Source: Filomicrobium sp.
GTDB taxonomy: Bacteria > Pseudomonadota > Alphaproteobacteria > Rhizobiales > Hyphomicrobiaceae
Assembly: GCA_017792465.1 (NCBI GenBank)
Contig: CP051234.1
Coordinates: 3,690,501-3,754,500, forward strand
Direction: 5' to 3'
Length of the DNA: 64,000 bases
Shown in pieces: positions 1 to 64,000 of the stretch; the first letter of the stretch is position 1, and each line of letters begins with the position of its first letter. A program made the translations under genes and the position numbers. The notes under the pieces were generated by a model. It searched no databases. It had not been told where the DNA came from and was given only the letters and a program-made list of their open reading frames with translations.

Positions 1-2
1 TG

Positions 3-731
3 GCTTCGCAAGGCTACGAGGACGTTGCGTTTATTTTCGGCAGCGCTCTGCGTGCCTTGCAAGCCGCTGAGAAAGGAGATGTCGAAGGCGCCGACACTGC
101 GTGCATCGTCGAACTGATCGAAGCATTGGACACTCGCATTGCGGACCCGGTCCGCGATTACGATAGTCCGTTCATGATGCCGATCGAAGGCGTGCACACC
201 ATCCCCGGCCGGGGGACGGTGGTCAGTGGGCGTGTCGAGCGCGGTGTCATCAAGGTGGGTGATGCCGTGGAGATCGTCGGCCTGACGAACTCCGACGATC
301 AGCAGGTCATCGTGACCGGTACGCAGGCTTTCCGGAAGAACATTTCCGAAGCTCGCGCCGGCATGAACGTTGGCCTGCTTCTTCGAGGTTTGAAGCGCGA
401 GGACGTTCAGCGCGGTCAAGTGCTGAGCGCCCCTGGTGTGATCAAGCCTTACTCGAAAGGCAGCGCGCAGATCTTCGTTCTGGGGAAGGACGAGGGCGGA
501 CGCCACACGCCATTTGGCAGTGGCTACCAGCCTCAGTTCTTCTTCGGTACGACGGATGTGACCGGCGTCATCACCGTTCTTGGTGAGGACGGTCTGGTTC
601 AGCCCGGCGATCAGGCTGAGGTCGAATTCGACCTCAAGAAGCCTGTCGGCATCGAAGAAGGCATCCGCTTTGCCATCCGCGAGGGTGGCAAGACGGTGGG
701 TGCCGGCTTTGTAAGGAGCGTCCACTCCTGA
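3..731 (+). CDS. tuf: Elongation factor Tu, divergent copy (5' end outside window)
   Basis: EF-Tu delivers aminoacyl-tRNA to the ribosome. Only the end of the GTPase domain and beta-barrel domains 2 and 3 are in the window; the frame is open from base 3. Domain 2 shows [15 protein letters not shown] and domain 3 shows GGRHTPF, TTDVTGV and a C-terminal [15 protein letters not shown], all EF-Tu hallmarks. The sequence is unusually divergent for such a conserved protein: it reads [19 protein letters not shown] where most EF-Tu have a Leu/Asp-rich stretch ending in GLLLRG, and [11 protein letters not shown] where YRPQFYFR is usual. It may be a second, diverged tuf paralogue or an EF-Tu-like factor, not the main copy. 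No ribosomal protein gene follows it; a strong terminator does. Confidence 0.85.
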
Positions 732-752
732 AAGGCTGAAACTGCGCAAAGT

Positions 753-801
753 CCCCGAGCCAGGCCAGTGGTTTTTGCTGGCATTGGCTCGGGGATCTTT
801 T
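753..801 (+). terminator. Rho-independent terminator after the EF-Tu gene
   Basis: A perfect 10-bp stem (CCCCGAGCCA at 753-762 with TGGCTCGGGG at 785-794) encloses a second inner stem (GCCAG 764-768 / CTGGC 778-782) and is followed by ATCTTTT. It starts about 20 nt after the EF-Tu stop codon. Confidence 0.85.
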
Positions 802-1230
802 GGTAGTCCGGCGAAATCAAGTTTTCGGGTCGACAATTGAGTTGAGAGAGGGGGCTCCAGCCCGACTGACAGTCGGTCATCCACCGAACTCAAACGGACC
901 GACCACCTCGGATCCGTGGAGGTGCGCCTTACTAATAGAGGCCGTATTCATGAAACGCGGATTGGCCGCAAATGGGATCAACCCGCCGGTCGCTCCCGCG
1001 CAGATCCTTGACGGGAAGGGGCATAGCCGGTCGCTTTGGATGTAGACAAAGCTGCAGTGGTAGGCCGGTTAAGGTGGACACCTAGGGTACGCCGAATCGC
1101 AGTTTCGAATTTCCTTATCCGCCGATCTTCAAATCGCAGCTTTGCATCGCTAGTTTGGCGTGGATTCGGTTATTAGCGTTTCTGGCTTTATCGATTGGCC
1201 GTCACGCAATCTCAGGGGGTGGGAAACGAC
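802..1230. other. Gene-free stretch between the EF-Tu terminator and the lipase gene
   Basis: Short open frames here have no recognisable protein features. No tRNA cloverleaf or obvious promoter pair was seen. It presumably carries the promoter of the following lipase-like gene. Confidence 0.4.
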
Positions 1231-2334
1231 ATGCGAGACTTCGCTCAAAGGCTGCATCGGATCGGGCTGTGTCCGGCTCTGGCCGTAGGGATTTGTGTTG
1301 CGATTGCCGGTGGCCTTTCATCCTCCGCGTTGGCGCAAGCAAAAGAACCAAGCTTCCCATCTGTAATCAAGCCAGAAGGGACAGGTTCGCAGCGAGGTAA
1401 TTTGAGTGGGGCGAACGGCCACGAAGAAAACGTGCGCAAACTGCCCAAGGGAGAACAACTTGTTCGCGACTTCGAGGCTATGGAACTCGCGATCAAAGCC
1501 TATGACAAGGTGCTCCCCACCAAGACCTATGTCTTCGGTTCCGACCACCAGCGAAAATTGCTGAAGCCGTCAAGCGGACATGAGCATTCGTTGATAAAGT
1601 CAACCCGGCAAATGATCCTCGACCAATATGCCCACCGGCCAGTTTACGACTGGCAGGTTCTGGAAAGCAGCGCTCCGGTTGCCGTTGGCTGCAAGCTTGC
1701 CGGAGAGGTGACCACACCAGATGTTTCAGCGGAAGCCTGGCAAGGGTTTTCAGCGACAACATACGTCAACCATACGTCAAAACAGATTGTCGTGGCGATA
1801 GCCGGGACTGACATCCTGAGCCTCAGCGATTTGAACAACGACCGGCTGGCGCTGATGCACTCAAAGCCGCCGCACTTCGACGCGGCATGTGCGTATTTCC
1901 AGGATGTGATCAAGCGATACGAGGCAAAATTCGATCAGTATGAATTCTCTTGTACGGGACATAGCTTGGGCGGTGGAGCGTGCAGCTACGCGGCAGCGAT
2001 GCTGGGACGACCTGCTGTTACGCTCAATCCAATCGGCAACAAGTGGCAGCCTGTCGGATCAAACGCGCCGCGCGCGGCTATCAGGCACTACATCGACCCC
2101 GATGACCTGGCCTACAATGTCTTCAAAACGATCCAGCTGCCGCCGGTCGGGACAATCTACTGGATCAAGGCGCCTCCCAAAGAGAGCACTTTCTTCGACG
2201 GGCTGCTCCAAATCTATCGTATTTTCAAACCGGAGACGACGTTGCAGCGCTTCAGCAAAGCCCACCAGTCACACTCTGCTTCAAACGCACTCGATCGCCT
2301 TGGCAACATCGCGAAAATTCAGAGGTTACAGTAG
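1231..2334 (+). CDS. Secreted lipase-like alpha/beta hydrolase (class 3 type)
   Basis: Predicted exported hydrolase. The chosen ATG at 1231 follows a GGGTGGGA purine tract and gives a typical signal peptide ending near ALAQA; an in-frame TTG at 1195 would add 12 residues before it and is less likely. The nucleophile elbow GHSLGGG places the catalytic Ser at about residue 245, and the preceding VVAIAGTD strand resembles the oxyanion-hole region of class 3 lipases. A downstream DPDDLAYN segment probably supplies the acid residue. The length of 367 aa is reasonable for the family. It stands alone, convergent with the DUF364 gene. The substrate cannot be told from sequence. Confidence 0.7.
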   Translation: MRDFAQRLHRIGLCPALAVGICVAIAGGLSSSALAQAKEPSFPSVIKPEGTGSQRGNLSGANGHEENVRKLPKGEQLVRDFEAMELAIKAYDKVLPTKTYVFGSDHQRKLLKPSSGHEHSLIKSTRQMILDQYAHRPVYDWQVLESSAPVAVGCKLAGEVTTPDVSAEAWQGFSATTYVNHTSKQIVVAIAGTDILSLSDLNNDRLALMHSKPPHFDAACAYFQDVIKRYEAKFDQYEFSCTGHSLGGGACSYAAAMLGRPAVTLNPIGNKWQPVGSNAPRAAIRHYIDPDDLAYNVFKTIQLPPVGTIYWIKAPPKESTFFDGLLQIYRIFKPETTLQRFSKAHQSHSASNALDRLGNIAKIQRLQ

Positions 2335-2521
2335 CGTGCTGTTGGGCGCGGCGCTCGGCAAGTGGAAGTCGTATTCGTGGTCTAATCGATCCTGAGTTGA
2401 AGGAAGTATTCCGGGACTTATTACTCCGGCGGCCTTCCTTATGGTCGTCTGTAACGGTCAGCTGTCGCTTAAACCGAGATCGGTGTCGTGCTTCCTGCAA
2501 CAGAAGATCCATCAACCAGTC

Positions 2522-3490
2522 TTACTTTTTTCGAGCATCCCACAGACGCTTGAAGCGGGTATCCAGCCGAGACAACTGTTTGTCCAGACCGTCGAGTTCG
2601 GCGAAGCCCGAAAACCTGCCGGGCTTGCCTTCTTCGTACCACGCGGACATTTCCAATTTGAGAGTGTTACGCCGTTCCACCGTCTTTTGGATTTCCTTCT
2701 GCGTCGTCGCTAGCCGGCCTTCGCCGATATCTGCAATGGCGTAGCGAACGCCTCCGGAAAACAACCGGGTGCCACCGCCCTCTGCAGCGATTTGTTCGGC
2801 CTTCGCGACGTTGACGACTTGAACTCCCGCGAGAAAATCGACGCCGAATTCGCTCCATTGCTCCAGCCATGGCGTCGATGGTCCCATCAAGACCGTGACG
2901 GCGTCGTGAGACAATTCGCAAAGACGGTGGAAGGTTTTGTTGATGAGCGAGGTCGCGGTAATGAAGACCCAGTCGGCCTGAGGAAGAACAAATTCCGCGG
3001 CCGGATCTGGCAGGTCGGATCCGGCTGGTTGCCGCTCCAAAACCGTTACATCGAGATCGTGCAGGACCTCATCAAGACCAGGATAGCGTCCGACAACTGC
3101 GATGCGCTGACCTGAAAGACGCGGCTTGAAATGTTCGAACACCGCCAGATTCCCCGGCCCATCGGCATCGATCGGCACGGCATTTCGCATGAGCGCGTTG
3201 TCGGAGCCGTTGATGATAGCGTTGCATGCGGCAAGGCCGACGGTGGCTTCGAATGGATCCCAGGATTGCAGCCAATCCGCCAGCGCGCTTGCCGGTTGAC
3301 CTGCAACGGTCCCTGGCCATTGCAGGACTCTCGAACGCGTGCCAGGGCTCATGGCAAACCCGAGGCCTTGCGTCGTTCGGCAAGTCGTCCAAGTCAGCCC
3401 GATGCACAAGCGTTCAATAATGTCATCACAGTCGGTTGCCGCCTGGCTCACTAATTCATACGGCGCCGATGTCGCATTGGACAACGCCAT
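2522..3490 (-). CDS. DUF364/DUF4213-like protein (putative metal chelation), last gene of unknown operon
   Basis: 322 aa from the ATG at 3490, which overlaps the stop of the upstream gene (TGATG). The middle part, SDNALMRNAVPID, then QRIAVVGRYPG, a Rossmann-like GxxPG turn and TATSLINKTFHRL, matches the DUF364 (with N-terminal DUF4213) pattern, a family tentatively linked to heavy-metal chelation. The C-terminal 60 residues are charged and helical, ending in a Lys-rich tail, and look like an added coiled extension. An alternative ATG at 3541 would run 51 nt into the upstream gene and is less likely. The exact biochemical role is unknown. Its tight coupling to an Fe-S protein and a nitroreductase-like protein suggests a shared redox or metal-linked task. 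Confidence 0.65.
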   Translation of the reverse strand: MALSNATSAPYELVSQAATDCDDIIERLCIGLTWTTCRTTQGLGFAMSPGTRSRVLQWPGTVAGQPASALADWLQSWDPFEATVGLAACNAIINGSDNALMRNAVPIDADGPGNLAVFEHFKPRLSGQRIAVVGRYPGLDEVLHDLDVTVLERQPAGSDLPDPAAEFVLPQADWVFITATSLINKTFHRLCELSHDAVTVLMGPSTPWLEQWSEFGVDFLAGVQVVNVAKAEQIAAEGGGTRLFSGGVRYAIADIGEGRLATTQKEIQKTVERRNTLKLEMSAWYEEGKPGRFSGFAELDGLDKQLSRLDTRFKRLWDARKK

Positions 3491-3816
3491 TAGCGCTCCG
3501 CCTGTCGCTGGAGCTCCAACCCACCCTTCAACATGATCCAATCGTGCAGGTCACAGAGCATGAAGTGACGGTTGGCCGGATCGCTCAAGTGCGCGACCGT
3601 CACCGGGTCCTTGTGATGGTAACGTTGGGCGGAAATCCGAAACGGTTCGGGCAACGAAAGGTTGAATTGGGATGGCTTGATCAACAAGCGGATCACCTGT
3701 TCAAACAACAAGGCGTAACGGTCGTCGTCGGGTTCGGCGTAGATCGAGCCGAGATCCTTGCCGTAGGATTGGAACAGGTGAAAGTAGTCCTTATGGTCCG
3801 GTAGATTTGTGCTCAT
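3490..3816 (-). CDS. Conserved-looking 108-aa protein of unknown function
   Basis: Not recognised. A small soluble, acidic/His-containing protein (HKDYFHLF, RYHHKDP, DLHDWIMLKGG) without a signal peptide or membrane segment. Its start overlaps the end of the SagB-like gene by 4 nt (ATGA), and its stop overlaps the DUF364 gene start, so it is almost certainly translated as part of the four-gene operon. It may be a partner subunit of the neighbouring oxidoreductase. Confidence 0.6.
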   Translation of the reverse strand: MSTNLPDHKDYFHLFQSYGKDLGSIYAEPDDDRYALLFEQVIRLLIKPSQFNLSLPEPFRISAQRYHHKDPVTVAHLSDPANRHFMLCDLHDWIMLKGGLELQRQAER

Positions 3817-5492
3817 AATTCACGCTCCGACATCTCTCCGCGATCTTGAAGGTGTGCATAAGGCGGTTCGGTCATAAGGCGACTGTCCTCGAAGGCTGCG
3901 CCGACCGTGAAGTGATAAAGCGTTTGCCATGGGGCGGTGTCTGGAGCGCCAAATCCCAGAAGCTCATGCACGACGTCATCGAAAAAGCAGCCGATTCCCG
4001 TTCCGCGCAGGCCGCTCGCTTCAGCCTCAAGGTACAAAACCTGTCCGATGAGGCCGCATTCCCAATACAAGCGGCGATAAGCCCATGGACCGTCGGTTTC
4101 CAACACATTCTGAAAGTCTGCGATCATGCCAAGGCTGAACGCGCCGCGTCCGCCGATGCCCTGGTAACAGCAAATCTGCGAAGCCAGCTTCCGCACGTTT
4201 TGTGACGATCCGATGCGATAAAGCGGCAATTCGCAATCGCCTGCGGGCCGGATCAGCTGTGCGACAGCACCGCAACTTTCAAGGAAGGCTTCCCAGCGGT
4301 CGGGACACCGGTTCACGAGGTAAAGGCCGGGGTCGAGGCCTTCGACGGAATGCACGAAAAGGAAAAGGTTGATTGCTGGCGCATACGGCAGGCCGTCAAT
4401 GGGTCCGCTCCTATTCTGTGGCAGAATTCGCGCGAGGAGGCGCTCGAAATCACGGCGCGAAATTCCAGTCTGTCCATCCATTCGTTGTGCGCTGCGCCGC
4501 CCGCGAATGAGGGGCACAGCGTCTAAGGCAGCTGTTTCCTCGATTGCCTGTTCGGAATTGTCACGCGCCGGTTTCGAGCGTGCCGGCAGCTCTGAGTTGC
4601 GTTGCGGTGGTTTGACGACGCATGGGAGAACATCGGCAATCTGCTGCCAGGCGACGTGCTCGGCACTGAGACGGTTGGCAGTGCCGGTCCAGTCCGCCAA
4701 TGCGTCGGCGACTGTGGACCATGATGGCGCAGCGGCGCCGGTTTTTGTCGCTAGAACTGCCATCAGGTCTGGGTGTTCGGCTTCAGCATCAATGAAATCA
4801 GGCGCACGATTCAAGCCGAGGCACGATGTGATTTGATCGTCGCGAATGGACCCGGCAAGTTCCACGTGCCAGCCGTTCAGGTGGGCAGCAATCCGCGCGG
4901 AGCCCAGGACATGACCAACATCGAGCTGACAATAACGATAGGCGCGCGCGCCGTACTTCCATTCCTCGCGCCAGATGATCGAGGAGAGACCGATTGCGCC
5001 GAATGTATCGGGCGCCGAACGGGAGATGCTACGCGCGACTTCAGCCGGGATGCGCGCACGCAGTTCCAGGGCATGTTCGTACGGGGCATAGTGGTAAAGC
5101 CCGGGTTCAAGCCGCCCATCTTCGCATTGCCAGAGAAGGAGGTAGGCTTCTGTGGGATGGAGGTTGCCGCTTGAAGGATTGTTGCGGAGAGACCAGCGGT
5201 CCAAGCCCGTGGACTTCCAGGCGCTCAGTCCAAATGCTAATTCGAAAAAGAGACCGATCGCGTTGAGGTCAACCTTGTCGGGAGGCGCGTTCGAAGCGTC
5301 ATAGATTTCATTGTAGGTGCATTTTCCGTTGCCCTCGACAAGTGGCAAAGGGAACGACGTCGCGCCAGCGAAACGGCGAAATGGATCGGGCTGGGAGTCC
5401 CAGTCGAGGAACTCGGGACTGGGAGCGTAGCCGCTCGTGCGATGCTTGGTCGCCTCATGGTAGTCGCGCACGGCAGCCAACGCGTCCCTCAT
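3813..5492 (-). CDS. SagB/ThcOx-type nitroreductase-fold protein with two tandem domains
   Basis: 559 aa, about twice a single nitroreductase domain. Both halves look nitroreductase-like: the first (about residues 60-270) has SLRNNPSSGNLHPTEAYLL, typical of SagB-type FMN dehydrogenases (SSGxLHPxE), and GLYHYAPYEHALE; the second (about 320-545) starts with RGRRSAQRMDG, like the RRSxRxF motif, and ends in EASGLRGTGIGCFFDD. SagB-family enzymes use FMN to oxidise azolines in peptides or act on other small substrates. No peptide precursor or cyclodehydratase lies nearby, so azole formation is not supported. ATGA overlaps on both sides couple it to the Fe-S gene and the 108-aa gene. Confidence 0.7.
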   Translation of the reverse strand: MRDALAAVRDYHEATKHRTSGYAPSPEFLDWDSQPDPFRRFAGATSFPLPLVEGNGKCTYNEIYDASNAPPDKVDLNAIGLFFELAFGLSAWKSTGLDRWSLRNNPSSGNLHPTEAYLLLWQCEDGRLEPGLYHYAPYEHALELRARIPAEVARSISRSAPDTFGAIGLSSIIWREEWKYGARAYRYCQLDVGHVLGSARIAAHLNGWHVELAGSIRDDQITSCLGLNRAPDFIDAEAEHPDLMAVLATKTGAAAPSWSTVADALADWTGTANRLSAEHVAWQQIADVLPCVVKPPQRNSELPARSKPARDNSEQAIEETAALDAVPLIRGRRSAQRMDGQTGISRRDFERLLARILPQNRSGPIDGLPYAPAINLFLFVHSVEGLDPGLYLVNRCPDRWEAFLESCGAVAQLIRPAGDCELPLYRIGSSQNVRKLASQICCYQGIGGRGAFSLGMIADFQNVLETDGPWAYRRLYWECGLIGQVLYLEAEASGLRGTGIGCFFDDVVHELLGFGAPDTAPWQTLYHFTVGAAFEDSRLMTEPPYAHLQDRGEMSEREL

Positions 5493-6859
5493 TGGCTCAC
5501 CTCGCTTTGAGTTAGCGAAGCTGCCAGCAACTCTGCAAGATGGCGTGGGTCATGGTCGCTATGATTGCGAATTTGCTGGCGGCAGGAAAAGCCGTTGCAA
5601 ACGATTGTTGCATCGGGGGCATTGCGCAATGCGGGCAGAAGTTCGCTTTCAGCCATCTGCAATGCGGTGTCGGCATGCTCGGTCTCCAGACCAAACGTGC
5701 CCGCCATGCCGCAACAGCCCGATTCGATCATCTGAAACTCATGGTCGGGTAGGCTCTTCAGAATTCGGCGCACCGCTTTCATCGCCCCGACGGCCTTCTG
5801 GTGGCAGTGACCGTGAACCAGGGTCTGGCTCTCTGCCATCGACCGAAGCGGCAACGACAGCCGCTTTGCCATCAGCTCCTTTGAAAGGAACTCTTCGAAT
5901 AAGACGACGTGTTTGGAGAGTTGCTCGACCTCGTCGCCTAGTCCGAGCGCGCGGGCGTCATCCCGCAAGCCGAGAATACAGGAGGCTTCGAGCCCTATAA
6001 TTGTGCGGCCCTGACGGATGTGCGGGCCGAGCGAATGAAGGAGCCGCTTGACCTCGTTGCGTGCGAATTCAACCAATCCTTGTGCGAGGAATGTTCGTCC
6101 GCAACACAATGGTCGGTCGGGGTCGGAAACGTCCGAGGCTGTTTCAGCCATATGCACGCGATAGCCGCCGGCCTCCAGAACGGTGGTTGCTGCTTTGGCA
6201 ATGTTTGGTTCGAAGTATCGCGTGAAGGTATCGACGAACAGGACGACTTCGCGATCCGTCGGCGCCGGAGCAGTGGTCGAGGCGGGGAGAGAATGCGATG
6301 GGAATGTCTGGCGCGAGGGTTCGGGTAGCGCGCAAGCTGCAGAAATACCAAGCAAGCGCTCGCCCATCCATTGCAAAGACTTAGAGCAATTGCGCAGCCT
6401 GACCAATTGGGCCGTCAAGCGCGAATGATGAAGCCAATGCGGCAGGAAGGCGAACAATCTTGCGCGAAGTCCCAGCCCCTCGCGGGCAACTTTCTGCGCT
6501 TGATACTCAGCCTTGATCAAGGCCATATCGACATTGGCTTCGCATTCGCGTTTGCAGCCTTTACACGCCACGCACAGCGCCATCGCTTCGGCAAGCTCCG
6601 GGTCGGCCAATGCCGCTTCCGGCAAGTTGTTCGACAGCGCGGCTTTCAGCAGTCTGACGCGGCCTCCGGTCGAAAGGTTCGGGTTTTCGCTGACTTTGTA
6701 GCTCGGGCACATGACCTGCTTGCCGAGCGTTTCGCACTGTCGGGCATTGATGCAAACGGCGACGGCCTTGGCGAAATCGCCGCCGTGTTTGGGGATGTCC
6801 GCGTAGGCATCACCCAATCCGGCATCTTCGTATGCTCGCCAATCCAGGTAGGTTTCCAT
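5489..6859 (-). CDS. Fe-S oxidoreductase (HdrD/GlpC/YdiJ C-terminal-like) with two CCG domains
   Basis: 456 aa, cytosolic. The N-terminal ferredoxin-like part has a Cys series ending in MCPSYKVSENPNLSTGGRVRLL and a second cluster motif CVACKGCKREC. Two cysteine-rich CCG domains follow (PLCCGRTFLAQG and SGCCGMAGTFG), as in heterodisulfide reductase D and glycolate/lactate oxidase Fe-S subunits. It resembles the C-terminal half of YdiJ-type FAD dehydrogenases, but the FAD domain is absent here and no separate FAD gene is in the operon. First gene of a four-gene operon, with a 4-nt overlap to the SagB-like gene. It may pass electrons to the FMN partner. An FNR-like half-site pair lies about 74 nt upstream. 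Confidence 0.75.
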   Translation of the reverse strand: METYLDWRAYEDAGLGDAYADIPKHGGDFAKAVAVCINARQCETLGKQVMCPSYKVSENPNLSTGGRVRLLKAALSNNLPEAALADPELAEAMALCVACKGCKRECEANVDMALIKAEYQAQKVAREGLGLRARLFAFLPHWLHHSRLTAQLVRLRNCSKSLQWMGERLLGISAACALPEPSRQTFPSHSLPASTTAPAPTDREVVLFVDTFTRYFEPNIAKAATTVLEAGGYRVHMAETASDVSDPDRPLCCGRTFLAQGLVEFARNEVKRLLHSLGPHIRQGRTIIGLEASCILGLRDDARALGLGDEVEQLSKHVVLFEEFLSKELMAKRLSLPLRSMAESQTLVHGHCHQKAVGAMKAVRRILKSLPDHEFQMIESGCCGMAGTFGLETEHADTALQMAESELLPALRNAPDATIVCNGFSCRQQIRNHSDHDPRHLAELLAASLTQSEVSQ

Positions 6860-7240
6860 GCCTGCCCTTGCTGAGTTTCCAGATCGTCAACTCAATTCAA
6901 TGAGCAATCGGCGTGCCACATACTCTTTGATGCAAATCTGATTGGTCGGGTCTTACTCAGGCCCGCATTTGGTGTGCGGTTCAGGCGAGTTTCCGTTGTT
7001 GGCTGGGATGCGCCCGACAACTGGCATGCAAATGGCACGTCATGCGGGCGCGCACCATGCGCAATTGGCGTTGAAAGCCAGCGATCCTTGAGGGGAAACA
7101 ATTCGGAACGCCACATCGAGTTCGGTGATGTGCTGCCTTTTGTGGATGAAATCCTACAACAAGGTGTGTCGCTATACCGACAGAATTGTGCTGCGGGCCG
7201 GAATGGTGTCCGACCCGCGCCGTCGCTGCGCGCTTGAAAC
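6860..7240. other. Gene-free stretch between the Fe-S operon and the copper operon
   Basis: About 380 bp. It contains the promoter region of the minus-strand Fe-S operon (see the FNR-like box) and the 3' flank of the copper operon. A short plus-strand open frame at 6974-7237 has no recognisable domain and is not called a gene. Confidence 0.4.
6927..6940 (-). promoter_or_regulatory. Possible FNR-type box upstream of the Fe-S/SagB operon
   Basis: TTGATGCAAATCTG matches TTGAT-N4-ATCAA fully in one half and partly in the other. Its centre is about 74 nt from the operon start codon, close to the spacing seen for the candidate boxes before nirS and norC. One half-site is imperfect, so this is tentative. 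Confidence 0.3.
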
Positions 7241-7642
7241 CTACTGCTTCGCAGGCGTCATGTCGATGACGCGGTATTGCTTGTCTCGGCCAAGCTTCAG
7301 TTTGAAATCGATATTGTCGCCAGCCTTGAAACTGCTGAGGTCAACGTGCTTGGTGACTTGAAGATCCATGGTCATCTTCGGCCAGCCGAGATCCGGCATC
7401 GGCTCATGGGTGAGATTGACCGAACCCTTGTCGGCATCAACCGAGTTCAGTACGCCGATGCCGGCAGCTTCCGTGCCGGGCTCTACGACGACAGATTTCA
7501 TTTCGCCATGCCCGGCATGGTCTTGGCTCATTTCCTTATGGTCCATCGTGCCGTGGCCGGAGTGGTCCATTGTTTTTTCTTCTGCGGCTGCGGAGTTCGC
7601 GAGCAGAACTGCGGCCAGGAACGTAAAGATGTGTTTCTTCAT
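7241..7642 (-). CDS. CusF-like periplasmic copper-binding protein
   Basis: 133 aa from the ATG at 7642, preceded by a GGAGACT ribosome site; an upstream in-frame ATG at 7684 lacks one. Signal peptide with a cut near NSAAA, then a His/Met-rich stretch (MDHSGHGTMDHKEM) and a CusF-type OB-fold core: GVLNSVDADKGSVNLTHEPMPDLGWPKMTMD, where the His, the Trp and the Met residues correspond to the copper site (H..W..M.M). CusF-type proteins hand copper or silver to the CusB adaptor of RND pumps. Last gene of the copper operon, about 50 nt after copD. Confidence 0.85.
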   Translation of the reverse strand: MKKHIFTFLAAVLLANSAAAEEKTMDHSGHGTMDHKEMSQDHAGHGEMKSVVVEPGTEAAGIGVLNSVDADKGSVNLTHEPMPDLGWPKMTMDLQVTKHVDLSSFKAGDNIDFKLKLGRDKQYRVIDMTPAKQ

Positions 7643-7693
7643 GGTTGAAGTCTCCTTTTTGTTTTGTCGGTGAGGTTCAATCACTGGGCAAGT

Positions 7694-8566
7694 TCAATGC
7701 TCGGCTCCAGGCGACATGGTGCTGAGAAAAGCAGTCAACAAGAGGACGATTGCAGCGAGCCCGATTTCGAATCTGATCGAGGCTCGCAGAGTTTGTTTTG
7801 CCGATTGGGGTGAAGTCTCCAGTTTTGGTGTGAGAACGAACTTGTTGTAGCCGGCAAGGGCGAGAATCGCCGCGACGACGAAAAGCTTGGCGAGAACGAT
7901 GCGCTGGTAGGGACTCGCTAGATCCAGTGTGCCGCCAGTGAGCGTGAGAAACATGATCGCTCCGGCGATTGTGAGCAGTGCAAATGCGCCAACGGCAATG
8001 CTTCCGAATCTCTCAACGGCACGTCTAGCCTCTTCATCGCTCATGGTTTGCAACGACACGGCCAATGGCCACAGCCCGGCAAACCACCAGGAAAGGGCAA
8101 GAAGATGCAAGAACAAGAAGCCAGACAACCAGGGCATTCGGCTGGCCATTGCTGCCGTATGGCCTTCGATCGCGAACGAACCGAGTGCCAGTGTCAGGCC
8201 GGCGATCGCCAGGACAGGCCAGCGCGACCAGAAAGTGGCGAGCGTGCCGATACCCAGAACGCGGACCAACGCCGCCTGCCCTTGAGGCATCTCGAAGGCT
8301 ATCCAGCGCATGGCCGGATCGAGTGCGAGCGCAATGTCGCCCCCGGACATCGCCAGTTGATCGGCAAACCAGCGTAACGGCTCTGCTACGATTACGAGGC
8401 AAACACCGATCAAAATTTGCCGGCGTAATGTCGGTTTGACAGCCGCTGCAACCTGCCGATTGGTGACTGCAAACAAAATAGAACCGGCTGAAAGCGCGGT
8501 GCCCAGCAGCACTGCAAAGCGCAGAAGGACGTTCTCTATGGCGCCGTCGGCTAACATCGCAATCAC
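7694..8566 (-). CDS. copD: CopD-family copper resistance membrane protein
   Basis: 290 aa with about eight hydrophobic segments across its length. It has the CopD-type pattern with a WWFAGLWPLAV segment and a C-terminal helix ending RFEIGLAAIVLLLTAFLSTMSP, typical of the CopD/PcoD family. CopD acts in the inner membrane with periplasmic CopC in copper uptake or resistance. Its start overlaps the copC stop by 4 nt, so the two are translationally coupled. Confidence 0.85.
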   Translation of the reverse strand: MIAMLADGAIENVLLRFAVLLGTALSAGSILFAVTNRQVAAAVKPTLRRQILIGVCLVIVAEPLRWFADQLAMSGGDIALALDPAMRWIAFEMPQGQAALVRVLGIGTLATFWSRWPVLAIAGLTLALGSFAIEGHTAAMASRMPWLSGFLFLHLLALSWWFAGLWPLAVSLQTMSDEEARRAVERFGSIAVGAFALLTIAGAIMFLTLTGGTLDLASPYQRIVLAKLFVVAAILALAGYNKFVLTPKLETSPQSAKQTLRASIRFEIGLAAIVLLLTAFLSTMSPGAEH

Positions 8567-8940
8567 GGTTTCCCGGCGACGGTGAATTTGAACTCGCCCT
8601 TCATGACGTGACCGTCAGAGCCGACACCGATCCACGCGACGTTGTAATCGCCGGGGACCAATGGCGGCACCGCGATATTGACCTGAGAAACGAACTTTGG
8701 CGGCAGCGATGATTTTGGAGAGACGGCTTCGCCTGAACCCGAGTTTGTGATTTTGAGCACAGTCAGGCGCATCTTGCCCGCGAAGTGTAACTCGATCTCA
8801 GAGAGCCCAGCAGCGACCGTCGCACCGTCCGCAGGAATGCTTTTGTTGACTTTCGTGTGGGCGTACGTGGTTTGGCCGAGGCTGGCTGCAAGCCCAAACA
8901 CGAGCATGGAGGCCGCGATCAGGATTTGAATTTTCTTCAT
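8563..8940 (-). CDS. copC: CopC-family periplasmic copper-binding protein
   Basis: 125 aa. Signal peptide, then mature protein beginning near AHTKVNKSIPADGATV, the usual CopC start that supplies an N-terminal His ligand. The conserved PGDYNVAWIGVGSDGHVMKGEFKF block with its DGH motif gives the second part of the Cu(II) site. CopC is a small beta-barrel copper carrier of the periplasm. It overlaps cusA upstream and copD downstream by 4 nt each. Confidence 0.9.
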   Translation of the reverse strand: MKKIQILIAASMLVFGLAASLGQTTYAHTKVNKSIPADGATVAAGLSEIELHFAGKMRLTVLKITNSGSGEAVSPKSSLPPKFVSQVNIAVPPLVPGDYNVAWIGVGSDGHVMKGEFKFTVAGKP

Positions 8941-11900
8941 GCGCTGACTTTCTGTGTGAGTTTGCCTTGGGGAACTGCGGCGGTTGTTGGTTCGCGAAAC
9001 CTCCGTCCCTCCCAGATGAGATAAACGACCGGGATGACGAAAAGTGTCAGGATCGTCGTGGACGCCATTCCGCCGAGCATGGGCAACGCGATCCGCCGCA
9101 TGACGTCGGAGCCTAAGCCTTCGGTGAAGAAGATCGGCGCGAGGCCTGCAACAATCGTCAAGACCGTCATCAGCTTAGGACGGACGCGCAAAGCGGCTCC
9201 CTTGATCACCGTTTCCTGCAGTTCAGCGAACGAGCGCGGGGGATGTTCGCGAACCTGCTGGTCGATATAGAGCAGCATCACGACTGCGGTCTCGACAGCA
9301 ATCCCGCCCAATGCGATGAAGCCGACGGCTACCGCGACCGACATATTGTATCCAGCAAGGTAGACCGCCCATAATCCGCCGATGAGGCCAAAGGGCAGCG
9401 ACAGCATGATTATCAGCGTGCGATCGAGCTTGCCGAAATGCAGCATCAAAAGGACGAAGATGGTGAGGACGACTGCGGGGATTGCGACTGTCAGCCTTTG
9501 GCGTGCCTCAAGCATCTGCTCGAATTGGCCTGACCAGGACACGGCATAGCTAGGTGGCAGATCGATGGATTGGGCGATGGCAGCCTGCGCATCAGCGACG
9601 TAGCTCCCGATGTCGCGGTCTGCGATGTCGACGAAGACCCAGCCGGTCAGCCGCGCATTTTCCGAACGTATCAGCGGCGGTCCGTCGACGTAGGCAATCT
9701 GGGCCAGCTCCGCCAGCGGGATATGCTGACCCGCCGGCGTTGGGATAAGGATTTCGCCGACCTGATCGGTGGTTTCGCGGAACGGGCGGTCGTAGCGCAG
9801 GATGATGTTGTAGCGCTCGCGCCCCTGCACGCTTTCTGCGAGCTTTTGTCCTCCCAATGCCGTCTGGATCACCGATTGGAAGACAGCCAGATCGATGTTG
9901 CGGCGTGCGAGCTCCCGGCGGTCGGGCCGGATTTCCATGTATTTTCCGCCTTGCACGCGGTCAGCAAACGCCGAACGGGTTCCGGGAACTTCCTTTGCGG
10001 CGGCTTCGATGGCCAGCGCGATGCGTTCGATAGTCGGGAGGTCGCTACCGGAGATCTTTATACCGATCGGCGTACGGATGCCGGTCGAGATCATGTCCAT
10101 GCGGATCTTGATCGGGTACCCCCATGAGTTGACGAGGCCCGGCAGCTTGGTGCGCTGGTCGAGTTCGGCAATGAGGTCCTTTTTCGTCAGGCCCGGCCGC
10201 CAGTCCTCTTGCGGCTTGAGCTTGATCCAGGTTTCGATCATCGAGATCGGTGCCGGATCAGTCGCCGTATCGGCACGGCCGAGCTTGCCGAAAACCCGGT
10301 CCACCTCCGGCACGGTGCCGATCAGTCTGTTGGTTTGCGCCAAGACCTCTTTCGCCTTGGTGATGGATACGCCCGGCAGCGTTGTCGGCATGTAGAGGAG
10401 TTCGCCCTCGTAGAGCGCCGGCATGAATTCGCTGCCTGTCTTTAAAAGTGGATAGGCAATGGAAGCAACGGCCGCAAGCGTCAGCGCAAGAATGAGCCAG
10501 CGCGTTTTCATTGCCAGCCGCAGGAGCGGCCGGTAGGCGGAAACAAAGAGCCAGTTAAGCGGGTTTTTCATCTCCTCGATGAGCCGCCCGCGCACGAGCC
10601 AGAGCATCAATACCGGAACGAGCGTCACTGACAGCAACGCCGCAAACGCCATCGCATAGGTCTTCGTAAATGCTAGCGGCGCGAACAGCCGGTAGCTTTG
10701 TCCGGTGAGCGCAAAAACGGGCAGGAACGAAACCGTGATGATGAGGAGCGAAAAAAAGAGGCCTGGGCCGACTTCCTTCGCCGCTTGAATGATTGCCGCG
10801 CGCCGCTCTTCGGGGCCGAGGCCGTCTGGCATCGTCGATAGCTTGCGATGGGCGTTTTCGACCATAACGATGGAGGCATCGACCATGGCGCCGATGGCAA
10901 TGGCAATGCCGCCAAGAGACATGATGTTGGCCGTCACGCCCTGCTCGGCCATGACGATGAACGCGGCGAACACGCCAAGAGGCAAGGTGATGATCGCCAC
11001 GAAGGCAGAGCGAACGTGGAGCAGGAACACGAAGCACACCAAGGCGACGACGATGCCCTCCTCGATGAGTTTCCATGTCAGATATTCGACGGCGCCGTTG
11101 ATCAGCGGCGAGCGGTCGTAGACGGTAACAATTTGCACGCCTTCAGGCAGACCGGCTTGAAGAGATGCGATTTTCTTTTTGACCCCTTCGATGACGTTGA
11201 GCGCATTTTCACCGGAGCGCATGACGATAATGCCGCCAACGACTTCGCCTTCGCCGCCAAGTTCGACAACGCCACGGCGCAGTTCGGGGCCCTCAACAAC
11301 GTTGGCGACATCGGTTAGCAACACCGGTGTGCCGCCCGCCGAATAGACGACGACATCCTTCAACTGCTCCAAGTTCTGGATGTATCCGGTCGAACGAATG
11401 ATGAGTTCGGTTTCAGCCTGCTCGATCACCCGGCCGCCGACTTCACTTGATGCGGCTTTGACGGCTTCCCGGATGCGGGACAGCGGCACGTTGTAAGCGC
11501 GAAGCCGGTTCGGATCGACGAGAACCTGATACTCTTTGACGAAGCCCCCGACAGACGCGACTTCCGAAACCCCGTGCACGGTGGCGAGTTCGAATTTCAA
11601 GAACCAATCCTGCAGCGAGCGCAGTTGCGCCAGATCCCGTTTGCCGGTGTGATCGACGAGGGCGTATTGATAGATCCAGCCGACCCCTGTCGCGTCCGGC
11701 CCGAGTTGCGGGTTTGCGTTTGCCGGCAGCGAGCCCGAGGCCGACGACAGAGCTTCGATTACGCGGGAGCGCGCCCAATATTGATCGACGCCATCTTCGA
11801 AGATCACGTAAACGAAACTGGTGCCAAAGAGGGAGAACCCGCGGACGGCCTTGGTGCGTGGCAGCCCGAGCAGTTTCGTCGACAACGGATAGGTGACGAG

Positions 11901-12137
11901 GTCCTCGACAATCTGCGGCGACTGCCCGGCAAACTCGGTTCTGATGATGACTTGCGTGTCGGTCAGATCGGGAATGGCATCGAGCGGCGTCTTCTTGATC
12001 GCAAGCCAGCCCATGAGGATGAGAGCCAGCGCGCCGACGAGAACCAAAAGCTGGTTTCTCACCGACCAATCGATGACGCCAGCAACGGCTGACTTTTGGG
12101 GATCGTGCCCGGTGAAATCGTTTGCTGAATTAGACAT
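8937..12137 (-). CDS. cusA: Heavy-metal efflux RND transporter, CusA/CzcA family
   Basis: 1066 aa, the normal length for heavy-metal RND pumps. The N-terminal TM1 is followed by KKTPLDAIPDLTDTQVIIRTEF, a CusA/CzcA signature, and by GLPRTKAVRGFSLFGTSFVYVIFEDG. Two large periplasmic loops and two TM bundles follow; TM4 carries GGIAIAIGAMVDASIVMVENAH, with the Asp/Glu used in proton coupling. It drives metal export from the periplasm with the CusB-like adaptor encoded just upstream. Context with CopC, CopD and CusF points to copper or silver as substrate. No outer-membrane factor is encoded nearby. Confidence 0.92.
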   Translation of the reverse strand: MSNSANDFTGHDPQKSAVAGVIDWSVRNQLLVLVGALALILMGWLAIKKTPLDAIPDLTDTQVIIRTEFAGQSPQIVEDLVTYPLSTKLLGLPRTKAVRGFSLFGTSFVYVIFEDGVDQYWARSRVIEALSSASGSLPANANPQLGPDATGVGWIYQYALVDHTGKRDLAQLRSLQDWFLKFELATVHGVSEVASVGGFVKEYQVLVDPNRLRAYNVPLSRIREAVKAASSEVGGRVIEQAETELIIRSTGYIQNLEQLKDVVVYSAGGTPVLLTDVANVVEGPELRRGVVELGGEGEVVGGIIVMRSGENALNVIEGVKKKIASLQAGLPEGVQIVTVYDRSPLINGAVEYLTWKLIEEGIVVALVCFVFLLHVRSAFVAIITLPLGVFAAFIVMAEQGVTANIMSLGGIAIAIGAMVDASIVMVENAHRKLSTMPDGLGPEERRAAIIQAAKEVGPGLFFSLLIITVSFLPVFALTGQSYRLFAPLAFTKTYAMAFAALLSVTLVPVLMLWLVRGRLIEEMKNPLNWLFVSAYRPLLRLAMKTRWLILALTLAAVASIAYPLLKTGSEFMPALYEGELLYMPTTLPGVSITKAKEVLAQTNRLIGTVPEVDRVFGKLGRADTATDPAPISMIETWIKLKPQEDWRPGLTKKDLIAELDQRTKLPGLVNSWGYPIKIRMDMISTGIRTPIGIKISGSDLPTIERIALAIEAAAKEVPGTRSAFADRVQGGKYMEIRPDRRELARRNIDLAVFQSVIQTALGGQKLAESVQGRERYNIILRYDRPFRETTDQVGEILIPTPAGQHIPLAELAQIAYVDGPPLIRSENARLTGWVFVDIADRDIGSYVADAQAAIAQSIDLPPSYAVSWSGQFEQMLEARQRLTVAIPAVVLTIFVLLMLHFGKLDRTLIIMLSLPFGLIGGLWAVYLAGYNMSVAVAVGFIALGGIAVETAVVMLLYIDQQVREHPPRSFAELQETVIKGAALRVRPKLMTVLTIVAGLAPIFFTEGLGSDVMRRIALPMLGGMASTTILTLFVIPVVYLIWEGRRFREPTTAAVPQGKLTQKVSA

Positions 12138-12167
12138 AGCTGCGCCTCCGATGCGCGTTGGCGCGTG

Positions 12168-13961
12168 CTAGTGATGGTGACCTGGCATTCCGGCACCTGC
12201 GTTGGCCGGCCGCTCGGCATCGGGCTGGGCGGCATGTGGTGCTCCGGCATCGGGCGGACCCGATGCAGCAGATGCTTTCGCGGGCGATGTCTCGGGCAGT
12301 TGGATCTGGGATGAGGCTCCTTTGCCGTATGGATTGAGGGGGCGGCCTTGCGTCTGGAACCACATGCGGCCGGAGGCCTGGTCCTTGAAAACAGAGAGCT
12401 TCTTTTCTCGATAATGCTGAGGTGCACCGTCGTGAACCCATGGCTCCAATGCTGCAACAAGCTCGGCCAGCGCGGCCTGCGTTTCGCTCTCTGTCCGGCT
12501 TGCCTGGGCCTTGCGGATGGCACTCACGGCATCGTCCATGATGAAGGCGAGCTTGGTGCGCTGGAAGGCTGGCCACAACAGCGTCTTCACTTCGATGGCC
12601 GGGTCGAGAAACTTCGGCTCGATCTCATAGCCGTCGATCAGCGCCTCGTGCAGATAGAGAGCGGCATCGACGAAATGATCGACCATTGCGAACTGCGATT
12701 TATCGAGTTGGAGAAGTGATAACGGCAGTTGCAGGCGTTCGAGCTTACGGAAACTCTCTCGCAAGGCGCTTTCTGAATCGATCAGGAACTGGCCGGATAC
12801 GACGATTTCGTCACCGGACTTGATCTCACCGGAGACCTCTGTCCAGCGGCCCGAGATCAGACCCGTCTTGACTGCTCGCGGCTCGAAGCGTCCGCCGCCA
12901 AGGGAAGCGACAACATAGCGTCCGGCTCCGCTCTTCAGAATGGCTTCTGAGGGAACGGCGAGGCGCTGCTGGCTGCCAACCTCGAAGGCGACGTCGGCAT
13001 AGGCGCCAGGCCGAAGCTGTCCGTCTTTGTTATCGAGCACCAAGCGCACCTGCCCGGTCCGGGTTTTTGCGTCAACCGTCGGGTAAACGTATTCGACGCG
13101 CGCGACGACCGTTCGGCCTGGAATGTTCGGGAAGGTGACGCGCGCCGGCGTTCCAGGTTCGATGAAAGTGAGATCCTTTTCCGAAACGCTGACCATCAGC
13201 CAGACCTGGGAATAGTCCTGGATGCGGGTTAGCATCGTCCCGCGCTTCACATAACTGCCGGGGCGCAGTTCGATCATTGCTACGGTCCCGGTTCTATCGG
13301 CGTAGAAAGGCACGAATTCCATTTCTTTGCCGCGCTCTTCCAACTCGCCAATGGCGCGCTCCTGCATGCCGAAGGCTTTCAGCCGGGTTTTGATGGAGCT
13401 TATGCGAGTCCGGTTGGCGCCCTTCAATGCATCGAGGTAATCGCGCTGCGAGACGATGAATTCGGGCGCGTACATGGTGAAGAGCAGATCGCCTTCCTTG
13501 ACCTGATCCCCAACCGCGCGGATGCGCAGATCCTCGATCCAGGCTTCGGTACGCGCCGACATTTCCGTTTGCATCCGCTCGTTCTCAGCCACCAGTCCGA
13601 AGCTGCGGATGATGCGGCCGAAACTGGTTTGTTCGGCCTTTGCGATGCGAACGCCCATGGTCTGCAGAGTCTCGGGAGCGACGACAATGGCGGTGCGCTC
13701 TTGGCCCGCGGATGAGGCATTTGAGTCGCCGCCGGTTTCGAGCTTTACGAGGTCCATTCCGCAGATTGGACACACGCCGGCTTCGTCGGCGATGTAATGG
13801 GGATGCATCGGGCACGTCCACTTGAGGTTGCCCTTTTTGCTGTCGGCTGGACTGGAGGAATTGGGCGCATCTGCCGCGTGCGCAGGACCATGGCTGCTGA
13901 GGGGCAGCAAGAGGCAGAGCAGGCCTGCCAGTATCAGGAAGTGCTTCATCTTAAGACCCAT
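12168..13961 (-). CDS. cusB: CusB-like RND periplasmic adaptor with heavy-metal-binding domain
   Basis: 597 aa from the ATG at 13961, or four residues less from 13949; the open frame reaches 14114 but would overlap the upstream gene. A signal sequence (MKHFLILAGLLCLLLPLSSHG) is followed by a metal-binding module CPMHPHYIADEAGVCPICGMDL, then the membrane-fusion core with lipoyl-like and beta-barrel parts (SYVKRGTMLTRIQDYSQVWLMVSV, RPGAYADVAFEV). After about residue 420 there is an extra helical domain seen in some copper adaptors, ending in a His-rich tail (GMPGHHH). It links the CusA-like pump to an outer-membrane channel. There is a 30-nt gap to cusA. Confidence 0.88.
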   Translation of the reverse strand: MGLKMKHFLILAGLLCLLLPLSSHGPAHAADAPNSSSPADSKKGNLKWTCPMHPHYIADEAGVCPICGMDLVKLETGGDSNASSAGQERTAIVVAPETLQTMGVRIAKAEQTSFGRIIRSFGLVAENERMQTEMSARTEAWIEDLRIRAVGDQVKEGDLLFTMYAPEFIVSQRDYLDALKGANRTRISSIKTRLKAFGMQERAIGELEERGKEMEFVPFYADRTGTVAMIELRPGSYVKRGTMLTRIQDYSQVWLMVSVSEKDLTFIEPGTPARVTFPNIPGRTVVARVEYVYPTVDAKTRTGQVRLVLDNKDGQLRPGAYADVAFEVGSQQRLAVPSEAILKSGAGRYVVASLGGGRFEPRAVKTGLISGRWTEVSGEIKSGDEIVVSGQFLIDSESALRESFRKLERLQLPLSLLQLDKSQFAMVDHFVDAALYLHEALIDGYEIEPKFLDPAIEVKTLLWPAFQRTKLAFIMDDAVSAIRKAQASRTESETQAALAELVAALEPWVHDGAPQHYREKKLSVFKDQASGRMWFQTQGRPLNPYGKGASSQIQLPETSPAKASAASGPPDAGAPHAAQPDAERPANAGAGMPGHHH

Positions 13962-14053
13962 GAAGATATCGGAATTCCGCGCGCAAGCGCAGTGACGCGA
14001 CCGCAATTCGCCCACTGCCGGGCGACGGTCGCTCAATCGATCTTCAAAGGGAT

Positions 14054-14518
14054 TTAGATGCGCAGGCGGGCATTGCGCGCGACAAGGCGTGCCGCGCCAC
14101 TTGCCGATGTCCAACTCTGTTCAGGTGGCCCGGTTGGCCAATAGGCCGGGATCTCTGCACGCAAGGCGTTAATCGTATCAGCGTGTAGCCCATATCGGAC
14201 GGGAACGGCAACCTGCTTCGGCGGCAAATCGTTCGAAGCTAATTTTGGAACGATCTTTTGAGAAACCAGCTCAAGGCATGTGGCGATGCAGGCCGCAACC
14301 GGGTTGCCCGGGGTGTGTGCCACGCCATGGTGGGCGGGCCGGTTTGCTGTTTGCTCCGCAGTAAGATGAGCATGGTGCGGACTAGCGGGCGCTGTTGAAA
14401 CCAGAGCCGGTGCGTCGAGTTTCAGCGTTGGCGCATTCGCAAAATAGCCAGCTGCAACGCTCATCCAGGCAAGGACGGCGCAGCAAACGTATCCAACGAT
14501 GGATCGCGATGGCATCAT
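14054..14518 (-). CDS. His-rich membrane-anchored/secreted protein, first gene of copper operon
   Basis: 154 aa; a hydrophobic N-terminus (about residues 8-26) is followed by a His-rich stretch HHAHLTAEQTANRPAHHGVAH and a Cys pair in CIATCLEL. This resembles small DUF2946/CopL-like proteins often found with copper-resistance genes, but the match is by pattern only. It lies about 90 nt upstream of the cusB-like start and directly behind the MerR-type promoter, so it is the leading gene of the operon. A role in periplasmic copper binding or sensing is inferred. Confidence 0.55.
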   Translation of the reverse strand: MMPSRSIVGYVCCAVLAWMSVAAGYFANAPTLKLDAPALVSTAPASPHHAHLTAEQTANRPAHHGVAHTPGNPVAACIATCLELVSQKIVPKLASNDLPPKQVAVPVRYGLHADTINALRAEIPAYWPTGPPEQSWTSASGAARLVARNARLRI

Positions 14519-14547
14519 GCGGGCTCGGCTTTCTCCATAGCTTGTAA

Positions 14548-14578
14548 ACTAGATGACCCCGATGGTGCGATGGGTCAA
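14548..14578 (-). promoter_or_regulatory. MerR-type promoter of the copper operon (19-bp spacer)
   Basis: On the minus strand, TTGACC (14578-14573) and TCTAGT (14553-14548) are separated by exactly 19 bp, the over-long spacing used by MerR/CueR-family activators. The spacer region carries a dyad, TGACCC (14554-14559) with GGGTCA (14572-14577). Predicted transcription would start about 20-25 nt before the His-rich gene. No MerR-family gene is in the window. Confidence 0.5.
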
Positions 14579-14778
14579 GTGGAATTGAAGTCACAGGCGC
14601 CACGTTTACGTTACCCGACCGCGCTGCTTCTGTCAGCGAGGGCAGGGAGTGGGGCCGCTTACCGCTTCGTCGCGACTGTATTGCGGGCAGGAGATCGGAG
14701 GAGGCGGGTTTCCCCAGCTGCATCGATTGATCGTGAGGTGGGCGCCATTAATTGCAGTCATGCATCAATGTTTGATAC

Positions 14779-15225
14779 TTATTTGCGAACCTCGTTGAAC
14801 CAGAGCGCGCAGCGGTATTTGTAAGTAATCTCCTCGCCCGCCGCGATGTCGTTGAGGGCGTAAAGTTCGGCGATCCAGCCGCATGACCCACCGTCCAGAA
14901 AACGGACATGCGCGTTGGGCCGATCTGCGTGGTTACAAAGACTGGGCAGTCCCAGGACCATGAGGCCTGCCTCCTTGGAACGCGGGTGCTCGAAATAAAA
15001 ATCTCCAAGCGGCTGCATGGCGTCCAAGGCCTTGGCTTGGTCTTGCGAGATGTCGACCGTGCAAGCGCGCTCGATGATTTCACCGCCTGCAATGGGGGCT
15101 GCCGCAAACAGTCCGCGACCGCGGCCGGGGGACGTGCCTGGAACGGCTTTGATGGTGCGCACGCCCCAATCCAGGATTTCTGGTCTGTCGTTCTGATTGG
15201 AAGGCTTTCCTAGAAACTCGGTCAT
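14779..15225 (-). CDS. SET-domain protein, last gene of the kamA operon
   Basis: 148 aa from the ATG at 15225, two bases after the stop of the HDAC fusion gene; longer open frame upstream is overlap only. SET-domain signatures are present in order: GRGLFAAAPIAGGEII, SLCNHADRPNAHVRF (the NHxxxPN S-adenosylmethionine/pseudoknot motif) and AAGEEITYKYR (like the GEELxxDY motif). SET proteins methylate lysine side chains using SAM. In this operon, next to a lysine 2,3-aminomutase and acyl/deacyl domains, a small-molecule or peptide amine is a plausible target, but this is inference. No post-SET Cys cluster is seen. Confidence 0.8.
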   Translation of the reverse strand: MTEFLGKPSNQNDRPEILDWGVRTIKAVPGTSPGRGRGLFAAAPIAGGEIIERACTVDISQDQAKALDAMQPLGDFYFEHPRSKEAGLMVLGLPSLCNHADRPNAHVRFLDGGSCGWIAELYALNDIAAGEEITYKYRCALWFNEVRK

Positions 15226-15227
15226 CG

Positions 15228-17498
15228 TCAAAGACTCTTTACGTAGATGATCTTGTTGTCGCCGGAGCGATAGAAGTCGGGAAGCTCCGCGACCTTGCGG
15301 AAGCCGGTCCGCTTGTAGAACGCGCGCGTTGGCGCGTAGCTTTCTTGGGATGAAGTATCGACGTAGACGTGCTTGCCACCGGCCTGCCGGATCGCCTCCT
15401 CGGATTTGGCAAGAAGCTGACGGCCTATGCCGTGGCCCTGCGTATCGACGCCGACGACGATCCAATAAAGATCGAACGAGGTATCGGTCGCTGGTGTCGG
15501 ACCGTAACAGGCATACCCGATAGTCCGGTCGTCCATTTGCGCGAGGATGAACTCGTAACCGGAGGCCCGGCCTTTGGCGATGCGCTCTTCGACGAGTTCG
15601 ACGGCGATGCCGGTCTCGGCGGCCGTGAACTTATCGGTCGAAGCGACAAGAGTGCGGATCGCTTCGATGTCGGTTGTCGTCACCGTGTCGATGAACGTGA
15701 GGGGGACCGGTGCTCCCTTTTTGGCTTTCGTTTTTCGTTCAGAAGGTTTGCGCTGGGGCGGGCCGGCTTCGGCCATGCCGGCAGCCAGTCCGTTGAAGAA
15801 ATTGCGGGCGTTGGTGCCAAGCGTACGAATGCGGTAGCCGCCTTCCTGGATGACGACCGTCGGGATGCCTGCCGCACCGATCATGTGGCCGAGCTTGACG
15901 AAGTCAGCGGCCTCGTTCGACCAGGTGCCGGTCGGATCAGCTTTGGCGGTATCGAAGCCCATCGACACGACAAGAAAGCTGGGATCGTGACGGGCGATGC
16001 GCACCAGAGCCTGGGCAACCGCGGCGCGGTGCTCTTCCGGTGAGATTTGCTCATCAAGCGCAAGGTTGACGTTGAAGCCAGCCCCGCGGCCTCGGCCCCG
16101 CTCATCGGGAAAGCCGGTGAAATAGGGATAGGCAAAACTCGGGTGGCCGTGGACGGAGACGGTCAGCACATCGTCGCGCTCATAGAAGATGTCTTGCTGG
16201 CCGTTGCCGTGGTGATAGTCGATATCGAGAATTGCGACTTTGCCCTGTCGCGAGAGGTAATGCGCGGCAATCGCCGAATTGCAAAAGTAGCAGAAGCCGC
16301 CGAATGTGCGGTGCTCTGCGTGGTGGCCGGGCGGGCGCACCAAGGCATAGGCAAGCGGCCGGCCTTTGAGGACTTCGTCGGCTGCCGTCAGCGCACAATC
16401 GACCGCGTGACGGGCGGCTGGATAAGCGTTGCGGTTGATTGGGGTGAACGTGTCGATGCACCAGTAGCCGGAAAGGACGCTACGCTCCTTGGGCTGGCGC
16501 GTGGCGTTTCGAACCGGGAACACATAAGGGTAAACCGATTTCTTTTCGGGCGCCTCCGAGCAGGCCTGCTTGATGTATTCGACGAGGCCGCCGTCGTGGA
16601 CCTCCCTGATGAAGCGGTCGGGGAAGTCGCGTGCCGGCATCGCCTCGAACAAATCGGTCTTGAGGATTTCGCGCTCGATGGCCGCCACGCGGACTGGCGC
16701 CTCGACGTAGCCGCGCTCGCGGATGTGGTGGATCGAGTGGCGGTCGTTGACGATGAGCGCAATCGGCTTTTCGAGTTTCGGCTTGATGCGCTTGGGTTGC
16801 AGCTTGTCGGAGTAGCGCGGCTCGCGCAGGAAATAGCGCCCGGTCTTAACCGACGCGGTGACCTCGTCGATATAGCCCGGCGGACAGATCTCGGCATACT
16901 TGCGCTCCAGAATTGCCTGCACAATCGTCGAGAGCGATTTCGCTGAAGGGAGTTTGAATTTTCCCAGCCCGTCGAAGACCAGGTAGGGGCTATCGGTGTC
17001 GCCGTCCTTGACCGGTGTTTCGTAGGCCGTTCCCATGATTGGACGGGCGCCGTAGCGCTCATAGAACTTGAGGCGCTGGGCGTTTTGGCGGCGGATCTTT
17101 GGATCGGGACTGAGGCGCGGATCGTCCGGCAGGCATTCGTAGTAGAGCCCTTTCGCGCCAAGCTGCAGAGCTTCCTCGCGCACGACCTGATAGAGGTGCG
17201 CGCCAAGGCCACCGCCAGTGCGACCCGGGGCAGCCGAGATCGTTTCCAGGTAGGCGAAGTTCAGATCGGGCACGTTGAGCAGGATGGCAAAGGCTTTGAC
17301 CTGGCCTTTGGAGTCCTCGCTTACCAGTAGCTCGGTCACGAAGCGGTACTTCAGAGGATCGGTGAGTTGCTCGGGAAGCTTGGCGACATCGGCTTCGGCC
17401 ATCAGCGGGAATTGCGCGCGCATGATGGCTTGGACTTCTTCGAGTGTGGCTTCATCCGTTTTTGTACTGCTACCGCGCAGGCGGCGGATCTTGATCAT
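15228..17498 (-). CDS. GNAT - histone-deacetylase-family - GNAT fusion protein
   Basis: 756 aa, three domains. An N-terminal GNAT-like acetyltransferase (about 1-175; APGRTGGGLGAHLYQ is the acetyl-CoA loop), a central HDAC/acetylpolyamine amidohydrolase domain (about 225-575) with RPPGHHAEHRTFGGFCYFCN and the zinc-site DIDYHHGNGQQD plus SMGFDTAKADPTG, a Lys-rich linker, and a C-terminal GNAT domain (about 605-756; VDTQGHGIGRQLL, FYKRTGF). The catalytic His pair and Zn ligands are intact, so both acetylation and deacetylation activities are expected. Its start overlaps the preceding ATP-grasp stop by one base (TGATG). Bacterial members of this HDAC family act on acetylated small amines, so a diamine or beta-lysine type substrate fits the kamA context. 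Confidence 0.85.
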   Translation of the reverse strand: MIKIRRLRGSSTKTDEATLEEVQAIMRAQFPLMAEADVAKLPEQLTDPLKYRFVTELLVSEDSKGQVKAFAILLNVPDLNFAYLETISAAPGRTGGGLGAHLYQVVREEALQLGAKGLYYECLPDDPRLSPDPKIRRQNAQRLKFYERYGARPIMGTAYETPVKDGDTDSPYLVFDGLGKFKLPSAKSLSTIVQAILERKYAEICPPGYIDEVTASVKTGRYFLREPRYSDKLQPKRIKPKLEKPIALIVNDRHSIHHIRERGYVEAPVRVAAIEREILKTDLFEAMPARDFPDRFIREVHDGGLVEYIKQACSEAPEKKSVYPYVFPVRNATRQPKERSVLSGYWCIDTFTPINRNAYPAARHAVDCALTAADEVLKGRPLAYALVRPPGHHAEHRTFGGFCYFCNSAIAAHYLSRQGKVAILDIDYHHGNGQQDIFYERDDVLTVSVHGHPSFAYPYFTGFPDERGRGRGAGFNVNLALDEQISPEEHRAAVAQALVRIARHDPSFLVVSMGFDTAKADPTGTWSNEAADFVKLGHMIGAAGIPTVVIQEGGYRIRTLGTNARNFFNGLAAGMAEAGPPQRKPSERKTKAKKGAPVPLTFIDTVTTTDIEAIRTLVASTDKFTAAETGIAVELVEERIAKGRASGYEFILAQMDDRTIGYACYGPTPATDTSFDLYWIVVGVDTQGHGIGRQLLAKSEEAIRQAGGKHVYVDTSSQESYAPTRAFYKRTGFRKVAELPDFYRSGDNKIIYVKSL

Positions 17499-18478
17499 CA
17501 GGCCATGACTTTCGAATTCTGGACTGCGACATCGACAATTGAGGAAATGATGTCGTCGTAGGTGAGCCCGGCTTCGGCTGCCGCGGCGGCAAAGCCGGCA
17601 TCGGGGGCAAGGCAGGGGTTTGCATTGGCTTCGAGAACATAGACCTTGCCGTTGTCTCCGACCCTGAAATCGACGCGGGCATAGCCGGACAAGCCGAGGG
17701 CGTGCCAGGTGGCGAGGCTCAGTTCGCGGATTTCATCGGCGAGGTTGGGTTCCATGCGTTCAAGGCCGAAGCGGCGCACCATGTCATGATAGGAGGGGGC
17801 CGCTGCATCCCACTTGGCGGCAAAATCGACGATGGGACGTGTGCTTTCCGGGAGTCTGGAAAAGTCGATTTCGGCAATGGGAAGGACACCGGGACCAGCC
17901 CGCGTCTCGATAACCGAAACGTTGAACTCGCGCCCGGCGATATACTCTTCGGCAAAGAATCGGCCGCCGAATTCAGCTTCGCGGCGGGCGATTTCGGATT
18001 TCGCTTCGCGGCCGGTGACAACAGAGCCCTCATCCATGCCGAGCGAGCCATGCTCGTCGATGGATTTGACGATCACTGTCTCGGTGGCAGGCACCATCTC
18101 ACCGGCGAACCAAAATTCCGGAGTGGTAATGCCGTCGTTGGCCAGAAGCTCCTTAGTCGAGATTTTGCTGTTGGCGACGACGTAAGCAGATCCGCTGGCG
18201 CCTGTCGTGACGAGACCAAGCTCTTCCAGTCGGATCGGAGCTTCTTCTGCTCTGGCAGCTTTTCCGCCAAGCGCCTCGACGAGGTTGAAAACTGCATAAG
18301 GTTTGCGTGCCGGCAACTGGTCGAGGGCCGTCAGGCCGGGCCGAACGGTCAGAATTTCGGTCGCAAAGCCGAGGTGCGACAACGACCGGGCCACCGCCTT
18401 AGCGGTGTCGATCGTATCCTGCTCGTCGGGGCGGTCGAGTGCCGCCCCGTGGATCACGGGCACAAAGAGAGCTGTCAT
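17498..18478 (-). CDS. ATP-grasp ligase (D-Ala-D-Ala ligase-like), second copy
   Basis: 326 aa. It has the ATP-grasp layout of D-Ala-D-Ala ligase relatives: an N-terminal domain with FNLVEALGGKA, a central ETVIVKSIDEHGSLGMDEGSVV phosphate-binding region, EEYIAGREFNVSVIE, and the metal-binding C-terminus YARVDFRVGDNGKVYVLEANANPCL. Such enzymes join a carboxylate to an amine with ATP. It follows the first ATP-grasp gene after 6 nt and overlaps the HDAC fusion. Together the two ligases imply formation of at least two amide or peptide bonds. Not likely to be the cell-wall Ddl, given its place in this operon. Confidence 0.8.
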   Translation of the reverse strand: MTALFVPVIHGAALDRPDEQDTIDTAKAVARSLSHLGFATEILTVRPGLTALDQLPARKPYAVFNLVEALGGKAARAEEAPIRLEELGLVTTGASGSAYVVANSKISTKELLANDGITTPEFWFAGEMVPATETVIVKSIDEHGSLGMDEGSVVTGREAKSEIARREAEFGGRFFAEEYIAGREFNVSVIETRAGPGVLPIAEIDFSRLPESTRPIVDFAAKWDAAAPSYHDMVRRFGLERMEPNLADEIRELSLATWHALGLSGYARVDFRVGDNGKVYVLEANANPCLAPDAGFAAAAAEAGLTYDDIISSIVDVAVQNSKVMA

Positions 18479-18484
18479 TCCGCT

Positions 18485-19531
18485 TCATGCAACCTCGCGG
18501 ACCTTGGGTGCGCAGCAGGTGCAGGCGTGCGTGACGGGCTCTTGGCCGCCAACAATTACGCCCTGACGGTGTGCAGCCGAGGCGATGATTTCGGCAATCA
18601 GGTTGTCATAGCCAAGGCCTGCCAGCTCCGCGATGATCGGGAGGTCGGAGTGCGTCGGGTGCAGCCCTGCAATCGGATTGGCCTCCAGGAAATGAGGAAG
18701 GCCGTTTGCATCCGACTTGAGATCGAGGCGAGCCGCATCACGGCAGTCAAGGGCGCGATAGGCCTGCAAAGCGATCGCGCCTGCGCGGCGCGCCTCCGCG
18801 TCGTCGGCCAGCGTGTAGACGACGGTCTCCTCGCAAGCTTCCTTGTTCTCGTAGGAGTAGACCGGATCTTCGGCACCTTCGCGCACCGTGATCTCAGCGA
18901 TCCCGATAATGCGGGCAGTGTCGCCGGTGCCCAGGATGCCGACCGTGAACTCGCGGCCGGGCAGGTAGGTCTCCGCCAGCACAGGCTGAGCGAAGCGCTC
19001 GATGAGGCGGGCGGCCGACTGGCGCAGGTCGTCCTTGTTCATGACGATGGACGCGGCGTCGCATCCCTTTCCGGTGCCTTCGGCAACCGGCTTGACGAAC
19101 AGCGGGTAATCAAGCGTAGCCGCATCGGCTTCTTCGGCCGAGCGCAGTTGCGCAAAGGTTGCCGTCGGCACGCCATGAGCCATGACGATCTGTTTGGCGA
19201 CCGATTTATCAAGAGTTGCGGCCATCGTCAGCGGATCGGAGAACGCGTAGGGCTGCTCGAAGAGTTCGCAAACAGCCGGAACTTGGGCTTCTCGAGAACG
19301 GCCTTTTAGTCCCTCGGCGATCGAGAAGACGAGATCGAAACGCTCGCCGGCGGCAAGACGGCGAGCAAGGTTCTGGCCGCGGCCGACGCGGTCGACATCG
19401 TGGCCGAGGTGGACGAGCGCCGCTTCGATTTCGTCGATCGTGGCCGGAGAGTCGAACTCGGCGACTTCCAGTTCGGAATAGCCTGCAGCCAGATATTCTT
19501 CGCGCAGGTCATAGACAAAGCCGATACGCAT
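18485..19531 (-). CDS. ATP-grasp ligase (D-Ala-D-Ala ligase-like), first copy
   Basis: 348 aa from the ATG at 19531, five bases after the kamA stop codon; in-frame ATGs further upstream lie inside kamA. ATP-grasp features: FDLVFSIAEGLKGRSREAQVPAVCE, YPLFVKPVAEGTGKGC, AETYLPGREFTVGILG and the C-terminal ARLDLKSDANGLPHFLEANPIAGL. It ends in a short Cys-containing tail (THACTCCAP). Sequence differs clearly from the second ATP-grasp protein, so they probably use different substrates in sequence. Predicted to ligate an amino-acid-like product of KamA. Confidence 0.8.
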   Translation of the reverse strand: MRIGFVYDLREEYLAAGYSELEVAEFDSPATIDEIEAALVHLGHDVDRVGRGQNLARRLAAGERFDLVFSIAEGLKGRSREAQVPAVCELFEQPYAFSDPLTMAATLDKSVAKQIVMAHGVPTATFAQLRSAEEADAATLDYPLFVKPVAEGTGKGCDAASIVMNKDDLRQSAARLIERFAQPVLAETYLPGREFTVGILGTGDTARIIGIAEITVREGAEDPVYSYENKEACEETVVYTLADDAEARRAGAIALQAYRALDCRDAARLDLKSDANGLPHFLEANPIAGLHPTHSDLPIIAELAGLGYDNLIAEIIASAAHRQGVIVGGQEPVTHACTCCAPKVREVA

Positions 19532-19535
19532 GGCG

Positions 19536-20945
19536 TCAGCCCTCCACGAAAGCCGGAGCGGTCGGTACGGCGGAGGCCAGGGCTGCAACAGCGCCAGGCT
19601 TGCCGGAACCGACCGTTCCGCCGGGATCGTTGTAGCGGTAGACACCGCCTTCGAAGTTGCGAAGGAGGAGGTCATCGCCATCGCGCCCGACGACGTACTC
19701 AGGCAGCAGCGGGATCTTTCCGCCGCCGCCAGGGGCGTCGATGACGTACTGGGGCACGGCGTAGCCTGTCGTGTGGCCGCGCAGGCCTTCGATGATCTCG
19801 ATGCCCTTGTCGACAGGGGTGCGGAACTGGGCCGAACCGGTGATCGGATCGCACTGGTAGAGGTAGTAGGGTTTTACGCGACGCATCAGGAGCCCGTGCA
19901 TCACGGACTTCATCGTTTCGACGTTGTCGTTGATGCCCTTGAGGAGCACCGTCTGGCTGCCGAGCGGGATGCCAGCGTCGGCAAGCCGGGTGACGGCCTG
20001 CGTCATTTCCGGCGTCAGCTCGGAAGGATGCGTGACATGGATGCTCATCCACAGCGGATGATGCTTCCTGAGCATGCGCACCAGGGAACGCGTCACGCGC
20101 ATCGGGAGCACGACCGGCACCTTCGTGCCGATGCGGATGAACTCGACATGGCGGATCGCCCGCAGGCGGCCGAGCAGGTAGTCGAGCCGGTCGTCCGACA
20201 AGGTCAGTGGGTCGCCGCCCGAGATCAGCACGTCGCGGATTTCGGTATGCGCCTCGATGTACTGGAGCGCTTTCTCCCACTGCGACTTGGAGAACGAATA
20301 GTCGCCGCCGGTCTCGCCGACCATGCGGGAACGGGTGCAATAGCGGCAGTACGTGGAGCAGAAGCCGGTCGCCAGGAATAGGACCCGGTCGGGGTAGCGG
20401 TGGACGAGGCCGGGGACGGCGGCGTCGTGGTCTTCGCCTAAGGGATCGTCGGCCTCACCGGGTGTGCGGATGTACTCCTGGCCCACCGGGATATGGGTGC
20501 GGCGCAGGCCGTCTTCCGGGTTATCCCGATCAAGAAGGCTGGCGTAGTACGGCGTAATGCCGACCGGCAGCGATCCGTTGTGGCGGACGACGGCGTCGCG
20601 CTCATCGTCTGACAGGCGGAAAATTCGCTCAAGCTCGGCAAGCGATTTGATGCGCGTGCGCAGCTGCCAGCGCCAGTCGTTCCAATCGCTGCTGGAGACT
20701 CGCGGGTAGAATTTCTTCTGGAACTGGCGGGCACCGGGGCCGACAGGGAAGCGCTCGCGGCGGGCTTCGGCGATTGGCACAACCTTGGCCGCCGGGTCCG
20801 TCGAAATGACGCCCGGTCCGCGTGGGCGAAGAGCCCGTTGGAGAATGTCGGTTTTGGTCGGGGTCGAGGACGGGCAGGCCGTCTCGATACTTGGAGGTTC
20901 CTCAATCTCGGGCGAGGTCATCTGCGTGTCGCAGGTTGTCCGCAT
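19536..20945 (-). CDS. kamA: Lysine 2,3-aminomutase-family radical SAM enzyme
   Basis: Radical SAM/PLP enzyme that converts L-lysine to beta-lysine in characterised members. The cluster motif CSTYCRYC sits near residue 200, preceded by RVLFLATGF; LISGGDPLTL, RIGTKVPVVLPMRV and the C-terminal PLYLYQCD-like stretch KPYYLYQCDP and YVIDAPGGGGKIPL are typical of KamA, including the PLP-binding region. The start at 20945 (469 aa) has GGAG about 10 nt upstream; an ATG at 21056 in the same frame lacks a proper site, and 20921 is also possible. It leads the five-gene operon. EF-P-modifying EpmB is shorter and lacks this long N-terminus, so a standalone aminomutase role is favoured. Confidence 0.85.
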   Translation of the reverse strand: MRTTCDTQMTSPEIEEPPSIETACPSSTPTKTDILQRALRPRGPGVISTDPAAKVVPIAEARRERFPVGPGARQFQKKFYPRVSSSDWNDWRWQLRTRIKSLAELERIFRLSDDERDAVVRHNGSLPVGITPYYASLLDRDNPEDGLRRTHIPVGQEYIRTPGEADDPLGEDHDAAVPGLVHRYPDRVLFLATGFCSTYCRYCTRSRMVGETGGDYSFSKSQWEKALQYIEAHTEIRDVLISGGDPLTLSDDRLDYLLGRLRAIRHVEFIRIGTKVPVVLPMRVTRSLVRMLRKHHPLWMSIHVTHPSELTPEMTQAVTRLADAGIPLGSQTVLLKGINDNVETMKSVMHGLLMRRVKPYYLYQCDPITGSAQFRTPVDKGIEIIEGLRGHTTGYAVPQYVIDAPGGGGKIPLLPEYVVGRDGDDLLLRNFEGGVYRYNDPGGTVGSGKPGAVAALASAVPTAPAFVEG

Positions 20946-21573
20946 CGGACATTTGCTCCGGTTTTTGGATAAAGGATTGCCACGCACGTCTGAGGCGGCA
21001 AACTCACCCTCATCCCCCGATTGGACCGTCGTGCGACTAGCCGCCGTTCCTGACATCCCAAACCGGGTGCGATCGCATATGCGATGTCGCGGGTGAATCG
21101 CAAGAGGAATTCTTTAGTCGGCGCAAAAAATTGTTCGGAGGTCCTGCCCGGCCGGCGGCCGGCCAGATTGTCGGCGTGTCGCTCGGATCATGTTGACGCC
21201 GGTGAGGGGTCCCCCCCCTGCCCCCTGATCGGCCAGTTCGCCCAGTCGGGGGGGACCGTTTTGAAGGCAAATGCGTCGAGAATGCGCCAGGCGGTCGCAA
21301 CGGGAGAGCCATCCGAGGCCTGGGAAAGCCGGACGATCACCCGTTCAGTCCGTGACTTTGGTGTTGAGCAGGGCGGTAACGAGAGCGGGCCCGTATAGCG
21401 TTGACCCGCCAATGTCCTTCGCATAATGAAGTCGGACACAGCATGTCACCGCAGCGAGTAATTATGGAACAGCCAAGACGCCGCCCGGGAGCGGGTGCTG
21501 GAACTGCGCGGGCTCTGCACGGGCGCGAAACACAAGGCGCTGCCGTCGACCTCACCAACGCGTGCGCCGTTAG
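20946..21573. other. Divergent intergenic region between kamA and the acyltransferase gene
   Basis: It holds the predicted kamA upstream region, the 14-bp palindrome and a GC-rich stem-loop: GGTCCCCCCC (21208-21217) pairs with GGGGGGGACC (21248-21257) and is followed by GTTTTG on the plus strand. No gene precedes that stem on the plus strand, so it may belong to a leader or a small transcript. No convincing coding sequence was seen here. Confidence 0.4.
21072..21085. promoter_or_regulatory. 14-bp palindrome upstream of kamA
   Basis: ATCGCATATGCGAT is a perfect palindrome about 127 nt before the chosen kamA start and just outside the longest possible open frame. It may be an operator, but no second copy was found in the window. 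Confidence 0.3.
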
Positions 21574-23679
21574 ATGACTTCTCTCGATACAGCCACCGGC
21601 CTGGGCACTGCCACGAGCTCTCGCTATTTTCCGTTTATCGACGGATTGCGGTGCCTGGCCGTCTGCGCGGTGATCGCCCATCACTTCTATCCGCATCTCA
21701 TGGCGAGCGGCTACCTGGGCGTTGATATCTTCTTCGTCATTTCCGGCTTCGTCATTACGCAATCGCTGCTGACGCACAAGACCTCGTCGATCGGCGGCTA
21801 TTTCCTGGGGTTCTATACGCGACGGATCAAGCGTCTGGCGCCGGCGCTGGTTGTATGCGTGGCGGTCACGTGTTTACTGATTGCGTTCTTTAATCCTGAA
21901 CCTCAGCGGCATATCAAGACCGGGTTATTCTCGCTCATCGGTGTCTCGAACTGGTCGCTTTATTTCGACGAACTCGACTACTGGGGACAGTCGGCGCGGT
22001 TCAATCCCTTCACGCATACCTGGTCGTTGGGCGTCGAAGAACAGTTCTATTTCCTGTTTCCCGCCGTCTTGTGGCTGACGGTCTTTATGCGCGCGTCAAA
22101 GCGTTTGGGTTTGGCGATAATCGCCATTGCCGGCGCCTGTTTCGTCTCCTTGGCGGCGTATATCTATTTCCATGAAAGCGCGCGGTCGGCGGTGCATTAC
22201 CTGCCGCAGTTCCGGGTCTGGCAGCTTGGCCTTGGAGCACTCGCCGCGCTTTACGTGGCGTCTAGAGACTTCGCGCAGATCCGGGCGTTGGCCGCGGCGC
22301 CGAGCGTTCTGCTTCTTGGCGTCATCGTGCTTTGTTTGTTTGCGCCCGATAATCTTGCGCTTTGGGCGACGGTGGTCGCAACGTTTGCCACCACGCTTCT
22401 CATTTTAAAGGGCGTTGCCGGCGGCGGTGTCACGTCGATCTTGGAGCAGTCTGCGGTCCAATACATCGGGCGCATCTCGTATTCGCTCTACCTGTGGCAC
22501 TGGCCGGTGATCGTCATCAGCCTTTGGACCATCGGCATCCATCTTTGGTCGCTGCCGCTGCAGCTTCTTTTGATCTTCGCGCTGGGGGCCGGCTCTTATC
22601 ATTTTATCGAACGGCCGCTACGGCATGCGCCGTGGACGCCGAAGAATTTGTCGTTGCGAACCCGTCTTGCAGTTGGAGCGGTGGCGGCGGCGTTGGTGAT
22701 CGTGGTCGCAGACAGCTCGTCGGCCAAGTGGCTCTATCTGGGCAGCAGCGAGCAAGGCACCGCAAAGCAGTCTGCGCCGCACGTTAGCGCGAAATACTGC
22801 CCGGGAGGCGACGCCGACGCGCAAGCGGACGGCAAGAAGAAGCGCGCCATCCGGGCCATCGGCAACTCGCATGCCTACCATATTCTGCCGGCCTTGCGAC
22901 GGATCGCGGAGGACTGCAATTTCCGCCTGTTGCATACCGAGCAGAGCGATAAGATCATTTATCCGCGCGGCGTGGGTGTGGCTCCCAACAAGGTCAGAGC
23001 CGCTCTCGCCGACCTCGGGAAGGGCGACATTCTCATCGTATCGAGCCTGTTCCGGCTTCTCTACCAACAGCCCTATCTCAATTCGCGCGGCGACCATTGG
23101 AACGATCACAGCGCCGTCAAGAAGGCGAAGGGCTATGGTCTCGACAACTGGTTGAAAGAGTTCGACGACATTCTGGCGAAGACCAAGAAACGCGGGATAT
23201 CCGTGGTGCTCTTTTTGCCCAACGTAACGTTCAATTCCGCGAGCACGAGCGTGCCGTTCGAGCTTTGCCTGAAAGAGTGGTTTCGTATCCCAAGCGATTC
23301 TTGCGGAGAGATGGTCGAGAGGGCCTATCTCGACGAACGATTCCCAAAGCGTTGGTATGAAGAGCTGCGGGCGCGGGAGCAGCGGTTGCAGCATTTGCAC
23401 CTGTTCGATCCGATGCCGACTTATTGTCCGGGGAAAGACCGTTGCTCGCGCATCGTCGCCAATACCATTGCCTTCCGCGACACCAACCATTTAACCGAGG
23501 CCGGGGCGCTCTTGATGATCGAACCGCTCAGCCGGTTCCTATGGGAAAGTGGTTTGTTATCCGATGAGGCAAATCAGGCGTCGAACGTCGATGTTGGGAC
23601 TTCCCGGCGGGCCGAAAAGTTGAACTCTGAAGCGAAGGCACCAGCTTCGGCAAAGGCAGATGATTCAGCGGCGCAGTAG
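21574..23679 (+). CDS. OafA/YrhL-type acyltransferase with C-terminal SGNH domain
   Basis: 701 aa. The N-terminal acyltransferase-3 membrane domain (about residues 15-380, some ten TM helices) has FIDGLRCLAVCAVIAHHF, GYLGVDIFFVISGFVIT and RRIKRLAPAL, the usual active-site and membrane motifs. The C-terminal domain is SGNH-like: RAIGNSHAYHILPAL has the GNS(H) block and FRDTNHLTEAGALLM the DxxH catalytic pair. Such proteins O-acetylate surface polysaccharides, passing the acyl group across the inner membrane. No clear Shine-Dalgarno is seen before the ATG. No polysaccharide genes adjoin, so the target is unknown. Confidence 0.85.
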   Translation: MTSLDTATGLGTATSSRYFPFIDGLRCLAVCAVIAHHFYPHLMASGYLGVDIFFVISGFVITQSLLTHKTSSIGGYFLGFYTRRIKRLAPALVVCVAVTCLLIAFFNPEPQRHIKTGLFSLIGVSNWSLYFDELDYWGQSARFNPFTHTWSLGVEEQFYFLFPAVLWLTVFMRASKRLGLAIIAIAGACFVSLAAYIYFHESARSAVHYLPQFRVWQLGLGALAALYVASRDFAQIRALAAAPSVLLLGVIVLCLFAPDNLALWATVVATFATTLLILKGVAGGGVTSILEQSAVQYIGRISYSLYLWHWPVIVISLWTIGIHLWSLPLQLLLIFALGAGSYHFIERPLRHAPWTPKNLSLRTRLAVGAVAAALVIVVADSSSAKWLYLGSSEQGTAKQSAPHVSAKYCPGGDADAQADGKKKRAIRAIGNSHAYHILPALRRIAEDCNFRLLHTEQSDKIIYPRGVGVAPNKVRAALADLGKGDILIVSSLFRLLYQQPYLNSRGDHWNDHSAVKKAKGYGLDNWLKEFDDILAKTKKRGISVVLFLPNVTFNSASTSVPFELCLKEWFRIPSDSCGEMVERAYLDERFPKRWYEELRAREQRLQHLHLFDPMPTYCPGKDRCSRIVANTIAFRDTNHLTEAGALLMIEPLSRFLWESGLLSDEANQASNVDVGTSRRAEKLNSEAKAPASAKADDSAAQ

Positions 23680-23783
23680 CTCCGTCGATATCTCCTATCG
23701 AGCCCGGATAAAATTCCTTAGCGTCGGCGGGCGACGGATCTGAAGGATTTAACGGCCGACTCCCGGAACGTGTCGCCACGCGT

Positions 23784-23798
23784 CGGGCATTATGCCCG
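23784..23798. promoter_or_regulatory. Palindromic operator candidate, copy 1 (CGGGCATTATGCCCG)
   Basis: Perfect inverted repeat with arms CGGGCA/TGCCCG, extended by one more base pair here. It lies 71 nt before the histidine kinase start. The identical 15-mer occurs again at 25944-25958, before the TolQ-like operon. Confidence 0.6.
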
Positions 23799-23869
23799 AA
23801 ATGGTCGTGAACTGCTTCTCCTTGCGGTGAGCCTATGGCAGATTGCGCCAACTTGCCAGGAGAACCCCT

Positions 23870-25270
23870 ATGCGCCTTTTGACAGCCCTCGTCTTGAGAT
23901 TGATGTTTGTCGTCTTGTTCTGCCTGAGCTTGACGGTCGTCTGGATATTGCTGAGCACGCACCACAGTATCGATGCTGCGGCGACGCAATCGGCGCAGCG
24001 TGTGGAAGCGCAATTGCGCGGAATCTATTGGCAGCAGCTGTTGTGGCGCAACGGCCTCGACAGAACTTCGCTGCTGCCGATGCCGAATTGGCGGACGTTG
24101 GAAACGCAAAGCCTCATCGCTCCAGGCATCTGTGTCGCGTTCACGCCACCGGCGGGCGACAAGAGCACGATGTGCAGTCAGACCCAGTCTCTGGGTGCCG
24201 CACCACCGGAATGGTTCACACTCGGCTACAGCGCAATTTTCGGCGGTCATGCAACTCATGAAGCGTTCCTGTCGGTTCGGGAAAAGACGGTCGGCTCGAT
24301 CCATACTTACGCGGATGCCGATGCCGCCATGCGCATCGCCTGGGCGCAGGTGTCATCCATCGTCGCCATTGCCAGCATGCTGGCGCTTGGGATCGGCTTC
24401 CTTGCCGCGCTGATGATCGGACAGGTGTTGCTGCCGGCGCAGACGATCATTGGTGTGCTGCACCAGCTTGAGGCGGGCAACCTGTCGCAACGCGTTCCGC
24501 CCATACGAAGTGCTGCATTCAATACGATTGCGGGTGCTGTAAACGACCTGGGCGAGAACCTGCAGCACTCGCGCGACGAGAGCCGCAGGTTGACCGCTCG
24601 GCTGTTGGAAATTCAAGAAGAGGAGCGCCGGGCGATTGCGCGGGATCTACACGACGAGTTCGGTCAATCTCTGACTGCGACATCGGCCTTGGCTGCGTTG
24701 ATCGAAGCGAATGCCGCACCCGATAGAGATGAGATCGCCGCAGATGCCCGCGCCATCTCCCGCATCCAAAAAGACATGATGGAAACACTGCGATCGACCC
24801 TGGTTCGCCTCAGATCGCAAAGCATCGAGGAGGTCGGTCTGGAAGCCAACCTGCGCCAACTGGTTGCCGACTACAATACACAAAGCAGCGCGAAGGCTGT
24901 CTATCGTCTCGATATCTCGGGCGGGCTTGCGACGCTTCATCAACGTGTCTGTGTCGATCTCTACCGCATCGTTCAGGAATGCCTGACCAACGCCACGCGG
25001 CACGGTGCGCCGAATGAGGTTCGGGTGAGCGTCGCGCACATCGACAACGATGACGCGCATATTGCCTTGGTCGTCGAGGACGATGGCGGCGGCGACGTCA
25101 GGACCTTCAAGAATTCTGGCGGCTACGGCCTGCAAGGCATCCGCGAGAGGATCGCTGCACTTGGCGGATCCTTGGCGATTGGCAACGTGGCGCGCGGTGT
25201 GCGTGTCAGCGCGAAGATTCCATTGAGCGCCGTGGCACCGATCGGACCGGTTGCTGGAGCGCCCGCTTGA
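23870..25270 (+). CDS. Membrane histidine kinase, HAMP + HisKA_3/HATPase type
   Basis: 466 aa from the ATG at 23870, which has CCAGGAGA upstream (23857-23864); the in-frame start at 23843 has none. TM1 (about 5-28) and TM2 (about 155-185) enclose a 120-residue periplasmic sensor part with a Cys pair (GICVAF, TMCSQT). A HAMP domain follows, then the NarL-class phosphoacceptor box AIARDLHDEFGQS with His at about residue 261, an N-box ECLTNATRHG and a G-box GYGLQGIRERI. It resembles MoxY-like kinases but sits with its own regulator and an envelope operon. The response regulator gene overlaps its stop codon. Confidence 0.85.
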   Translation: MRLLTALVLRLMFVVLFCLSLTVVWILLSTHHSIDAAATQSAQRVEAQLRGIYWQQLLWRNGLDRTSLLPMPNWRTLETQSLIAPGICVAFTPPAGDKSTMCSQTQSLGAAPPEWFTLGYSAIFGGHATHEAFLSVREKTVGSIHTYADADAAMRIAWAQVSSIVAIASMLALGIGFLAALMIGQVLLPAQTIIGVLHQLEAGNLSQRVPPIRSAAFNTIAGAVNDLGENLQHSRDESRRLTARLLEIQEEERRAIARDLHDEFGQSLTATSALAALIEANAAPDRDEIAADARAISRIQKDMMETLRSTLVRLRSQSIEEVGLEANLRQLVADYNTQSSAKAVYRLDISGGLATLHQRVCVDLYRIVQECLTNATRHGAPNEVRVSVAHIDNDDAHIALVVEDDGGGDVRTFKNSGGYGLQGIRERIAALGGSLAIGNVARGVRVSAKIPLSAVAPIGPVAGAPA

Positions 25271-25941
25271 GTGCCGTCTCAATCCTGCTGGTGGACGATC
25301 ATCCGATCGTTCGGGAGGGCTACCGCCGGTTATTGGAAAAGCAGCCGGGCTTTGTCGTTTGCGCGGAAGCGGCTGACGCCAGGACCGCCTATCAGCTTTA
25401 CAAGGACAAGCGTCCCGACGTTGTGATCATGGACATGTCGCTGGAAGGCGCCAGCGGCCTCGAAGCTTTGCGCCACATTCGCGAATGGGACAAGGATGCC
25501 AGGATGCTGGTCTTCACGATGCATCATGGTGCCGCCTTCGCGTTGAAGGCCTTCGAGGCCGGGGCATCGGGGTATGTCACGAAGGGCAGTCAGCCTGGCG
25601 AGCTTATCAGAGCGGTCGAGATCGTGGCGCGCGGCGGGCGTATCGTCAGCGATGACGTCTCGCAAGCCATTGCGGCCGACACGCTGAACGGCAGCGCCAG
25701 TATCATCGATGGGCTGGGCCCGCGCGAGACGGAAATTCTAAGGCTGCTTGCCTCAGGCGTCAGCAGTGAAGAGATCGCGCAGCTCCTTAACCTCAGCCAC
25801 AAAACCGTGCGCAATCATCACTACGCGATCAAAAGCAAAATCGGTGCGCGCAATGATGCCCACCTCGTCTGGCTTGCCCTCAACGCCGGGCTGCTGACCA
25901 ACACTCTGCAGAATCCTCGTGACGATCAGAGCAAGGAGTGA
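25267..25941 (+). CDS. NarL/LuxR-family response regulator
   Basis: 224 aa starting at a TTG that overlaps the kinase stop (TTGA). Receiver domain with the acidic pair in LLVDDHPIV, phosphoacceptor Asp at about residue 56 (VVIMDMS) and the Lys in GYVTKGS. The C-terminal LuxR HTH reads LGPRETEILRLLASGVSSEEIAQLLNLSHKTVRNHHYAIKSKI. It is the cognate partner of the preceding kinase. The repeated 15-bp palindrome flanking the pair is the best candidate for its binding site, which would give autoregulation and control of the downstream membrane operon. Confidence 0.88.
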   Translation: MSAVSILLVDDHPIVREGYRRLLEKQPGFVVCAEAADARTAYQLYKDKRPDVVIMDMSLEGASGLEALRHIREWDKDARMLVFTMHHGAAFALKAFEAGASGYVTKGSQPGELIRAVEIVARGGRIVSDDVSQAIAADTLNGSASIIDGLGPRETEILRLLASGVSSEEIAQLLNLSHKTVRNHHYAIKSKIGARNDAHLVWLALNAGLLTNTLQNPRDDQSKE

Positions 25942-25943
25942 CG

Positions 25944-25958
25944 CGGGCATTATGCCCG
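25944..25958. promoter_or_regulatory. Palindromic operator candidate, copy 2 (CGGGCATTATGCCCG)
   Basis: Identical 15-bp palindrome to 23784-23798, beginning 3 nt after the response-regulator stop and 85 nt before the TolQ-like gene. Both sites are followed 24-33 nt later by a similar CCTAWGGCAG sequence (23832 and 25983). Confidence 0.6.
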
Positions 25959-26042
25959 GCGTTGCGCGGGCACGCTGCTCTGCCTAAGGCAGCCCGGATG
26001 CTTATCCTCTAGCGCAAAAGAGGAAAGCCCGAGGATATTTTC

Positions 26043-27338
26043 ATGAGCCGACAATTCGATCCGCCTGGCAACATCATCTTGCTGCGAGGCGCCTGCCTGT
26101 GGCTGCTCGTCGCCTTGGTTCTGGCTTGGTGCATGGTCGGCCTGTTTCTTCAAGTTCCGCTCATTCAGAGTATCTTTTCGGGCAAGTTTTCCCGCCTTCT
26201 GCAAGGGCACATCGACTTCTTGTTGATGACGGCGCTGATCCTGGGCATTTACGCCACCAAGACGCTGCTGCCGTGGCACGTGCGCTGGGCGATGGTGATT
26301 GGCGCCTTCACGAATTCCAGCCTGTTCGTTTTGTTGGCGATCTTCCCATCCATCGACAGCCCGACGCCGCCCTCAGGTTTCTTTCCGAGCCTCTATCAGG
26401 TCTACCTCTATTCAAGCCTGATCCTGACGAGTTACGGGTTCGGCCGGGCGGCCGTTCTCATTTTGCTCTCGACCTTTCAGGAGGACGAGACAGATCCGGT
26501 CGAGCGGGTCGCGCCGGTGACAGGCGGGCATGCGTCAGGCGGTGGCAAAGTGCAGTTTCAGCGCTCCGCCATGTCGCGATACTGGTCGCCTGCGCGCCGC
26601 TTTGCGATGCGGCGATCGTTGCGCCAATATCTCACTTCGCCGACTCGCAATGATCCGCTGGTGATGTGGCTGATCTTTACCGGGCTTTCCATCTTTGCCG
26701 TCTACCTTCTCTGGTTCTACGGCTTAGCGCAGAAGGTGATCGAAGGAGACCCGACTCGCGTCTCGCTCTTGATCATCGGGCTTTACGTTGCGACCTCACT
26801 GCATTGTCTCTATCGCGCGAGGGCGTTGTCCTCTCAGGCGGTCAAAACAGATGAAGTCGCGCGCATCATTCAATCTCGCGAAGAGCGCAGCTTGCCCAAT
26901 TGCGCCGTTGCAACCTATATCGGCGACCTTAAAGCGAAAGCGGGACACGAGGCCGAAGGCAAGGTCGACTCTTCGATCCTGCTCAGGGTGCTTGCCGAAC
27001 GACTGCGCGGCTCCAACGATCTTGGTGCCTTTTCAAGCGACGCGTTGATGAAGCTTGGTTTGTTGGGGACGATTATCGGCTTCATCATCATGCTCGCGCC
27101 GATCGCGGATCTCGATCCGGAGAACACGGCCGCGGTCAAGACGTCGATGGGTGTGATGAGCAATGGCATGGCGATTGCCATGTACACGACGCTGACCGGG
27201 CTCGTCGCCTCGCTATTGGTCAAGCTGCAGTACCGGATCGTCGAAAAGGCGGCGTCCGGGATCTTCACCTCGGCGGTTGAATTGACCGAGGTGCACATCA
27301 AGCCGTCGCTGCAGCCGAAACTGGATGTCGCAGCATGA
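26043..27338 (+). CDS. MotA/TolQ/ExbB-like membrane protein with extra N-terminal membrane domain
   Basis: 431 aa, about eight predicted TM helices. The C-terminal third (about 300-420) matches the MotA/TolQ/ExbB proton-channel pattern: LMKLGLLGTIIGFIIML, then SMGVMSNGMAIAMYTTLTGLVASLLVKL. The N-terminal 150 residues form a separate four-helix module (GHIDFLLMTALILGIYATK, GAFTNSSLFVLLAIFP) not present in ordinary TolQ; it is faintly reminiscent of small four-TM isomerase-type membrane domains, but that is speculative. GAGG precedes the ATG. First gene of a three-gene operon behind the two-component system; the next gene starts within its stop codon (ATGA). Confidence 0.7.
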   Translation: MSRQFDPPGNIILLRGACLWLLVALVLAWCMVGLFLQVPLIQSIFSGKFSRLLQGHIDFLLMTALILGIYATKTLLPWHVRWAMVIGAFTNSSLFVLLAIFPSIDSPTPPSGFFPSLYQVYLYSSLILTSYGFGRAAVLILLSTFQEDETDPVERVAPVTGGHASGGGKVQFQRSAMSRYWSPARRFAMRRSLRQYLTSPTRNDPLVMWLIFTGLSIFAVYLLWFYGLAQKVIEGDPTRVSLLIIGLYVATSLHCLYRARALSSQAVKTDEVARIIQSREERSLPNCAVATYIGDLKAKAGHEAEGKVDSSILLRVLAERLRGSNDLGAFSSDALMKLGLLGTIIGFIIMLAPIADLDPENTAAVKTSMGVMSNGMAIAMYTTLTGLVASLLVKLQYRIVEKAASGIFTSAVELTEVHIKPSLQPKLDVAA

Positions 27339-27976
27339 TCGATGATTTCGCCCCGTCCTCCGAGCGCGAAGAATTCGACCCGCTGAGCGTCGTGCTTTTC
27401 AAGGCGCTGCAGGTCATCGCGTTCTTGTTCTTCATCGCCGTGATCCTGCTGACGGTCCAGCAAGACAACAAAGGCAAGGTCGAGAGCAAGGCCGAGTTCC
27501 TGATCTCGATGTCCTGGCCCGATGATCATCCAGACGACTTCGACATCTTTGTCCAGGACCCACTGTCGAATGTGGTCTGGTATCGCCGGCACGATTCCGG
27601 GTTCATGGTTCTGGAACGCGACAATCGCGGGCAAGCCAACGATTTTGTCATGATCAATGGTAAGAAGGTGCGTTCGTCGACACGGCAGGAGCTAGTTAGT
27701 CTGCGCGGTGTCGTGGCGGGCGAATACACCGTCAACGTTTATCATTTTGTGGCCCAGACTGGCGCGCCGGTTCCCGTTGACGTCACCGTCGAGAAGCTCA
27801 ACCCCAAGGTCACGATTGTCGCCAAGGAGACGGTGATGATGAAGGGGGCGGGAACCGAAAAGACGGCCGTACGATTTACGCTCGATGCCGATGGCAATGT
27901 CGAAAAGATCAGCAAAACCGACCGCTCGATCCTGCAGACATTCTTCAACTCCAGCAAAGATGGGAGCCCGCTGTGA
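27335..27976 (+). CDS. Single-TM periplasmic-domain protein, partner of TolQ-like protein
   Basis: 213 aa. One TM helix (about 21-42) after a short acidic cytoplasmic N-terminus, then a beta-rich periplasmic domain starting FLISMSWPDDHPDDFDIFVQDP, which resembles DUF2135/YfaP-type sandwich domains. Topology and position match ExbD/TolR, the usual partner of TolQ-like channels, but the typical ExbD sequence is not visible. Overlaps of 4 nt with both neighbours show translational coupling. Function unknown; a proton-motive-force-driven envelope machine is inferred. Confidence 0.6.
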   Translation: MIDDFAPSSEREEFDPLSVVLFKALQVIAFLFFIAVILLTVQQDNKGKVESKAEFLISMSWPDDHPDDFDIFVQDPLSNVVWYRRHDSGFMVLERDNRGQANDFVMINGKKVRSSTRQELVSLRGVVAGEYTVNVYHFVAQTGAPVPVDVTVEKLNPKVTIVAKETVMMKGAGTEKTAVRFTLDADGNVEKISKTDRSILQTFFNSSKDGSPL

Positions 27977-28578
27977 AGGAGCAGGCCAGTATTGCGCTTC
28001 TCGCTTTATCGTATGCGCTTCTCGTCGTATTGCATCTGGTGCTGTTGAACAGCCTGAACGTGCGGCGTGTGGTGAAGGGTGCGACCGTCGTATTGATGAC
28101 GGCCTTTTGCGTCGGGACGTTCTTTTGGATGCAGGGCGTTTTAGGTTGGTCGGCTGCCGTTGCCGTTCCCGAGCGCTTCAAGATCGTCGCCACACGCGTC
28201 ATCGAACCCGACCATCGTCGGCACCGATCCGGCGCGATCCATCTGTGGCTTGAAGAACTCGACGATCGCAATATCCCAAGCGGCATCCCGCGTGCGTATT
28301 TGTTGCCCTATTCGCCGGAACTCGCCGCCAAGGTCATGTCGGCCGACGCGGAGATCAAGAAGGGCAACGCGCAAGGCGGCAGCGCGCACAGTCTCGGTGC
28401 AAGATTGGGTGGAGAGCCCGAAGGTGCGAACGTCCGCGGTATTGCAAGCGGTTTGGGCAGCGGTGGCGATCCGTCCGGCGGCGGGGCTCTGGCTCCGTCA
28501 TCGGTTGGCGGGCAGTCGAGCCAGATCAACCTGATATCTTTGCCGCCGCCTCTGTTGCCGCCGAAGGATGATCCTTGA
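27973..28578 (+). CDS. Two-TM protein with Gly/Pro-rich tail, third gene of TolQ-like operon
   Basis: 201 aa with a GTG start overlapping the previous stop. Two hydrophobic segments (about 7-27 and 37-60) precede a compact region (GAIHLWLEELDDRNIPSGIPRAYLLPYSPELAAKVMSADAEIKKG) and a low-complexity Gly/Ser/Pro tail ending PPPLLPPKDDP. Not recognised as a known family. The operon layout suggests it forms a complex with the TolQ-like and single-TM proteins, perhaps reaching across the periplasm. Confidence 0.55.
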   Translation: MKEQASIALLALSYALLVVLHLVLLNSLNVRRVVKGATVVLMTAFCVGTFFWMQGVLGWSAAVAVPERFKIVATRVIEPDHRRHRSGAIHLWLEELDDRNIPSGIPRAYLLPYSPELAAKVMSADAEIKKGNAQGGSAHSLGARLGGEPEGANVRGIASGLGSGGDPSGGGALAPSSVGGQSSQINLISLPPPLLPPKDDP

Positions 28579-28673
28579 GGCGGGTGCTAGATCGTCGGCC
28601 GGATGAATATTCATGCCTTAATCGGAGCGTCCAGGCGGTGGTGGGGAAAAGGCATCCGCAGACTGCCAAGCCT

Positions 28674-31600
28674 TTAGTATTCCCATTCGACGCCAATGCC
28701 GACTTTGCTCTTGCCGTCAGCACCGACTTCGCCTTTGGCTTTCAGATTTTTGGTCAGATCGTGATCGATGATGACCCGGCTGGTGCTCGCCCCCGTTCCC
28801 TGTTGGACGCCGACATAGGTCTGGTCGTTGAGATAGCTGCCAGCCGAAACGGTTGCGCCGCCGGTCTTGTCGGTTCCGATATCGAGGACGTCGACGCCAA
28901 CCGAACTCTTCAGTTGATCGAGCACGCCGGGGCCGCTCGAGAGGCCGCCGATCTTGTCGACCTCGTTGGCCAATTGCGCGATCTGTAAAGGCGACAGCTT
29001 GGCAAGCGATTTGTTGAAGAGCAGTTTGGCGACGACTTCGTCTTCGGGCAGGTCCGGGACGGAGGAAAAGCCGAACGAAAGTTTCGAAAGCGGGCCAGAG
29101 ACGTTGACGGTGGCGGTGACGTCGTCGGCAACGGCGGAGGCTTCGAAGTCCAGGTAGGGATCGAGGTTGCCGTTGAAAGAAATCTTGCCGCGTTTGAAAT
29201 CGAGTTGGCGGCCAAGGATCGAAAGCCTTCCGCGAACGAGATCGAATCCGCCGATGGCTGCCGGTCTGAGTGATTTGCCGCTGAGTTTGAGGTTGCCGCC
29301 GAGCTGCGCATCGACGCCGCGTCCGCGAACGAAAATGCGGTCGGCGGCATCAATTCCGATGTTGAGCGATATTCCTTCGTCCTCGCCGCGGGGGCGTTTT
29401 GAACTTGTGTCCTTTTGAGCAGCGGCAGCGCGCAGATGTGGAGGGGCATTCACATGCCTTAGATCGAGTGCGGCAACAGTTCTGGGCAACTGGTTTGGCA
29501 CGGTGATGTCGAGCCTCTTGATATAAATCGTTCCAGAGGCATTCAACTGCGAGACCGGACCGGCGAGCGTGAGGTTGCCGTCGACCTCGCCTGCCAGACG
29601 CTCGCTATCGTCGAATTTGAGCCCATCGATGCGCAGCGCGACTTGGGTGATCGGTTGGCCTGTCAGCACTCCATCGACGTTGCCGGATACGGTTACCGAG
29701 CCGCCCTTTGGACTGGTGCCGCGCAATCCGTCGATGACAATCCGTTCCCCTGTCAGCAGGGCGCGGCCGTTGAGGTCGTTGAGCCTCAATCCGCTGTCGG
29801 GGTCATTCACCGTCGCTGCTGCAACGTCGAGAGCTCCTGAGATTTGTGGTTTTTCCAGAGTGCCGGTGACATTGGCGTCGATGATAATTTTCCCGCCGAG
29901 CCGCGTTCCGCGCGCCGCCAGAACAGCGTTGCCAAGCGCCAATGGAATTTGGCCGGCCAATCGTTGTGCGACCTTGTTCGCTTGAGACGTGTTGCCTGCG
30001 CCAGTCACGATCAGGTTCAATCCATCCGCTCCGCTGACCGTGATCCGGTTTTGGAATTGCTTGCCAAGCAGTTCGCCCTTCAGCGCGATCTTTAGTGGTG
30101 GAAGTCCCAACTCACGGGTCTCAGAGGCGGTCGCGTCGTGCCATTGCAAGTTGGCGGTTGCAGCCGGCTTGGCGATCGCGCCCTTCAGTGCAATCGAGCC
30201 ATCGATCGTGCCGCGCAGACCCAGTTCTGCCGCCAAGAGGTTTGCCAACGAGGCCGGCAGCTTGGTCAAAACGAGCTTGGCATCGGTATCCTGGCTGCCG
30301 ATCTTTCCGGAAACGACTGCACGCCCGCCGGAAGCTGAAACGCCGAACTTTCGGATATTGAGGATTCCGTTGCTAATGACCAACTGGCCTGGGCCGTCGA
30401 GCTTTAGGGACACATCATCTTTCGCTAGCCGCAAGTCTTCGAGGTCGATCGAGAGGTCTGCGCCAGATTGGACGAGCCGGCCGCGAGCATGCGCCTTTGC
30501 TCCATTCACGTTGGCGTCGAAGTTTAGCTTCATGCCTTTATCGGCGGGGCGAAGTGCGAACCTAAGATCGCTTGCCGTCAGCTTGTCGCTTTCCACCTTG
30601 CCGGCGCTGACTTCGGCCTGTCCGGTCATTGCCGTCAGATAATTTTGAATTTCTCCTTGAGCCTGGAGCCGCTTGATCTTCTCCCCCGCCAACTGGCTGT
30701 GCTCGGAATGTGCGGAGAATTTCAGACGCGGATGCTCCCTAGTGCCACCGAATTCTGCGGCCGCTCGCAATGCGCCGCCAAGAGGTTCGTTCGCGAAGAT
30801 GGAAAACTCGGCTAGCTTGGGCGCGCTTAGCGAGAGTTGCCCTGTAAAGGGTACCGTCACTGTCTTGCGAAGCGTGCCGGTGAGCTGCGCCGAACCGAAA
30901 GCCAGGTTCAGTTGGTCAATGGCAAAGTCACCGGACTCCGAGACTGCAAGATTGCTTGATCCTTCAAACGTGCGGCCTTCGACAGCTCCCTTGAGACTGA
31001 ATTTTCCGCGGTGGTCTGTGGTCGGTCCTGCCCCCGTCAACGTAAATTCCAAATCTGTCACCGGCTTGCCTTTGAAGGCCACCTGATCTCCCATGGCCGA
31101 CATCGACGTTTTGAAATTGTCCGCGTCGCCTTCGATACTGCCATCGATTTTCATCGCACCGGCGAGTGAGGAAGAAAACACCGCCAGTTCATTCAATCTG
31201 GCTTTCACGACCGCCGCAATGGCGCCCGACTGAAGTTGTCCATCAGCTCTGATTGAGAGTTTAGGGTGGGCAATGCGGACGTCAACGAGCTGCCAGTTTG
31301 TCGAGCCCGCCCATGCGACTTTGCCCCCGAACGTCGTTGTTCCGCTCAGGATTGATTTTTGACCTTGCCCGTCGCGACTTGCCTTAAGACCGGCATCGAT
31401 AGCTTTGCCTTCGAGCGCGACTTCGACTGACCGGTCTTGATCGGCAAACGACGCGGTCAGAGTTGCTGACAAATTTCCGGTGAGGGTTTCCCCGGCGAGC
31501 GCCGAAAACTTGCTGAGGTCGCTTGCCACCACGTTTGCAGTCAGCTTGCCGGACCCGTGCTTCCATGCTCCTGTCCCGTCGAGTCGCACGGCTGCCGTTT

Positions 31601-33005
31601 GGGCTGCAATCGATTGAACCGAGAAGCTATCGAGGTCTCCGCTGCCTTTCATTGCAGCACTGACGGATGGCCCGAGAACGCTCGACAAATTCTCATCTGC
31701 CGGCGCTATCCCGAGAAGCGTGAGCTTGAGGGCGCCGTCGTCGATTCGGAAGGCGTTTCGTCCGACTGGCTCCGCTTGTTTGCCCTGGGCTGCGAGCCTG
31801 GCTTCATCGAGCTTCCCCCATGGGGTCACCAGTCCCGTGACGCTAAGATCTGCCGCGAGCGCGCGTGCGCTGTGCTGATTGGGAAGGTCGAATTTTCCGT
31901 GCAGGTTTTGGAAACTCATCGCGCTGCCGTCATCCAGCAGCAGGCTCAAGGGCTGGGTGTCTGCGCGAGCGATGCGGACGTTTCCTGAACCATAGAGATA
32001 AGATCCTTGCTCGGCGTAGCCGCCACTTGCGCTAAGTTCCAGCGTATCGCTTTTTATTTTGATGGCGCGCGCTTCGTAGGTGCGGGATGCAGTCCAAAGT
32101 CCGACAAGTGATCCGACAGTCTTTCCTTTGAAAATCGGCTGGACAGTTTTTGGAAGAAGAGATGCGAGATAGCCTTCGAAGCCGGTCGTCAGCTGGTAGG
32201 CGATAGCATCGTCGCTCTCAACGGCGTTGATGGCTGCGGCGCCGGCCACAAATGGCTTGCCCGAAGCGGAGAGCGACCACTGTGCCTGCCAAGTCTCAAG
32301 AGCACCGCGGCCGTCCAATGCGAATGCCAGGGGCGGTGCGCCGGGAAGGTCAAGCATGTTTGCCACAAGTCCGCCGGCGGGTTCGCTTGCGGACGCGCTG
32401 ATTTCCAGCTGCCTTCGCTCCGGCACATAGGCAAGTGTCGCAGCCAGGTCTCCGCCTGGGCCGTCGGTCCGGATGACTTTGAGGTGCGCTGTCAGTCCCT
32501 GCTTTTGATCGACGATTTTTGCCGAACCTGCCAGCCGAAAGGACGCGGAGGTGCCCAGCACCGGTTTGCCGAGCGCGATTTCTTTGACTTCGAGCCGGTC
32601 GATCGCGACAGCAATCAAAGGCAATTCATCCGCGTCGCTGCTTTGCGTTGTGGCTTCGTCGGCGACTGGGCTGCGACGAACAGCAACTCTGTCGACAAGC
32701 AAACTGGAGACTTCCAGCCTGCCAGCAAGAAGCGCGAGCGGGTTCCAGGAAAACCGGGCATCGAGAACTTCGAGCCAGTTCCCCTCACGATCGCTGAGCG
32801 CGATCCGGTCGAACCGGCCGCTTGATAGGAGTGAACCTTCCAGCTTGCCGAACTCGACGCGTTGGTCTTTTGAAGCCGCAGCGTATTCGACAACGGAGAT
32901 GAACAGGTGTTGGCCAGGAGACGTCATGATAGTCGCCGCAGTCAACGCAGCGACCGCGACGATGCCGAGCAATATTCGTGTGAACCATTTGAGAATTTTT
33001 TGCAT
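28674..33005 (-). CDS. tamB: TamB translocation and assembly module protein
   Basis: 1443 aa, in the range of TamB proteins. An N-terminal signal anchor (about 8-30) is followed by a long beta-helical repeat region and the C-terminal DUF490 domain (FDLVRGRLSILGRQLDFKRGKISFNGNLDPYLDFEASA, then DEVVAKLLFNKSLAKLSPLQIAQLANEV), ending in GIGVEWEY, an outer-membrane-type terminus. TamB spans the periplasm and with TamA carries lipids or helps insert outer-membrane proteins. Its start overlaps the tamA stop by one base. Confidence 0.93.
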   Translation of the reverse strand: MQKILKWFTRILLGIVAVAALTAATIMTSPGQHLFISVVEYAAASKDQRVEFGKLEGSLLSSGRFDRIALSDREGNWLEVLDARFSWNPLALLAGRLEVSSLLVDRVAVRRSPVADEATTQSSDADELPLIAVAIDRLEVKEIALGKPVLGTSASFRLAGSAKIVDQKQGLTAHLKVIRTDGPGGDLAATLAYVPERRQLEISASASEPAGGLVANMLDLPGAPPLAFALDGRGALETWQAQWSLSASGKPFVAGAAAINAVESDDAIAYQLTTGFEGYLASLLPKTVQPIFKGKTVGSLVGLWTASRTYEARAIKIKSDTLELSASGGYAEQGSYLYGSGNVRIARADTQPLSLLLDDGSAMSFQNLHGKFDLPNQHSARALAADLSVTGLVTPWGKLDEARLAAQGKQAEPVGRNAFRIDDGALKLTLLGIAPADENLSSVLGPSVSAAMKGSGDLDSFSVQSIAAQTAAVRLDGTGAWKHGSGKLTANVVASDLSKFSALAGETLTGNLSATLTASFADQDRSVEVALEGKAIDAGLKASRDGQGQKSILSGTTTFGGKVAWAGSTNWQLVDVRIAHPKLSIRADGQLQSGAIAAVVKARLNELAVFSSSLAGAMKIDGSIEGDADNFKTSMSAMGDQVAFKGKPVTDLEFTLTGAGPTTDHRGKFSLKGAVEGRTFEGSSNLAVSESGDFAIDQLNLAFGSAQLTGTLRKTVTVPFTGQLSLSAPKLAEFSIFANEPLGGALRAAAEFGGTREHPRLKFSAHSEHSQLAGEKIKRLQAQGEIQNYLTAMTGQAEVSAGKVESDKLTASDLRFALRPADKGMKLNFDANVNGAKAHARGRLVQSGADLSIDLEDLRLAKDDVSLKLDGPGQLVISNGILNIRKFGVSASGGRAVVSGKIGSQDTDAKLVLTKLPASLANLLAAELGLRGTIDGSIALKGAIAKPAATANLQWHDATASETRELGLPPLKIALKGELLGKQFQNRITVSGADGLNLIVTGAGNTSQANKVAQRLAGQIPLALGNAVLAARGTRLGGKIIIDANVTGTLEKPQISGALDVAAATVNDPDSGLRLNDLNGRALLTGERIVIDGLRGTSPKGGSVTVSGNVDGVLTGQPITQVALRIDGLKFDDSERLAGEVDGNLTLAGPVSQLNASGTIYIKRLDITVPNQLPRTVAALDLRHVNAPPHLRAAAAQKDTSSKRPRGEDEGISLNIGIDAADRIFVRGRGVDAQLGGNLKLSGKSLRPAAIGGFDLVRGRLSILGRQLDFKRGKISFNGNLDPYLDFEASAVADDVTATVNVSGPLSKLSFGFSSVPDLPEDEVVAKLLFNKSLAKLSPLQIAQLANEVDKIGGLSSGPGVLDQLKSSVGVDVLDIGTDKTGGATVSAGSYLNDQTYVGVQQGTGASTSRVIIDHDLTKNLKAKGEVGADGKSKVGIGVEWEY

Positions 33006-34891
33006 CAGAATGCCTGGCCCAGTCCGACATAAACGGCGAACTTGCTTCGGTCATCTCGTTCGGTGAGGGGAACCGCCAAATCAAAGCGCAGTGGCCCAAG
33101 CGATGTGAAGTAGCGGATGCCGAGGCCTGCGCCCACGTAGACGGCTTCTGAAAAGTTCGGCGCCTCTGTTTCCGAGACCGATGCTACGTCGACAAAGGGG
33201 ACGAGGCCGAATTGCTGCGATATGCGCCAGCGCAGTTCGGCCGATCCGGACAGGTAACTCAAGCCGCCGACAAGCTCCCCGCCCGCCAGCGGTCCAAGGC
33301 TTCGATATTCATAGCCACGCACTGTCCCGCTGCCGCCGGCAAAAAAGCGATAGCTCGCCGGTACGTCCGACAGGGCTGCGCCTGAGATACTGCCCGCCCC
33401 GATTCGGCCAGCCAGAACAAGACCTTGATCGGGGTCGAGCGGGTGATAGCCGGCGAGCGATAGATCGGTGACGAAGAAGGCATCGCCTTGGGCGACATCG
33501 ATGACGGGGCTGAGGCGCCCAATGGCGTGCACACCTGTTGTCGGATCGAGTGGGCTGTCCCGGCGGTCGTATTCGATGTTGGCGGGTGTCGACAACAGCG
33601 TGTGATGCCGGGTGCCGAAGGCGTCCTCGATCCGCGACTGCTGCACATCGATTGCAATGGTGCCCGTCGTTGCTGGATTGAACTTCTGTGACACGCCGAC
33701 CTTTACCTGTCCTGTGAAGGCATCATAGGGTTCGGGGTTGTCGCGCCCGACGCGGAATTCGGCAAAGAATTTGGTGTCGATGTCATAGATACCTGGTTTG
33801 GCGAAAATGGCCGATGCGTCGAACTCAAGATCCTCGAAGGCTTCCGCTCCCAATCGAGACACGCTGCCATCGACCCTGAGCGTTTCGCCTTCGCCGAAGA
33901 GGTTGCGATGCCCCCAATAGGCGCTGACTTCTGCGCCGTCGAGTGTCGAGACATAGGCTGTGCCGCCGATATAGCGTGGCTTGCGCTCGCTGACTTCGAG
34001 GGTGATGGGAATTCCGCCATTGGCATCGACCTCTGGGCCCTCGACGATGCGGACGCTTTCGATGCTTTCAAGTTTGCGCAAGCGTTCGCGAGAGTTGCGC
34101 AGGTCTTTGGGATCGAAGCTGTTGCCGGGTCTGATGGCACTTTGTTCGGCGACGGTGTGGCTGTCGAGCTCGTCAGTTCCCACAACGCTGACCCAGCCGT
34201 AGACGGCTGGCGCACCAGGATCGATTGATACGACGACGTTGACTTCCTGGCGGGCGTGATCAGCCGAAATGTCTTTTCGGGCGACTTGTGCGAACGGATA
34301 TCCGCTGCTTCGCCAATCTTCGACCAGGCGATCGATGGCAGCGACGATGAGGTCGGATCGTGCCGGCTGGCCGCGAACCAGCCGATAGTTTTCCGGTGAC
34401 GACGGCGGAGCATTTCGGGTGGCGTGCGTCTGGGCTAACTCGATTTCGCCGAAACGAAAAACCGGTCCGGGTGTGACGCGAACCACTACAGGAACGATGC
34501 GGCCCTCTTCGGCTTCAGAGGGTTCGCGGTCCAACGGTTGGCCATCGACCAATATCTCGATTTTCCCGCCGTACCGGGCTTCAGTGTAAAGGGCGGCTGT
34601 CAACTGGTCCTGGTCGGCCCGGGCGCGCGCCAGCAGGCTGTAGATGTCGGAGGCGCCTTTGCTTGCTTCTGTGGCAAGGAGGGAGCTTTGCGACAAGACT
34701 TGCTTGAGAGTTCCATCGTCATTGTCGACGGTAAATTCGACTGAATAGCTTATCCCAGCCGGCTTGGCGGAGCCGTTTTGCCCAAACACCAGCGCGCCGA
34801 AGCTTTCTGCCGCCACCGATGGTGCAACAGCAGAAACCCACAAGCTCAATATCAAACACAACTTTGCCAGTGATTTTTGGACTTCGGACAA
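33005..34891 (-). CDS. tamA: TamA outer-membrane protein, BamA/TamA family
   Basis: 628 aa. Signal peptide, three POTRA-like repeats (about 30-310; e.g. VNVVVSIDPGAPAVYGWVSVVGTD), then a C-terminal 16-strand barrel of the bacterial surface antigen type with VRGYEYRSLGP (the VRGY/F loop-6 motif) and a terminal ...FAVYVGLGQAF ending in Phe, as needed for outer-membrane insertion. The start is TTG at 34891; no ATG is available upstream in a good position. Forms an operon with tamB. Confidence 0.9.
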   Translation of the reverse strand: MSEVQKSLAKLCLILSLWVSAVAPSVAAESFGALVFGQNGSAKPAGISYSVEFTVDNDDGTLKQVLSQSSLLATEASKGASDIYSLLARARADQDQLTAALYTEARYGGKIEILVDGQPLDREPSEAEEGRIVPVVVRVTPGPVFRFGEIELAQTHATRNAPPSSPENYRLVRGQPARSDLIVAAIDRLVEDWRSSGYPFAQVARKDISADHARQEVNVVVSIDPGAPAVYGWVSVVGTDELDSHTVAEQSAIRPGNSFDPKDLRNSRERLRKLESIESVRIVEGPEVDANGGIPITLEVSERKPRYIGGTAYVSTLDGAEVSAYWGHRNLFGEGETLRVDGSVSRLGAEAFEDLEFDASAIFAKPGIYDIDTKFFAEFRVGRDNPEPYDAFTGQVKVGVSQKFNPATTGTIAIDVQQSRIEDAFGTRHHTLLSTPANIEYDRRDSPLDPTTGVHAIGRLSPVIDVAQGDAFFVTDLSLAGYHPLDPDQGLVLAGRIGAGSISGAALSDVPASYRFFAGGSGTVRGYEYRSLGPLAGGELVGGLSYLSGSAELRWRISQQFGLVPFVDVASVSETEAPNFSEAVYVGAGLGIRYFTSLGPLRFDLAVPLTERDDRSKFAVYVGLGQAF

Positions 34892-35414
34892 AAATACGAT
34901 CCAGGTTTCTTTCGTTCTGCCGCTCAGGTTTCCGTCAAGGTTGCGGCGGTTTGAGATGGTCGCTCAGGTGGCGCGTCCAGCGCGCCTGGCAAGGTAACGT
35001 TGAAAGCAATGATTCGGGTCGGAATTCGGTCCACAGCTCGGGGTTTTCGCCCCTTCAGTTGCTGATCGCGCTCATCGGTGGGTTTGCTGCTCGACTTGGC
35101 CTGTGCGAATCGCGACCTCCGCTCAAGTCAATAGGATTTTTGCCTTGTTCACGCTTTGCAAGTTCTTGAAGGCGGCAAGCTGTTGGATGATCGGTTGGGC
35201 CGGATTGGTGCGGTGTGCGCAGATCAAAAAAGACTCTGACCGAAGCGATTTTGCAATTCGCAAAGCAGGCAAAGTTTTGCGCCGCACACATTTGGAATTG
35301 GTCCGATTCGGCCAGCTTTCAAATCAAACTCTTTAGATAATATCTGCGGCATGTTAAGAGCGCAGGTATTGCTTTGAAGACGCGTCGCGAAGCGTAATCG
35401 GTGGGAGTTCTGTC
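34892..35414. other. Divergent intergenic region between tamA and the Crp/Fnr gene
   Basis: About 520 bp with no convincing gene. It must hold the promoters of tamAB (minus) and the regulator (plus). A dyad TTTGC-N5-GCAAA is seen at 35250-35264. Its meaning is unknown. Confidence 0.4.
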
Positions 35415-36122
35415 TTGCTTGACAAAGGGGACCATGCGCTGGCTCGAGACGCGGTTTTATTCGCCAGCCTTCCGCCCGATCTGGCCGATGCAATTCTCCA
35501 GCGCTCATCTGTGAAGAGTTATGCTCGCGGGACAACAATATTTCTTCAGGGTGATATGCCCGACCACATCTATGTTGTGCTCGACGGCTGGGTAAAGCTT
35601 TTCCGGATAACGCCAACAGGGGCTGAAGCCGTCGTTGGTGTGTTTACTAAGGGCCGCAGTTTCGGAGAAGCGGTCGCCTTCGATGGGAGGCCGTTCCCGG
35701 TGTCGTCGGAGGCTGTCACCGATGCCCGGCTATTGCTTGTTCGGGTTGAAATTCTTGCTTCCATGATGCGAGAGCGGCCGGAAGTTGCTTTTGCGATTAT
35801 TTCGTCGACGTTCCGGCATCTGCATGGGCTTGTGGCGCAGGTCGAACAGCTCAAGGCGCATACGGGCGCGCAGCGCGTTGCCGAGTTCCTGCTTGATCTG
35901 TGCAGTTGCGAAAAAGGATCGTGTACGATTACGCTGCCTTATGACAAGACGCTGATTGCCGGCAGGCTTGGGATGCAACCGCAAAGCTTATCGCGGGCCT
36001 TCAACCGGCTCGAAGCGCAGGGCGTCAAGATCAGTCACAACCAAGCGCACATTGCCGACGTCGTTACACTTCGCAAATATATGCTGGAAGATCGCAGCGC
36101 GCCGTGGCGCAAGGATGAGTAG
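35415..36122 (+). CDS. Crp/Fnr-family regulator (NnrR/Dnr-like position)
   Basis: 235 aa, TTG start with GGTGGGAG 8 nt upstream. The N-terminal cyclic-nucleotide-binding-like barrel (GTTIFLQGDMPDHIYVVLDGWVKLF, FGEAVAFDGRPFP) is followed by a long dimer helix and a HTH reading LIAGRLGMQPQSLSRAFNRLEAQGV, typical of the Dnr/NnrR group, not of classic Fnr with its N-terminal Fe-S Cys set. Three Cys are clustered just before the HTH (C163, C165, C170: CSCEKGSC). Convergent with the nor operon. Likely activator of nor and nir genes in response to NO or low oxygen, by context. Confidence 0.75.
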   Translation: MLDKGDHALARDAVLFASLPPDLADAILQRSSVKSYARGTTIFLQGDMPDHIYVVLDGWVKLFRITPTGAEAVVGVFTKGRSFGEAVAFDGRPFPVSSEAVTDARLLLVRVEILASMMRERPEVAFAIISSTFRHLHGLVAQVEQLKAHTGAQRVAEFLLDLCSCEKGSCTITLPYDKTLIAGRLGMQPQSLSRAFNRLEAQGVKISHNQAHIADVVTLRKYMLEDRSAPWRKDE

Positions 36123-36164
36123 CCTCGAGTAGCGCAACGGGCTGGTTGCGCCGGAGGCGGGGCT

Positions 36165-36413
36165 TCAGTCTTTTTCCGAGATGCCGGCATGAATCTGCCG
36201 TGCCAGCCAGATTGCCGGAAGTATCCCGAACAGAGCTCCAAGTGCGCCGGCAACGATAAGGCCGGTCAGGCCGAATTGTGCCAATTGCGGGATGGCAATC
36301 GCGATGAAGGCGCCGTTGATGGCGCAGGCTGGACCCATCAAGGCATAGCAGAACGCGAGCAACCATGCGGGTGTCTTGGCCGATAGCGATGATGGGCTGC
36401 GGGCCGTGGTCAT
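36165..36413 (-). CDS. Small two-TM protein, last gene of nor operon
   Basis: 82 aa with two hydrophobic helices (about 17-40 and 48-70) and a short charged tail. Not recognised. The TAGGAGG ribosome site and an 11-nt gap to norF show it is part of the nor operon. It may be an accessory of the nitric oxide reductase assembly proteins. Confidence 0.55.
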   Translation of the reverse strand: MTTARSPSSLSAKTPAWLLAFCYALMGPACAINGAFIAIAIPQLAQFGLTGLIVAGALGALFGILPAIWLARQIHAGISEKD

Positions 36414-36423
36414 TTCATACCTC

Positions 36424-36702
36424 CTAGCGTGCGGCGACGAAGAGCGCGAAGGCGAGGGCCAGAAACAGGCCGATCAAAAGATCGAAGGCGCGCGTCCAAA
36501 AACTTGATGTGCGCAGCTTCAGGTAGTTTTGCAGAATGAAGCGTGCTTTGGCACCGGCCAGGAGGAGAACGCCGAGGCCGACCGCATACCTCGCATTGCC
36601 CGCCATAGTTGTGAGTGTGAGGGCGGTCGTTGCAAGGCTGAAGAGCGCAAGCATGACCCAGGTGGTAACCAGACGTCTGTTTTCGGCGGAATGCAGGTTC
36701 AT
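36424..36702 (-). CDS. norF: NorF-like small membrane protein
   Basis: 92 aa from the ATG at 36702; the longer frame to 36993 runs inside norE. Three hydrophobic stretches with a KARFILQNYLKLR motif between them, as in the cytochrome oxidase subunit IV-like NorF family. NorF helps nitric oxide reductase activity in the inner membrane. It follows norE by 5 nt. Confidence 0.75.
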   Translation of the reverse strand: MNLHSAENRRLVTTWVMLALFSLATTALTLTTMAGNARYAVGLGVLLLAGAKARFILQNYLKLRTSSFWTRAFDLLIGLFLALAFALFVAAR

Positions 36703-36707
36703 GCTCT

Positions 36708-37298
36708 TCAGCTCAACAGATAGATGATCGGGAACAACAGCACCCAGACCAGATCGACCATGTGCCAGAAGGCGACGACGGTTTCCATGTTGCGGACGCT
36801 GTCCCAAACGGCGACCAGCACCAGTAGGACAAGTCCGGCCACGACGTGGGCGGCGTGAAATCCGGTGATCAGATAATAGAACGTGAAAAAGGGACTCGTC
36901 TCGATGTCGATACCGTGGGCGGCCTTGCCCCAATATTCGGCTCCCTTGACGACAAGGAAGACGAGTCCCATTGCGAACGCGGCGGTAAGCCAACGCCGCG
37001 CCTGCATTCGTGAGCCCCTTTCGCGCGCTGCGACTGCAAGGGCCGCAAACAGTCCGCTTGTGACAAGCACGATCGTATTTGCAGCACCTGCGGTGCGATT
37101 GAGAAGGGCCTGATCGTGGGCAAATCCCGCCGGGTCGGTCAGGCGTACGCCGAGGAAGGCGATGAGAGCGGCGCCAAAGACGAGAAGTTCACTGGCGATC
37201 AGAACCCACATCATCAGGTCGCCAGGCAATTCGCCAAGGACGCCCCAGTCTTCGTCTTGCGGTTCGGAGGGTTCGATCAGTTCGTGTGGCTGCGTCAT
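36708..37298 (-). CDS. norE: NorE, cytochrome c oxidase subunit III-like protein
   Basis: 196 aa with five TM segments and the subunit-III pattern: LPGDLMMWVLIASELLVFGAALIAF, FFTFYYLITGFHAAHVVAGL and FWHMVDLVWVLLFPIIYL. NorE is an accessory membrane protein of cNOR. Its start overlaps the norD stop by 4 nt. Confidence 0.88.
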   Translation of the reverse strand: MTQPHELIEPSEPQDEDWGVLGELPGDLMMWVLIASELLVFGAALIAFLGVRLTDPAGFAHDQALLNRTAGAANTIVLVTSGLFAALAVAARERGSRMQARRWLTAAFAMGLVFLVVKGAEYWGKAAHGIDIETSPFFTFYYLITGFHAAHVVAGLVLLVLVAVWDSVRNMETVVAFWHMVDLVWVLLFPIIYLLS

Positions 37299-39259
37299 GC
37301 CCCGGTCACCAGATGCGAATAGATCCGCGGCAGGGCGGCGGTGAGTTTTTCAGGGTCGGGAATGACTGCGAAGCCGCCGCTTCCGAAAATGCGCGTGAAC
37401 GATCCTTGGGCCTTGTGGTCGATGGTGATGCCGAACACCGATTGACTGCGGCGGCGGGCTTCGCGCACGGCCATGCGGGTATCTTCGATGCCGTGGCGTC
37501 CTTCGTAGTGGTCGAGATCGTTGGGCTTTCCGTCGGTGACGACCAGTAGAAGCCGCCGGGCACGAGGTCTGGAGCCAAGCGTTTTGGAAGTATGCCGGAT
37601 CGCTGCGCCAAGACGTGTGTAATGTCCGGGGCGTAAGCCTGCGATGCGGGCTTCGACGTGGTGGCCCATCGGCTCGTCGAAACTCTTGCAGTTGTGAACG
37701 AACACCCGGTCGCGCCGCAAAGACGAGAAGGCGTCGATTGATGTTTCGTCACCGCAAGAGTCCAGGCCCCAGGCCAAAGCGATCAGGGCTTCGCGCTCGA
37801 TATCGAGCACCTGACGGTCGTGGACGCAGCTTTCGGTCGAGCGCGAGGCATCAAGCAGGATCGAAATTGCGAGATCGCGTTCCTGGGTGCGGCTGGCTAT
37901 GTAGACGCGGTCGCAATGCGTGCCGGTTGCTGCAAGATCGACGCGTGCGGAAACCGCTGCTTCGATGTCGATCTCGTCGCCATCGACCTGGCGGCTGAGG
38001 TGAACGCGCCGTGGCCGCAGCGCTTCGAACTGTTTCTTGACGCTGCGAATGCGGCGTCGCGCTTTTGCGCATTCGAGGAATGCGGGTGGCTCCTTTGCGG
38101 CTTCGGCGGGGCCGTCGAGAATGCGGCAGTAGTCGGGAAGGTAGGTTTTGGTTCGGTGGTCCCATTCCGGATAAAGGTGCTTGCCTGCGAGCTTTTCGAA
38201 ATCGGTCTCTTCGGGTGAGAGGTCGAGGTGAAGGCGCAGCCGGGTTTTGGCGCGCTGGGGGACCTGGGTCAGCGAGATTTCTTCAAGGTCGTCGGCGCCT
38301 TTCTTGGCGGTGTCGTCGTCGTCATCTTCGATGCGTCGATTGAGGTTCAGGAACTCCGCCCAGGAAAAGATCGCTTCAAATTTGTGAAGGACAAGGCTGT
38401 CTTTGCGGGCGGCTTGATCGGCGCTCTTGCGCTTGGCTTTAAAGATCTGATCCTCGGCGTTTGGCGTCGCTTCGCCGTGTTCGGTGTCTTCACTTTCGCG
38501 CTCGACGCGCGCGCGGGCTTCAGGCGCGCGCAGATCCGGCCATAGCGGGACAGGCATAAAGGTCCGGTATCCGCGCGGCGCGGAGAATGCGCTGAGGTCT
38601 TGCGCATCTGAACGGATTGCGCGGGCGAGGGAGAGAGCCAATTTACTGCTGGGCGGGGGATCGCCCAACAGGTGCGCAATAGCGGCTTCGAGCGCTTCTT
38701 CGACCGGTGGCAGTGCGCGTGGCAGGCGGCCGCTTCGGGTTGCGATCGAGAGGTTTGAATAAAGATGGCGAAGGCCGGGGCATTCGCTAAGCGCCATTTG
38801 CGTCGATCTGACTGCGGCTTGCAGCGCGCGGATGTCTGCGCGCAGTGGATCGGCGTCCGGCTTGGGCGGGTGCGAATATGCGGCCGATGCGGCAAGCCAC
38901 AGATAGAGTGCGGTATTGGCTTCGACGCTGGCAAAGGCATTGATCTGAGCGGGTAGGCGCAGGGCCTCGCCATCAAAGCTTGGCTGGGCCAGACGTTCTG
39001 CGGATTGGCCCAATGCGCGGCGGCGGGAAAGTCTGTGCCCGGATGCCTGAAGGGTGGCCTGCTTGATCTCAACGTCCGTGGCGCCGCCTAGTCCGCGAAA
39101 GAAGACCGCGAGCCGACCCTGCATGTCCTCAAGGCTGACGGTTGCATCCTCGAATGCAACCGGGGCATCGAGCTGGCTCGCCCAAGCGTGCCAAATCTTG
39201 CCGACGCTTTCTTCGGGTTCCCAGAGCTCGAATTCCAGTTCGTCCTTGGCGGCGCTCAT
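37295..39259 (-). CDS. norD: NorD, VWA-domain activation protein of nitric oxide reductase
   Basis: 654 aa. The C-terminal von Willebrand A domain carries the MIDAS motif in ISILLDASRSTES (DxSxS) and LLLVVTDGKPND; a long acidic/charged middle (DDDDDTAKKGADD) separates it from the N-terminal helical region. NorD works with the NorQ ATPase to activate NorCB, probably in metal insertion. Eight nt after norQ. Confidence 0.92.
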   Translation of the reverse strand: MSAAKDELEFELWEPEESVGKIWHAWASQLDAPVAFEDATVSLEDMQGRLAVFFRGLGGATDVEIKQATLQASGHRLSRRRALGQSAERLAQPSFDGEALRLPAQINAFASVEANTALYLWLAASAAYSHPPKPDADPLRADIRALQAAVRSTQMALSECPGLRHLYSNLSIATRSGRLPRALPPVEEALEAAIAHLLGDPPPSSKLALSLARAIRSDAQDLSAFSAPRGYRTFMPVPLWPDLRAPEARARVERESEDTEHGEATPNAEDQIFKAKRKSADQAARKDSLVLHKFEAIFSWAEFLNLNRRIEDDDDDTAKKGADDLEEISLTQVPQRAKTRLRLHLDLSPEETDFEKLAGKHLYPEWDHRTKTYLPDYCRILDGPAEAAKEPPAFLECAKARRRIRSVKKQFEALRPRRVHLSRQVDGDEIDIEAAVSARVDLAATGTHCDRVYIASRTQERDLAISILLDASRSTESCVHDRQVLDIEREALIALAWGLDSCGDETSIDAFSSLRRDRVFVHNCKSFDEPMGHHVEARIAGLRPGHYTRLGAAIRHTSKTLGSRPRARRLLLVVTDGKPNDLDHYEGRHGIEDTRMAVREARRRSQSVFGITIDHKAQGSFTRIFGSGGFAVIPDPEKLTAALPRIYSHLVTGA

Positions 39260-39267
39260 GCCTTACC

Positions 39268-40074
39268 TCATCCGTAGACGGCTGCGACAAGGTCTTTAAG
39301 GCCTTGCTTGATGTCGGCGTCGTCGCTCAAAGGTTCGATGATCGCGGTTTCGATGGCGCGCTCGACCTTCATGCCGTTCTGGATGAGCGTTGCAGCGTAG
39401 ACGACCAGGCGCGTGGAGACGCCCTCTTCGAGATCCTGGCCTTTGAGGGCGCGCAATTTGCCTGCCAGCCTGACGAGAGAGGCAACGCGATCTTTGGCGA
39501 GGCCGGTTTCGTTGGTGACGATTTCGATTTCGCGATTCTGCGGCGGGAAGTCGAATTCGACGGCCAGGAAGCGTTGGCGCGTCGAGGGTTTCAAGGTCTT
39601 GAGGATGTTCTGGTAGCCTGGGTTATAGGAGGCGACCAGCATGAAATCGGGTCCGGCTTCGAGTGTTTCGCCGGTTCGTTCGATCGGCAGAATGCGCCGG
39701 TCGTCGGTAAGCGGGTGCAAGACAACCGTGACGTCTTTTCGAGCTTCGACGACTTCATCGAGATAGCAAATGCCGCCTTCACGAACGGCGCGTGTCAACG
39801 GTCCGTCGACCCATTCGGTTTCGCCGCCCTTCAGCAAGTAGCGGCCGATGAGGTCGGCGGCGGAGAGGTCGTCGTGGCAGGCGATGGTGTAAAGCCGCCG
39901 GCCAAGGCGGGCGGCCATATGAGCGACAAAGCGTGTCTTGCCGCAGCCTGTCGGGCCTTTGAGAAGCAGCGGCATCCGGTTGCGGTAGGCTGCTTGGAAA
40001 ACCTCGCACTCATCTGAGTGAGGCAGGTAGAAGGGGGCTTGAGCCCCCTTTTCAGTTTGCAATGCTGCTTGCAT
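39268..40074 (-). CDS. norQ: NorQ, MoxR-type AAA ATPase
   Basis: 268 aa. Walker A GPTGCGKT at residues 40-47, Walker B in GGICYLDEVVEA, and FMLVASYNPGYQ as sensor region, all typical of CbbQ/NirQ/NorQ proteins. It is the ATPase partner of NorD in cNOR activation. A perfect hairpin (AAGGGGGC/GCCCCCTT, 40031-40050) lies within its first codons, which may lower its expression relative to norCB. Confidence 0.93.
   Translation of the reverse strand: MQAALQTEKGAQAPFYLPHSDECEVFQAAYRNRMPLLLKGPTGCGKTRFVAHMAARLGRRLYTIACHDDLSAADLIGRYLLKGGETEWVDGPLTRAVREGGICYLDEVVEARKDVTVVLHPLTDDRRILPIERTGETLEAGPDFMLVASYNPGYQNILKTLKPSTRQRFLAVEFDFPPQNREIEIVTNETGLAKDRVASLVRLAGKLRALKGQDLEEGVSTRLVVYAATLIQNGMKVERAIETAIIEPLSDDADIKQGLKDLVAAVYG
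40031..40050 (-). other. Stem-loop in the first codons of norQ
   Basis: Perfect 8-bp arms, AAGGGGGC and GCCCCCTT, around a TTGA loop, about 25 nt inside norQ. It lacks a T tract on the transcribed strand, so it is more likely a translation or mRNA-stability element than a terminator. Confidence 0.45.
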
Positions 40075-40080
40075 CTTGGG

Positions 40081-41451
40081 TTATTCCGCTGGAGTTGTCA
40101 CTGCTGGACCGGGTGCGATAACTTCGCGGCGCGGAACAAGGATCGCGTAGAGGAAGAGCAGGGCCCCAAGGACGACGGCGACGCCGGAACCGAAGCGCAT
40201 GATGTAGAAGAGTTCGAGCTGGTCTTGGACGTCCATGTAGTTTTCTCCCATGACACGCTGCAGATGCGTCTGGATGGTGCCTGCGAACGTGAGCACGAAA
40301 GTCATGAAGGCCATGCCGCCGGACATTAGCCAGAAGCTCGCCATATTGAGCACCTGGTTATAGGGGTCGCGGTTCCAGAGGATTGGGAATGCGTAGGTGA
40401 AGATGGCGAGGTTGAGGGAGACGTAGGCTCCGAAGAACGCCAAGTGGCCATGCGCGGCGGTGATCTGCGTTCCGTGGGTGTAGTAGTTGACCCCGTGCAG
40501 CGTGTGCATGAAACCCCAGACGCCGGCACCGAAGAAGGCGAGCGTCGTGGTGCCGAGAGACCATAGCAACGCGGCTTTGTTGGGGTGGTCGCGGCGGCCC
40601 TTCCAGACCATGACGAACGAGAACACCATCATCAGAAAGAATGGGATGACCTCGAGGCTTGAGAAGATCGAACCGATCCACTGCCAATAGCTTGGCGTGC
40701 CGATCCAGTAATAATGGTGGCCGGTGCCGAGGATGCCGGTGAACAGCGAGGTGGCGACGATCACGTAGAGCCACTTCTCGACGATTTCGCGGTCGACGCC
40801 TGTCAGCTTGAGCATCAGGTAGGCGAGGATTGCCGCCATCACCAATTCCCAGACGCCTTCGACCCACAGGTGGACGACGTACCACCAGTACATCTTGTCG
40901 AGCGACAGGTTGTCGGGGTTCACGAGTGCGAACAAGAAGAGCAGCGCGATGCCCCAAAGACCGATCAGCAAGACGTTGGTGATCGCTGTCTTGCGGCCGG
41001 CCAAAACGGTCATCGAGACGTTGTACAAGAAGATGAGCGCGGCGACGATGATGCCGAGCTTCACCCATAGCGGTTGTTCGAGGAACTCACGTCCGCCTTT
41101 GCCGAGGAAGAAGTTGCCGTTGAAGAGATCAAAGACATAGGTGACGACGACTCCGGCGGTGCCGAGCACGAGAATGGCCAGCTGAATGTAGGCAAGCTTT
41201 TCAGAATGGATCTCGCGTTCGGATTCCTCAGGGATGAGGAAATACGCTGCGCCAAAGAAGCCGGTCAGAAGCCAGACGATCAGCGCGTTGGTGTGCAACA
41301 TGCGAACGACGTTGAAGGGGAGGATGTTGCTTAGCGTATTGGGCTCGACATAGATCCAGCCCATCAGCAGGCCGGCAGAAACTTGCACGGCAAAAAGGGC
41401 CATGGCGACCAGGAAATACACCTGGGCTATTTTTTGGGATTGGTATTTCAT
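40081..41451 (-). CDS. norB: Nitric oxide reductase catalytic subunit NorB
   Basis: 456 aa with about twelve TM helices. It reduces 2 NO to N2O at the cytoplasmic membrane using electrons from NorC. Visible heme/FeB ligand regions include RMLHTNALIVWLLTGFFGA, HLWVEGVWELV (with the conserved His and Glu), GTGHHYYWIG and TAAHGHLAFFGAYV. The short cNOR form: no N-terminal quinol-oxidase extension is present, matching the separate norC gene upstream. Confidence 0.96.
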   Translation of the reverse strand: MKYQSQKIAQVYFLVAMALFAVQVSAGLLMGWIYVEPNTLSNILPFNVVRMLHTNALIVWLLTGFFGAAYFLIPEESEREIHSEKLAYIQLAILVLGTAGVVVTYVFDLFNGNFFLGKGGREFLEQPLWVKLGIIVAALIFLYNVSMTVLAGRKTAITNVLLIGLWGIALLFLFALVNPDNLSLDKMYWWYVVHLWVEGVWELVMAAILAYLMLKLTGVDREIVEKWLYVIVATSLFTGILGTGHHYYWIGTPSYWQWIGSIFSSLEVIPFFLMMVFSFVMVWKGRRDHPNKAALLWSLGTTTLAFFGAGVWGFMHTLHGVNYYTHGTQITAAHGHLAFFGAYVSLNLAIFTYAFPILWNRDPYNQVLNMASFWLMSGGMAFMTFVLTFAGTIQTHLQRVMGENYMDVQDQLELFYIMRFGSGVAVVLGALLFLYAILVPRREVIAPGPAVTTPAE

Positions 41452-41475
41452 GAATTTTCTCCGCGCTTAATCGGG

Positions 41476-41928
41476 TCAACCGGCATCGTTCGGGGGCCAG
41501 TCCTGGGTGTCGGTTTTGTCAGCCCAGATGAGGAAGTTTGCGAGATCGCGGATCTCCTGGTCGGTGAGGTGGAAGCGCGGCATCTGACGGCGGCCTTCGA
41601 CGCCGGACGGTTGGGCTTCGATCCAGGATTTCAGTGTTTGGAAGGCATCTTCGGGACTGTCGACGACACCCCAGCGCGTCATGACGTTGCCGACTTCCGG
41701 GGCGAAGTACGCGCCTTCTCCATGCAGCGTATGGCAGTTGATGCAGGCGTGTTTTTCCCAGACGTACTTGCCGTTGGCGACCGATTCAGTCAGCGGGGCA
41801 CCGGCTGTTGATTTCGTCACGATGTAGTAATGGCTGTGCGCCGTTAACCCGATGAATATGAGGATGAAAAACAATGACCCGCCGTAAAAGATGTTGCGGG
41901 CCATCGTCTTTGTCATGACTTCGCGCAT
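41476..41928 (-). CDS. norC: Nitric oxide reductase cytochrome c subunit NorC
   Basis: 150 aa from the ATG at 41928, behind GGAGG; the frame to 42006 would skip this site. An N-terminal membrane anchor (about 13-33) precedes a periplasmic c-type cytochrome with CINCHTLHGEGAYFAPEV (C62, C65, H66) and a Met ligand region RRQMPRFHLTDQE. It feeds electrons to NorB. First gene of the norCBQDEF operon. Confidence 0.95.
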   Translation of the reverse strand: MREVMTKTMARNIFYGGSLFFILIFIGLTAHSHYYIVTKSTAGAPLTESVANGKYVWEKHACINCHTLHGEGAYFAPEVGNVMTRWGVVDSPEDAFQTLKSWIEAQPSGVEGRRQMPRFHLTDQEIRDLANFLIWADKTDTQDWPPNDAG

Positions 41929-41992
41929 GTTTATGCCTCCTGGAAACAGGCGTTCGATGGCGGCATTGTTGTTCGCCCGGGCGCGAGGAGAC

Positions 41993-42006
41993 TTAACGAA
42001 AGGCAA
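41993..42006 (-). promoter_or_regulatory. Candidate FNR/NnrR box upstream of norC
   Basis: On the minus strand TTGCC-TTTC-GTTAA, a TTGnn-N4-nnnAA type dyad with one mismatch. The centre is about 72 nt from the norC start, nearly the same as the candidate site before nirS (about 70 nt). Confidence 0.4.
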
Positions 42007-42168
42007 GCGTCAGGGAAAATTCGGGCTGATAGATCGGAATTCGTTCTAAAGGCCAGGGGAGCAGGGCATTTGCGGGGGAATTCGATAGGACTTTTTTCCG
42101 CTACCAGATCGTGCTCACTGCAGACCTTCAGATCCCTTCGGGAGCAGGGGGAAGCGCCGGCGTGTAGA

Positions 42169-43383
42169 CTATTTTCTTGCGTCGATACGCGTGCCGGTCA
42201 CGATGGGCGCATAGATCGCGATGAAGATGATGAAGACTGCAATCCATAGTCCGCCGGACACGAACATCACCGTGAAATAATAGTCCGGCGCGAGCGTTAT
42301 CGCGATCGATCTGACAAGCGCCGCGAGTGCCATCAGAACGTAAGCGAAGGCAATCGGTCCAGCGACAACCAGTGGGCGGCCGGTATGTCCGAGTGCTGCG
42401 CGTGTCATGACGGCGAGCGTCATGCCGCCGACCGCGCCAATCGAGATGAGATGCAGCGCAGCGGTTTCGCTGATGCCGAAGCCTGCCCATGCGAATGCCA
42501 AAGCGGTATATCCGGCGACCAACATCGCGAAGCCGAGGTGCAGGCTCCATAAAATCGGTTGATCGAGGATGGCCCGCGTCCGCCAGCCGGCGAGGCGTGC
42601 CGCATTTGCGAGCGCTGCGATTAGTGCGGCGATCGCCAAGACAGGGTCTGGCGTTTCAAAAGCGACGAGAACCGCAAGCAGGATCGCGCTGGCGATGCCG
42701 ACGAGATCAAAGGTGCGGTGGCTCACCGGCAATCCTGTTTCGATCCCACTGCGGGTCATGGCGTTGCGCGTGAAGCCGGGTGTGACGCGGCCGCCGAGCA
42801 CGGCGATCATCGAGGCGAGCGTCAACAGGCCAAGGCGTAATCCAGCCGGCGCTGTGTCGGTGGTGAGACCGCCCCATTCGAAGTGAACCATGAGATTGCT
42901 GGCCGTAAGCATGCCGAGGAGCAGCATAAACAACATGTTTTGCGGCTTTGGGCGCTTCAAGAGGTTGGCTAGGACATTGAAGCCGAGGATCGGGACAAAG
43001 ATGACGTCGACCGCCATGACCAGCAGTGCGGGGATTTCGCTCGACAGCAGCATCATCATGCGGCCGGTAAACCAGATGATTGCCAGTGTCGTCACGTAGG
43101 TCGAACGGCTGGGGGCCGAGCCTGTCCAGCTTGGTACGGCGGTCAGGAAGAACCCGGCAACGACCGCTGCGCCGTATCCGAATATCATTTCGTGGGCGTG
43201 CCATTGGCTGGGCGGCGGTGCGAAGGGAACGTAGGTGAACGCGCCGCCGGCGGCGTGGACGGCCAGCCATCCGAGCCAGATGACGATGGCCAGGATTGCG
43301 TAAATCGCCGCGGAAAGGAAGAAGACGCGGAACCCTTCGCTGAAAAGCGTGGAGATGCGTCCTGCCGGTCGTACCTGGCTCAT
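42169..43383 (-). CDS. nnrS: NnrS family heme-copper membrane protein
   Basis: 404 aa from the ATG at 43383, which overlaps the nirX stop by 4 nt. About twelve TM helices; signature parts include FSEGFRVFFLSAAIYA, QWHAHEMIFGYGAAVVAGFFLTAVPSW and LGGRVTPGFTRNA. NnrS proteins relieve nitrosative stress and are commonly encoded with nir/nor genes. Confidence 0.92.
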   Translation of the reverse strand: MSQVRPAGRISTLFSEGFRVFFLSAAIYAILAIVIWLGWLAVHAAGGAFTYVPFAPPPSQWHAHEMIFGYGAAVVAGFFLTAVPSWTGSAPSRSTYVTTLAIIWFTGRMMMLLSSEIPALLVMAVDVIFVPILGFNVLANLLKRPKPQNMLFMLLLGMLTASNLMVHFEWGGLTTDTAPAGLRLGLLTLASMIAVLGGRVTPGFTRNAMTRSGIETGLPVSHRTFDLVGIASAILLAVLVAFETPDPVLAIAALIAALANAARLAGWRTRAILDQPILWSLHLGFAMLVAGYTALAFAWAGFGISETAALHLISIGAVGGMTLAVMTRAALGHTGRPLVVAGPIAFAYVLMALAALVRSIAITLAPDYYFTVMFVSGGLWIAVFIIFIAIYAPIVTGTRIDARK

Positions 43384-44333
43384 GTGACTGCGCCTTGTGC
43401 ACCAAAGATTGTTGGATCGCCGAAACGGCGAATTCTTCCTTTGCTGTCGCAACCGATGACGGCGACGTCGCCAATTGAGGACGCAAGGTCGCTGACGGTC
43501 TCATGATGCATGACGGCGAATGCGGTCGAAAGGGCGTCAGCGGTCTGGGCCGTCGTGGCGAATACGGAAATGCTTTGCCAATGTCGCGGGCTGGTGCCGG
43601 TTCGCGGGTCGATCAGGTGATGGCGCCAGGTTTTGGGATCGAAAACAAGCGAACCCGGCTCGCTTGTGGCGATGGCGACTTCGGCAACAGAAACGGCGGC
43701 TTTGGCGGCTGGAATTCCGACGGCGCGGCGCTCTTTGCCGGGCAGGCGTAACTCCCCGGCATCGATGACGACATCGATGAAGCCGCGGGAGGTGAGAATT
43801 TCTGTCACGCGATCGGCGATGCGCCCTTGAGCGATGCCGTTCAATGTTAGCGCCGAGTTTTTGGCAAGGGTGATGCCTTCCGCGGTGATCGTAATTGGGG
43901 CACCGGCGGTGGCGAGTATATCAGGTGCAACGGTCGCTTCTTTGGCGAGCGCCTGCCAGACCGGTTGAATCGTCGGATCGAAGGCGCCGCCAGTTTTCTC
44001 GCGCCAAGTGAGTGCATCTGCGACGACGTCGACGAGGTCGCGCGAGGGGGCGCTCAAGTGTCCGTCGGCGTTGAGGCGGCTCAGTTCGGATTCGCTGCGG
44101 TGCAAGGAAAATATCGCTTCGAGACGTTCGATTTCGCGTGCGACGGCGGCCAGGGCTTCGTCGGCGGCTTCGCGACCTGTTCCGTAAAGCGAGACGCGGG
44201 CTTCGCCGCCAAGTGCCGAGCCGCGCCAGACGAAAGCGGGCTTGGTGTCACCGTTGGCGACGATGGCTCCAAGGCCGCCGAGCGTTCCTGCCGCGATGGC
44301 CGAGACGAGGAATTTACGGCGCGAGATTTTCAT
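43380..44333 (-). CDS. nirX: NirX/NosX-like ApbE-family flavin transferase
   Basis: 317 aa from the ATG at 44333 (AAAGGAGC upstream); a GTG at 44351 is the alternative. A Tat-type leader (SRRKFLVSAIAAG) directs it to the periplasm. ApbE features: FSLHRSESELSRLNADG, TGGAFDPTIQPVW, LNGIAQGRIADRV and the HHLIDPRTGTSP block. ApbE enzymes attach FMN to target proteins; NirX/NosX is thought to flavinylate NirI/NosR-type proteins, and nirI is the gene immediately upstream. Confidence 0.88.
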   Translation of the reverse strand: MKISRRKFLVSAIAAGTLGGLGAIVANGDTKPAFVWRGSALGGEARVSLYGTGREAADEALAAVAREIERLEAIFSLHRSESELSRLNADGHLSAPSRDLVDVVADALTWREKTGGAFDPTIQPVWQALAKEATVAPDILATAGAPITITAEGITLAKNSALTLNGIAQGRIADRVTEILTSRGFIDVVIDAGELRLPGKERRAVGIPAAKAAVSVAEVAIATSEPGSLVFDPKTWRHHLIDPRTGTSPRHWQSISVFATTAQTADALSTAFAVMHHETVSDLASSIGDVAVIGCDSKGRIRRFGDPTIFGAQGAVT

Positions 44334-44355
44334 GGCGCTTGCTCCTTTCACGAAC

Positions 44356-46539
44356 TTAGGTCTTGGCCGTGGCTGGTGGCGGACTGGAATTGTTGGACCT
44401 GGCGGTCGAGGGGCGTCGTGCAGCGCGTCGTTGAAGGATGACGCATCGCTCGGTGTCGTTCATGATGACTTGGCATCTCAGGCACAGGACGCATTCGTTG
44501 GGATTGATACGGCCAAGCGTGTCGATCGCGCCGACGGTGCATTGTGTTTCGCAGAACCGGCATTCTCGGCCGCATTGGGGTCGCCTGTGCAGCCAATCGA
44601 ACAGTTTGAGCTTGGCGGGAATGGCAAGGGCAGCGCCAAGCGGGCAGAGGTAACGGCAATAGAACCGTTCGATGAATAAGCCAGCGAGGAGGAGTGCGAG
44701 CGCGAACGCGACGAAGGGCCAGTCGCGCCAGAACGTCATCATGATGGCCGTCTTGAAGGGCTCGACTTCTGCAAGGACGAGGGCCTTTTCCATCGAATAG
44801 AACGACAGTCCTAGGATGACGACGAAGAGCGTGTATTTGACGGCCCATAGCCGTTCCTGGATTTCGAACGGAACCTCGATTTGTTTGACGCCAAGCTTCT
44901 TGGCGCCTTCGTTCAATAATTCTTGCAGAGCTCCAAACGGGCAGAGCCACCCGCAATATGCGCCGCGGCCCCAGAACAGCAGGCCGAGCGCGACAAAGGC
45001 CCAGAGTATGAAGACGACCGGTTCGATGAGGAAGGTTTCCCAGTGGAAGCCGTTGACGAGCGAATGCAGGAACGCGGTCACCTGGACGACGGAAAGCTGG
45101 CCTTTGGCGAGGATGCCCAATCCAAGAAACGTAACGAGCAAAAATCCGTAGCGGCCGTAGAGCCAGAGTTTCGGCCGGCGGACGAAAAACTCCTGGACGA
45201 AGAAGGACGCGCCGACGCAGGCAATCATTATGACGACAAAGGCGATGGTCCAGGGTTTGCGCTCCCAGGCCGAAACCCACAGTGGCTGTTCGTCGGCCAA
45301 TTCCGGAGGGGTCGCGTCGGCATGGATGTAGTTCTGCGGGAGTTCATAGGGAATGGCGAGGTGGACTGCGGCGGTCTCACCGGTGGGGCGCTCGCGTTCA
45401 GCGGTGATTTCAACCCGGAATGGTTTTGCCGGATCGAACTTCGTTTGCGGGGCGATGCGAAAGACGCTGATTTCCTTGAATTTCGGCGCATCAAGCAGCG
45501 CCAGGCCGTCGATGCGAAGGTAACCATCCTTCTTGAGCTTGATCGTTGAGGAGCCCTGGATCACTTCGATCCGGTCAAAGACGCCAGTTCTCAGATAGTT
45601 CGTGCCGCGGTGTGAGTGCAGGCCGGAACTGGCGATCAGGATTGCTGCCTGGCCGGCTTCAAGAGAGCCGACGGCTTTGGTGAAGGCTTGTTGGCCTAAT
45701 AAGTTCTGACCGATGGTTGGGGGATCGATCAGGGCTACCCAGGCATCGAGGAAGGTCTTGTCGGTTGCTGGAAGCGGATTAGCGAGCGGTCCGAATTTCT
45801 CCGCTGCCTGTTTGAAGGATAAGGATCCATTGGCCAGCGCGCCTTCGTCTTTCAAGGCTGCCCATGAGCGGTCTTCGAATGTGACGCGATCGATGCTTGC
45901 GCCTGTTCCGGCGACCAGGCGATGGCCGGTGGCGACCGTTCGTGCGGTTCTCAAAATCGCATCGCGGATGACGCCGGTTGATACTGTTGCGCCGGCCATG
46001 ATCGGCGGCAGGTTGCGGCTGTTGGCGAAGGCGTCGACGGCATTCTTGTTGAGGTCATAGCCTGCAAATCCTTGAACGTAGCGTTCGATGTCGGCTGTTG
46101 AAATTCCAAGCGTCAGGATCGGCTCGTTGTGCTTAACGAGAACCGCTCCGGTTATTTTTGCTTGCGGTGAGATGCCGACGAGGATGTCGATTGGGCGGCC
46201 TGAATAGCCAACGGAACCAGCGATTTCCCAGGTTGAGGCAATCAAGCCGACCGAACCCGCCGATCCGATGGCTGCATAGACCGGCGGGTTGGTGCCAAGC
46301 CGCTCTATCCGTTGGACCGAACCGGCGTTGGCAAATATTTTCTTGGCGATTTCAATGTCTGGAACTGCGTGATCGATGGCATCGCGGCTGACGATCCCGC
46401 CGCGGGCGAGTGCCGTCACGGTGATGCCATCGATTGCGCTGCAGCAGAAAAATATGGCGGCGCAAACAATCGCGAACGTGGCCGAAAATGATCGGGCCTG
46501 CCGCTTGCTGCGTGTCGCTTGCATTTCAGAACTGCGCAT
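44356..46539 (-). CDS. nirI: NirI/NosR-type flavoprotein-ferredoxin membrane regulator
   Basis: 727 aa from the ATG at 46539 with GAGG 9 nt upstream; the frame to 46680 crosses the nirS promoter. The periplasmic FMN-binding domain contains NKNAVDAFANSRNLPPIMAGATVSTGVIRDAI (the T in SGATVST/ATVST is the FMN attachment site in this family), followed by TM helices with CGWLCPFGALQ and CRYLCPLGAAL, and C-terminal [4Fe-4S] motifs CGRECRFCETQC and CVLCLRCQ. It supports nirS expression or electron supply. Divergent from nirS, with nirX downstream after 22 nt. Confidence 0.9.
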   Translation of the reverse strand: MRSSEMQATRSKRQARSFSATFAIVCAAIFFCCSAIDGITVTALARGGIVSRDAIDHAVPDIEIAKKIFANAGSVQRIERLGTNPPVYAAIGSAGSVGLIASTWEIAGSVGYSGRPIDILVGISPQAKITGAVLVKHNEPILTLGISTADIERYVQGFAGYDLNKNAVDAFANSRNLPPIMAGATVSTGVIRDAILRTARTVATGHRLVAGTGASIDRVTFEDRSWAALKDEGALANGSLSFKQAAEKFGPLANPLPATDKTFLDAWVALIDPPTIGQNLLGQQAFTKAVGSLEAGQAAILIASSGLHSHRGTNYLRTGVFDRIEVIQGSSTIKLKKDGYLRIDGLALLDAPKFKEISVFRIAPQTKFDPAKPFRVEITAERERPTGETAAVHLAIPYELPQNYIHADATPPELADEQPLWVSAWERKPWTIAFVVIMIACVGASFFVQEFFVRRPKLWLYGRYGFLLVTFLGLGILAKGQLSVVQVTAFLHSLVNGFHWETFLIEPVVFILWAFVALGLLFWGRGAYCGWLCPFGALQELLNEGAKKLGVKQIEVPFEIQERLWAVKYTLFVVILGLSFYSMEKALVLAEVEPFKTAIMMTFWRDWPFVAFALALLLAGLFIERFYCRYLCPLGAALAIPAKLKLFDWLHRRPQCGRECRFCETQCTVGAIDTLGRINPNECVLCLRCQVIMNDTERCVILQRRAARRPSTARSNNSSPPPATAKT

Positions 46540-46596
46540 ATTTTTCGACCTCGCTCGAAGGCGAAGTCGATTTTGCGCAGCAGAAATGATCGGGCC

Positions 46597-46610
46597 TTCA
46601 CAAAAGTCAA
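46597..46610. promoter_or_regulatory. Candidate FNR/NnrR box in the nirI-nirS divergent promoter
   Basis: TTCACAAAAGTCAA: near-palindromic TTSAC-N4-GTSAA half sites, one base from perfect. The centre is about 70 nt before nirS, so a site at -41.5 would give a roughly 28-nt leader. It also serves the divergent nirI gene by position. Confidence 0.5.
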
Positions 46611-46630
46611 AGTGTGACAGGCGTGGCTGA

Positions 46631-48433
<1,803 letters not shown>

Positions 48434-48441
48434 CGCCGCAT

Positions 48442-48473
48442 TGTGTGGGGGCGGGTTCTGCCGCCCCCGCACA
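48442..48473 (+). other. Strong stem-loop between nirS and nirE
   Basis: GGGGGCGG (48447-48454) pairs with CCGCCCCC (48461-48468), extended by TGTG/CACA with one G.U pair, around a 6-nt loop. There is no T tract, so it is more likely a 3'-end stabiliser or partial terminator separating abundant nirS mRNA from the biosynthesis genes. Confidence 0.6.
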
Positions 48474-48540
48474 GCCTCTCCGCTCCATTCAAAACTTCTA
48501 ATCGCGATTCTGCCGGAACGGCGGCATGGGAGATAACGCC

Positions 48541-49323
48541 ATGAAGATGCCAGGACGTGTATTCCTTGTCGGTGCCGGACCCGGCGATCCTGACCTTTTG
48601 ACCATCAAGGCCCACCGGCTTATCGCGCAGGCAAATGTGATCGTCTACGACCGTCTGGTGTCGGCGGAAATCCTCGGGCTAGCTTCGCGAACCTCCCGGA
48701 TGATTGCCGTCGGCAAGGAGCCGAAGAAACACACGGTCCCGCAAGAGCAAATCAACGAAATCCTGATTTGTGAAGCGCGCGCCGGCCAGATGACCGTCCG
48801 CCTTAAAGGTGGTGATCCATTCATCTTCGGGCGTGGATCAGAAGAAGCGCTGGCACTTCGGGCCGAAGGCATACCTTGTGAAGTCGTGCCGGGTATTACC
48901 GCCGCGCAAGGGTGTGCAGCAAACACCGGCGTGCCGCTAACCCACCGCGGGTTGGCGACGAGCGTTCGCTACATCACAGGCCACTGCAAGCAGGACCAAG
49001 CGCTGTGTTTCGATTGGCAAGGTCTCGCCGATCCTGAAACGACACTCGTCGTTTATATGGGGGTGGCGAACATCGAAGAGATCGCGGGCCGGCTCATCTC
49101 GGCCGGGCGCTTACCGGCGACACCCGTCCTTGCCATCAATAACGGAACGACGCGGAAAGAGCGGCGCATTGTTGCCGATCTTCATGAGATCGCCGACGCG
49201 ACGCGGCGTGCGGATTTTGCCGGGCCGGTGCTGTTCATCATCGGTGAGGTCGTCTTGCTTTACGCGCAAAGCGAGATTTGTCCGGTCGTCCAGGCCGCCC
49301 TCCTGATGGAAGCCGCGGAATAG
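48541..49323 (+). CDS. nirE: NirE, uroporphyrinogen-III C-methyltransferase
   Basis: 260 aa from the ATG at 48541, behind GGGAGATAA. SUMT signatures: VGAGPGDPDLLTIKAHRLI, YDRLVS, VRLKGGDPFIFGRGSEE, GITAAQGCAANTGVPLTHR. It makes precorrin-2 from uroporphyrinogen III, the first committed step to heme d1. No CysG dehydrogenase/ferrochelatase part is fused. Confidence 0.93.
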   Translation: MKMPGRVFLVGAGPGDPDLLTIKAHRLIAQANVIVYDRLVSAEILGLASRTSRMIAVGKEPKKHTVPQEQINEILICEARAGQMTVRLKGGDPFIFGRGSEEALALRAEGIPCEVVPGITAAQGCAANTGVPLTHRGLATSVRYITGHCKQDQALCFDWQGLADPETTLVVYMGVANIEEIAGRLISAGRLPATPVLAINNGTTRKERRIVADLHEIADATRRADFAGPVLFIIGEVVLLYAQSEICPVVQAALLMEAAE

Positions 49324-49328
49324 GATTT

Positions 49329-49679
49329 ATGTTGATGCTTAGAGCGGTCGCAATCGTCCTTTTGTTTGTCCTCTGCACTGGTGGACTGAGTTGGGCTGGC
49401 GAAAAGGCGGCAGGCGATCGATCCATTTCCGCAAGCCGCGCGATCCAGTTGGAGCGTCTGGTGCGCCAGGACTGCGGGTCCTGTCACGGGATGACGCTGA
49501 AGGGCGGGCTCGGCCCGGATATTCGCGCTGAGACACTTAATGGTAAGGACGCGGAAGCCATCACGCAGATCATCCTCAATGGTGTGCCGGATACGCCGAT
49601 GCCGCCGTGGCGGCCGCTCATGACGGAAGCCGAAGCCCGATGGATTGCGGACTATCTCCTTGCAGGGGGCTCAAAATGA
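49329..49679 (+). CDS. nirC: NirC-type periplasmic cytochrome c
   Basis: 116 aa from the ATG at 49329. Signal peptide, one c-heme CGSCHG (C49, C52, H53) and the C-terminal TPMPPWRPLMTEAEARWIADYLL with the axial Met. It is the small c55x-type cytochrome of nir clusters, implicated in d1 maturation or electron transfer to NirS. Stop overlaps the nirF start (ATGA). Confidence 0.9.
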   Translation: MLMLRAVAIVLLFVLCTGGLSWAGEKAAGDRSISASRAIQLERLVRQDCGSCHGMTLKGGLGPDIRAETLNGKDAEAITQIILNGVPDTPMPPWRPLMTEAEARWIADYLLAGGSK

Positions 49680-50860
49680 AAACCGTCTATGCCGTTTTGC
49701 TCAGCCTGGCATTTGGGGTCGTGATCGCGGGAACCTTGCGGTCTGAAACGGCCCAGCTCAGAGGGACTGGCGATCTGGGCATTGTCATTGAGCGTGCAAC
49801 AGGTTCGGTCCTGATCGTCGATACGACCGAGCATCGCGTTCTTAATCGTGTCGAAGGCCTGGGCGATCTCTCGCATGCCTCGGCGGTTTTTTCGCGCGAC
49901 GAGCGGTACGCTTTCGTTTTCGGCCGCGATGGCGGGCTGACCAAGATCGACATTCTCACCGGAAGAATCGCGCGGCGCGTCGTGCAGGCTGGAAATTCCA
50001 TCGGCGGCGCGATCTCGGACGATGGAACGCTGATTGCGGTCTCGAACTACGAACCCGGCGGAGTGCGCGTATTCGATACCGAGACGCTCGATGCGGTGGC
50101 GGATATCTCGGCGAAATGGGACGGGGGACTTTCGAAGACGATTGGTCTTGTGGACGCTCCAGGCCGGCGCTTCGTGTTCACGCTATGGGATGCGGGCGAA
50201 ACCTGGATTGCCGATTTCTCGGCCGGAGTGCAGCCCGTCATCACGAAGCTTAAAGGCGTTGGCGATCGTCCGTACGATGCCCTCATCACGCCGGATGGCC
50301 GCCACTACATCACCGGGCTCTATGGTGAAGACGGTCTGACTGCATTCGATTTGTGGCAGGACCCGCCAAAGCCACACCGCATCTTGCGTGACTATGGGCG
50401 CGGCGAAGCTAAGCTGCCGGTCTACAAGATGCCGCATCTTGAGGGCTGGGCGCTTGCCGGGGATCGGTTCGTTCTGCCGGCGGTTGGACATCACGAGGTG
50501 CTGTTCGTCGACGCGCGGACCTTTGAGGAAGTCGCGCGGACCAAGGTGCACGGCCAGCCCGTCTTTGCCGTTGCGCGCCCCGATGGCCGGCAAGTGTGGG
50601 TCAACTTCGCCCACCCCTTGAACGATACCCTTCAAGTCATCGACACGCCGACGGGCAAGGTAATCCGCGAATGGAAGCCCGGCCCTGCCGTTCTTCACAT
50701 GGAATTTGCCCCGCGCGGCCATAACGTTTGGGTCTCGGTTCGCGACGCCGGTGTCGTGCAGATCTACGACGCGCGGACCTTCGAGAAGAAGGCCGAAATC
50801 CCAGCGAAGAGCCCGAGTGGAATCTTTTTTACGGCACGCGCTCACCGGACAGGACTGTGA
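49676..50860 (+). CDS. nirF: NirF, heme d1 biosynthesis protein
   Basis: 394 aa from the ATG at 49676. Signal-like N-terminus, then a d1-type propeller related to NirS and NirN but without a c-heme domain: GDLGIVIERATGSVLIVDTT, SRDERYAFVFGRDGGLTKID, YKMPHLEGWALAGDRFVLPAVGHHEVLFVD. NirF is needed to convert siroheme-derived intermediates to heme d1 in the periplasm. Confidence 0.93.
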   Translation: MKTVYAVLLSLAFGVVIAGTLRSETAQLRGTGDLGIVIERATGSVLIVDTTEHRVLNRVEGLGDLSHASAVFSRDERYAFVFGRDGGLTKIDILTGRIARRVVQAGNSIGGAISDDGTLIAVSNYEPGGVRVFDTETLDAVADISAKWDGGLSKTIGLVDAPGRRFVFTLWDAGETWIADFSAGVQPVITKLKGVGDRPYDALITPDGRHYITGLYGEDGLTAFDLWQDPPKPHRILRDYGRGEAKLPVYKMPHLEGWALAGDRFVLPAVGHHEVLFVDARTFEEVARTKVHGQPVFAVARPDGRQVWVNFAHPLNDTLQVIDTPTGKVIREWKPGPAVLHMEFAPRGHNVWVSVRDAGVVQIYDARTFEKKAEIPAKSPSGIFFTARAHRTGL

Positions 50861-50866
50861 CCTCAC

Positions 50867-51871
50867 ATGGAACGTCTGACACATCATCTTGACCAACAGC
50901 TTCTCGATAACTGGCAACGCGGCTTTCCGGTCGTCGAGAGACCGTTCAGGGCTGTTGCGGATGCCTTGGGCACAAGCGAGGACAAGGTTCTTGCCAGGCT
51001 TGTTGCGCTCAAGGCAGGAGGCGTTATCGCCCGTGTCGGTGCGGTCGTGCGCCCAAATACGCTGGGTGCCAGTACGCTGGCTGCAATCTCGGTTCCCGAT
51101 CTGGAAGTCGAGGCCACGGCTGAACTTCTCGCGCGTGAAGCTGGGATCAACCACGTTTATCTGAGGGAAAACGACTGGAATATCTGGTTTGTCGCAACAG
51201 GGCCCAATCGCGCCTCCGTCGATGCGTCGCTTGCTCGGGTGGAGTTGCAAACCAATCGCAAGGTGCTCGACCTCAGGCTTGAGCGGGCTTTTCATATCGA
51301 TTTGGGTTTTGCTTTGAATGGCAAAGTCGGCAACCGGCATATCGTTCCAAACGGTGGCGTTAGTACGGTCGGCTTCGTGCCGCGCGATGGCGATGCCCAA
51401 CTTGTCCAGCAACTCATGGTCGGACTGCCGCTCGTTCCGCGACCGTTCCTGGAAATGAGTTACGAGCTTGAGCGCGACGAAGCCGACGTGATGCAGCGCA
51501 TTCGAGAGCTTGAAAGCGCTGGCGTTCTGCCGCGCATCGGGCTCATCGTAAGGCATCGGGCCTTGGGTTGGTGTTCGAATGCGATGGTGGTCTGGGACGT
51601 CCCTGAAGGCCTCATCGATGCGGCAGGTGCCGAGTTGGCAAAACAGGATGGCATCAACCTGTGCTATCGCCGTCGGCGTCATGCGCAAGACTGGCCCTTC
51701 AATCTTTACTGCATGATCCATGCGAAATCGCGTGAAAGCGCGCTGGCCGTGCTTGAGCGCGCGTCTGCTGCTGCCGGGCTCGATCATCTGCCGCGGACGA
51801 TTTTGTTTTCGTTGCGGTGCTTCAAGCAGACAGGCGCCTTGGTCGCGCCACAGCCCAAGGAGGCGGCGTGA
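50867..51871 (+). CDS. nirD: NirDL, fused siroheme decarboxylase subunits
   Basis: 334 aa, two AsnC/Lrp-like halves of about 165 residues: first LLDNWQRGFPVVERPFRAVADALG..., second LVQQLMVGLPLVPRPFLEMSYELE... Each carries the decarboxylase pattern (FPVVERPF / LPLVPRPF; CYRRRRHAQDWPFNLYCMIH). It corresponds to NirD fused to NirL, cytosolic siroheme decarboxylase with NirG and NirH that makes didecarboxysiroheme. The next gene overlaps its stop. Confidence 0.92.
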   Translation: MERLTHHLDQQLLDNWQRGFPVVERPFRAVADALGTSEDKVLARLVALKAGGVIARVGAVVRPNTLGASTLAAISVPDLEVEATAELLAREAGINHVYLRENDWNIWFVATGPNRASVDASLARVELQTNRKVLDLRLERAFHIDLGFALNGKVGNRHIVPNGGVSTVGFVPRDGDAQLVQQLMVGLPLVPRPFLEMSYELERDEADVMQRIRELESAGVLPRIGLIVRHRALGWCSNAMVVWDVPEGLIDAAGAELAKQDGINLCYRRRRHAQDWPFNLYCMIHAKSRESALAVLERASAAAGLDHLPRTILFSLRCFKQTGALVAPQPKEAA

Positions 51872-52344
51872 TGGCGAGGCGCAATGGTCTTGCAGTTGAA
51901 CTCGATAATCTCGATCGGGCGATTCTCAATCGTCTGCAGGAGGATCTGCCGCAAGTTCCCGATCCATTTGCCAAAATCGCACCGGAGCTTGGCTGCAACC
52001 CCGATGAGATCGTTGAGCGGCTGGCGCGTTTGCGTGAAGCCAATGTGGTGACGCGTTTCGGGCCCTTCATCGATGCGGCGGCGATGGGCGGTGCGTTTTG
52101 TCTTTGCGCAATCGCCGTGCCTCAGGACCGCTTTGATGACGTTGCCGAGATCGTCAACGGCTTTCATCAGGTCGCACATAATTATGAGCGCGAGCACAAG
52201 CTCAACATGTGGTTCGTACTGGCGACCGTTTCGCTTGAAGAGATCGACGCTGTGGCTGATCGGATCGAAGCGCGGACGGGTCTCAAGGTCTTGCGCTTTC
52301 CAAAGCTTGAAGAATTCTTCATCGGTTTCAAGGTGGCGGCATGA
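51871..52344 (+). CDS. nirG: NirG, siroheme decarboxylase subunit
   Basis: 157 aa from the ATG at 51871 (TGATG overlap with nirDL). AsnC-like HTH (LDRAILNRLQEDLPQVPDPFAKIAPELG) and regulator-of-amino-acid-metabolism fold (HNYEREHKLNMWFVLATVS). Works with NirDL and NirH on siroheme decarboxylation; DNA binding is not its main role. Confidence 0.9.
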   Translation: MARRNGLAVELDNLDRAILNRLQEDLPQVPDPFAKIAPELGCNPDEIVERLARLREANVVTRFGPFIDAAAMGGAFCLCAIAVPQDRFDDVAEIVNGFHQVAHNYEREHKLNMWFVLATVSLEEIDAVADRIEARTGLKVLRFPKLEEFFIGFKVAA

Positions 52345-52832
52345 TCAAGTTGGATGCGATAGACGAAGCGATTTTGAACGCCACGCAAGCGGGGTTGCCG
52401 ATCGTACGTTACCCCTATGCCGAAGTTGGCCGGCGGCTCGGACTTGAAGAAAGCGACGTCATCGCGCGCTTTCAGCGTTTGATTGCTGACGGCGTCGTGC
52501 GCCGGATTGCTGTTGCGCCGAACCATTACGCTTTGGGCATGAGCGCCAATGGCATGACCGTTTGGGATATCGCCGATGACGCCGTCAGCGAGATTGGCGC
52601 GCGCATTGGGGCGCTTGACTATGTCACGCACTGTTACCGGCGTCCGCGCGCGTTGCCGGACTGGCCCTACAACCTATTTGCGATGGTGCACGGCACGACA
52701 CGCGACGAAGTCGAAGCCAAGCGGCGGCAGATCGCCAGCCTTATCGGGCCGGCCTGCCGGTCTAGCGACATCCTTTATTCAAAGCGCATCCTGAAAAAGA
52801 CGGGTGTGCGTCTCACCGGCAAAGGAGACTGA
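52341..52832 (+). CDS. nirH: NirH, siroheme decarboxylase subunit
   Basis: 163 aa, start overlapping the nirG stop (ATGA). Same fold as Nir[32 protein letters not shown], then [21 protein letters not shown], the conserved decarboxylase segment. Third part of the NirDLGH complex. Confidence 0.9.
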
Positions 52833-52836
52833 GACC

Positions 52837-54057
52837 ATGTTCCGTCTGTCTCACTATATGCAGCAGCTCATCAAACCGACGCCGCCGCGGCAGCGCAAAG
52901 GTCCGGTTCGGCCGGTGGTGATCTGGAATTTGACGCGGCGCTGCAATCTGAAGTGCCGGCATTGCTATGCGGTTGCGGCTGACCATCACTTTCCAGGCGA
53001 ACTTACGAGTTCCGAAGCGATTGGCGTGCTTGATGATTTGGCGGCTTATGGCATTCCGGCATTGATCCTGTCGGGTGGAGAACCGCTTTATCGCGTCGAT
53101 ACGCTTGATCTTGCCAAGCGCGCAAAGGCGCATGGGCTCTATACGGCGCTGTCGACCAACGGTACGCCGATCAAAGGCGCTGTTGCCGATCAGATTGCTT
53201 CGATCGGGTTTGATTATGTCGGCATTAGCCTCGATGGCATCGGTAAAATGAATGACTGGTTTCGTGGCCAGGACGGAGCTTACAACGAAGCGCTTGAAGG
53301 CGTTCGCGAATGTAAGCGGCGCGGGGTGAAGGTCGGGCTTCGGTTCACCATGACGCGGGATAACTGCGATCAGCTACCGGACCTGCTTGATCTGGCTCGC
53401 GATGAAGGCGTCGAGAAATTCTATCTCTCGCATCTTGTTTATGCCGGTCGGGGAAACAAGCACCGTTGCGATGATACGCAATGGGACGTCACGCGCGCGG
53501 CGCTCGATTTGCTGATCGCGCGTGCGTTGGATGCGGCCGAGTCGGGGGAGGCTTTCGAGATCGTAACCGGCAACAACGACGCCGATGCGGTCTATTTCTT
53601 GCGCTGGGCGGAAGAACGGTTTCCGGCCGAGCGGGTGGCGCATCTTCGGCAGCATCTGGAAGCTTGGGGTGGCAACTCCTCAGGTCTCGGCGTTGCCAAC
53701 ATCGATACGCAAGGCATCGTTCATCCCGATACGTATTGGTCGGACTATTCGCTCGACAGCGTGCGCAACCGTCCGTTCAGCACGATCTGGGAGGATCTGT
53801 CCGACCCAGTGCTGGCCGGCTTGCGGCAACGACCGCGCCCGCTCAAAGGCCGCTGCGGCGCGTGTGCCTATAAGGCGGTTTGCGGTGGCAATACGCGCAT
53901 TCGCGCACTGCAGTTGACCGGCGATCCGTGGGAAGCAGATCCAGCCTGCTATCTCAGCGACAGCGAGATCGGCTTGGAGGCGGCGGAGCCTTCGGCGCGC
54001 GCAACAGTTACGCCATTTCGAGGGACACGGCATGATCCTGCGCACCGCTTCGTCTAG
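52837..54057 (+). CDS. nirJ: NirJ, radical SAM/SPASM heme d1 biosynthesis protein
   Basis: 406 aa from the ATG at 52837 with AAAGGAG upstream. Radical SAM motif CNLKCRHC (C36, C40, C43), SGGEPLYR, and a C-terminal SPASM-type Cys region [20 protein letters not shown] for a second cluster. NirJ removes the two propionate side chains of didecarboxysiroheme. Its end overlaps nirN by 26 nt. Confidence 0.95.
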
Positions 54058-55600
54058 TTTTTTGCTCTTGGTGGCGTCTCTCGTTGCAGCGTTGCCAGCT
54101 CTTGCAGCTGACGACGGGCATTCGCTTTATGCCGAGCATTGCGCGGCGTGCCATGGCGGTCAAAGGCTCGGTGGCACGGGGCCGGCTCTCATCCCCGAGA
54201 CGCTCAAGAGGATGCGGGGACCGGTTGTCTCCAAGGTCATTTCCGGGGGGCGTGCGGCAACGCAGATGCCGTCGTTTTCCGGGGTTCTGTCAGAGGCCGA
54301 GATTGCAGCGCTTGCCGATTACATCAAGACGCCGCTTGCGAATAAACCGGACTGGACCGAGACGGACATCGCGGCCAGCCGGTCGATGGCTGACGACTAT
54401 GAAAGCGTCGATGCTCCGAAGTTTTCCGCAGATCCCCTAAACATCTTTCTGGTAGTCGAGACCGGCGATCATCACGTGTCGGTTCTCGATGGTGATACGT
54501 TCGAGCGGCTCGATCGTTTTGCAACGCCTTTTGCCGTGCATGGCGGACCGAAATTTACGCCCAACGGTCGGTTCGTTTTCATTATGTCCCGCGATGGCTG
54601 GGTTCAGAAATACGATATCTGGGCGCTGCAGGAGGTCGGCCGGGTTCGCGCCGGGCTTAACTCCCGCAACATCGCGATATCGAAAGACGGGCGCTGGCTG
54701 GCGGTCGCGAACTATCTGCCGAACACGCTCACCATACTTTCAACGGCTGATCTTGCGGTGGAGCGAGTCTTCGATGTGACCGATAAAGGTGGGACACCTT
54801 CGCGGGTTTCTGCGGTTTATCAGGCGCCGACGCGCGACAGCTTTGTTCTGGCGCTCAAGGATGTCGCCGAAATCTGGGAAATTGCAACCGATCCGAATGC
54901 GGAACCGGTTTACGAAGGTTATGTGCACAGCCGGGAAAAGGGGATGGTGGAAGCACTGCCGTCGTCCAAGGGGCTGTTTGCGCGCCGGCGCATCGCGACG
55001 TCGGAGCCGCTCGATGATTTCTTTTTCGATCCGGACTATCGCAATCTGATCGGGGCGACGCGTGGCGGGTCGAAAGGCGTTGTTGTCAATCTCAACGTCG
55101 GGCGGGAAATCGCCCAGTTGCCGTTGCCTGGCATGCCGCATCTGGGCTCAGGGATTAGCTGGATGCGCGATGGCAAGCGGGTGATGGCGACGCCGCATCT
55201 GAAAGAAAGCAAGCTCAGCGTTATCGGTATTGATGATTGGTCGGTGGTGGGAACGATCAAAACCGAAGGGCCGGGGTTCTTCCTGCGCTCGCATGAGAAC
55301 TCGCCTTACGTCTGGGCGGATGTTTTCTTCGGTCCGAACAAGGACGCCATGCATGTGATCGACAAGCAATCGCTGCAGATCGTCAAGACACTCCGGCCCG
55401 CGCCAGGCCAGACGGTCGCGCATGTGGAGTTCGACCGATACGGGAAATATGCGCTTGTCTCGGTCTGGGAGGATGATGGTGCGGTGATCGTGTTTGATGC
55501 AAAGACGCTGGAAGAAGTTCGCCGCCTGCCGATGCGCAAACCATCGGGCAAGTACAATGTGTGGAACAAGATCACGTTTTCAGATGGCACCAGCCATTGA
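54032..55600 (+). CDS. nirN: NirN, dihydro-heme d1 dehydrogenase
   Basis: 522 aa. Signal peptide, c-heme CAACHGG (C37, C40, H41) and a d1-binding propeller ([46 protein letters not shown]) homologous to NirS. NirN introduces the last double bond of heme d1 and hands it to NirS in the periplasm. Last gene of the nir operon, followed by a hairpin. Confidence 0.95.
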
Positions 55601-55630
55601 TGAAACCCGGAAATTGCGCTCCGGGTTTCA
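55601..55630. terminator. Hairpin between nirN and the EF-hand gene (convergent)
   Basis: Perfect 10-bp stem TGAAACCCGG/CCGGGTTTCA with a 10-nt loop, directly after the nirN stop codon and before the convergent EF-hand gene end. No T tract follows on either strand, so termination strength is uncertain. Confidence 0.55.
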
Positions 55631-55654
55631 AGGTAGGACGTCTGGTCGGAAGCC

Positions 55655-55960
55655 TTAATATTTCTTCGGGCACCAGGATTCGGTCGCAGACTTACAGGAG
55701 ACCGGGAAGGCCTTTACCATTTTTTCCGCAGTCGCCCATTCCGCCTCATCGATGCTGTTGTTGTTGTCTTCATCCATCGCTGAGAACGTTGGCAACGGGT
55801 CGATCTTGAGTTTCGGCGAGTTGGCATCCCATTCTGTGCGAGCGATCGTGCCGCTGCCATCGGTGTCGACGTTGCCGAACTTGTCGGCCCAACCGCCTGC
55901 GACGGCTGCCGTTCCTGAAAGCAACAGAACTGAAATCATTACGGCCCATTTTTTAGCCAT
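55655..55960 (-). CDS. Periplasmic EF-hand protein
   Basis: 101 aa from the ATG at 55960, preceded by GGGAGAAG. Signal peptide ending near AVAGG, then two EF-hand loops: DTDGSGTIARTE (residues 32-43) and DEDNNNSIDEAE (63-74), each with 1,3,5 and 12 positions acidic or polar as for Ca2+. Neither has the Pro at position 2 that marks lanmodulin. Two Cys near the C-terminus (SCKSATESWC) could form a disulfide. Function unknown; near methanol dehydrogenase, a Ca2+-binding role is conceivable. A strong dyad lies upstream. Confidence 0.7.
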   Translation of the reverse strand: MAKKWAVMISVLLLSGTAAVAGGWADKFGNVDTDGSGTIARTEWDANSPKLKIDPLPTFSAMDEDNNNSIDEAEWATAEKMVKAFPVSCKSATESWCPKKY

Positions 55961-55995
55961 TGCGTCTTCTCCCAAATTTGTAGTTCCTTATTTGT

Positions 55996-56017
55996 TGACC
56001 GTTGTCAGCAACGGTCA
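55996..56017. promoter_or_regulatory. 22-bp dyad upstream of the EF-hand gene
   Basis: TGACCGTTG (55996-56004) pairs perfectly with CAACGGTCA (56009-56017) around TCAG. It lies about 36 nt before the EF-hand start and in the divergent region with the HExxH gene, so it could be an operator for either. Confidence 0.4.
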
Positions 56018-56179
56018 TGTCGCCGTTTACGAGCGGCCGAACCATGGGGTCGCCTTTTGCGAAGTTTCGTCAATGGAAAGCTTTCCAAGACCATGATGGG
56101 CAGGCTTGCAAAAGAGACTGAATGGCCCCAGTGCGGCTGGTCATCCTGGCGGGGGCCGGTTTGAGGTCAGGAGAACACA

Positions 56180-56824
56180 TTGAATAAGCCGCTGCTCTAT
56201 GCGCTCGTGCTCTTGGTCTTTGCGTTCGTGCTTGGTTTCGGCGACGTGCAGTCGGTTCTCAGTTCAGAAGAAAATCGATCCGCGGCGGCACGTGGTGAGG
56301 AGCGGCGACAGCAGCCTTCGAAGTCCCAAGGAAGCACGCCTGGCAAAGAGCGTAAGGTTGAGAGGCTTCACGTCGATGCTTCGAAGGTGACCGAGATGCT
56401 TGACGAAGCCGATGTTCGCGCGTTCGTCGATAAGGCCGTACGTCTCAGTGATTACACTGCTCCCCAGGAGCTGTTACGCGTTGCCAAGCTGCATCCAGAT
56501 GAGCTCCGGCGTGTTGTTTGTGGCGGGCGGCGGTGTGGCGCGGTGGCATTTTTCGATGACCGGACGCGCACGGTCTATGTCGACGAGCGGCTGGACCTCG
56601 AACGCAGTCCTGTCGCCAAGAGCTACGTCATTCACGAGGTTCTGCATTATTTCCAACTGCTGGATGGAAAGCTGACGGTCGATATGAGCTGTCAGGAGAG
56701 ACTTGAACTTGAGCTCGAAGCCTACCGTATTCAAAACGAGTATCTGTCCCAGTCGGGATCACATCACGTCGTTAGCACACGGCTGCTTCGTCGAATGTGC
56801 GATCCCCTGGGACGCGGCGGGTAA
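56180..56824 (+). CDS. Secreted/anchored putative HExxH metalloprotein (DUF6647-like)
   Basis: 214 aa, TTG start with AGGAG 8 nt upstream. N-terminal signal anchor (about 5-24), a charged linker, then a domain with VIHEVLHYFQLLDG: an HExxH zinc-binding motif at H152-E153-H156. Two Cys in VVCGGRRCGAVAFFD may form a disulfide. It resembles small zinc metallopeptidase-like proteins of unknown function. It lies between the EF-hand gene and the mxaB-like regulator. Confidence 0.6.
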   Translation: MNKPLLYALVLLVFAFVLGFGDVQSVLSSEENRSAAARGEERRQQPSKSQGSTPGKERKVERLHVDASKVTEMLDEADVRAFVDKAVRLSDYTAPQELLRVAKLHPDELRRVVCGGRRCGAVAFFDDRTRTVYVDERLDLERSPVAKSYVIHEVLHYFQLLDGKLTVDMSCQERLELELEAYRIQNEYLSQSGSHHVVSTRLLRRMCDPLGRGG

Positions 56825-56876
56825 ATGGCAATGCCAAAAGGGCTGCGCGGCATGATCTTCCGCTTGGGCGCCGGAG

Positions 56877-57560
56877 TTAAAGTCGTTGCTGGCTTGAGCT
56901 CTTTCGAGACGCGCCCGCGCCGCGCCCGCCCAAGTCTGGCAGGTGCTGTGCCGCAATCTGGACGAGCTCAATGAGGCTTTGTGCGTCAAGTTTCGATTTG
57001 ATGTGTGATGCCGTGTTGGCGATGGTCTTGTAGCTGACGTTCAATGTCTGAGCGATTTCGCCATAAGGTTTACCTTCGACGATGAGCCTCAGGACGCTTA
57101 ATTCACGCAACGACAGATCGCGCAGGGGATTTTCATCGTCCTGCTGATTGAGGAACGCAATCTCGGATGCGAGTTCATGGCTGATGTAGTGCCGGCCAGA
57201 TCGGATCATGTCGAACGCGTCGCAAAATTCACTTTGCCAGGAGTTCTTCAACATATAACCGGTCGCTCCTAATCGGATTGCACGGTTTACGATCATCGCG
57301 TCGTCGTACATGCTGAAGACGAGCACCGGTGTTTGTTTATCGTGGGTACGAAGCCGCCGCAAAAAGGAAAGCCCGCTGATTGCGTCGGAATGAACCGCGA
57401 GATCCAGCACGATCACATCAGGGCGATGCTTCCGGTAGAGCCTGAAGCCTTCCGAAAACGTCGGTGAGAGGTGGATGTTTTCGACACCCATTTCTTTCAG
57501 AACGCGCTCACAGCCTTGGAGCACGATTGGATGATCATCGATCACAAGAACAGTCGTCAT
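56877..57560 (-). CDS. mxaB: NarL/LuxR response regulator, MxaB-like
   Basis: 227 aa. Receiver with LVIDDHPIV, phosphoacceptor Asp at about residue 53 (VIVLDLA) and Lys in YMLKNS; LuxR HTH with LSLRELSVLRLIVEGKPYGEIAQTLNVSYKTIANTASHIKSKL. MxaB regulators control methanol dehydrogenase expression in methylotrophs. No kinase gene lies next to it. Assignment to mxaB rests on the position next to mxaF. Confidence 0.65.
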   Translation of the reverse strand: MTTVLVIDDHPIVLQGCERVLKEMGVENIHLSPTFSEGFRLYRKHRPDVIVLDLAVHSDAISGLSFLRRLRTHDKQTPVLVFSMYDDAMIVNRAIRLGATGYMLKNSWQSEFCDAFDMIRSGRHYISHELASEIAFLNQQDDENPLRDLSLRELSVLRLIVEGKPYGEIAQTLNVSYKTIANTASHIKSKLDAQSLIELVQIAAQHLPDLGGRGAGASRKSSSQQRL

Positions 57561-57696
57561 CGCCTAACCTTCGAGCGTTTGGGATAGTTCGCACGAGCGA
57601 CGTCGAACAGCTTGGAGCGGTCCCAAGCGATTCCCTTGTAGATGATGTGTTGATCAAGTTGCTTTAATTTTCTTGCTTCTGAATTTTCTTAAATGG

Positions 57697-58221
57697 TCAC
57701 CTCTTTGATTTGTCTGCGTTGCCGCCGATCGTGTGCCGCAATGACGTGAGCGCTGCTTTTTTTGTTTGTCCCAGACGCCTCAGGTTGAAGTAGTGCTGAA
57801 CCAGCGTTCCGAAGCTCTGCTTATGCTCGGACCCTGCGGTCGTCGACAACAGATCATTAATCAATTGCGCCGGCGTTTCCCGTATCCCTATTTCCCTTAG
57901 CATACCTTCTAGCTGTACGGCCCGGTTGGCAATCATGCGAGGTGTTTCGTCAAATCGCGTTGCCGCTGTTGCGAGCTGGCGCTGCATTTCCGCGATTCGC
58001 TTGTCGCCGTCCTGCAAGGGGTGCCCAGCCTGGTGGCTGGCAAGCCAACGGTGCGGCTCGACCTTCGTTAAACGCGTTAGCCAGTCGCGTTCGTGGAGCG
58101 GCTTTTCACGGCGCTCAAACCGCGATGCTTCCGGGATTTTCGACGCACTGTCGTCCCCGCAAGCGCCGAGGAGGGCAGCGGCTGCAAGTATTGACAAGAA
58201 ACCTAGTCCGCAACGCTGCAT
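57697..58221 (-). CDS. Lipoprotein of unknown function beside mxa genes (possible MxaH)
   Basis: 174 aa with a lipobox LGAC near residues 18-21, then a charged helical region without known domains. It lies between mxaF and the mxaB-like gene, as mxaH is next to mxaB in some methylotrophs, but sequence similarity to MxaH cannot be judged here. Probably anchored in the outer or inner membrane facing the periplasm. Confidence 0.55.
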   Translation of the reverse strand: MQRCGLGFLSILAAAALLGACGDDSASKIPEASRFERREKPLHERDWLTRLTKVEPHRWLASHQAGHPLQDGDKRIAEMQRQLATAATRFDETPRMIANRAVQLEGMLREIGIRETPAQLINDLLSTTAGSEHKQSFGTLVQHYFNLRRLGQTKKAALTSLRHTIGGNADKSKR

Positions 58222-58655
58222 CGTACCGGTTCCTTCGATCCGAGCGCGTTTTGTTCAATCGACCTGAATATGACCGTCCCAACCATCCATCGGTTCCGTA
58301 ACTGATCTGACGTCCGCGCAATCGTTCAATCGGAACATTTCCATTATCGAACTCAACCGCAGCGTTGGCTAGTGGCAGGGGTTGCAGGTCTTATTGCCAA
58401 GGCTTCCCGACACCATCTGCCACTACTACCAAAGACGGAACATCGTTGGCGGTGCTAACGCTGGAAATGACGGAAATCGTTGACGTTTCAAAGGGTCCTT
58501 GAACGGCCCGGTTGTCGATTTGCGTCAGGGCGGGGGTTGCCTTTTTTGGGCGAATTCGAACCGGCATCTGGTGGCGATCGAAAGGCCGAACGAACGGACC
58601 GTCCGCCCAAAAAAAAGCTTTCGCACGAAAGCACATTGTTCGGAGGAAACGCTAA
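58222..58655. other. Divergent promoter region upstream of mxaF
   Basis: About 430 bp with no gene. A weak match to the mxaF-type promoter is AAGACG (58432-58437), 18 bp, TAACGC (58456-58461). Near mxaF the leader carries GCTTTCG-CA-CGAAAGC (58617-58632) just before the GGAGG (58642-58646), which could affect mxaF mRNA stability or translation. Confidence 0.35.
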
Positions 58656-60545
58656 ATGACATCAACGATACGCAGCGCGCTGATGGCGAGCGCGTCGGCC
58701 TTGGTCGTCGCGTCGGCTCTTGCCATCGCGCCGGCCGCGCAGGCCAACGACAAGCTGGTCGAACTATCCAAGCGCAACGATACTTGGGCAATGCCGGGCA
58801 AAAACTATAGCTCGCAGAACTACAGCCCAATGAAGCAAATCAACACCGACAACGTCAAAGACCTGCGTGCGGCCTGGAGCTTCTCGACCGGTCTCTTGCA
58901 TGGGCACGAAGGTACGCCTCTCGTCGTCGATGGCGTCATGTACGTCCATACGTCGTTCCCGAACAATACGTTCGCACTCGATTTGAGCGACCCAGGTAAA
59001 ATCCTGTGGGAGCACAAGCCGAAGCAGGATCCTGCGGCCCGTTCGGTGGCCTGCTGCGACCTCGTTAACCGCGGCCTCGCCTATTGGCCCGGTGACGGTG
59101 AAACCCCGCCGCTCATCGTCAAGACCCAGCTCGACGGTCACGTCGTAACGCTCAACGCCAAGACTGGCGAAGAGTACTGGAAAATCGAACATCAGGACAT
59201 CAAGGTCGGCCAGACTCTGACCCAGGCGCCCTACGTCATCAAGGACATGGTGCTGGTCGGTTCGTCTGGCGCGGAACTCGGTGTTCGCGGTCTGCTTGCG
59301 GCCTACGATATCAAGACTGGCGAGCAGAAATGGAAGCACTACGCCACCGGCCCCGATGACGAAGTTGGCATCGGTAAAGATTTCAACAGCGCCAACCCAC
59401 ACTACGGCCAGAAGGGCTTGGGCCTTTCGACCTGGGAAGGTGATGCTTGGAAGATCGGTGGCGGCACCAACTGGGGTTGGTACGCTTATGACCCAGACAC
59501 CAACCTGTTCCACTACGGCTCGGGCAACCCGGCTCCTTGGAACGAGACCATGCGTCCTGGTGACAACAAGTGGACGATGACCATCTGGGGTCGTGATGCC
59601 GATACGGGTCTTGCCAAGTTCGGCTATCAGAAGACGCCGCACGATGAGTGGGACTATGCCGGCGTCAACGTCATGATGCTGTCTGAGCAGAAAGACAAAA
59701 ACGGTAAGATGCGCAAGCTTCTGACCCACCCTGACCGTAACGGCATCGTCTATACGCTCGACCGTGAAAATGGCGATCTTATTTCGGCAGACAAGCTCGA
59801 CGACACCGTCAACTGGGTCAACCAGGTCGATCTGAAGACCGGTCTGCCTGAACGTAACCCTGAATTCGCGACCCGCATGGACCATAAGGGCACAGAAATC
59901 TGCCCGTCGGCGATGGGGTATCACAACCAGGGTCACGACTCCTACGATCCCACGAAGGAACTGTTCTTCATGGGCATCAACCACATCTGCATGGACTGGG
60001 AGCCCTTCATGCTTCCTTACCGTGCCGGCCAGTTCTTCGTCGGTGCGACTTTGTGGATGTACCCTGGTCCGAAGGGTGACCGCCAAGGCTACGAAGGCCT
60101 CGGTCAGATCAAGGCCTACAACGCTGTTTCCGGCGGCTACAAGTGGGAAAAGATGGAGCGCTTCTCGGTTTGGGGCGGCACGCTCGCAACCGCTGGCGAC
60201 CTCGTCTTCTACGGAACGCTTGATGGCTTCCTGAAAGCCCGCAACAGCGACACCGGTGAGCTTCTGTGGAAGTTCAAGATGCCTTCAGGTTCGATCGGTC
60301 ACCCGATGACCTATGAGCACAACGGCACGCAGTACGTCGCGATCATGTACGGCGTCGGTGGCTGGCCTGGTGTTGGTCTCGTGTTCGACCTCAAAGATCC
60401 GACTGCCGGTTTGGGTGCTGTCGGTGCGTTCAAAAACCTCGCCAAGTACACCCAGATGGGTGGCGGTGTGATGGTCTTCTCGCTTGATGGCAAGAACCCA
60501 TACTCCGATCCGATGCATGGTGAGTGGAAAGGCAGCAAGTCCTAA
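58656..60545 (+). CDS. mxaF: Methanol dehydrogenase large subunit MxaF (Ca2+ type)
   Basis: 629 aa. Signal peptide ending near AAQA, then the eight-bladed PQQ propeller. The vicinal disulfide Cys pair (VACCDLV, C133-C134) and Trp-docking repeats are present. In the active site, [10 protein letters not shown] has the catalytic Asp (about residue 333) followed two residues later by Ala, as in calcium MxaF; XoxF has Asp there for a lanthanide. It oxidises methanol to formaldehyde in the periplasm and passes electrons to MxaG. GGAGG precedes the ATG; mxaJGIRS follow. Confidence 0.96.
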
Positions 60546-60642
60546 GCGGACTTCTCACCAGGCTTGGCCGTCGCCCGAACCGCAAATCGTGGCGGCGGCC
60601 ACCTCGAATAGACTTAATTCTCAGCACATCGAGGCAAAAATC

Positions 60643-61518
60643 ATGGATAAGGCGACTCGTTCGTCGATGTGGACCGATCTTGCTCCTCTTGCAACCGTTG
60701 CCGGCATCGCAGCATTTACCGTCACAGCCCTGATCAGCCATCGCTCGGTGGCCGAATCCAATGAGCTCAAGGTCTGCGCGGCCTCCAAAGAACTCCCTTA
60801 TTCTTCTGTCACCGAAGATGGGTTTGAAAACAAGATTGCGAAAGCTGTGGCCAAGGCCATGGGCCGCAAAGCTTCGTTTGTGTGGCACGAGCGACCGTCA
60901 ATTTATCTCGTTCGCGACAAACTCCTAAACAACGAATGCGATGTCGTCATCGGGCTCGATCACGGCGATCCGCGCGTCTTGACTACACAGCCCTACTATC
61001 GCGCGCCTTACGTTTTTATCCAGCGCAAGGACTCCAAGCTCAATATCAAGACTTGGCAGAGCCCGGATCTTTTTAAAGCCGACAAGATCGGCTTCGTCGA
61101 TGGCACTCCGGCCGCCGCCATGATGCAGCAACTGGACCTGCATAGTGTCCACTTCAACTACATGAAGTCGTTGCTCAACTTCAAGAGCCGCCGCAACCAG
61201 TTCATCCGTGTCGATCCGGGGCGCATGGTCGGCGAGGTGGCTAGCGGCAAAGCAGATGTTTCGGTTGCCTTTGCTCCGGAGGTGGCGCGTTACGTCAAGG
61301 CCAACCCGGACCTGAAGCTGACCGTCATTCCCGACAACAACTTCAGAAGCGACGGCGAAATTGTGCGTCATCACTTCGACCAGGCTATGGGCGTGCGCAA
61401 GAACGATACGGTTCTGTTGAAAGAACTCAACATCGCAATCGAAAAAGCATGGCCTGAAATCCAGAACATTCTGGAAGCTGAGGGCATTCCGTTGCTTGAG
61501 CTGGCAAACCGGTCCTGA
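60643..61518 (+). CDS. mxaJ: MxaJ, periplasmic methanol-oxidation protein
   Basis: 291 aa from the ATG at 60643 with GAGG upstream; the longer frame reaches back into mxaF. Signal anchor (about 12-38), then a solute-binding-like fold starting [35 protein letters not shown]. MxaJ is required for methanol dehydrogenase assembly in many methylotrophs. Five nt before mxaG. Confidence 0.93.
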
Positions 61519-61523
61519 GCGGC

Positions 61524-62174
61524 ATGAAGACAAACAAAGAAACCAATCTTTCAGGGAAATCGAAGGTGGGAATAAAGCAGACCAAGTCACTCGTGTTCGC
61601 GACAGCTATTGCAGCATCAATCGTCTTAGGAGTTGGCGCGGCCACCAGTGAAATCGTTCTTCGTCACACCATAACCGGAGAGGTTCTAGACCTCAGCCAT
61701 TCACCTGAAGAAGGTCGAGATACGCCGGCGGTCAAGAAGTTCCTTGAGACGGGGCTCAACCCATACCTGGAAGTGAAGGCGTGCTTGCCGAAGGGAGAAG
61801 AAGCCTTTCTTGTCGCCTGCTCGGGCTGCCATGGCCACTACGCCGAAGGCAAGGTCGGGGTTGGTCTCAATGACAGCTATTGGACCTATCCCAAGAACAA
61901 GACCGACAAGGGTCTTTTCGAGACAATCTACGGCGGCGCCCAGGGGATGATGGGGCCTCACGGAAGCCATTTGGAAATCGATGAAATCCTACTGTTGATG
62001 GCTTGGATACGTCATCTCTACACCGGCGACGTGTCGGAAGCAGATTGGCTGACCGCCGACCAAAAGAAAGCATTCACTCCGTTCGATCCAAAGGCATCGG
62101 AACATAGTGGAAACAAGGGCGCGGAGGAAAAGGCCAAGGCCGAGACTTCCGCTTGCACGGTCTCCCCATCGTAG
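61524..62174 (+). CDS. mxaG: Cytochrome cL (MxaG), electron acceptor of methanol dehydrogenase
   Basis: 216 aa. A long N-terminal signal/anchor, then [14 protein letters not shown] (C99, C102, H103) and [11 protein letters not shown] carrying the probable Met ligand region, with [14 protein letters not shown] typical of cytochrome cL. It takes electrons from PQQ in MxaF. The ribosome site before the ATG is weak. Confidence 0.93.
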
Positions 62175-62266
62175 GCGAGAGCAGCGACGTCTCTTAGGCG
62201 GTCCGCTCTACGATGAGGAAAAATGACGGCAAATCCGTCGATAAGCGAAGTATGGAGGAAACGAAG

Positions 62267-62554
62267 ATGAAAATGATTATTTCGGTCGTTGCGGCAGCAG
62301 TAGCGATGTCGTTCGCATCGGTGGCCATCGCATACGATGGAACCAACTGCAAAGCGCCTGGCAACTGCTGGGAGCCAAAGCCAGGATATCCCGCAAAGGT
62401 CAAAGGGTCGAAATACGATCCCAAGCACGATCCAAAGGAACTCAACAAGCAAACCGAAGCCATCAAGGCGATGGAAGCCCGCAACGCAGCACGGGTTGCT
62501 CACTTCAAAAAATCCGGCAAGTGGGTTTACGAAGTCAAGAAAATCCCGAACTGA
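62267..62554 (+). CDS. mxaI: Methanol dehydrogenase small subunit MxaI
   Basis: 95 aa from the ATG at 62267 behind GGAGGAA; 62213 is a longer frame. Signal peptide, mature start near YDGTNCKAPGNCWEPKPGYPAKVKGSKYDPKHDP, then a Lys-rich single helix (ALKKFKK-like GKWVYEVKKIPN). Forms the alpha2beta2 methanol dehydrogenase with MxaF. Confidence 0.95.
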   Translation: MKMIISVVAAAVAMSFASVAIAYDGTNCKAPGNCWEPKPGYPAKVKGSKYDPKHDPKELNKQTEAIKAMEARNAARVAHFKKSGKWVYEVKKIPN

Positions 62555-62627
62555 CCCGTTTCGGGTTGCCGGACCACGCTACGGCACACCCCGCCTTGAA
62601 TTGAGGCAGGTTTGGACTCACAGGGTG

Positions 62628-62660
62628 AGGGTGCGGCTCCCGTCGCACCCTTCTTTTCCA
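62628..62660 (+). terminator. Terminator/attenuator between mxaI and mxaR
   Basis: AGGGTGCG (62628-62635) pairs with CGCACCCT (62644-62651) around an 8-nt loop, followed by TCTTTTCC. It would end or reduce transcription after the abundant mxaFJGI message, leaving lower expression of mxaRS. Confidence 0.75.
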
Positions 62661-62765
62661 GAGCTTTTGAAAGCTTCGCAGTCGTTGTTGAGCGATCGGT
62701 CGCTTGGGGTCGGTTGCCTTGTGACGTCTCAGCCTCGCGTGCTTCCAACGCAGCAACGGTTATTC

Positions 62766-63830
62766 ATGGGATTTCAAGATATGGCTGAACGCGGGGACGC
62801 AGTTGCGGGCTCCTTGCCCTCTTCTGCGGGTTCAGATTTTGCGGAACGCGCGCGCCTCTTCGAAAGCGAGATCGAGCAAGTTGTGGTCGGCCAATCGCGG
62901 GCGATCAAGCTTTTGACGATTGCGATTATCGCCCATGGTCACGTCCTTTTGGAAGGTGATGTCGGCGTCGGCAAGACGACCCTTTTGCGGGCTGCAGCAC
63001 GCGGATTGGGGGGCGCTTACGAGCGGGTCGAAGGCACCATAGATCTGATGCCGACGGACCTCATCTATCATACTTATCTTGACGAGGATGGCCGGCCACG
63101 GGTCGAGCCCGGACCGGTTCTGCGCAACGGCAGCGAACTGTCGATCTTTTTCTTCAACGAGATCAACCGGGCGCGTCCGCAAGTCCATTCTCTACTCCTG
63201 CGCCTGATGGCCGAACGCAGCGTTAGCGCCTTCAACAAGGAGTACACGCTGCCGCACATGCTGGTATTCGCCGATCGAAATAGAATCGAACGCGAAGAGA
63301 CTTTTGAGTTGCCGGCGGCTGCACGAGACCGCTTCTTTATGGAGATTGGGATCAGTGCCCCGGGCGATCCTGAAACGAGCAAGGCGCTGGCGTTTGATCC
63401 ACGCTACCACGACACCGATGCGCTGATCTCACAGGTGCCTGAAGGCATTCTCGATCACCTGCGGCTTCCGGAGATCTCGCGCGATATTCAACAGAGCGTC
63501 AAGGCCAGCGAAGCCATTCAATCCTATGTCGTCAATCTGTGGAAAGCCGCTCGCAATCCGGCCGCAGCCGGAATTGAAATTGACGGGGTCGATATGACCC
63601 GTCTCGTCCAGGGTGGACCGAGCCCGCGTGGCATGAGCTACCTCATCCGTGCGGCGCGTGCAGCAGCCTGGCTTGATGGCCGTGCAGCGATCATGCCGGA
63701 GGATGTGCGAGGCGTCTTTAAAGAGGTGATGGCCCACCGGATCTTCTTCCAGCCGGTCTACGAACTGCGGCGCGACATGATTGCTCCGGCGCTTTGCAAA
63801 TCGCTTTTTGATTTTGTTCCAGTGCCATGA
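62766..63830 (+). CDS. mxaR: MxaR, MoxR-type AAA ATPase
   Basis: 354 aa from the ATG at 62766 (62781 is also possible). Walker A GDVGVGKT at residues 64-71, Walker B region IFFFNEINRARPQ and FADRNRIEREE sensor part. MoxR ATPases help activate methanol dehydrogenase. The longer open frame back to 62337 overlaps mxaI and is not the start. The mxaS ATG overlaps its stop (ATGA). Confidence 0.93.
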   Translation: MGFQDMAERGDAVAGSLPSSAGSDFAERARLFESEIEQVVVGQSRAIKLLTIAIIAHGHVLLEGDVGVGKTTLLRAAARGLGGAYERVEGTIDLMPTDLIYHTYLDEDGRPRVEPGPVLRNGSELSIFFFNEINRARPQVHSLLLRLMAERSVSAFNKEYTLPHMLVFADRNRIEREETFELPAAARDRFFMEIGISAPGDPETSKALAFDPRYHDTDALISQVPEGILDHLRLPEISRDIQQSVKASEAIQSYVVNLWKAARNPAAAGIEIDGVDMTRLVQGGPSPRGMSYLIRAARAAAWLDGRAAIMPEDVRGVFKEVMAHRIFFQPVYELRRDMIAPALCKSLFDFVPVP

Positions 63831-64000
63831 TCCGAGCCGGCGACGTGTTTGAAGAAATCGAGGTGCCGCAGGATTTGCCCCATCGGTTATCCTGGCGCGT
63901 CGGTGGAGTTCGGCCGGGTGCGCATCGGGGCAAGCTGCCTGGTGGTGGCGGCGTGTTTCGCGATATCGTTCCGTTGATCGAAGGGCCGGATCCGCGGCGA
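63827..64000 (+). CDS. mxaS: MxaS, DUF58-type protein (3' end outside window)
   Basis: Starts at an ATG overlapping the mxaR stop and stays open to the window edge: MIRAGDVFEEIEVPQDLPHRLSWRVGG..., then a GAHRGKLPGGGGVF segment typical of MxaS. MxaS acts with MxaR, A, C, K and L in methanol dehydrogenase assembly or calcium insertion. Only 58 residues are visible. Confidence 0.85.
   Translation, partial: MIRAGDVFEEIEVPQDLPHRLSWRVGGVRPGAHRGKLPGGGGVFRDIVPLIEGPDPRR

Follow-up and report, generated by a model that had tools for sequence, protein, structure and literature searches.

A recurrent gene cassette of a lysine 2,3-aminomutase-family enzyme, two ATP-grasp ligases and a GNAT-HDAC-GNAT protein that may make a small beta-lysine compound

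Beta-amino acids lend themselves to a solute role since proteins make no use of them, according to an excerpt of PMC1224877, which also presents N-epsilon-acetyl-beta-lysine and a doubly masked, acetylated glutamine dipeptide amide as osmolytes; in excerpts of PMC3543383 and PMC9720073, N-epsilon-acetyl-beta-lysine is inferred from lysine aminomutase genes. The ablA/ablB pathway combines a lysine 2,3-aminomutase with an acetyltransferase and yields a small soluble product. The N-acetylglutaminylglutamine amide pathway relies on a GNAT acetyltransferase plus an ATP-grasp ligase, which give an acetylated dipeptide solute. Here, we describe a gene cassette from Filomicrobium sp. that resembles both pathways. 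Compared with ablA/ablB, the cassette adds two ATP-grasp ligases and a deacetylase, and its KamA falls below the AblA cut-off and is tied more tightly to ligase 1 than to any GNAT. Unlike the N-acetylglutaminylglutamine amide pathway, it would start from beta-lysine, its ligases are Ddl-like, and no amidotransferase was seen.

The cassette lies in a 64,000-nucleotide stretch that was analyzed as a whole (the window; positions 3690501-3754500 of a 4.47 Mb single-contig genome). Its genes and their downstream neighbor, in window coordinates, are:

19536-20945, minus strand: KamA-family radical SAM enzyme, probable L-lysine 2,3-aminomutase (469 aa, ATG start)
18485-19531, minus strand: ATP-grasp ligase 1, D-Ala-D-Ala-ligase-like (348 aa, ATG start)
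17498-18478, minus strand: ATP-grasp ligase 2, diverged relative of ligase 1 (326 aa, ATG start)
15228-17498, minus strand: GNAT-HDAC-GNAT protein (756 aa, ATG start)
14779-15225, minus strand: small SET-domain protein, downstream neighbor (148 aa, ATG start; Pfam SET 43 bits)

An earlier note on this DNA had described five minus-strand genes with gaps of -1 to 6 nt, and we found all five reading frames open, with ATG starts and that spacing: 4 nt between KamA and ligase 1, 6 nt between the two ligases, a 1-nt overlap of ligase 2 with the GNAT-HDAC-GNAT gene, and 2 nt before SET. KamA has an alternative in-frame ATG at 21056, which may be its true start. The families assigned in that note agree with the Pfam domains (LAM_C, Radical_SAM, Dala_Dala_lig_C, Hist_deacetyl, Acetyltransf_1 and SET). 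Downstream on the same strand (window 8937-14114) are two genes named from their translations only, one CusB-like and the other a large, CusA-like efflux gene of RND type; upstream and divergent (21574-23679) is an acyltransferase-3/SGNH membrane protein of the kind typical of surface polysaccharide O-acetylation. No RNA family reached its gathering score in window 12000-24000.

We scanned one-genome-per-species contigs with the GNAT-HDAC-GNAT protein, confirmed at least 589 relatives, and kept the best 80 as loci. These best GNAT-HDAC matches are largely MAG contigs and do not amount to 80 genomes, as two MAGs, Desulfobacterales Ww166 (L021/L025) and Desulfotignum Tobar13.5m-G22 (L026/L029), hold the cassette twice and account for two loci apiece. 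The closest relative among the best 80 of at least 589 was L001, from the same genus, with 86% identity in the three-domain protein; L008 and L016 are labeled Hyphomicrobiaceae, the host's own family. All modules (KamA, ligase 1, ligase 2, N-GNAT-HDAC and C-GNAT) occurred together at 51 of the 80 loci. The window's order (KamA, ligase 1, ligase 2, N-GNAT-HDAC-C-GNAT) was kept at 41/80 loci, two of them with SET next; the C-GNAT had moved ahead of N-GNAT-HDAC at eight, and two had the order N-GNAT-HDAC, ligase 1, ligase 2, C-GNAT, KamA. The other 29 loci were incomplete: two lacked only the C-GNAT, at a contig end; 11 held a partial cassette, some of them cut by a contig end; 15 carried N-GNAT-HDAC, with or without the C-GNAT, and no adjoining cassette; and one was a fragment. 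An arrangement that recurs at dozens of loci is far beyond chance, and the suspected conserved operon of a lysine 2,3-aminomutase, two ligases, GNAT and HDAC is borne out. Outside the cassette, no gene cluster was found at more than 13 of 80 loci; members drawn from two of the recurrent flank clusters were a histidine kinase and a GGDEF response regulator.

The SET gene fared differently. It adjoined the cassette at only 3/80 loci (L001, L005 and L009), and we therefore regard it as a neighbor rather than a conserved member; its proposed part in the pathway was dropped, and the same count ruled it out as a core component. Other genes at the loci were sporadic. In two loci (L039:6300-6923 and L060:6187-6720), KamA and ligase 1 are separated by the gene of a small protein that weakly matches CxxCxxCC (PF03692); an ORF of similar size at this place in L038 had no match, and the intervening genes are not conserved. 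ORFs of one cluster lie between the C-GNAT and N-GNAT-HDAC in L051 (4519-5166) and L055 (9504-10139), the latter copy being a MarC-family membrane protein. A contig labeled Nanoarchaeota, a bin label that may be wrong, carries N-GNAT-HDAC and, on the opposite strand, a distant KamA relative of 134 bits (L072:2251-6526).

We then compared the distance matrices of the modules across 45 loci plus the window. Those of KamA, ligase 1, ligase 2 and the C-GNAT correlated at 0.69-0.87, values that include shared species history, and the KamA-ligase 1 pair gave the highest, 0.87. The N-GNAT and HDAC correlated at 0.73 with each other and at 0.34-0.59 with the other modules.

The cassette KamA is a probable L-lysine 2,3-aminomutase, judging by its family matches and active-site positions. 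It scored 82 bits for Pfam LAM_C and 47 bits for Radical_SAM, and its best PDB match, and the sole one at E <= 0.001, was L-lysine 2,3-aminomutase 2a5h (445 bits). The three cluster cysteines (CxxxCxxC) and the counterparts of D293, D330 and K337 were present in 66/66 aligned KamA relatives; in the numbering of the C. subterminale enzyme, D293 and D330 are the two aspartates that hold the side chain of the substrate lysine, and K337 is the PLP lysine. The AblA model ranked first among NCBIfam models, yet at 475 bits the protein stayed below the 525.4 cut-off, and its relatives scored 392-499 bits against that model.

KamA relatives also act on EF-P, and proteins are frequent targets of the SET and HDAC families, so the genes might instead serve protein modification, either EF-P beta-lysylation or a protein methylation/acetylation with SET as a working part. 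The earlier note had named two outcomes that would overturn its reading: a gene order conserved in no other genome, or action of the KamA homologue on EF-P with independent expression of the other genes. Neither fits our results, since the order recurs and the host has another KamA (TIGR03822, 508 bits, above the cut-off) for this neighborhood: it begins inside the last part of a gene resembling GenX/EpmA, which scores 274 bits where the cut-off is 287, and a divergent EF-P gene lies nearby (L150:2133-5087, G000:C1:1070132-1073086). The cassette KamA has neither the score of an EpmB (249 bits, under the 369 cut-off) nor the company of EF-P and EpmA genes. With a separate KamA beside EpmA and EF-P, an EF-P role for the cassette enzyme is unlikely, and we rejected EF-P modification on this ground. 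Together with the rarity of SET next to the cassette and the small-molecule type of its ligases, these findings make protein modification in general highly improbable. As a side observation, the EpmA/EF-P neighborhood suggests that the TIGR03822 'hypothetical equivalog' family is an EpmB-type EF-P enzyme.

Both ligases have the ATP-grasp fold with the catalytic residues of Ddl, and in this they match D-Ala-D-Ala and other amino-acid ATP-grasp ligases. Dala_Dala_lig_C scored 96 bits for ligase 1 and 73 bits for ligase 2. When the AlphaFold model of ligase 1 (pLDDT 90.6) was searched with Foldseek, all 50 PDB matches listed were D-Ala-D-Ala or D-Ala-D-Lac ligases, and its catalytic positions were invariant across aligned relatives. 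The cassette ligases differ from D-Ala-D-Ala ligases in falling below the Ddl model cut-offs (best scores of 149 and 105 against a curated cut-off of 243 bits) and in having KamA as a partner gene. In the alignment, the HS pair close to the Ddl C-terminus, which binds the carboxylate of the second substrate, is kept in ligase 1 and lost in ligase 2, where a conserved N-x-N-P motif takes its place. Because the root and deepest forks of the ligase tree are weak, the tree does not establish that ligase 2 arose from ligase 1. The family search also returned ATP-grasp matches of about 180 bits; three were examined and, as they join a methyltransferase-like N-terminus to an ATP-grasp domain, are no cassette ligases. 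In relatives of the host family (L105-L118), ORFs of 650-719 aa contain a Ddl-like ATP-grasp domain, and the three examined open with a methyltransferase-like segment; they form a distinct, uncharacterized ligase family.

The kinship of both ligases to Ddl raises the idea that they build a beta-lysyl unit, or beta-lysine itself, into peptidoglycan or a precursor. However, carrier genomes have additional Ddl-like matches of their own, wall genes do not accompany the cassette, and HDACs of acetylpolyamine type and GNATs would be unexpected there; we consider such a cell-wall modification very unlikely.

The three-domain protein consists of an N-terminal GNAT (about residues 1-200), an HDAC domain like acetylpolyamine amidohydrolases (about 265-571) and a C-terminal GNAT (about 600-756). 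Hist_deacetyl scored 238 bits, and Acetyltransf_1 matched at both ends. Among the 50 matches listed from a fold search with the whole protein, only the HDAC fold appeared, so it is Pfam that supports the N-GNAT fold. The HDAC is nearest to acetylpolyamine amidohydrolases, with 35-38% identity to solved structures of that group across the aligned stretch (38% to 3men), and shares their catalytic residues: H392, H393, D427, H429, D516 and Y555 were invariant in 30 sequences, and from HDAC motifs we take these to be the zinc ligands, the catalytic His-His pair and the Tyr. It differs from those enzymes in its fusion partners, an N-terminal GNAT and often a second GNAT at the C-terminus, and in its linkage to beta-lysine genes. 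The C-GNAT family profile matched PDB 2r7h at 186 bits, with the next best at 40. This solved structure, titled putative D-alanine N-acetyltransferase, appears to be a member of the C-GNAT family.

Next, we followed the spread of the cassette. Six of 99 host-family genomes encode a ligase 1 scoring >= 466 bits, always next to KamA and ligase 2, and when the phylum was sampled evenly, ligase 1 was found at E <= 1e-80 in 12/397 genomes and 4/232 genera. The cassette is accessory and patchy. In a sample of 19 loci, the records were labeled with seven phyla, the labels being mostly those of MAGs. A plasmid collection gave 168 records for GNAT-HDAC-GNAT, none with >80% query coverage (the 30 listed matches fell in the HDAC region), and 38 for ligase 2, of which the 15 listed had 24-34% identity; two rhizobial plasmid regions that were examined held no cassette.

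Where GNAT-HDAC had no adjoining cassette, we ran the ligase 1 profile over each entire genome (16 genomes, including those of the contig fragment L050 and of L058). In twelve, a ligase 1 accompanied by KamA was present at another site or on a different contig. Two (G003 and G004) had a weaker ligase-1 relative of 246-257 bits, with KamA absent from the 3-4 kb around it; G011 had just a 143-bit Ddl-like protein, and G012, of 0.7 Mb, gave no match to the profile. The converse set comprised the 11 carriers of the phylum sample other than the window's genome, from three genera. The three-domain protein at E <= 1e-75 was found in 0/11, at most two candidates per genome being scored among the matches listed, and profiles found N-GNAT-HDAC in none of these 11 KamA plus ligase 1 genomes: they matched C-GNATs (157-170 bits) and HDAC-only stretches (76-93 bits), and nothing in G148. 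Six (genus g132 and G136) had KamA, ligase 1, ligase 2 and the C-GNAT, which in G132 lies about 19 kb away. The remaining five (genus g139) had KamA and ligase 1, adjacent in three and separated by one ORF in two, without ligase 2 or the C-GNAT at the thresholds used. Two further genomes fit this nesting: G001 has the core with GNAT-HDAC-GNAT elsewhere in the genome, and G525 has ligase 1, ligase 2, the C-GNAT and an HDAC without an N-GNAT. Seen in three genera, the nesting likely reflects the order of pathway steps. The earlier suggestion that acetylation and deacetylation form a general protecting step found no support, since the deacetylase is an add-on and N-GNAT-HDAC was not found in any of the 11 other carriers sampled.

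These data also bear on a simpler scheme, a variant N-epsilon-acetyl-beta-lysine pathway in which KamA and one GNAT would make the solute, the HDAC would deacetylate it as salt falls, and the ligases would form a side product. KamA plus GNAT chemistry would resemble that of ablA/ablB as excerpted from PMC1224877 and PMC3543383, and the HDAC is kin to small-amine deacetylases. However, genomes that lack the GNAT keep ligase 1, the reverse of what the scheme predicts, KamA co-evolves most with ligase 1, and neither GNAT-HDAC-GNAT nor two separate C-GNATs had an AblB-type model among their NCBIfam matches. We regard this variant as unlikely.

Our preferred reading, held with moderate confidence, is that the cassette is self-contained and directs the synthesis of a small beta-lysine compound. 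The earlier note's small beta-lysine peptide is also the best reading here, with substrates, reaction order, chemistry, product and role that we infer from the families, gene order, nesting and conserved active sites seen in the sequences. KamA would convert L-lysine to beta-lysine. Ligase 1, using ATP, would activate a carboxylate and join beta-lysine and a second amino acid into a dipeptide, which would be the end product in genomes with KamA and ligase 1 only. Ligase 2 would add a further unit, and the C-terminal GNAT would acetylate a free amine. In some lineages only, N-GNAT-HDAC, with an HDAC that resembles acetyl-polyamine deacetylases, may then trim, swap or recycle an acetyl group on the product.

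Such a peptide could be secreted as an antibiotic, a siderophore-like or a signaling compound. Beta-lysine is present in secreted peptides such as the streptothricins, and a patchy spread (6/99 family and 12/397 phylum genomes) suits an accessory trait. The flanks of the 80 loci, however, have no common transporter, resistance gene or regulator, and carrier chain or NRPS genes are absent, which makes secretion rather improbable.

For the cassette product, an osmolyte is our leading guess. Many carrier names hint at marine or saline sources, such as Ruegeria sediminis and Rhodovulum marinum (names only, with no control set), and those of the SURF, DeMMO and Crystal Geyser type give no such hint. 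Ectoine synthase was found in 67/397 phylum genomes, in 0/12 cassette carriers among them and in 6/47 genomes drawn from the 80-locus set; these figures point to neither a clear enrichment nor a clear depletion, and with only four genera behind the 12 carriers, the comparison says little about salt adaptation. More tentatively, and short of the confidence we place in the cassette itself, the loci may represent an undescribed, widespread and mobile class of beta-lysine peptides that are built stepwise by Ddl-like ATP-grasp ligases instead of an NRPS, then N-acetylated, with a fused acetyltransferase-deacetylase editing them reversibly; they could be a new class of peptide osmolyte of marine and sediment bacteria.

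Within the open-licence PMC literature, judged by title and the start of the abstract, we found no paper describing the cassette. An excerpt of a survey of bacterial deacylases (PMC11532494) mentions no GNAT-HDAC fusion and does not contain the term ATP-grasp. Overall, our analyses predict a new small-molecule pathway with beta-lysine as its first intermediate, at loci labeled with seven phyla. The nested gene sets amount to natural knock-outs that hint at the order of its steps, and the pathway would offer a role for the numerous GNAT-HDAC fusions of bacteria.
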